A DNA stretch of 26,412 nucleotides, from positions 1 through 26,412 of IMG/VR virus record IMGVR_UViG_3300025133_000523; one strand, 5' to 3'. This stretch comes from a virus. The notes beneath the pieces are model-generated. The model did no database searches, was not told the DNA's origin, and saw only the letters and a program-made list of their open reading frames with translations. The position numbers and the translations under genes are program-made. Shown in pieces: positions 1 to 26,412 of this stretch. The first letter of the stretch is position 1; every line of letters starts with the position of its first letter.

Positions 1-1
1 T

Positions 2-340
2 TTGCTGAAAGACGAACCTAGTGCAGAAGGAACTGTTCCTATTGGCGGAGAAGCTTATGGAGGACCAGCCTTTAACTACCAAGACTATCAACCTACTAAT
101 TTAACTCCTGCATTAATGCCAGGAGTGGGGTATGCAAATATGGGCCCTCCACCTCCAGATGTTCGTATTCCAGAAGTTCCAGGAATGATGCACGGTGGTG
201 ATGTACGACCAGGGGATATTACTTTTGCGAAACTAGAGCCAGGGGAATTTGTTATTCAAAAACCTGCGGTGGACGCTGTTGGCATTGAAACACTAGAACA
301 AATTAACAACATGGGTAACGGAGGCTCTTATTATGGCTAG
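2..340 (+). CDS. Virion/tail-type structural protein, C-terminal part (open at left edge)
   Basis: The reading frame is already open at the first bases and ends at TAG 338-340, so this is the C-terminal part of a longer gene. The visible 112 residues are rich in Gly, Pro and Tyr. They end in a pattern I associate with phage structural proteins: a HGGDV element, then LEPGEFVIQKPAV and LEQINNMG. Similar SPGEfVi...aV...G...l..lN..G endings occur in many phage tail or virion proteins (family knowledge, not searched). It overlaps the next gene by 8 nt (ATGGCTAG), which suggests one transcript and coupled translation with the downstream virion genes. The exact role is unknown. Confidence 0.6.
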   Translation: MLKDEPSAEGTVPIGGEAYGGPAFNYQDYQPTNLTPALMPGVGYANMGPPPPDVRIPEVPGMMHGGDVRPGDITFAKLEPGEFVIQKPAVDAVGIETLEQINNMGNGGSYYG

Positions 341-1394
341 TTACGCCGATCCATCAACAGTTGCTCAATATGACGAGCCTTATGCAGGAGCAATGCGTCG
401 TGGGTATTTAGAATCCGCAGCGGCTATGGCGAAACAGCCTACGCCGATTCCGGTCAGACAATATGCAGGGCTTGATCCTTATGAAATGCAGGCAAGGTCT
501 CTTGCTGGGGGTCTTGGAGGCTTTACGCCTTATATACAACAAGGCGGTAATATGATGCAAGGCGGTTATGGCGCTCAACAACAAGGCGTTGGTGCATTGC
601 CTATGGCCCAACAATTTTATGGACAAGGTGCGGGTCTTGTAGGACAAGGTACGGGTATGTATGGACAAGCAGCAGGGATGACAGGTCGAGCCGCTGATAT
701 GTTTGCACCAGGAGCGGCACAACAGTTTTATAACCCCTATGAAGATCAAGTGGTTCAATCAACCATAGACCAAATGAACCAACAAAACGCCCAACAAGGG
801 CAGTCTGACAGAGCCCGTGCAGTTTCGTCTGGCGCTTTTGGCGGTTCTCGTGGAAGATTAATGGAACAAGAAAGAGAAAAAGCCTTCGGCCGTGGAATGA
901 CTCAAGCGGTTGGTGGTTTAAGACAACAAGGATATCAACAAGCACAACAAGCAGCACAACAAGCGGGTCAAGGACTAGGTACATTGGGATCCAATATTGG
1001 ACAATTTGGTCAAGGACTTGGAGCGCTTGGCGGGCAACTTGGAAACTTCGGACAAGGCATTACCAGTATGGCTGGACAATATGGCAACCTTGGACAAGGC
1101 ATGGGTCAAATGGGAACTAACATGGCCAATCTAGGAATGACCGGACAACGAGGACTAGCAAATCAAATAAACGCTTTTGACAAATTTGGACAAGCAGGAC
1201 GTGGCATACAAAATCAAATGTATGGCTCTCAATACGACGCTGCAAACAGAATGGCACAAGAACCTATGAACCGAATGACCAATTGGAAAAGTTTGATGAG
1301 TGGTATGCTGCCACGAGGGTCCAGCACTACTTTTGGCACTCAAGCTGGCGGTGGTGTGTTTGATCTAATGCGAATGTTTGGAATGATGGGCTGA
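333..1394 (+). CDS. Gly/Gln-rich phage structural protein (353 aa)
   Basis: The start ATG 333 follows a GGAGG ribosome binding site at 320-324. The middle has an NPYEDQVVQ segment and then AFGGSRGR, a pairing I recognise from virion proteins of environmental phages. From about residue 200 to 275 the protein becomes a low-complexity array in which Gly recurs every three to four residues (repeats of the kind LGQG, LGGQLGNFGQG, YGNLGQGMGQMG). The overall composition is dominated by G, Q, M and A, with few charged residues in the repeat zone. This would suit an extended, self-associating or membrane-touching element, though that is inference. It ends at TGA 1392-1394, sharing one base with the ATG of the next gene. 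A virion or internal protein is likely; a specific function cannot be assigned. Confidence 0.7.
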   Translation: MASYADPSTVAQYDEPYAGAMRRGYLESAAAMAKQPTPIPVRQYAGLDPYEMQARSLAGGLGGFTPYIQQGGNMMQGGYGAQQQGVGALPMAQQFYGQGAGLVGQGTGMYGQAAGMTGRAADMFAPGAAQQFYNPYEDQVVQSTIDQMNQQNAQQGQSDRARAVSSGAFGGSRGRLMEQEREKAFGRGMTQAVGGLRQQGYQQAQQAAQQAGQGLGTLGSNIGQFGQGLGALGGQLGNFGQGITSMAGQYGNLGQGMGQMGTNMANLGMTGQRGLANQINAFDKFGQAGRGIQNQMYGSQYDAANRMAQEPMNRMTNWKSLMSGMLPRGSSTTFGTQAGGGVFDLMRMFGMMG

Positions 1395-2635
1395 TGGACT
1401 GGAAGAAAAGAAACATGTTTTCTTCCGCCGTTGATATGCAAAGAGGCGGAGCTGTACCGTGGCCTGGTTATCTCTATGGCGGCTTGACCGGCGATCCAAT
1501 AATGCCGACACAGTTGTTTGAAGAAGGCGATCAAGACATCAACATGGCTCTTAATAACTTGGCGAGCACGACCAACCCTTCCCTAGAGCAGATTAAAGAC
1601 ACAGAAATGCCCATGGTCCAAGATGAAATGGCGATGGACCAAGGACCTACGAGCTTTGAAGATGCCTTGGGGATGCTTAAACAAGAGTTCTACGACCAAA
1701 TAGGAAGCTTTGTTACTAAAACCAAAGACATGGCACAAATAGAAAAGTATCTAAAAGGCATAAGTGTCGCTTATTCAAACGCGCTTGATAAACTTAAAAG
1801 AGAGTTTGACATTACCGAAGTACACCCAGACGAAGAGCTTTTAACCCCTGATTTTGTTGCTGAAATTCAAAACATGGTAACTGCCCCTGAAATGCAGTTA
1901 GGCGGGCTAGTTAAAACCAAAGCCGATCTTGAAAAATACGGTATTCCTTTTCCTTGGGAAGCCTGGGAACTTATGTCCTCCGAAGAAAAAGACAATGCTA
2001 TGAAAATGAGTTTGGCTGCACGGGCAGGTGGCACAGCTGCTGACGCAGGAGTAGACAACACTGCCATGATGACAAGAGTCAATGAAATCATTAATGAGCG
2101 AAAAAAACTGGCAAAGCAAGCTTATGCTCCCCCAACTAAGCAGGGAGGAATTTTAGGTTTTGCTACACAATACAACGCCAGCAAAGCCGCACAAGCCGGA
2201 GCCATGGACAAAGCTCTGTCTGACGAGCTTGATGTAATTCAATACGGACAAAACAGATACGGCACCAGAGGCACAGGGAAAGATTCCAAATGGACAGCGG
2301 CACTGCAAGAGGGCATTTTTGACCAAGAAGATGCTATCCTTGATCCAGAAAAAATATACAAACAAGCCGTAGACGCCGCAGGAAAAGGAATGGCTTCGGA
2401 CCCATCTACTTATGTTCCTGTTCATTTAGCCCAAGGCGGTCATCAAGGCCTTGTTGAAGAGGTTGATGCTAGCCTTGCTACGGTAAAAAACTTAGACGGA
2501 CGTCCTATTAACTTTTCTGATTTTGTTAGTATGAAGAGAATGGAGGCAATAAACGCTGGTCAAGAATGGGATCCTTTGTCTAATTCCCGTATTATTGTTG
2601 CGGAATTTCTTAATTTGCCGAATGATGAAGGGTAA
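1394..2635 (+). CDS. Putative phage structural protein (413 aa), function unknown
   Basis: It starts at ATG 1394 in a TGATG stop/start overlap with the upstream virion gene and ends six bases before the giant downstream gene. The protein is soluble-looking and helical, with acidic Met-rich stretches and no predicted membrane segment. It carries three glycine-pair motifs: MQRGGAV near residue 15, MQLGGLV at about residues 167-173, and AQGGHQGLV near residue 345. Comparable motifs appear in the neighbouring virion proteins. The position between a Gly-rich structural protein and an ejection-type giant suggests a minor virion, scaffold or internal protein. I do not recognise a characterised family. 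Confidence 0.6.
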   Translation: MDWKKRNMFSSAVDMQRGGAVPWPGYLYGGLTGDPIMPTQLFEEGDQDINMALNNLASTTNPSLEQIKDTEMPMVQDEMAMDQGPTSFEDALGMLKQEFYDQIGSFVTKTKDMAQIEKYLKGISVAYSNALDKLKREFDITEVHPDEELLTPDFVAEIQNMVTAPEMQLGGLVKTKADLEKYGIPFPWEAWELMSSEEKDNAMKMSLAARAGGTAADAGVDNTAMMTRVNEIINERKKLAKQAYAPPTKQGGILGFATQYNASKAAQAGAMDKALSDELDVIQYGQNRYGTRGTGKDSKWTAALQEGIFDQEDAILDPEKIYKQAVDAAGKGMASDPSTYVPVHLAQGGHQGLVEEVDASLATVKNLDGRPINFSDFVSMKRMEAINAGQEWDPLSNSRIIVAEFLNLPNDEG

Positions 2636-2641
2636 TAAACC

Positions 2642-5600
2642 ATGCCTTACACTGAAGAGCAACTAAGGCGAATAGAGGAATACGAAGCCAAACAAGCGCT
2701 GCAACAAGTTATCCCCGAAGAAGAAACTGACTCTGATGAAGAAAAAGGGTTTGGAGAGATTTTCTCAAAAAGCTGGTTAAAAGGTCGTACAGGAAGACAA
2801 ATTTCATTTGGTCAAACAGCCTTGTACAGAGCTGAAGCACGCGGAGACGAAGAGGCAGTCGCTGAAAAAGAAAAAACCATTGAAGAAAAAAGAGCTATCG
2901 CGGAAGAAGAGATTTATAGGGCTAGGTACGGCGAAGAAGGTGTTGAGCAGTTTAAAAACCTAACAGACCCTAAATGGTGGGCAGCAACCATAGGTGAAGC
3001 TGTTCCAGGGTCGGTTCCTTTTCTAGCAGGAGCTGCGGCAGGGGGAACTGCTGGAATGTATTTTGGTCCTTATGGCGCGATTGTTGGTGCCATGTTAGGC
3101 GGTGGTGGGGCTGTTTTTGCTCAAGAGTTTGGTAATGCTTACTACGAATATTTAGAAAAAACCCCGGACGATAAAGAAGGGGCAGAAAACTACGCGCTTA
3201 AAAAATCAGGTCTCAGCGGCATTATCAACGCTGCAACCGTTCCTTTGGCCTTGGTCGGAAGAGCAGTAGAGCCTTTAAAAAGATCCATTATTCAAGCCAT
3301 GCTTCAAGCCGGAGCAGAAACAGGTGACACTGTTACAGGAAACCTTTTGGTTAAAGAATACATTGATCCCAACATGGACCCTACGACGGGAGTAGCTAGA
3401 GGAATTGCTGGAGAACTTGCTTTTGAGGCTCCTGCCTTAGCTTCAGGTGTTCGAGGACGACACAGCAGAGCTACGAGCAAACAAGAAAGGGAAGAAGCCA
3501 GAAAAAACTGGGAAGAAAAATCAGAAGAAATTTTAAATATGGCTGCCGATTCTCAGCTCTTGGATGTGATTATGAAAGAAAAGCATCTTGAGCTTATGTC
3601 AAGAAACGTTGACGAAGAAATAGAACAAATAGCAGACGAGCTTCCTATTATAAGAAAACGACTAGAGCAAGAAATAAAAGAAAAGGACTACACCGGTATA
3701 AACACTGACGCTCTTAAAAAAATAGCAGAAGTAATTGATGTCACTGTTTTACCAGGAGACAACGCGGAAGCTATGTTTAATAAGGTCAAAGAAAAATACA
3801 TAACCGATGCTCAGCAAGAAATAGCCTTTGCAGAAATGCAGGGAGATTTATTAAGTGAGCTTACGTTTGAAGACAGGTTCAATCAACAGTCAAAAATATT
3901 TGACGAAATGTCAGGGCAAGACCTGTTTGACTATGTACAAAAAGAGTTTGAAGGAGCGACCCCAGAAAAAACCTGGGACAACTTCATATACTGGGCGGAA
4001 AAGCAAGGAGACTACAGCTTTTTGCCTCCGGCTTTTGAGTCCGAGATGTATAACAATCCAGAGATGACTGGACAATGGGGACAAGCGAGAAAGGCCTTAG
4101 CTTACACGTCTGCGGGACTGCTTCACAGAGAAGCAACCAGCGGACCTATTTGGTCTTCCTTAGAAGGAAGAGGCGGATACAGAAACTACATTGAAAATCT
4201 TTCGTCCAAGTACACCAAAGACGAACTACAAAGAGCGGTTGAAGATTTGCTTGGAAAAAGTATTGGATTACGAGGAAGACCTGGAAGTATTAAGGCAGCG
4301 TATAACACTAAGTCAGGATTAGCCTCTGTGCTTGCTGGCAGAATGATGGTTTTGGAAAACCAAAGGTTAAAAAAAGAAAAGGTTATTCGACCTGAAGTAG
4401 TTAATGTACAACCTACAGAAAAAATAGCTGGAGAAGAACAAAAAGGAATTAAAATTACCCCACACACGCTCCGAGAAATTTCCGAACAGGGAAACGCGTA
4501 TGGTGCAGCAGCCACTCTTTACAACATAGACGGCACAGAAAAAGGGACTATTTATTTTCAACGAGAATTGTTAGAAGACAAAGACTTTGACAACCTTGTG
4601 TCAAGAGCAATCTTTGACAAAGAGCAGCCTTTGTCTGATGCGGAGATAGCGGCGGTGGGAAAACTAGGAAGATTGGTAGCAACCAAAGCAGGAAAAGGAG
4701 TAACTCAACAAGAGTTTTCGTCCTATGAAGGCAAAACAATTGAGGAACTTGTAATAGATCCTCTGACAAAAATAGCTGATATTGAATTAACGAGTTTGCG
4801 TCTTGTGGGAAGCACAAGACCCGCTGACCAAAGAGGGTTTTTAACATCGGGCAAAGGTTGGATTTCTTCTTTATTTAGACCTATGGGAAAAATGGGTTTA
4901 GTGTCTACCACAAAACAAAAAGCCACAGAAGCTCGTTTAAGGCTACACGACCAAGTAGCTAAAGAAATAGCTTCAGATGTAGAGGTAGCAATTATAAAAG
5001 CAGCGATCGAAGCGGTTCCTAAAACATTTGGGGTGTTTAAAAATAAAAAATACCTGCAAGAAGAACAAAGAATACGCAACCTAGTTCGCTCTTTTCTTAA
5101 AAAAACAGGAACGTATGTAGAGCTGTCCAAAGAAGAAAAGTATGCTGTTCAAAAAGAAATAGAAAGACTTGAAGCAGCAAGAAGCACGGCAGTAGTTGCC
5201 AATGAACAAGAGGCTACGGAATACGAACAAGGAATAAGGGATCTTCGTGATCTTGCATCGGGCAGTGTCGCAACCACTACAGCAGCGAAAGATTTACCTA
5301 CAAAACAACTTAGAAATGCGGCCATAAAAGCACGGAAAGGAATTGACGCATTGACCACTAGAATTTTAAACGAGTTCCCAAAAGAAATGCTGGGAGATAA
5401 AGACGGTGAAATAGGGCTCACAAGACAGGTTTTAGAGGAGCAGCTAGATTCTTACGCCGTTACTTCTTTTGCAATGTTTGAGCCTAAACTAGGTTTTAAT
5501 CCTAAGTTTAGTAAAACATTTCTTCGTTCCCCAACCGCTCAAAGACTGTATGAAGCGGCTGTTATTGCTGTAAATGAAATGAACTCAGGTGATCCTAATT

Positions 5601-8200
5601 GGAAACCAGAAGATGCGTTCGGTGTTGTAGACGATATTGTAAACCAGACATATTTTAGTTCGGCCGCTGACACAGCAACGCTACCAGGGGTTTTAAGGGT
5701 TAGAGACGCTGCTCAAACGGGTAAGCTTCCATCTGGACCAAAACTTTTGCAAGAACGGTTTAAAATTCCTTTTGCTATTAGACGCCTCATGGGAGAGATA
5801 ACTGATCCCAAACTTATGGTTGCTTCGTCTTTTTCTCGTATTGCCAAACTTATTGAGACACAAAACTTCTACAGAGACCTTTTACGGATAAACAACATGC
5901 CTGGAGAAATGATGTTTTCTCAAAATAAAGTAGGGCCCTTTAATACTCAAATAAACCCCTTAGACGAGTTTAATCCTTTAAAAGGACTTTGGACAACCAA
6001 AGACATAGCAGGAGAGCTTGGTATTTCTACACTTCCAGAATCGCATAGGTGGAACGCTGCTGTTACTCTTTATGAAAACACTTTTTTAAGGGCTAAGGGA
6101 GGTGTTCAGGCTGGAATGATTGTTCTGAGTCCAGGCACGCAAAGCAGGAACGCGTTTGGAGCGGCTCTTATGTACACCGCGGGAGGGCATTTGTACCAAG
6201 GAAGTTGGACAGACAGTATTAACATTATTAGAGAAGAGCTCTTTCCTGGGCTTTCATATAACCAAGATGGAAGTATTAAAGGCGACCAAGAGACGGCTCG
6301 TAAAAACATGAGAACAGCCAGACTACTTGGTATATCAAATACCAGTGCAACCTTAAACGATGCTTTTGGTATTTTTAATGAAATGAGCAGCGGTAAGTAC
6401 AATACCACTGAAAAAATCACGCACGGACTTTATGCGTTAAAACACTTGAACACAGAAACTCCTTTTACTACGGCCATGACTTTACCGGGTTTTGTTATTG
6501 ATAAAACTGTGGGGAAGGTTTGGAGAACCCTAAAAGGAACTTACGCAGCGGTTGATGATTTCTTTAAACTAATGACATGGGGCGCAAATAAAATAGAAAT
6601 AAGAAAATCTTTAGACCGATTATCAGACGCTGCTGTGGCTAATGGAAGTCCGCCTCTGTCCGATGAAACTAAACTTAAAATTTTACGCGACTATTCAAGC
6701 ACCTTAACAACAAACATAGGAACATATCGTTCAAATGCGGCGGTCCTGTACAGAAACGTAACTGATTTAGACGGCTACATAGACCATTTATCAGCACACA
6801 TTACAAGAAACACTATACCAAACTACGATTATGTAGGAGCATTTGCTAGATTTTGGCGCCAACTTCCGTTAGGTAATTTTATTGCTTTTCCAACGGAAAT
6901 GACACGAGTGACCGGAAATTTGGTTCAAATGCAGTATAAAGATGCGACATATAGTATTCCAGAAGAGTTAATGCTAGAGGCAGGTCTTCCTCCTGAGCAG
7001 GTTGTCTGGAACGCAAAGAAAAATGCGGAAGGCGAATGGGTGCCTACGAAGCCTTATATTAAACAAATAGCCCAGAGACCCTTTAATCGTAAAGCAATGA
7101 AACGTTTATTGATTGGAGGAGGCACTATAGTTGGTCTTCCTGCTGCTTTCGTTGCAATGACGCAGATGATGTATGATGTCGATGATGAGGACTTAGAGGC
7201 TGCCGATGAAATTGGTGCAGAATATTCTAAAAACTCTACCAGGGCTCCAACAAGTCCTGTAAGAGACGATGGAAGCGGTTTTAGCTTTATTTTGCTGGAT
7301 TATTTGGCTCCTTTTATGTTTTTACAAAGATCATACAACGCTGTTGAATCAAACATAAAAGACCGAGAAGAAGAAGGGGCAGCTCTTCCACGAGCGGTTA
7401 TGAAAGGCTTGTGGGAAGGCGTTGTGCAGTTTGCAGAGGATTATTATCAAATCTCTATTGCTGCCCAAATATCAAAAGAGCTGTTTGAAAATGAAACGCC
7501 AACAAACAAACAAATCTATAACCCTGCGGATAATTTAGGAGAAAAGCTTAGCGTTGGTCTTAAATACGCTTTAGATAACGCAGGACCAGGGGGCTACAGA
7601 CAAGTAAGGGATCTGTATAAGGCTGTTTCAGAAGGAGACGACAGGTTCACCAAAAGTGGTAAAATGGTTGAAGTGGTTGCTTCTGCGATGAAACTGGCTG
7701 GAATGACACAAGGCGAAGCCTCTCCTGATTTTAGTTTAGGTTTTTATATGCAGAAAGTAAAAGACCTTCATGCAGATACGGTTGCTTATAATATGAATCC
7801 TGTGCGTTGGGACAAAAGAAAAATAACTGAAGGATATATTTTAGATCAGTGGCAAGACTCACAAGAAGCATGGTTTTTAATACAACAAGATATTTATATG
7901 AAAATACAGGCTTTCAAAAAACTAAAGGTTTCCCCCAAAGAATACAGAGAACAAACAGCTCGTTTAGGACAAATTGCTGGGGTTGATGCAAGTATTATAA
8001 GAAACATTGAGAAAGGTGTTTTCACGCCGTGGACCCTTCCTCCCACTTTTCAAAGAGATTTTATAAAAGCTAAAAGGGAATATGGTTTGGAAAGAACGTG
8101 GCCCAGGGCAGAACTAAGTACAAGACACCGACAGCTCAAAGCAGCAAAAATCAGTCTTCTTGGGAACCCTTATCTTCCGATTCCTTGGGAAGAAGACTAA
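2642..8200 (+). CDS. Giant internal virion / DNA-ejection-type protein (1852 aa)
   Basis: This is the largest gene in the window. The N terminus (residues 1-110) is highly charged. It is followed by a Gly/Ala-rich hydrophobic module at about 118-162 (with GPYGAIVGAMLGGG) and then AGAETGD near 225. A long charged, coiled-coil-rich middle follows. Two segments I recognise from giant internal proteins of marine podovirus-like phages lie further on: LSPGTQSRNAFG near 1161 and LPLGNFIAFPTEMTR near 1408. A membrane-like segment starts near 1489 (LLIGGGTIVGLPAAFVAM). Function by analogy: a T7 gp16-like internal protein released into the cell envelope during DNA ejection. No lysozyme or transglycosylase catalytic motif was recognised. 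The start ATG 2642 has an AAGGG upstream. The 3' end overlaps the convergent nuclease gene by 50 bp. Confidence 0.65.
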   Translation: MPYTEEQLRRIEEYEAKQALQQVIPEEETDSDEEKGFGEIFSKSWLKGRTGRQISFGQTALYRAEARGDEEAVAEKEKTIEEKRAIAEEEIYRARYGEEGVEQFKNLTDPKWWAATIGEAVPGSVPFLAGAAAGGTAGMYFGPYGAIVGAMLGGGGAVFAQEFGNAYYEYLEKTPDDKEGAENYALKKSGLSGIINAATVPLALVGRAVEPLKRSIIQAMLQAGAETGDTVTGNLLVKEYIDPNMDPTTGVARGIAGELAFEAPALASGVRGRHSRATSKQEREEARKNWEEKSEEILNMAADSQLLDVIMKEKHLELMSRNVDEEIEQIADELPIIRKRLEQEIKEKDYTGINTDALKKIAEVIDVTVLPGDNAEAMFNKVKEKYITDAQQEIAFAEMQGDLLSELTFEDRFNQQSKIFDEMSGQDLFDYVQKEFEGATPEKTWDNFIYWAEKQGDYSFLPPAFESEMYNNPEMTGQWGQARKALAYTSAGLLHREATSGPIWSSLEGRGGYRNYIENLSSKYTKDELQRAVEDLLGKSIGLRGRPGSIKAAYNTKSGLASVLAGRMMVLENQRLKKEKVIRPEVVNVQPTEKIAGEEQKGIKITPHTLREISEQGNAYGAAATLYNIDGTEKGTIYFQRELLEDKDFDNLVSRAIFDKEQPLSDAEIAAVGKLGRLVATKAGKGVTQQEFSSYEGKTIEELVIDPLTKIADIELTSLRLVGSTRPADQRGFLTSGKGWISSLFRPMGKMGLVSTTKQKATEARLRLHDQVAKEIASDVEVAIIKAAIEAVPKTFGVFKNKKYLQEEQRIRNLVRSFLKKTGTYVELSKEEKYAVQKEIERLEAARSTAVVANEQEATEYEQGIRDLRDLASGSVATTTAAKDLPTKQLRNAAIKARKGIDALTTRILNEFPKEMLGDKDGEIGLTRQVLEEQLDSYAVTSFAMFEPKLGFNPKFSKTFLRSPTAQRLYEAAVIAVNEMNSGDPNWKPEDAFGVVDDIVNQTYFSSAADTATLPGVLRVRDAAQTGKLPSGPKLLQERFKIPFAIRRLMGEITDPKLMVASSFSRIAKLIETQNFYRDLLRINNMPGEMMFSQNKVGPFNTQINPLDEFNPLKGLWTTKDIAGELGISTLPESHRWNAAVTLYENTFLRAKGGVQAGMIVLSPGTQSRNAFGAALMYTAGGHLYQGSWTDSINIIREELFPGLSYNQDGSIKGDQETARKNMRTARLLGISNTSATLNDAFGIFNEMSSGKYNTTEKITHGLYALKHLNTETPFTTAMTLPGFVIDKTVGKVWRTLKGTYAAVDDFFKLMTWGANKIEIRKSLDRLSDAAVANGSPPLSDETKLKILRDYSSTLTTNIGTYRSNAAVLYRNVTDLDGYIDHLSAHITRNTIPNYDYVGAFARFWRQLPLGNFIAFPTEMTRVTGNLVQMQYKDATYSIPEELMLEAGLPPEQVVWNAKKNAEGEWVPTKPYIKQIAQRPFNRKAMKRLLIGGGTIVGLPAAFVAMTQMMYDVDDEDLEAADEIGAEYSKNSTRAPTSPVRDDGSGFSFILLDYLAPFMFLQRSYNAVESNIKDREEEGAALPRAVMKGLWEGVVQFAEDYYQISIAAQISKELFENETPTNKQIYNPADNLGEKLSVGLKYALDNAGPGGYRQVRDLYKAVSEGDDRFTKSGKMVEVVASAMKLAGMTQGEASPDFSLGFYMQKVKDLHADTVAYNMNPVRWDKRKITEGYILDQWQDSQEAWFLIQQDIYMKIQAFKKLKVSPKEYREQTARLGQIAGVDASIIRNIEKGVFTPWTLPPTFQRDFIKAKREYGLERTWPRAELSTRHRQLKAAKISLLGNPYLPIPWEED

Positions 8201-8870
8201 ACTTTTCTACACGTTCCATCCAGGCATCGGCAGCTCGTTTAAATTCGTCCCCTTCTAAAACAAACTCCTGGTAAAGACAGTCCACTGAGCACATCATAAT
8301 CACACCTTTTTCAATGTCCGTGCCGTACAGCTCGTTGTGTGCCAAAGAATATGCAGCAAGTTGTTGAAAATAGTCCCACACCCACTGTCTGCGTTTTGGT
8401 CTGTTGGTTTGTTTAAAATCTATGATAGCTAGTTCATCGTCATGCACGCCAATAACGTCTGTTTTACCAGCATATTTATCGGGATAATATAAAGACACTT
8501 CACAACCATATACCTGTGAGATATTAGGAAACCCTTGGTCCATGATCGTAGCAGCCATTTTCAAAGCTCTTTTCTGTTGTGCGTTCTCAGGCTTGTATTC
8601 CCAAATTTCCCCATTGACAATCTGTTTCTCCAGAATGTCGTGCATATAGGTTCCTCTGGTCGCGGCTTCACTGCGGATACGTTCTGCTTCCTCTTCTCCA
8701 ACTCTTTCTATCCACTTTTTCAAGAAGTCTCCTTCTTTAGTACCGGATAAAATAGTGGTTACGGAAGGCAGCTTCTCTCCATTACAATCGTAGAACCTTG
8801 CCCCTTTCCTGTCTTCACTAGAAAACACGCCATACTCGTACGGCGACTCATAAATTATTTTATGCTTCAC
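8151..8870 (-). CDS. PD-(D/E)XK nuclease, RecB/Cas4-like (239 aa)
   Basis: This is likely a phage recombination or DNA-processing exonuclease. The RecB-type nuclease core is visible: RGTYMHD with His77, Glu124, GKTD with Asp138, IIDFKQT with Asp151 and Lys153, and the downstream DYFQQLAAY element with Gln170. This His...Asp...(D/E)xK...QxxxY order is typical of RecB/AddB/Cas4-like and lambda-exonuclease-like nucleases. It lacks the four-cysteine Fe-S set of Cas4, so a plain PDDEXK phage exonuclease fits better. The start is GTG 8870, overlapping the upstream small gene by GTGA, so translation is probably coupled. It is the last gene of the minus-strand replication operon, and its 3' end overlaps the giant virion gene by 50 bp. 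Confidence 0.85.
   Translation of the reverse strand: MKHKIIYESPYEYGVFSSEDRKGARFYDCNGEKLPSVTTILSGTKEGDFLKKWIERVGEEEAERIRSEAATRGTYMHDILEKQIVNGEIWEYKPENAQQKRALKMAATIMDQGFPNISQVYGCEVSLYYPDKYAGKTDVIGVHDDELAIIDFKQTNRPKRRQWVWDYFQQLAAYSLAHNELYGTDIEKGVIMMCSVDCLYQEFVLEGDEFKRAADAWMERVEKFSLLPKESEDKGSQED
8153..8198. terminator. Candidate bidirectional terminator inside the convergent gene overlap
   Basis: AGTCTTCTT at 8153-8161 and AAGAAGACT at 8190-8198 form a perfect 9-bp inverted repeat. An additional internal pairing GGAA 8063-type is possible at 8163-8166 with TTCC 8181-8184. On the plus strand the stem is followed by AAACTTTTC; on the minus strand by GATTTTTGC. The repeat brackets both stop codons. 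The stem is AT-rich and interrupted, so termination strength is uncertain. Confidence 0.5.
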
Positions 8871-9037
8871 TGTTTCGGTACGTCAACCAAACGCCCAGTG
8901 TCCAGGTCTTCTTTTAACCTTTTCACAGCGAAAGCGAAGACATTACTGGTCGGTCTTTCCGTTTTTTCCCCAATATCTGACGCTAAATCAACGATTTCTC
9001 TGCGTATTGCTACGCTTTTCCACTTCTTTGTGTCCAT
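8867..9037 (-). CDS. Small ribbon-helix-helix-like DNA-binding protein (56 aa)
   Basis: The chosen start is ATG 9037 (MDTKKW), because AGGAG at 9047-9043 is well spaced from it; an ATG at 9058 has no such site. The layout fits an Arc/MetJ/CopG-type fold: a short strand (WKSVAIRREI), a helix (VDLASDIGEKTE), a turn with PTSN, then a helix (VFAFAVKRLKEDL). Proteins of this type dimerise and bind palindromic operators, often in their own promoter. A perfect 14-bp palindrome lies 36 nt upstream. The 3' end overlaps the nuclease start by 4 nt. The RHH assignment rests on pattern and length, not on an alignment. Confidence 0.6.
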   Translation of the reverse strand: MDTKKWKSVAIRREIVDLASDIGEKTERPTSNVFAFAVKRLKEDLDTGRLVDVPKQ

Positions 9038-9056
9038 TTTAACTCCTGCAAATTGC

Positions 9057-9086
9057 ATTATACATTATATTTTAGGATATATCCTA
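9057..9086 (-). promoter_or_regulatory. Palindromic operator candidate plus -10 boxes in front of the RHH-like gene
   Basis: TAGGATATATCCTA at 9073-9086 is a perfect 14-bp palindrome that also contains the polA stop codon. Just downstream on the minus strand are two TATAAT boxes (9069-9064 and 9062-9057). The second would start RNA near 9050, immediately before the AGGAG site. No good -35 box is seen. The arrangement suits an internal promoter with an autoregulatory operator. Confidence 0.45.
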
Positions 9087-10949
9087 GTTTTTAGCGACCA
9101 TAGAGTCGCCCCAAGTTTTTCCAACTTCGGCATCAACCTTGTTTGGAACATCCAAAGGCACCGCTTCTTCCATGATTTTACAAATGCTCTCTACATCCTT
9201 TTTATCGTCTATAGAAAACACCAGTTCATCGTGTACTTGCAACAAAGGGGGGAACCCTTCTCGGTAACAATGAACCATAGACTGCTTGGTCATGTCAGCA
9301 GCCGAGCCTTGAATTAGTTTATTAAGCGCTTTGTAAACAAACGCCCTTTTAATTTCTCCGTTGTACTCATGTACAGCTTCTTTATATTTTAGTGGTTTTC
9401 CTGTGCCATATTTTAGTGGTTCCCACATATCAAAATGACAGCGCCTGCCTAAAATAGTTTTAATATACCCTTTCTGGTTTGCACTTCTCATTACTGAGTC
9501 TGCCAACTGTCTAACAAAAGGTGCATAGGTATTAAATTTTTGTCGAATATCAGAGGCTTCAGGAACACCGACCCCTAACTGATCGGCAAGCTTTCCTTTG
9601 CCCATACCATACATAATACCAAGACCAATAGTTTTAGCTGTCTTTCGATCAATGCCTACTAGGTTTGCAACCTCTTGATGAAAGTCTGCGTCTCCATTTA
9701 TATACGCATCAGCAACTGTTTCTGCACCATCATAACGAGAACGACTAGCATAATGAGTTAGTATCCTGGGCTCTTGCTGTGAAAAATCTGCTGAGCACCA
9801 TTTCTGTCCCTCTTCTGGCAAGAACAAAGAACGAATAAGTGGTCCAATCTCTTTATTACGAGCCGGGACTTGCTGTAAATTAGGGTTACTCATTGAAAGT
9901 CTCCCGGTTACTGTTCCTCCTGACTCTCCTTTGAGCTGTCTTATTTCAGCGTGTATCCTCCCGTTGTGTTCATGCTTCAATATAGAGTCGATAAAGGTGC
10001 TGTGCGTTTTGTTTATTTCTCTGGCCTCTCTTATTAGCTGTGCTACTGGATGCGAATGGTTTTCCAAAAAAGCTTTAGTGAAGCTTGGCAGTCCTGTAGC
10101 CGTTCTTAAATAAGACAACTTCAAAGCATCAAAGACTTTAGACAAAGAATTGGCAGCCCAAAGCTGTACTTCTTTAACGCCAGCCTCTTTCATTATTTCT
10201 CTTACTACTTTCTTTTCTCTAGCGATTAGTTTTTTCTTTAATACTTCTGCTCTCTCGACATCTACTCGGACTCCTCTTTGTTTCATGTCTAATATAATTG
10301 GTAAAACATTCATCTCTAATTCAAAAATGTTCCAAAGGTTCTGCTCCTCTAAAAGCGTTTTAAACCGGTTCCAAAGCTTTAGAGTGAGTGCCGCGTCCTG
10401 GGTGGCATAAGTACCAACATAAGCTGAAGGCAGTCTCCACATCTCTGCTTTTGGATCCAGTCCCCATTCTTCCGCTGCTTGTATTAGCTCTCCTTCTGTC
10501 TTACCTTCATTGACATATTGTCTTCCTAAAGCATTGAGGGAATACCAAAACTGGTTTTCATCGATTAAAGGAGCGACTACCATGGTGTCAATAATTCTTC
10601 CTTGAACTGTGATGCCTTCATTTTTTAGCCAGCCCACATCATAACTAGCATTATGAAACACCTTGTCTTGTTGTTCAGACACGACATCTCGCACAAAATC
10701 CAGCACTCGTTTTTTAGGAAAGTTAAACCCGGATTCGTGGGCAAAAGGAAAATAATCAGCAAAACCTTCGCAAGCAATAGACACCCCAACAACTTCTCCA
10801 TCGCCTCTAATATATCCTGGGCCTAAAGATTTTAAATTTGGGTCCCTGGTTTCAAGGTCGATAGCTATTTCTTCAGCATCTTTTAATAATTGGGTTGGAA
10901 AAGTATCTGGTGGTGTCCACTCTGTGGGTGGTTTGTATACAAAACTCAT
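9084..10949 (-). CDS. polA: DNA polymerase I, family A, with 3'-5' exonuclease (621 aa)
   Basis: This is the replicative polymerase of the phage. The exonuclease domain shows Exo I (Asp31, Glu33 in IDLET), Exo II (Asn100-Asp104, HNASYD) and Exo III (Tyr181-Asp185, YATQD). The polymerase domain shows TGRLS near 349, motif A with Asp388 (ADFSQQEPR), motif B (Arg435, Lys439, Tyr447 in RKTAKTIGLGIMYG) and motif C (QVHDE, His573/Asp574). No 5'-3' exonuclease domain is present, as is usual for phage enzymes. The residue equivalent to E. coli Phe762 is Leu443. Motif A reads SQQEPR rather than SQIELR; the steric-gate Glu is kept. The gene overlaps the upstream helicase by ATGA. Confidence 0.95.
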   Translation of the reverse strand: MSFVYKPPTEWTPPDTFPTQLLKDAEEIAIDLETRDPNLKSLGPGYIRGDGEVVGVSIACEGFADYFPFAHESGFNFPKKRVLDFVRDVVSEQQDKVFHNASYDVGWLKNEGITVQGRIIDTMVVAPLIDENQFWYSLNALGRQYVNEGKTEGELIQAAEEWGLDPKAEMWRLPSAYVGTYATQDAALTLKLWNRFKTLLEEQNLWNIFELEMNVLPIILDMKQRGVRVDVERAEVLKKKLIAREKKVVREIMKEAGVKEVQLWAANSLSKVFDALKLSYLRTATGLPSFTKAFLENHSHPVAQLIREAREINKTHSTFIDSILKHEHNGRIHAEIRQLKGESGGTVTGRLSMSNPNLQQVPARNKEIGPLIRSLFLPEEGQKWCSADFSQQEPRILTHYASRSRYDGAETVADAYINGDADFHQEVANLVGIDRKTAKTIGLGIMYGMGKGKLADQLGVGVPEASDIRQKFNTYAPFVRQLADSVMRSANQKGYIKTILGRRCHFDMWEPLKYGTGKPLKYKEAVHEYNGEIKRAFVYKALNKLIQGSAADMTKQSMVHCYREGFPPLLQVHDELVFSIDDKKDVESICKIMEEAVPLDVPNKVDAEVGKTWGDSMVAKN

Positions 10950-12487
10950 ATAATGTACCTGTAGTAATCGTCCTGGGCTTTTATAAAATACAAATTCTCA
11001 ATGGTGCGAGTAACTGCAACATAAAACTGTCTGTGAAGCCCATCTGGTTGTAATATTGAAGAACGTTTTTGTGCTTTAGATAAGTCTAAATACACTGCAA
11101 CATTCTCCGCTTCTCCGCCCTTTGCCTGATGAATAGTTGATATGACAATTCGCGGTTCTCCGTGCAAGTCTTCATTATTTTTTATTGCTTTTTCTATAAA
11201 CGATCTTCTTTCTACATCAATACTTTTATCAAACAGTTCTTTCCATGTTTTATCTATTATTTCTTCTTTTAGGCCATAATTATCCATTGCTTCTTGCAAG
11301 CTTATCTTTTGTCCTTTGTCTGGTTCTTGTGCAACCCTGCTTATAAAGCCTCGTTTGACTCCTTGTTTCCCCAAATGAAAATATAAATCGTCTAGCTCAG
11401 ACAGAGTGATGTCTTCCGTTTTTATCTTTTCCCAAGTGTCTATAGCTGACATCATTCTAGCAGGAATATAACGATATTGGTTGTGTACAAAAGGGTACCC
11501 ATTGTCCACCAAAAACTTTCGGATGTTATAGCCTTTGGAGGTGTCGGTAAGCATGTAATCACAAGAAGCCATAATCAACCACTCTCCTTTGTCCAGTGGC
11601 AGTGTTTCAACAGAACTAACATTATTAACGGTTCCTGGCTCTTGTCTTGGTTTATATTCTTTTGGCTCTCGACAAAGAATCCTTTCTGAAATTTTTTGTG
11701 CAATTGGATGCACACTGCTGGGGATGCGATAAGATTGGTCCAGGACAATCTTCTCTCCTTTGTATTCAACAAACCTTTGTGGCCTTGCACCGTTCCACTC
11801 ATAAATAGCCTGGTCATCGTCTCCCGCTATAAAAGTTTTTTCAGTTACTGCTGCTAGCTTATCAACTAGTCTCCAGTTTATTTCTGCCAAGTCTTGTGCT
11901 TCGTCCACAATTAAAAGATCAAGCGGTGGAGCTGTTCCGTCTTCCAAAAAACTAACGATCATATCGGCAAAAGAATAGATGACCGGGGTTCTTGTTAAGC
12001 GAAACACTTCCCAAGATTCAGCTAAAGGCTCTAACAAATGATTGACCACTCCTTTTCTTTGCTCAACGTCCAGGGACAAGCGCTCATCTTTCAAAGAACG
12101 ACAATTAGTTTTCGCTCTTTCTATGATCTCGAAATAAGGATCTTGGACCACGGACCTAATAGCCCTTGCATTATTAGGGTACTTCTTTGTTAAATTAAAC
12201 TGATACTCTTCCAAGAAATCAAAAACATCTCTACCACCAACCACATGAGATATTCCCATGTTTCTTTTACAAAAAGCATGGCTTGTACAAAAATAAGGCA
12301 TTTCTTCAAAAGCTAATCCAAAACGAGCGTGTGCTCTGTTCTTTCCTTCGTTCGCTGCTTTAACAGAGAAAGAAATAAAAGCGATTCTTTCTGGTTGTGT
12401 TCCTTTGTCTATGTGCTCTTCTATAATATTAAGAAGAGTTGTTGTTTTGCCTGTACCTGGAGGACCATAATATTTTGTTATTCCCAT
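10946..12487 (-). CDS. SF1 DNA helicase, UvrD/Rep/Dda-like (513 aa)
   Basis: This is an ATP-driven DNA-unwinding enzyme, probably working at the phage fork or in recombination. Motifs in order: Walker A GPPGTGKTT (8-16), motif II VDEAQD (Asp195, Glu196), motif III GDDDQAIYEWNGA (222-234), motif IV LDQSYRIP (249-256), a motif V region ISTIHQAKGGEAENV, and motif VI FYVAVTR near 490. The short protein with Walker A at the extreme N terminus resembles phage Dda-type helicases more than full-length UvrD. GGAGG precedes ATG 12487. The 5' end overlaps the primase gene by 10 nt and the 3' end overlaps polA by 4 nt, placing it in one replication operon. Confidence 0.92.
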   Translation of the reverse strand: MGITKYYGPPGTGKTTTLLNIIEEHIDKGTQPERIAFISFSVKAANEGKNRAHARFGLAFEEMPYFCTSHAFCKRNMGISHVVGGRDVFDFLEEYQFNLTKKYPNNARAIRSVVQDPYFEIIERAKTNCRSLKDERLSLDVEQRKGVVNHLLEPLAESWEVFRLTRTPVIYSFADMIVSFLEDGTAPPLDLLIVDEAQDLAEINWRLVDKLAAVTEKTFIAGDDDQAIYEWNGARPQRFVEYKGEKIVLDQSYRIPSSVHPIAQKISERILCREPKEYKPRQEPGTVNNVSSVETLPLDKGEWLIMASCDYMLTDTSKGYNIRKFLVDNGYPFVHNQYRYIPARMMSAIDTWEKIKTEDITLSELDDLYFHLGKQGVKRGFISRVAQEPDKGQKISLQEAMDNYGLKEEIIDKTWKELFDKSIDVERRSFIEKAIKNNEDLHGEPRIVISTIHQAKGGEAENVAVYLDLSKAQKRSSILQPDGLHRQFYVAVTRTIENLYFIKAQDDYYRYII

Positions 12488-14067
12488 GGTTTTTCCTCCG
12501 TTGGCACTCTAAACTCTTCTGGGGAAATGCTGTCCTCGTCTATTTCTTTTACATCCATGACCCATACTTTTTTGTTTCCTACTGATTTATCAATCCATTT
12601 GGAAGAGTTAACAGCCCCCACTTCTTTTAGTCGGGTAAACACTTCTGCTTCTTTTATGTTTCTCATCTTTTTAAACTCTTGTATAAACACAACCAAATCT
12701 CGTCCAGTAAACCACCACTCTTTTTTTCCTTCTTCTTCGTGCCTATAAACTCCTGCTGATACAACAGCTAATCTTGAAGCTGACTCTGAAAGTCTACAAA
12801 ACTCTAGTATTGCTTCGTTTAGAACACCCTTCTTGGTCATGTCTGATGGAACATCTACAATCTGTACTTCTTGTAGCCATTTATTAAGCTGTGCTACCCA
12901 ATCTGATTTTTTCTTGTCAGGTGGACAGGCGTTTAAAACTTCCATACATTTTTGTTGGTATAAAGAAAAGTTGTGTAGTTGTTTGGTTTCTAAAACAATA
13001 GTTTTTCCATCAACGTCCAAGTGCCAAAGAGGTGGGTCCGTCATATATTTTCTCAGGCCTCCATAAACGGGTTCTCTTTGTGACGCATCAATGCCATGTC
13101 TTTTGGTTATACAAATACCGCTTTGACAAAAATTAACCAGAGGCGCCTTCTTGCACTGGTATCTGTATTCTGTTTTTTCTAGGCTTTGAATAATTGTATT
13201 AAGTTCGCTATGAGACAAAGGTCTTGTGCAAGCTGTTTTATTAACCTCTTGTAGTTTATCTTTCCACTCTTCTCCTTCTGGAAAAACCTTTCTAAGAAAC
13301 ACGCCGTAGTTTAATAGAGCGTTGTTTCTCGTACCTTCTGGGACACCATTAAGTTTCATGTGCACCAGGCAAGGGGGCGCCTCGTCCCACAAGCCGTTTC
13401 CGTTTAGTTGCTTTTTCCGGCCTTTGCGTACTGGAACAAAAGCATCTAATTCTTCTTCGCTAACTGCTCTTCTTTTAACAATTCTAATAAACTCTTCTGG
13501 TCCGGCAGCGTTTCCTTTTGCATTGAGGGCATACCGAGTAGTGTCCTCTCCAGCAAAATAAGGCATATTAAGCCAGTTTCCGGTTTGCTTTTCTTGTGGC
13601 AACTGCTTAGACCATTCGTATTGTTTGGGAAAGATTTCGTCTCCTGTTCTTCCCATTGAGGCGGCTATTTCTTCTAGTTTGTTTTGGAGTTTAAAAGCTG
13701 CTATGGGCTTTTTAGTAAATAGAAAAAGATGTACCCCACCTGATTTTGTCATACAAGGCACAAGGGGCAGTTTCATGTCCCTGATTGTTTTTAAGATTTC
13801 CTTTGTGTTAATTGGGTATTCATCAACGTCGATACATCCCCAAGAACAAGTCTCGTTATCAGTTAAGGGGACAACTCCCAAAGATAGATTACCCGCCAAG
13901 TGATGTTTCCATAGCTCAATAGTTAATGGTTCGTGTAATGTTCTGCCTCTACCTTCTTTTTTAATTCCCTTTTCTGTGTTCTTTTGTTTTCCGGTTATTT
14001 CATAGATTCCATGTGCTCTTTCTAAACCGGAGAAAATCTGCATAAGCTTTTCCGCTGTATTTTCCAC
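12478..14067 (-). CDS. AEP-superfamily DNA primase (529 aa)
   Basis: This protein would make primers for the phage polymerase. The archaeo-eukaryotic primase core is visible in the N-terminal third: IDVDEY with Asp80 and Asp82 (the metal-binding DxD) and KSGGVHLF with Ser109-His113 (the sGxH motif). These are followed by GNWLNMPYF, common in phage AEP primases. A cysteine pair (CQSGICIT, near residues 315-320) preceded by another Cys (QCKKAP) and followed by HG could form a small metal site. The C-terminal part (about 330-529) shows no helicase Walker motif, so unwinding is left to the neighbouring helicases. The chosen start is GTG 14067 because AAGGAG lies four bases upstream. It overlaps the helicase gene by 10 nt. 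Confidence 0.85.
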   Translation of the reverse strand: MENTAEKLMQIFSGLERAHGIYEITGKQKNTEKGIKKEGRGRTLHEPLTIELWKHHLAGNLSLGVVPLTDNETCSWGCIDVDEYPINTKEILKTIRDMKLPLVPCMTKSGGVHLFLFTKKPIAAFKLQNKLEEIAASMGRTGDEIFPKQYEWSKQLPQEKQTGNWLNMPYFAGEDTTRYALNAKGNAAGPEEFIRIVKRRAVSEEELDAFVPVRKGRKKQLNGNGLWDEAPPCLVHMKLNGVPEGTRNNALLNYGVFLRKVFPEGEEWKDKLQEVNKTACTRPLSHSELNTIIQSLEKTEYRYQCKKAPLVNFCQSGICITKRHGIDASQREPVYGGLRKYMTDPPLWHLDVDGKTIVLETKQLHNFSLYQQKCMEVLNACPPDKKKSDWVAQLNKWLQEVQIVDVPSDMTKKGVLNEAILEFCRLSESASRLAVVSAGVYRHEEEGKKEWWFTGRDLVVFIQEFKKMRNIKEAEVFTRLKEVGAVNSSKWIDKSVGNKKVWVMDVKEIDEDSISPEEFRVPTEEKPWE

Positions 14068-14086
14068 TCATCTCCTTCAGTTGTAA

Positions 14087-14122
14087 CGCCCCTTCCCTGA
14101 GCCCCCGCAAAGGAAAGGAGCG
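14087..14122 (-). promoter_or_regulatory. Intergenic RNA hairpin between the SSB-like and primase genes
   Basis: The arms 14112-14122 and 14087-14097 pair over 11 bp with a 14-nt loop when read as minus-strand RNA, using two G-U wobbles. On the plus strand the same two positions become C-A mismatches, so the structure favours minus-strand RNA. It has no U-tract after it, so it is more likely an attenuating, processing or stabilising hairpin than a full terminator. It sits just before the AAGGAG site of the primase gene. Confidence 0.5.
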
Positions 14123-14130
14123 CCGTTTAC

Positions 14131-14919
14131 TTAGTCGTCTTCCCAATCTTTTTTAGATTGTTCTAACGCAGGTTTGCTACCTTTACTCTGTCCACTCAAT
14201 TGGTCCATTCCGCCCTTGGCAACGAATTTAGAAAACTCTTCAGCTTCACTGAAAAGATCTTTTTCGTCTTCCTTGAGCATCCGCTCCTGTGTAATACTGT
14301 AGCTATACCATGTACCACGATCATTGGACTCGACTTGGGTGTTCAAACGATACCAGTGAGAGTATGCAGGAGGAGTAAACATCCCCTTGACACCCTTTAG
14401 TTTCGTTCCTTGGATCATTGTGTTCCAAGCACGAGAGTGTTTTAGTTGCGATCCTGTCATATTGATAACACACTTTTGGGGTGCCTCATCAACGAGCGCG
14501 TAGCCATAATGGTTGGCTGTCACTGTCAGTTGGGTTTCCCCTCCTGGAGTGATTAGTCTTCCTTGGCCATCGCGTTGGCACCGATTCAAAAGATCAGAGT
14601 CTGCGGGATGCACAGCTTTTATGCCTCCACCTTTCTCACGCAACCCCCACTCAACTAGAGTTTTGGTGTAGTAAGCTGGTAGAAACAGGAGACCTTCATC
14701 GCCATTAAAGATGACGTTGGTTCCACTGTAATACAAATCGCCTTCTTCCGCGTCTGGATTATAGTCACTAGACGTTTTTTGTCTCTGTGGAGACAATGCC
14801 TGGACTATACTCAAACGTGGTGTGCGAAGGTCTTCTGTGCCCACATCTCCGAAACCTTTTTCTTCGATGTTTTCAAATAGGGATGTTATAGATTTCCCAT
14901 TACCTTTTTTCGTTGCCAT
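14131..14919 (-). CDS. Putative single-stranded DNA-binding protein (262 aa)
   Basis: This belongs to a phage replication-module family I recognise by its pattern: LRTPRLSIVQALSPQ near 31-45, then EEGDLY, a GDEGLLFLPAYY strand, and LVEWGLREKGGG near 88-99. The body looks beta-rich. The C terminus is a spacer ending in DWEDD, the short acidic tail seen in SSB and T7 gp2.5-like proteins that recruits replication partners. Position directly upstream of the primase, helicase and polymerase fits. AGAGGAAAG precedes ATG 14919. The binding activity is inferred from tail and context; the family is otherwise often annotated as hypothetical. Confidence 0.55.
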   Translation of the reverse strand: MATKKGNGKSITSLFENIEEKGFGDVGTEDLRTPRLSIVQALSPQRQKTSSDYNPDAEEGDLYYSGTNVIFNGDEGLLFLPAYYTKTLVEWGLREKGGGIKAVHPADSDLLNRCQRDGQGRLITPGGETQLTVTANHYGYALVDEAPQKCVINMTGSQLKHSRAWNTMIQGTKLKGVKGMFTPPAYSHWYRLNTQVESNDRGTWYSYSITQERMLKEDEKDLFSEAEEFSKFVAKGGMDQLSGQSKGSKPALEQSKKDWEDD

Positions 14920-14939
14920 ATTCTTTCCTCTTTATTCGT

Positions 14940-15509
14940 TCAACGGTTTATTTTTGTGCGTTTGCCTGTGTACACAGAGAATTTCTTCTGTATGTCCACA
15001 TCAAACGATGAATTACCCGACTCGATCATTTCTCTTACAAATGCTCGAAGGGTGCTTGGATGAACAGCTTGTTTCGTTTCCGGCAAGTAGCCTTGTTTCG
15101 CAAGCAGTTCTACCAATCTCGAAGCGTCCGCATCTTCGCCTTGACCAAAAGAAACGGTTAGGGTGTTCTTTATAATGTCCCCGTGTCCGTTATCTCTTAA
15201 CCAATCGTGCGCTGCCTCCAGGTTGGCGGCAGTAATGCGTGCACTATAAAATGGATCCGCTGAAATTCGTGAGCCGTCGCTAAGTTTTAGATCAGCAACG
15301 CCGAGTTCAGCTAATTTATCTGGAATAGTTTGTTCAGAAAGTTCTTTATGCTGAGATTTAACTTTTCTCAGCCGCTCTTCTGTGTTTCCTATTTCTCCCT
15401 CTAGGACCAGTAGGTCGTGACACAACTTACTTAGACTTTTTATAGCAGATTCGTCCATGTCCTCAACTGCTTTTTTGATGTTTTCTTCAAACATTTCGTT
15501 TATCTTCAT
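14940..15509 (-). CDS. Conserved phage protein with N-terminal coiled coil (189 aa), function unknown
   Basis: Residues 1-60 are helical, and about 30-58 look like a coiled coil (LVLEGEIGNTEERLRK and on). The second half has a run I have seen in phage replication regions: LGVADLKLSDG, AAHDWLRDNGHGDIIKN, SFGQGE, LLAKQGY, VHPSTLRAFVREMIE. The pattern is that of a conserved family near phage SSB/primase genes, without a firmly known function. AAGGGG lies upstream of ATG 15509, which overlaps the previous gene by ATGA. It is likely co-transcribed with the SSB-like gene and may act with it. Confidence 0.6.
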   Translation of the reverse strand: MKINEMFEENIKKAVEDMDESAIKSLSKLCHDLLVLEGEIGNTEERLRKVKSQHKELSEQTIPDKLAELGVADLKLSDGSRISADPFYSARITAANLEAAHDWLRDNGHGDIIKNTLTVSFGQGEDADASRLVELLAKQGYLPETKQAVHPSTLRAFVREMIESGNSSFDVDIQKKFSVYTGKRTKINR

Positions 15510-15808
15510 TTTTTCTTCCCCTTATTTATAGGTGTTACGTTATCCGGTACTCGTTCTTTCTTTTTTTTATAGTTTATTTCAAAATCTGGTATGAAAAAAA
15601 TTAGTCCTTCGTTATTTACTTCGACAATTTCAACTTTTCCTTCCGGTACGTCTAAGTCTTTGTAAACGTACCTCAAAGTTTCGTCTAAACTAGCAAAAGG
15701 GCCTAAAGACTCTCCGTTTTTTTCAAAAGGAGCAAAATTTATAAACCAGCGATTTTTCCTGTCACTACAGATTTCTAATTTTACTGTTGTTCTTCGTCCC
15801 TTATTCAT
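15506..15808 (-). CDS. Small unknown protein heading the replication operon (100 aa)
   Basis: This is the first gene of the minus-strand operon, divergent from the SNF2-type helicase. I chose ATG 15808 (MNKGRR); a GTG at 15817 in the same frame would add three residues. Neither start has a strong ribosome binding site, and the candidate promoter would give a very short leader. The protein has strand-rich segments (VKLEICSDRKNRWFINFAPF, KVEIVEVNNEGLIFFI) and a Lys-rich C terminus. The function is not recognised. It is linked by a 4-nt overlap to the 189-aa gene. Confidence 0.6.
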   Translation of the reverse strand: MNKGRRTTVKLEICSDRKNRWFINFAPFEKNGESLGPFASLDETLRYVYKDLDVPEGKVEIVEVNNEGLIFFIPDFEINYKKKKERVPDNVTPINKGKKK

Positions 15809-15811
15809 AGC

Positions 15812-15849
15812 TTGCACTAATCATATACTATATGTAGAATAGATTGCAA
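15812..15849. promoter_or_regulatory. Interleaved divergent promoters for the two replication-side operons
   Basis: Plus strand: TTGCAC 15812-15817, a 17-bp spacer, TAGAAT 15835-15840, serving the SNF2-type helicase. Minus strand: TTGCAA 15849-15844, an 18-bp spacer, TATGAT 15825-15820, serving the replication operon with RNA starting near 15813. The -35/-10 elements interlock, so both could not be occupied at once. The match to sigma-70 consensus is partial. Confidence 0.45.
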
Positions 15850-15876
15850 GAAATATTTTAAGAAAGAACAAAGGAT

Positions 15877-17334
15877 ATGAAAAGAATGGATATAAGAACG
15901 TACAACTATAAAACCGAGCCTTACGAACACCAGACCGAAACTCTTGCCAGGAGTGCTCACAAAAACCTCTATGCACTTTTCCTTGAAATGGGACTCGGTA
16001 AGTCCAAGATACTTTTGGATAATGCCGGGATACTTTTCGAGCAAGGAAAAATAACTGGTCTGCTTATTGTAACACCAAAAGGTAATTTAAGAAACTGGGA
16101 TACACATGAGATCAGCAAGCATTTGCCTGATCAAATAGAAAGAAATGTCCTGGTATGGCAGCCAAACCACACTCAACGATGGACCCAGGACTATGAGAAA
16201 ATGGTTAGAGAAGACAGTGACGGTGTTTTAAACATTTTCTTAGTAAACGTAGAGGCTTTTGCAACTGTTAAAGCCTGTAAGTTTGTAGAAGAGTTTTTAG
16301 TAACGCATGATGTAATGATGGCTGTTGATGAATCCACTACGATAAAGAATCCGAAAGCTAAGAGAACAAGACATTTAATTAAACTAGCTCCTCTTGCTGA
16401 TTATCGAAGAATCCTAACAGGATTTCCCATTACTAAAGCCCCTCTTGACCTGTACTCACAATGTTATTTTCTGTCGCCGAATCTTTTGGGCTTTAGCAGT
16501 TACTACGCATTTAGTGCAAGGTATGCGATCACCCAGGCACGCAGAATGGGAGCACATTCTTTCCAGCAAATTGTTGGCTTTCAAAAGCTGGAAGAACTAC
16601 AAGAATCCATCAAAGACTTTTCAATTCGTAAAACAAAAGACGAGTGCTTAGACCTGCCAGAGAAGGTGTATGTAAAGCGCTATGTTGAGCTTAGTGATGA
16701 GCAAAAGAAAGCCTACGGCACCATGAAACAAAAAGCGTTGATGATCTTAGAAGACGAAGTATTTAGCACCATGAACGTGCTGACACAGATCATGCGTTTA
16801 CAGCAAGTGGTCGCAGGCAGTCTGCGTAATGAGGAAGGCGAAACTATTGTCTTGAAAAACAATAGAGTACGCACAGTTATTGACCTATTAGAAGAAACAA
16901 CAGGGAAAGTAGTTATTTTTGCTGTGTTTCAAACTGATATACAACAATTAGAAAAGGCTATCGCTGAAAAATTCGGTAAAGAAGCGGTGGCCTCTTATTA
17001 TGGCAAGACTCCACAAGATAATAGACAAAAAATTATTGATAAGTTTCAAGATCCTGAGAGCGAGCTCAGATACTTTATCTCTAATCCACAGACAGGGGGT
17101 CGTGGTATTACTTTAACTGAAGCCAGCACCATGATTTTTTACTCTAATTCCTATGACCTAGAGCTAAGGGTGCAAGCAGAAGACCGGATCCACAGAATCG
17201 GACAAGACAAAAGCTGTACTTATATTGATCTCGTGTCTAAAAACACGGTTGACGAAAAAATTCTCCAAAACCTTTTAAGTAAGGTTAAAATTAGTAATGA
17301 GATACTTGGAGAAGTACGCAACTGGTTTAAATAG
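15877..17334 (+). CDS. SF2 helicase/ATPase, SNF2-type (485 aa)
   Basis: This is a DNA-dependent ATPase of the Swi2/Snf2 branch. PYEHQTE at 15-21 matches the Q-motif region. Walker A is EMGLGKSK (37-44). Motif II is AVDEST with Asp151-Glu152, instead of DEAH. Motif III is LTGFPITK. Motif V is GGRGITLTEA. Motif VI is QAEDRIHRIGQ near 433-443, a hallmark of the family. At 485 residues it is compact, with no accessory domains. Phages carry such enzymes beside replication genes, where they may remodel protein-DNA complexes or help replication and recombination. ATG 15877 lies one base after AAGGA, which is too close; in-frame ATG 15886 (MDIRTY) is spaced better and may be the real start. Confidence 0.9.
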   Translation: MKRMDIRTYNYKTEPYEHQTETLARSAHKNLYALFLEMGLGKSKILLDNAGILFEQGKITGLLIVTPKGNLRNWDTHEISKHLPDQIERNVLVWQPNHTQRWTQDYEKMVREDSDGVLNIFLVNVEAFATVKACKFVEEFLVTHDVMMAVDESTTIKNPKAKRTRHLIKLAPLADYRRILTGFPITKAPLDLYSQCYFLSPNLLGFSSYYAFSARYAITQARRMGAHSFQQIVGFQKLEELQESIKDFSIRKTKDECLDLPEKVYVKRYVELSDEQKKAYGTMKQKALMILEDEVFSTMNVLTQIMRLQQVVAGSLRNEEGETIVLKNNRVRTVIDLLEETTGKVVIFAVFQTDIQQLEKAIAEKFGKEAVASYYGKTPQDNRQKIIDKFQDPESELRYFISNPQTGGRGITLTEASTMIFYSNSYDLELRVQAEDRIHRIGQDKSCTYIDLVSKNTVDEKILQNLLSKVKISNEILGEVRNWFK

Positions 17335-17347
17335 GATACAATGAAGC

Positions 17348-17602
17348 ATGGCCTTTAAAAAATACTTAAAACATCCGACCACGCAAACAGCAGTGGACGA
17401 CATTATTGCGGACATGTATCCGATACTGGAAAAACACTATGAAAAAGAGGAGGTTTCTCCCTGGGAAATGGCTACAGCTCTGGTGGTCTTGTTGTCTTCT
17501 ATAACAAACAGTTCTGATTTAGACAAAGAGATGCTGGTGCAGTTGACCACGTTCATTATGGAAACGACGCCGGACCAAGGACTTTTCTCAACCAAGCATT
17601 AG
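17348..17602 (+). CDS. Small acidic protein (84 aa), function unknown
   Basis: The gene sits 13 bases after the SNF2-type helicase stop and directly abuts the giant gene. AGGA precedes ATG 17348. The protein is helical with an acidic middle (EKHYEKEEVSPWEMA) and a moderately hydrophobic helix (ALVVLLSSI) too short and too flanked by charge to call a membrane segment. No family is recognised. The position suggests an accessory to the helicase or to the giant protein. Confidence 0.6.
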   Translation: MAFKKYLKHPTTQTAVDDIIADMYPILEKHYEKEEVSPWEMATALVVLLSSITNSSDLDKEMLVQLTTFIMETTPDQGLFSTKH

Positions 17603-20600
17603 GTGTATTATAAGGGTATGGCAACATCCCCTACTAAAGACACCAGTTTATCTTCGGCTTTTATACATGCTTTCGATCAGCCTCTGGAGAACATGGCAAC
17701 CACTTTTCAGGCTCTCGGCATGGAGGGCTGGGAGGATTTTTTGCGTGATATGGTCGAAACACCAGAGAACTACGAAGCCGCAGCTGGGAAGTTTGTAAAC
17801 GCCCAGTCTGAAGCTTGGTGGGACCACAACTGGGAGCATTTTCCAAGAGCTTTAATTGAACAAGGGGGACAGATTGCTGGAAGTATAGCGACTAGGGTTG
17901 TAGGCGGGGCGCTTGGAGGAGCCGCAACAATGAACCCTTATGGAGCTGTTGTTGGCGCTTTATTAGGCCCCGCTTTGTTTGAAGCCGTACAGCTTGCTGG
18001 ACCCATTGCCTATAAAAGAGCCAGAAATAATGATAGGGAAGAACCCACTTGGGACGATTGGAAAGGCGCACTAGGCGCGTCTGCTTTTTCAGGGGCTCTA
18101 AACGCTGTTGGTATTAGAAATGTGGGAGTGCTTAATAACATCGGCAAAGCAGGGCAAGCCGGGAAAAGAGCGGCAAAAGCAGCAGCGTCGGAAGGAGGCA
18201 CCGAATGGGCACAAGCTTACACGGAACAAGTTGGTGGTACATTAGGAACTAAGCCCTACAAAGACCTGGTGCGTACAGGTGTAAAAGGCGCTGATATGAC
18301 ACAAGAACAGAGGGACGGGTTAATATCACGCTATGATCCAGACCAAATTTATACTGACTTTTCCCGTCTAGGTCAATATTTACAGGGGCTAGAACACAAA
18401 GCAGCGCGTGGAGAAATGCTGTTGGGCGCTGGCGCAGGCGGAGTTACCCAAGCGGGCACAGACACAGCTAAAGCGGCGGTAAAGGCTGGGGCGGAGAAAC
18501 TAGGTATCACGGCGGCAAGAAGCAAAAAAAGTGCAGAGAAAACCCTGACAGAGAAAAAAGAAACCAGGGAAAAAGGGTTCCCACAGATGCAAGAGCTTAT
18601 AAGAAAAGGCGAGGCTGAAAAAAAGGTTTTGTTGCAGGAAAAAGTGCCAAACCTTGCCGAGGCTATGTCTCCTTTGGAAGTAGATACGTTTACACGAAAA
18701 ATCCTTTCTACGGAGTATAACGACGAAAGGGTTCAGGAGTATTTGGGTGAAGATGGTTTGATGCAAAAGGTGGACGAAGAGCTGGGGACTATAAAAGAAG
18801 TAATCACGGGGCTCGGTTTAAATAAAAAAGACCAAAAGAGGCTTTTTAGAGATGTTATCGACGAACTAGAAAGAGCTCCTGCCGAATACACTATAGACAT
18901 GGAAAGCATCGACCATGACTATAGCCCTCTCGAACTCGAAAGCCTAGATTTTTTTGATTTGCCCACAGTCGAAACTTTTGCAAAAAATAAAGCTGATGCC
19001 TACCAAGGAGATTTTACAGCTACTTTAGAGGCAGGTCGTTTTGAAGGGACGAATGTTCCCTATGGGGGAGACGCTCTTTGGCAAACTACACCCGAACTTT
19101 TTCCCCTCACAGCTGGTGGATCTACTTTGGGGTACAATGTCTTTCCTTTAGGCTCTGTTCACCAGGTCTATAGCGATCCGCAAATCGGCTTTATGAGAGA
19201 CGCTCCAAAAGGTCCCCTTGATCCTACCTTTATGTCCTATAGCCCTTTAATTCAGCACCTAGAAGGACGGTGGGAGAAAGAGAGCCACAGAGTAGATTTC
19301 CCAAAAAAACTTGTAAACAACCAGCCTATTCCTGCTGCCGAGATGCTGCGTTGGCTGTATGTTAAGACTCCAGGAAGCACGGAAGGGAGACAACACGGTG
19401 ATTTTCAGGCAACTAACCCAATGAAACACAAGGCCGCGATTGCAAGACAAGCGATTGAATCGGGAGTAGCGGAGTTTTTGCAGGATAGGATAAACTCTGG
19501 CACTAAGGATAAACCTGGCACTGCTACTAAACAAGAAGTCTTGGACGTTTATAACAACCACCGTAGCAACTTTAAGTCCGTCTTGCTTTCTAGCAACGCA
19601 GGGCTTGTTACGCCAGACGACGCTGTTCGCCAACAGTTAGTCCTTAAAGGAGCAAGGAACAATGTGGCCGAGGCTATGGCAATACCCAGGTCTTTTGGTC
19701 CACTAGAGGGAAGTAGGCAACACCCCGACTTTGTGATCGATACTGATGTACACCAATTGGACCCAGACACTTACTTAGGAAAAATATACAACAAAATAAA
19801 AAAAGAGGAGATCAAGAAATCGGAGATTCTTCCAGACGGCTATGAGGGCATTGGCGATCCACGAACAGATGAACGCCTTGCTGATGAGTGGGTTGATGTC
19901 GTGGAACCAAGGATAGAGAATAAAATGAAAGGGTATTTAGACCTGGCTCCAGCTATTAACATTCTTACACCACCCAAAGATGTGTCCGATAGAGCCTTAG
20001 AGCCTTATAAGCCTAGGCACGGTACTTCCCACATGCTTTCTCAGTTTACAGGGGAGGGAACCGATAACTTGCGTAGGTTGGGAGAAGACTTAGAAATGCC
20101 GCTGATCTACACTCCAGAGATTACCAATAGAACCAAAGAACAAATCGCTCTTGATGAAGCAAACTTGGACCAAGACACGGGCTTTTTAGAGAAGCTGAGA
20201 AACTGGGTAGAGCACAAAGCAGCGCGTAAAAAAACCGATCCCGCTGTTTATGATGATGGAGACCGCATGCACGCTTGGACAGACCCCAGTACGCTTGCTT
20301 GGTTTAGAGGCGGCATGTTTTCGCACATTGATGAAAAGTACCAAAACGCCAAAGGTGCAGTTTTAGCAGAAATACAATCAAGACTACACGGGCATACTCA
20401 GGACCCAGATTACAGCGAAACATACCAATCACATGTTAGAGACCGGGAAGGGATGACCGAAAAAGAAAAAGAACAGTACCGAGAGGGCTCGAAAATAGAG
20501 AACGCTTGGAAAGCGGTAATAGGCAACGAAACAAGGGACTATTCACGAACAGCAGTCACTCAGGCTCTGTTGGGTAAAACGATTTTAGAGCCTTTTCTAC

Positions 20601-21616
20601 CTAAAGAGCCAATGGGAACAAGGAGTTATGAGTCTGCTTTTCCCGGCGTTCGTTTTCAAGAGGACATGGCTAGAACAAAAACCCCTGTTTTCCCTGAAGA
20701 TATAGCTGAGCTGTTTCGGCGCCGAGAGATTATAAGCAAGGATGAAGCAAAAGCTTTTCAACAAGCAGCAGATAGGTTTGCTGAAAACGAGATCGGTCCG
20801 GTGGCTTTTGATATAGCGGTGGAGGCTTTCCAGCGAACACAGCCTTTAGCGTCCATGGGCCTTAACCTAACGGAAAATCAAACAAAGGAGTTTCTTCAAG
20901 ATGTAAAACGGGGGGTAGATAGTTCATTTTGGCTGGGTTCGCCAAGATGGAGACAGAAGCTTGTTGATATGAGGCTTTTGGACCAAGCGTTCATGGAAGA
21001 CCCTGAAGTTGTGGCTACGATGGAAGACGCGATTTCTCTGGCCAGAAACACTCTTATAAACGTTGCTGCCAATAAAAAGAACGATTTTGTTGCTGAAAAC
21101 ACCGAGATTTTTAGAAAAGCTTTAGTCGAAGTTCCTGGGCTAGCGGAAATTGCTTTGCCTTTTATGGAGAATAAGGCGCCTTCTTATAAGGAATACAACG
21201 ACGCCAAGAAGACGTTCGATGGATCCCAAGTTAGACCAGCCGACATACGTCCAGACTATCCGCTAAAAGCGAACTGGCCCAAAGCTGTATTACAGGCTGC
21301 TATTGTCAAGACTCTGCAACACGATCCAGACATTACTCACATCTATATTCCTGATGGCGGGTATGGTGGAGCTCCTCCCACTTCTTACAAAACGGCTCTT
21401 AATGAGGCGTACAAGATTGCGGAAGCGTTTGACTTAGAAATTAAGGAGGTAGATAACGTAGCTGGCGGAGCCAGAGTTACTGCGCTAGAGATCGCACCGC
21501 TGCGAGAGACAGCTGTAATATATGGAGGCTGGGAAGGTTATCAGAAAGGGGGATTAGTTAAGAAAGCAACGAATCAAGTATTGAACTATGGGGACTACGG
21601 AAGACGATTTATCTAA
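17603..21616 (+). CDS. Giant polyvalent/virion-type protein (1337 aa)
   Basis: GTG 17603 follows the previous stop directly; in-frame ATG 17618 (MATSPTKD) is an equally good start. A Gly/Ala-rich hydrophobic module lies at about 88-133 (GGALGG, NPYGAVVGALLG), followed by ASEGGTEWAQAY near 195. This resembles the N-terminal module of the 1852-aa protein. The middle is charged and helical. The last third resembles a domain common in large phage polyvalent proteins: AVLAEIQSRLHG with EIQS at 923-926, then YPLKANWPKAVLQAAIVKTL near 1217 and THIYIPDG. The C terminus has YQKGGLVKK and ends GDYGRRFI. A role in the virion or in early infection is likely; the chemistry of the C-terminal domain is unknown to me. 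Confidence 0.6.
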   Translation: MYYKGMATSPTKDTSLSSAFIHAFDQPLENMATTFQALGMEGWEDFLRDMVETPENYEAAAGKFVNAQSEAWWDHNWEHFPRALIEQGGQIAGSIATRVVGGALGGAATMNPYGAVVGALLGPALFEAVQLAGPIAYKRARNNDREEPTWDDWKGALGASAFSGALNAVGIRNVGVLNNIGKAGQAGKRAAKAAASEGGTEWAQAYTEQVGGTLGTKPYKDLVRTGVKGADMTQEQRDGLISRYDPDQIYTDFSRLGQYLQGLEHKAARGEMLLGAGAGGVTQAGTDTAKAAVKAGAEKLGITAARSKKSAEKTLTEKKETREKGFPQMQELIRKGEAEKKVLLQEKVPNLAEAMSPLEVDTFTRKILSTEYNDERVQEYLGEDGLMQKVDEELGTIKEVITGLGLNKKDQKRLFRDVIDELERAPAEYTIDMESIDHDYSPLELESLDFFDLPTVETFAKNKADAYQGDFTATLEAGRFEGTNVPYGGDALWQTTPELFPLTAGGSTLGYNVFPLGSVHQVYSDPQIGFMRDAPKGPLDPTFMSYSPLIQHLEGRWEKESHRVDFPKKLVNNQPIPAAEMLRWLYVKTPGSTEGRQHGDFQATNPMKHKAAIARQAIESGVAEFLQDRINSGTKDKPGTATKQEVLDVYNNHRSNFKSVLLSSNAGLVTPDDAVRQQLVLKGARNNVAEAMAIPRSFGPLEGSRQHPDFVIDTDVHQLDPDTYLGKIYNKIKKEEIKKSEILPDGYEGIGDPRTDERLADEWVDVVEPRIENKMKGYLDLAPAINILTPPKDVSDRALEPYKPRHGTSHMLSQFTGEGTDNLRRLGEDLEMPLIYTPEITNRTKEQIALDEANLDQDTGFLEKLRNWVEHKAARKKTDPAVYDDGDRMHAWTDPSTLAWFRGGMFSHIDEKYQNAKGAVLAEIQSRLHGHTQDPDYSETYQSHVRDREGMTEKEKEQYREGSKIENAWKAVIGNETRDYSRTAVTQALLGKTILEPFLPKEPMGTRSYESAFPGVRFQEDMARTKTPVFPEDIAELFRRREIISKDEAKAFQQAADRFAENEIGPVAFDIAVEAFQRTQPLASMGLNLTENQTKEFLQDVKRGVDSSFWLGSPRWRQKLVDMRLLDQAFMEDPEVVATMEDAISLARNTLINVAANKKNDFVAENTEIFRKALVEVPGLAEIALPFMENKAPSYKEYNDAKKTFDGSQVRPADIRPDYPLKANWPKAVLQAAIVKTLQHDPDITHIYIPDGGYGGAPPTSYKTALNEAYKIAEAFDLEIKEVDNVAGGARVTALEIAPLRETAVIYGGWEGYQKGGLVKKATNQVLNYGDYGRRFI

Positions 21617-21752
21617 GGAAAAAGCGGCTTCATATTGGTATAACCAGGGTTATCGTGGGGAGGCTTTACACCGAAAAATAGAAGAGACGATGGAACAAGG
21701 ACGTCTTGTTGATGATAGCTATATTACTTGTGCTGGTGGAGTTTGTGACTAG
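21588..21752 (+). CDS. Small 54-aa protein overlapping the giant gene's end
   Basis: ATG 21588 lies inside the last 29 bases of the giant gene, in another frame, and the frame runs to TAG 21750-21752. The protein begins MGTTEDDLSKEKAASYWYNQ and ends ITCAGGVCD, with two closing cysteines. Its stop shares the palindrome CTAG with the stop of the convergent gene. The stretch would otherwise be a 132-bp gap in a genome with almost none, so I think it is real. No strong ribosome binding site is seen; coupling to the upstream gene is likely. Function unknown. Confidence 0.55.
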   Translation: MGTTEDDLSKEKAASYWYNQGYRGEALHRKIEETMEQGRLVDDSYITCAGGVCD

Positions 21753-22048
21753 CTGCTTAGAAACTTAGAGTGTTCTTTTGGGTCGTCTACAATAACCACC
21801 CATTCCATGCTGTCTTGTAGCATTACCGTGCTCAAACACGCGTCCATACCAAGCTCTTCAAAAATTTTATACGCTGTGAGCGCGCTAATTTGGTCTTCGT
21901 AGAAGTGCATAACCGGTTTGCTGGTACCGTTGGGGAGCTCTCCCCTGGCTAGCTCTAAATGAAAGTCCTCTGGTGAGTACAGGCAAGTGCTGTGTGATAA
22001 AAAATCAGCGTCTTCTTTGTTAAAATAGACTAGAGTTATTTCTCCCAC
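21749..22048 (-). CDS. Small unknown protein (99 aa)
   Basis: GTG 22048 overlaps the upstream stop by one base (TAGTG) and is preceded by GGGAG five bases away, supporting this start. The protein has an alternating strand-helix feel (ITLVYFNKEDADFL, ALTAYKIFEELGM, MEWVVIVDDPKEH), compatible with a small alpha/beta fold. No catalytic motif or family is recognised. The stop shares CTAG with the convergent 54-aa ORF. Confidence 0.6.
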   Translation of the reverse strand: MGEITLVYFNKEDADFLSHSTCLYSPEDFHLELARGELPNGTSKPVMHFYEDQISALTAYKIFEELGMDACLSTVMLQDSMEWVVIVDDPKEHSKFLSS

Positions 22049-22428
22049 TACATCTCCCTAGGACTAATTGCACCGTACTCCTGGTACCAAGCTTCTTCCT
22101 GTGCTGTTAATACTTTTCTGTATTCCGGGTGGTACGCGCCTTTGCGTTTGCCGAGCTTTTCCAAATATCTCAGAGCTACGAAGTAGTCCTCGTCTGAGGT
22201 AAACACCAAATTGCCTATGGCTTGGGATATGGTTTCAAATACTTTGTGGGCCGGGCTTAAAAACTCGACTTTGATGTTGTCGGGACTTATGTATGATTCA
22301 CTGGCTACGGTTGTTTCTATGTGCTTTTGTAGTCGCTCAGCAATAAAGTCTAGGTTTCTGTCTTCTTCCCATTCTGCTTGTCCGGCGTGTCCGGCCTTAA
22401 ATAATTCTACTATGTCTTGTGTGTCCAT
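22048..22428 (-). CDS. Small unknown protein (126 aa)
   Basis: ATG 22428 follows AAAGGAAAG. The protein is acidic and mostly helical (MDTQDIVELFKAGHAGQAEW, then FVALRYLEKLGKRKG and LTAQEEAWYQEYG). No family is recognised. It is the first gene behind a candidate promoter at 22594-22567 and a leader of about 130 nt that can fold, and it is translationally linked to the 99-aa gene by a 1-base overlap. Confidence 0.6.
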   Translation of the reverse strand: MDTQDIVELFKAGHAGQAEWEEDRNLDFIAERLQKHIETTVASESYISPDNIKVEFLSPAHKVFETISQAIGNLVFTSDEDYFVALRYLEKLGKRKGAYHPEYRKVLTAQEEAWYQEYGAISPREM

Positions 22429-22566
22429 GTTCTTTCCTTTGCTTATTAAAGTGATCCTATCGCTTAGGTTTTTTGCCTTATGTTTATCGTCGATTGACCA
22501 AAAAACCAGAGCTAACGAACTAGGATCGAATCCGAATTTAAAGGAGTATCAACCGACCTTGAGAGA
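22429..22566 (-). ncRNA. Candidate structured 5' leader RNA
   Basis: Read as minus-strand RNA, 22557-22548 pairs with 22498-22489 (10 bp with two G-U wobbles). The second arm sits in the loop of another hairpin formed by 22507-22499 and 22475-22467 (9 bp), giving a pseudoknot-like layout. A GGAT-TCG-ATCC mini-hairpin and a UUCG-loop hairpin lie between them. The wobble pairs become A-C mismatches on the plus strand. No known riboswitch class was recognised. Confidence 0.35.
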
Positions 22567-22594
22567 ATTATACACCACCGTAATATAAAGTAAA
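22567..22594 (-). promoter_or_regulatory. Candidate promoter for the 126-aa/99-aa gene pair
   Basis: TTTACT at 22594-22589, a 16-bp spacer and a perfect TATAAT at 22572-22567 on the minus strand. RNA would start near 22560, leaving a leader of about 130 nt before ATG 22428. Confidence 0.5.
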
Positions 22595-22601
22595 CACATA
22601 T

Positions 22602-22805
22602 TTAGGAAAAAATTGTATATATTAAAGAGGCGGTGGCGATCAAATATATCACACCGGCAAGGTAAGCTATGGCGTATTCTCTTATATGTTTTATCCAGGG
22701 TGTAGGGTCTAAAGGAAAACCCCAATGTATCCCTTCGTCGAGTTGACGGTGGCCCAAGGACCAGGGACTTTTAGTGAGTTTCCAGAGTTTTTTGGCTGTT
22801 TCCAT
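22602..22805 (-). CDS. Small single-span membrane protein (67 aa)
   Basis: I chose ATG 22805 (METAKK) because CAGGAGC lies about eight bases upstream; a longer frame to a TTG at 22880 would run into the repeat region and lacks support. Residues 1-43 are polar with several Trp (KKLWKLTKSPW, HWGFPLDPTPW). Residues 44-66 are a clear membrane helix (YAIAYLAGVIYLIATASLIY). The protein most likely sits with its N terminus in the cytoplasm, given the Lys/Arg content. Phage holins and superinfection proteins can look like this, but nothing specific supports either. Confidence 0.55.
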   Translation of the reverse strand: METAKKLWKLTKSPWSLGHRQLDEGIHWGFPLDPTPWIKHIREYAIAYLAGVIYLIATASLIYTIFS

Positions 22806-23092
22806 TAGTTTTGCTCCTGTTTCTAAGTAAAAATAGTCTATTTCTAAGGGTAAAGTGGCTGTTTCTCCACCGCACCTCAAAAATTTGTATAAGTTATGTG
22901 AAAGTTATGTGAAAACAGGGGTATGGTATAGCTGAAACCCTTTAAAATCAAGGGGTCTTGTTTTCCTATATAGAGAATATTCACATCCCCTGAACCTGAG
23001 ATTCTGTGATTTTACAAAAGGCTAATACGCAAAATTTTTCAAAAACAGAGGTGCGGAGGTGCGTTTGGGACGAAACCCTTTGTTTATAGGGG

Positions 23093-23145
23093 TTTTCACA
23101 TAACCTGACAGAGGTGCGTTACAGGTTATGTAGGTTATGTGAAAA
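23093..23145. promoter_or_regulatory. Alternative-pairing inverted repeat upstream of terS
   Basis: TTTTCACATAACCT at 23093-23106 is a perfect inverse of 23132-23145 (14 bp). The overlapping ACATAACCTG at 23098-23107 is a perfect inverse of 23122-23131 (10 bp). The two pairings compete for one arm, as in an attenuator or a multi-site protein target. Confidence 0.5.
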
Positions 23146-23150
23146 AAGGC

Positions 23151-23180
23151 TTTACTAAAACTTACTGTAGAGGATATAAT
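23151..23180 (+). promoter_or_regulatory. Candidate terS promoter
   Basis: TTTACT 23151-23156, an 18-bp spacer and a perfect TATAAT at 23175-23180. RNA would begin about at ATG 23187, implying a leaderless or near-leaderless message for the terminase small subunit. Confidence 0.45.
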
Positions 23181-23186
23181 TCAATT

Positions 23187-23687
23187 ATGCCAAAAGGAAA
23201 ATCAGGAAACATATCAGGCCGCAATGAGAAACATTTGACGCCAAAACAAATACGTTTTGCGAAAGAGTTTGTTTATAACGACGGCTCAAAAACCCAAACC
23301 GAGTGTGCTATTTCTGCTGGGTACGGTAAATCGAGCGCTCATGTTCGAGCTTCAGAGCTGTTAAACCCACAAAAATACCCGCTTGTTGTTCGCTATGTAA
23401 GAGAGCTCCAGGGGGAGGTGGATAAAAAATATGAAGTCACTTTTGGCAGACACGTTAAAAAGCTTGCAGATATAAGAGACATGTCTATCGAAAAAGGAAA
23501 TTTAACAGCAGCTGTTTCAGCCGAGGTTCAAAGAGGTAGAGCAGCTGGTCTTTATGTGGAAAGAAAAGAAATTCGTACCGGCAGCCTGGATTCGTTAAGT
23601 GAAATCGAGATTAAACAGAGAATACAAAAGTTGTTAGGAGACTATAAACCTTTGCTAGAGGCAGAAGAGGCGCAGTTTACCGAATAG
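23187..23687 (+). CDS. terS: Terminase small subunit, Terminase_2-like (166 aa)
   Basis: This is the DNA-recognition subunit of the packaging motor. LTPKQIRFAKEFV at 17-29 followed by a helix-turn-helix-like stretch (TQTECAISAGYGKSSAHVRA, about 36-55) and LLNPQKYPLVVRYV is the usual Terminase_2 pattern. A helical oligomerisation region and an acidic C terminus follow. I start at ATG 23187 (MPKGKSGN); the frame is open to a GTG at 23139, but that part overlaps the promoter and inverted repeat. No strong ribosome binding site precedes 23187. The large subunit is not in the window, so terS is detached from it. The 3' end overlaps the convergent gene by 11 bp, and seven T follow its stop. Confidence 0.8.
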   Translation: MPKGKSGNISGRNEKHLTPKQIRFAKEFVYNDGSKTQTECAISAGYGKSSAHVRASELLNPQKYPLVVRYVRELQGEVDKKYEVTFGRHVKKLADIRDMSIEKGNLTAAVSAEVQRGRAAGLYVERKEIRTGSLDSLSEIEIKQRIQKLLGDYKPLLEAEEAQFTE

Positions 23688-23988
23688 TTTTTTTGTGTAG
23701 CTCGTCGACGTATTCTTTAAACTCAGGCGTCATTCCAACAGCTTCTTTTGGTTTAGTCGCGTTGTCATATTCTTCCCAAGTAAGTGTTAGGCCCATAGTG
23801 TCTTCTAGTTTGTTAGCTATTCTTGGATGACTGTCTATCGGACAATCAATACACAAACGATAGCTTTTCTTTGCCCCTTTTAGACCGATTCTAAGAAAAG
23901 GCAGCAAGTCGTGTAGTTGGTTTTGGTTGATGGCATCAATTAAATTATTAGCCTGGTCCACTTCTAAATATGTTCGTAGTCTAAGCAT
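23677..23988 (-). CDS. Small unknown protein (103 aa)
   Basis: ATG 23988 follows AGAGG by seven bases and overlaps the upstream stop by 8 nt (ATGCTTAG). The protein starts MLRLRTYLEVDQANNLIDAI and has the helical pair LHDLLPFLRIGLKG, then CIDCP with two cysteines, and a charged C terminus. No family is recognised. It is the last gene of the minus-strand small-gene operon, overlapping terS tail to tail by 11 bp. Confidence 0.6.
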   Translation of the reverse strand: MLRLRTYLEVDQANNLIDAINQNQLHDLLPFLRIGLKGAKKSYRLCIDCPIDSHPRIANKLEDTMGLTLTWEEYDNATKPKEAVGMTPEFKEYVDELHKKTIR

Positions 23989-24142
23989 TGTTTTTCCTCT
24001 CGTTTTGTAGAAATATAAGAGACCGCTTCTTTGCCTGTCTTAAATTACCTGTTCCAAGCTCTATGGTCTTCCCGCTTTTACTAACAAGTTTATATTCTCT
24101 AGTCTTATTGTCTTGAATAAGTTTGTGTGTTTCTTTAACCAT
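23981..24142 (-). CDS. Small basic protein (53 aa)
   Basis: ATG 24142 (MVKETHK) is chosen because GGGAG lies upstream and the overlap with the previous stop is then 8 nt (ATGGTTAA), as at neighbouring junctions. A longer frame with nine extra residues has no such support. The protein is Lys-rich with a strand pair (YKLVSKSGKTIELGTG) and a basic helix (NLRQAKKRSLIFLQNERK). It could bind nucleic acid, but that is only a composition-based guess. Confidence 0.55.
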   Translation of the reverse strand: MVKETHKLIQDNKTREYKLVSKSGKTIELGTGNLRQAKKRSLIFLQNERKNNA

Positions 24143-24401
24143 TGTTTCGCTCCCGCTCTTTTTCTTCAATTAATTTATCCAGATACCATCTGCATTTATA
24201 TAAATCTTCTAAGCCATTCTTGTGCTTATCCTTGTATCTAGCAATATATTTTACAATATTACCCTCAAGAAAGTCTAAAGCATAAGCTATAATGAAGTCG
24301 GTAACTTCTATGGTTTTTCGATAGTAAGGAGGGTTAATTTTGTCGGGTTTTTTATCTGGCATGGCGTGTTTTTTCCCAAAAGTGTCGTAAATCTCAGCCA
24401 C
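24135..24401 (-). CDS. DUF3310-family phage protein (88 aa)
   Basis: The DUF3310 signature is visible: PPYYRKTIEV near 24-33, LDFLEGNIVKYIARYKDK (about 42-59) and GLEDLYKCRWYLDKLI (63-78). The family is widespread in phages and its biochemical role is mostly unsettled; T7 gp1.7, a nucleotide kinase, has been linked to it. The start GTG 24401 gives an 8-nt overlap (GTGGCTGA) matching its neighbours; ATG 24363 is an alternative that would remove 13 residues. Confidence 0.75.
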   Translation of the reverse strand: MAEIYDTFGKKHAMPDKKPDKINPPYYRKTIEVTDFIIAYALDFLEGNIVKYIARYKDKHKNGLEDLYKCRWYLDKLIEEKERERNNG

Positions 24402-24603
24402 GTTTTTTCTTATAAACCTCTTTTAACCAACCTGGATAGGTTCTGTAGTATTCAAACATGTTCAAAAAAGGAGTACGACCATCCAGTTGTCTTTCTAGTG
24501 TGTTTTCTGTGTACATGTCTTTTATAAACCAATGGAAATCGGGATCAGACTCTAATTCTTTTTCCATTTCTTCCCACTCCTTTTTCCTCCAGACTTTAGT
24601 CAT
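24394..24603 (-). CDS. Small unknown protein (69 aa)
   Basis: GGAG lies seven bases before ATG 24603, which overlaps the upstream stop by 8 nt (ATGACTAA). The protein is charged with many aromatics (MTKVWRKKEWEEMEKELE, FHWFIKDMYTE, MFEYYRTYPGWLKEVYKKK). No family or motif is recognised. The tight packing in the operon supports that it is translated. Confidence 0.55.
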   Translation of the reverse strand: MTKVWRKKEWEEMEKELESDPDFHWFIKDMYTENTLERQLDGRTPFLNMFEYYRTYPGWLKEVYKKKRG

Positions 24604-24910
24604 TCTTTTTCTCCAATATTAAAGCTCCCAAGTTGTATTTATTAACTAAAAGACCTCTGTTAGCAAACTGCCCAGGACTAAACTCTGTTTTTTCTTGGTG
24701 TTCTTTTGATAAGACAACAGGTACTTTCGACCAGTTTCTACTGCTGGCTTTGTATTTCTTTATGTGGAGCCCTGCTTCAGTTATTTTTATTATACAGGCC
24801 AGCTGTTTACTCGTCTTTCCCCAGGGTACGTTTAAAAGATCGCCAACTTTTAGTTTGTGTTTCTCTCCCTTGTGTACAATGAAGAAATTATTTTCGTGTC
24901 GTTCAAACAT
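24596..24910 (-). CDS. Small unknown protein (104 aa)
   Basis: ATG 24910 lies two bases after the stop of the preceding 59-aa gene. The N-terminal half looks like a small beta barrel (NNFFIVHKGEKHKLKVGDLL, then LACIIKITEAGLHIKKY), vaguely KOW/SH3-like, followed by SSRNWSKVPVVLS and a Lys-rich end. No characterised family is recognised. Confidence 0.55.
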   Translation of the reverse strand: MFERHENNFFIVHKGEKHKLKVGDLLNVPWGKTSKQLACIIKITEAGLHIKKYKASSRNWSKVPVVLSKEHQEKTEFSPGQFANRGLLVNKYNLGALILEKKND

Positions 24911-24912
24911 AT

Positions 24913-25092
24913 CTACTTTTTACCGTTTTTTAATATACTTTGTCTTTTTAACCAAAGCAACAATTCTGTATAAGCAGAGACCTGTCCAATGTATTCGCCG
25001 TGCTGTAACGATTCTGTTTTTGCACAGCGCATTTTATTTAAGGAAGAAGCCAATTCTTTGGTAAGCTTTTCTCTTATTTCTTCAGCCAGCAT
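24913..25092 (-). CDS. Small helical protein (59 aa)
   Basis: An uninterrupted minus-strand frame runs from ATG 25092 to TAG 24915-24913. AGGA lies about nine bases upstream of the ATG. The protein begins MLAEEIREKLTKELASSLNK, is helical throughout with one Cys, and ends in a basic WLKRQSILKNGKK. It overlaps the upstream stop by 11 nt and fits exactly between its neighbours, which would otherwise leave a 171-bp gap. Function unknown. Confidence 0.6.
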   Translation of the reverse strand: MLAEEIREKLTKELASSLNKMRCAKTESLQHGEYIGQVSAYTELLLWLKRQSILKNGKK

Positions 25093-25294
25093 TTTGATCT
25101 TTCCTAAAAATAGCCTGTGCTCTACTGATGAGTAGGTCGTTTACATTGGGGTCGGGACTTGGGTTGAGGTTTTCCCAGTTTTTAGGTTCCCCTGTTTCTT
25201 CGTCCATTTCAAAAGAGACGTTGCCCCTGCCCCAACCAAGATAAACCAGATGTTTTCCGTCCGTTCTCCATTTAACTTTTGCACCGTTACTCAT
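25082..25294 (-). CDS. Small unknown protein (70 aa)
   Basis: GAGG lies seven bases before ATG 25294, which overlaps the clamp-like gene by ATGA. The first half is strand-like (AKVKWRTDGKHLVYLGWGRG, VSFEMDEETGEP); the second half is polar with a short helix (VNDLLISRAQAIFRK). The coupling to the clamp-like gene suggests matched expression. No family is recognised. Confidence 0.55.
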   Translation of the reverse strand: MSNGAKVKWRTDGKHLVYLGWGRGNVSFEMDEETGEPKNWENLNPSPDPNVNDLLISRAQAIFRKDQNAG

Positions 25295-25956
25295 TGGGCC
25301 ACCTCTTCCAACTCAACGGTTTCTGGTTTAACAAGCTCATTAATTTTAAACTCTCCAACAACTCTTGTAGGCATAATAATCACAATACCGTGTTCCGATT
25401 GCCAGATGTTAGAGCCTTCGCTACTGCCAGCAACAAGCGTCACAATAGGGAATTTTTTGTTCTCCCCTTTAAGTATGAAGTCTTTAAGCTTAGCTAAGTA
25501 TCGTGTGTTAAAACCAGTTGGTGTGTTTAGATTAAGATTAGAGTCGATTACACGCTGCCAATCTGGGTAGTGTCCGTTTTGGACATATACTCTATCAGTC
25601 ACAGTTTCTTCATCAACGGTTCTGACTATGTGTACCTGATTTTCAGAGTCATCTAGGTTTAACAAGTCAACTCTTTCTGAATCCGTTTTTTTCATTTGTG
25701 TGAAAACAGGAAGCAGTTTTTTTGAGTTGGGTTGATAGACGTCCAAAATAACCTCTTCAAACCCTTCTTCAGGCAACGCTTCTTTATCTTCATAAACACA
25801 AAGATAATGTCCGTTGGTGGCAACAACGTAGACACCACCAGCAGGTCTTTTTTCAATGTAGACACTATTTAAATAGAATCGTACATCTCCTTTTGCGGCG
25901 AAAGCACAGGCACGGCCCAGCATTTCTCCATTTAAATTATCAATATTATATTTCAT
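25291..25956 (-). CDS. Reduced DnaN-like sliding-clamp protein (221 aa)
   Basis: The N-terminal half follows domain II of bacterial beta clamp: GDVRFYLNSVYIE, then VYVVATNGHYLCVYE, matching the E. coli pattern DVRYYLNG...VATDGHRLAV. Next come NGHYPDWQRVI (E. coli GRFPDYRRV), FNTRYLAKLKDF (FNVSYVLDVLNAL) and GIVIIMPTRV, which matches the E. coli C terminus AYVVMPMRL. It lacks domain I and what looks like the first half of domain III, and it has an 18-residue tail after the MPTRV strand. It could be a processivity clamp for the phage PolA or a modifier of the host clamp. AAGGGAG precedes ATG 25956, behind a strong promoter; it is the first gene of its operon. Confidence 0.75.
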   Translation of the reverse strand: MKYNIDNLNGEMLGRACAFAAKGDVRFYLNSVYIEKRPAGGVYVVATNGHYLCVYEDKEALPEEGFEEVILDVYQPNSKKLLPVFTQMKKTDSERVDLLNLDDSENQVHIVRTVDEETVTDRVYVQNGHYPDWQRVIDSNLNLNTPTGFNTRYLAKLKDFILKGENKKFPIVTLVAGSSEGSNIWQSEHGIVIIMPTRVVGEFKINELVKPETVELEEVAQ

Positions 25957-25974
25957 ATTAAACTCCCTTATATT

Positions 25975-26022
25975 TTGTTAATATTGTCCCATAATTATAT
26001 ACTATCTATCGTATATATTCAA
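25975..26022. promoter_or_regulatory. Overlapping divergent promoters between clamp-like and VRR-NUC-like genes
   Basis: Minus strand: TTGAAT 26022-26017, a 17-bp spacer and a perfect TATAAT 25999-25994, giving RNA from about 25987. Plus strand: TTGTTA 25975-25980, a 17-bp spacer and TATACT 25998-26003, giving RNA from about 26010. The two -10 boxes share two bases, so only one promoter can be open at a time. A second TATACT at 26032-26037 could serve the plus gene but lacks a good -35. Confidence 0.6.
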
Positions 26023-26046
26023 CTACTCTGGTATACTTTCCTTACT

Positions 26047-26412
26047 GTGGCGAAAAAAGAATCTTTGTTTTGGAAAAAAGTTAGAGCGAATCTAAAGTCG
26101 TTCGAGCTCATTCGTATAGAATCATGGACAAACCAGGGCATTCCTGATGTTTTAGGCGTGTCTCCAGGGGGTGTTTACTTCACAGCTGAGCTCAAAGTAA
26201 CCGAAAGTAATAAAGTTTCCTTCTCCCCTCATCAAATTGCGTACCACAAGCTCAGAGAAAACGCCCCGGCTTTTATCTTAGTCCAGGGTCTCTCGAAGAA
26301 GTACCCTAGAAAATATGGCTTGTATCTCTTTTCGGCTGATCAAATAGAGTCGTTGGTCGTCCAGGGACTAAAAACACCTGCTCTTTTGTCCTTTGACCAG
26401 GGTTCTTGGTCC
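26047..26412 (+). CDS. VRR-NUC / Holliday-resolvase-like nuclease, N-terminal part (open at right edge)
   Basis: From GTG 26047 the frame stays open for 122 codons to the end of the window, so the gene continues beyond it. A small PD-(D/E)XK core is visible: SWTNQGIPDVLG with Asp34, YFTAELKV with Glu48 and Lys50, then SFSPHQIAYH with Gln63. This is the usual GxPD...ExK...Q order of VRR-NUC and Hjc-like nucleases, which cut branched DNA. In phages they can resolve recombination or replication intermediates before packaging. No clear ribosome binding site precedes the GTG. It is divergent from the clamp-like gene. Confidence 0.75.
   Translation, partial: MAKKESLFWKKVRANLKSFELIRIESWTNQGIPDVLGVSPGGVYFTAELKVTESNKVSFSPHQIAYHKLRENAPAFILVQGLSKKYPRKYGLYLFSADQIESLVVQGLKTPALLSFDQGSWS

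Follow-up and report, generated by a model that had tools for sequence, protein, structure and literature searches.

A half-site array beside terS as a candidate packaging initiation site in marine phages

How small terminases (TerS) of the SPP1/SF6 class find viral DNA is unsettled. In SPP1, TerS binds pacL and pacR, the two elements of the pac site on either side of pacC, and the site overlaps the PL1/PL2 promoters as well as gene 1 (PMC6316719, in part); a reference title listed in the same article reports that SPP1 TerS represses its own synthesis. The DNA-binding domain of SF6 TerS reportedly bound pac in vitro with little sequence specificity (PMC4737164, in part). In phage lambda, specificity is set by the recognition helix, and cosB combines three TerS sites with one for IHF (PMC4669245, in part). 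PaP3 TerS reportedly binds DNA in a sequence-specific manner through N-terminal helix-turn-helix motifs (HTHs), a cos site of approximately 20 bp having been proposed (PMC7672466, in part). As for the phages described here, literature searches on small terminases, SPP1 pac, pelagiphages and TerS covariation, from which subscription papers were mostly absent, found no title on their packaging sites, and the accessible parts of the HTVC023P-type genome paper (PMC9599517) and of the HTVC027P transcriptome paper (PMC12753301) describe none.

The DNA analyzed here, referred to as the window, is a 26,412-base phage contig from an IMG/VR virus record. Region 22806-23186 lies between a leftward small ORF and the rightward terS gene, and its bounds fit a leftward ORF that begins with ATG, from 22805, together with a terS start at 23187. 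Inspection by eye of the window's ORF list agrees with the initial annotation, which had described the region as the sole gene-free stretch above 300 bp. We propose, with a probability of roughly 0.8 and on sequence evidence, that this region would be a phage packaging initiation site read by TerS, similar to SPP1 pac but with a layout resembling that of lambda cosB.

A family of half-sites in two clusters ahead of terS

The repeats had initially been described as at least four copies of GTTATGTGAAA in both orientations, four copies of GAGGTGCG and two copies of a GAAACCCTTT...AGGGG hairpin. The counts are borne out. There are four exact copies of GTTATGTGAAA, all within the region (22893+, 22904+, 23094- and 23134+), and six in the window when one mismatch is allowed (0.71 expected), a number that no shuffle reached. 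Exact copies of GAGGTGCG lie at 22871-, 23048+, 23056+ and 23111+, with none elsewhere in the window (0.33 expected). In a 400-bp scan, the region has the top repeat score of the window, with 37 pairs versus 13 for the next non-overlapping window; on these copy counts and the scan, chance repeats were rejected. The two hairpin copies are also present, at 22934-22955 and 23072-23092 (0.00 expected), but their pairing is not conserved: the sequence of the arms is kept, yet by eye one arm alters without the other in relatives such as L014, L022 and L008. A structured RNA or conserved hairpin was thus set aside because the arms vary independently in relatives (by eye), and a known RNA family because Rfam gave no match at gathering scores.

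From the sequence, a single half-site family describes the repeats better, namely AAGTTATGT / AGGTTATGT / AGGTGCG, with nine members of a 7-9 bp family placed within 22869-23140. Both 9-mers (AAGTTATGT and AGGTTATGT) are absent from the rest of the window, and AGGTGCG occurs once more, at 626. With one mismatch allowed, 9 of the 32 matches in the window fall inside the array, where approximately 0.3 would be expected, and the remainder of the window is at background. The half-sites form two clusters, at 22869-22910 and 23049-23140, and the features of the locus are as follows.

22869..22877, minus strand: half-site AGGTGCGGT of the left cluster; CCGCACCT is retained in most aligned relatives
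22891..22899, plus strand: half-site AAGTTATGT
22902..22910, plus strand: half-site AAGTTATGT, 11 bp past the preceding half-site
22934..22974, plus strand: left conserved block GAAACCCTTTAAAATCAAGGGGTCTTGTTTTCCTATATAGA, from the alignment of relatives; its 17-mer is linked to terS
22983..23000, minus strand: possible degenerate half-sites facing leftward, by eye, with at least 2 mismatches (weaker evidence)
23001..23047, no strand: A+T-rich centre with GGCTAATACG
23049..23065, plus strand: two half-sites, AGGTGCGGA and AGGTGCGTT, 8 bp apart
23079..23099, plus strand: right conserved block TTTGTTTATAGGGGTTTTCAC (in other lineages, the TATAAGGGTTT element)
23098..23120, no strand: dyad of half-sites AGGTTATGT (minus) and AGGTGCGTT (plus), 5 bp apart
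23123..23140, plus strand: two tandem half-sites AGGTTATGT
23151..23180, plus strand: promoter-like TTTACT-18-TATAAT leading into terS, the best plus-strand promoter match
23187..23687, plus strand: terS, Terminase_2 small terminase subunit of 166 aa, from family and structure searches
23337-23360, plus strand: TerS recognition helix, residues 51-58, from the predicted model
23340-23342, plus strand: TerS residue 52

Two repeat clusters around a centre are also the arrangement of SPP1 pac; the array of the window lies just before the terS promoter, and SPP1 pac overlaps PL1/PL2 (PMC6316719, in part). Several putative TerS sites in both orientations recall the cosB sites of lambda, 21 and N15, although the half-sites here are more numerous and shorter than those of lambda, and the array of about 270 bp contrasts with the site of approximately 20 bp proposed as cos for PaP3 (PMC7672466, in part).

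TerS belongs to the Terminase_2 family (Pfam E 2.4e-9), and among solved structures it is closest to domains of the SF6 small terminase (E ~4e-6 in a PDB profile search). An AlphaFold2 model of TerS has a mean pLDDT of 71, with 84-91 in the HTH, whose helices span residues 37-44 and 51-58; Foldseek aligned TerS with 4zc3 at a TMt of 0.86 and a probability of 1.00, though with an E value of 0.1. The locus shares its TerS family and DNA-binding fold with the SPP1/SF6 pac systems (pacL-pacC-pacR; TerS gp1/G1P), unlike lambda, whose TerS is a winged-helix dimer of another class; no family or structure of the winged-helix gpNu1 type was found among the TerS matches from Pfam, the PDB profile search and Foldseek.

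The -10-like hexamer ends 6 nt ahead of the terS ATG in the window and 5-7 nt ahead of it in 56 of 79 loci, and the terS mRNA is, judging from this spacing, probably leaderless. The last half-site ends 10 bp ahead of the -35-like box of terS. TTCACA elements had been likened to -35 boxes for the leftward gene, a suggestion that did not hold, since none of the three minus-strand promoter matches uses TTCACA.

Protein family scans covered 18 proteins of the window, which is an incomplete genome. Elsewhere in the window, the protein encoded at 25294-25956 (minus strand) matches PHROG 3007, named RusA-like resolvase, with an E value of 7e-27; it also has weak matches to sliding-clamp families, and the name of PHROG 3007 may be wrong. 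Two proteins encoded at 14134-15509 (minus strand) match Pam3 gp33/gp34-like families of unknown function, and long relatives keep proteins similar to this pair in size and place.

Conservation of the array and its association with terS

When the segment 21601-24600 was compared with a collection of annotated phages, there was no nucleotide similarity to any record. The annotated phages with TerS matches are Pelagibacter phage HTVC027P (51%), phage DSL-LC04 (40%) and phage 023Pt_psg01 (31%), all with genomes of 57-62 kb. TerS was also used to search viral contigs, and the regions flanking the best 80 loci of each search, in overlapping sets, were compared. An 84,189-base contig (G005, IMGVR_UViG_3300030372_000386) has two genes resembling terS, with 81% and 35% identity to that of the window, possibly by chimeric assembly or from two phages, and ten contigs filed in cellular genomes (L412-L421; SAR86, Flavobacterium and others) carry TerS relatives of 29-53% identity and may be phage contigs binned with hosts.

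Across the lineage of the window, the spacing and the blocks of the array are kept to within a few bases. The left 17-mer TTGTTTTCCTATATAGA was found in 47 contigs and adjoins terS in 42 of them, a count that includes two contigs (L102 and L109) that carry terS beyond the fetched slice. The other five (L084, L085, L088, L105 and L113) have no terS in the slice and are apparently chance matches in unrelated sequence. The distance from the 17-mer to terS, measured in 40 cases, is 226-229 bp in 33, 309 bp in six and 987 bp in one. In another lineage, the right element of flavour F2 (see below) adjoins terS in 38 of 38 contigs; among these 42 and 38 array contigs, none has the array without terS. 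In long contigs of these lineages, the half-sites are mostly concentrated at one locus each.

The distance to terS is not fixed. In L032 the left element lies 987 bp upstream of terS rather than at ~228 bp, and in L046 a small ORF is placed between the array and terS (by eye). Genes or small ORFs separate a similar region from terS in L032, L046, L059 and DSL-LC04 (by eye, DSL-LC04 being less certain). HTVC023P has several ACTAGGAAA repeats ahead of terS (by eye), and HTVC027P and 023Pt_psg01 carry a similar array, with different half-sites, 3' of terS (by eye); that of HTVC027P (L114) lies at 14.74-14.95 kb of its record. For the HTVC027P-type loci, the 3' array was picked once the search had been restricted to the 3' flank; the densest repeats within 2.5 kb of terS in 80 loci are upstream in 59, where they are mostly of a CAAGC type, and 3' in 21. 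Since genes intervene in some relatives and the array is 3' of terS in HTVC027P-type phages, it is not tied to the terS promoter.

These observations bear on the possibility that the region is an operator array only, through which TerS or another regulator would repress terS and the divergent small gene with no role in packaging. The last half-site of the window, 10 bp from the -35-like box of terS, and the self-repression of SPP1 TerS given in a reference title of PMC6316719 (in part) would fit such a role, but arrays away from the terS promoter (987 bp in L032, a small ORF between in L046, 3' in HTVC027P-type phages) indicate that it is insufficient by itself, and nine sites, with IHF sites in relatives, appear heavy for a single promoter. 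We thus consider a purely regulatory array very improbable; a regulatory function may coexist with packaging.

The upstream CAAGC-type repeats of the HTVC027P-type loci (L192-L271) are dense in many loci at ~0.6-2.4 kb from terS, separate from the half-site array. A 15-bp sequence, TGTTTCACGTGAAAC, which closely matches the canonical bacterial parS site, is present in 16 of these 80 loci, a short way upstream of terS; in HTVC027P it is placed between annotated genes (L114, 16413-16427).

Several related lineages also carry sites for IHF, whose strict consensus is WATCAANNNNTTR. In 24 representative 600-bp upstream regions (14.4 kb) there are 19 strict consensus sites, versus 6 in 109 kb elsewhere in the same loci, an enrichment of ~24-fold (resampled mean 1.5, maximum 7). 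At least one strict site is present in 11 of the 24 regions, and six of the 24 have two sites 56 bp apart, with a dyad between them where read by eye. The window has no strict IHF site; there, and in its closest relatives, the left block contains just AATCAA (22946-22951 in the window), near the position of the full consensus sites of other lineages. An IHF site in related lineages is a further likeness to cosB of lambda, 21 and N15, the absence of a strict site from the window being a difference from lambda. Compared to pac of SPP1 and SF6, the differences include the IHF sites of relatives and the placement of the array, which in some phages has genes between it and terS and in others is on the 3' side of terS.

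Half-site flavour and the TerS recognition region

Between lineages the half-sites alter in concert, and in step with the recognition region of TerS. Four array flavours were distinguished (F1, GTTATG/GTGCG; F2, GTTAGA/GTGAGG; F3, ACTGAG; F4, TTAGATG), in addition to T1 (GTGTTACAA), T2 (GTGTCTCAA) and rarer ones in HTVC027P-type phages. In the tabulated rows, TerS residue 52 is H, K or R with F1 and A or S with F2, and it is the only one of 72 variable columns that separates F1 from F2 (49 unique rows, 21 versus 28). T1 and T2, compared over 116 variable columns (38 versus 11 rows), are separated by residue 62 (K/Q versus S/T) and by one column of the poorly aligned C-terminal tail. Random relabelling, which ignores relatedness, gave 0 separating columns in 300 trials for each comparison. 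The covariation is post hoc, because the flavour classes were defined from the array strings after inspection, and T1/T2 is a second set that was not pre-registered.

Trees were employed to follow the coupled change. When TerS with the HTH left out was used to build a tree of 74 rows (209 loci before merging), rows with R52 and F1 nested inside the A/S F2 group, with support of 84/76. A helicase tree, which comprises 24 rows, places both R/F1 and K/F1 together with rows of the A/F2 kind (SH-aLRT 90 and 80, neither starred). The nesting and the helicase grouping suggest that the coupled change arose more than once. The TerS tree joins K/F1 to H/F1, and the helicase tree joins it to A/F2, a conflict that makes recombination likely and complicates the count of changes; the number of independent pairs on the tree is only 1-2, which makes for a weak formal statistic. 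Co-change with flavour was analyzed in 117 rows, obtained by merging the HTVC027P-type loci with the 74 TerS-tree rows and collapsing duplicates, after 13 of the 76 tabulated loci had been omitted (12 with a best count below 3, plus L267). Its value is 0.33 in residues 44-62 versus 0.24 outside residues 36-66, a weak difference, and columns 144 and 87, outside the HTH, co-change as often as residue 62. In SVK rows the residue class changes without a change in flavour class, and H52 is found with both F1 and F4.

Two contigs from one sample (3300028925), L081 and L165, are 85-100% identical per 100 columns from ~2.8 kb to 230 bp upstream of terS, and only 42-74% across the promoter and the initial three quarters of the terS gene; the right dyad differs in its two half-sites at once. 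In this pair, most of terS appears to have been exchanged along with its promoter, through natural recombination with a junction at the array.

Half-sites that evolve in concert with residues of the TerS recognition region imply that the sequence is read, which would set these phages apart from SF6, whose DNA-binding domain was reported as nearly non-specific (PMC4737164, in part). The situation is similar to that of PaP3, in which a small terminase reportedly reads DNA specifically through N-terminal HTHs (PMC7672466, in part), a property suggested here by covariation, and to that of lambda, 21 and N15, in which the recognition helix and matching sites set specificity (PMC4669245, in part), the corresponding elements being putative here. 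A role for TerS as reader of the half-sites is well supported but not statistically closed. Whether there is a TerS-DNA recognition code in the SPP1/SF6 class, in which changes of a few residues go with rewriting of the half-sites to give specificity groups, and terS is exchanged with part of the array as a cassette, we regard as evenly balanced; residues 52 and 62 would belong to such a code, with 53 and 57 as further candidates.

Replication, genome ends and packaging

The initial annotation had offered a packaging site, an origin or an operator array, and of these packaging is supported by the linkage to terS and the covariation with TerS. As a replication origin, the region would have an initiator bind iterons, IHF bend the DNA and the A+T-rich centre open, and iteron-like half-sites on either side of that centre, with IHF sites in relatives, conform to this layout, beyond which no positive evidence was found. 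The half-sites follow TerS residues, which makes an origin less likely. No initiator was found among the 18 proteins scanned in this incomplete genome, and DnaA-type boxes (TTWTNCACA) are not enriched, with three in the window, one of them at 23138-23146, versus 3.17 expected. A GC-skew switch, anticipated for an origin, was not detected either: across six genomes or long contigs, strand-specific third-position skew does not step at the array, which is a weak test, and GC skew was uninformative as to an origin. Taken together, we hold an origin to be improbable.

Within the packaging reading, the array could correspond to cosB, with fixed cohesive ends cut beside it. Repeated TerS sites and IHF resemble lambda cosB (PMC4669245, in part), and the position beside terS fits. 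Genome ends were surveyed, with contig ends as a poor proxy for virion ends, in 36 contigs that share the TerS family of the window and have their upstream end at most 1.5 kb from terS; L063, L130 and L171 were omitted because their slices do not reach the end of the contig. The density of ends is higher close to the array, since the 200 bp preceding the TATAAGGGTTT element hold 12 versus 3-5 per 200 bp further upstream (5, 4, 5 and 3 in successive upstream bins), but these 12 are at differing places, as assembly breaks or imprecise cuts would also give. The contig ends are scattered, with no common terminus, and show no fixed genome end at the array; in contrast to lambda, no fixed cohesive ends were detected among them. 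The 59.1-kb contig G013 overlaps itself over 150 bp at 95%, inside terS and not at the array, and a check of self-closure in G004 gave just a 118-bp match away from the end. Within the packaging reading, we consider cohesive ends at the array unlikely.

For a TerS-read packaging initiation site, the following course of events can be envisaged. Several TerS HTH domains would read the short half-sites in the two clusters, which flank the conserved CCTATATA and TATAGGGG elements and the A+T-rich centre, and folding of the DNA would be aided, in other lineages, by one or two sites of the IHF type. Once assembled on the DNA, TerS would recruit TerL, leading to a nearby cut from which packaging would start. 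In the lineage of the window, TerS may also repress its own promoter. The sequences show the repeats, the association of these with terS, their joint change with the recognition region of TerS and the excess of IHF sites in relatives; what we infer is that TerS binds, that the DNA is cut and where, and that packaging is of the headful (pac) and not the cohesive-end (cos) type.

With many natural TerS/site pairs, including some close genomes that differ in both, this group of marine phages would render the question of how SPP1/SF6-class small terminases find viral DNA directly testable. The array also provides a signature by which packaging sites could be recognized in metagenomic phage sequences, and a site that changes together with the DNA-reading helix of TerS suggests how packaging specificity evolves. 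If true, the recognition code would revise the view that SF6-class TerS rings choose DNA mainly by shape.
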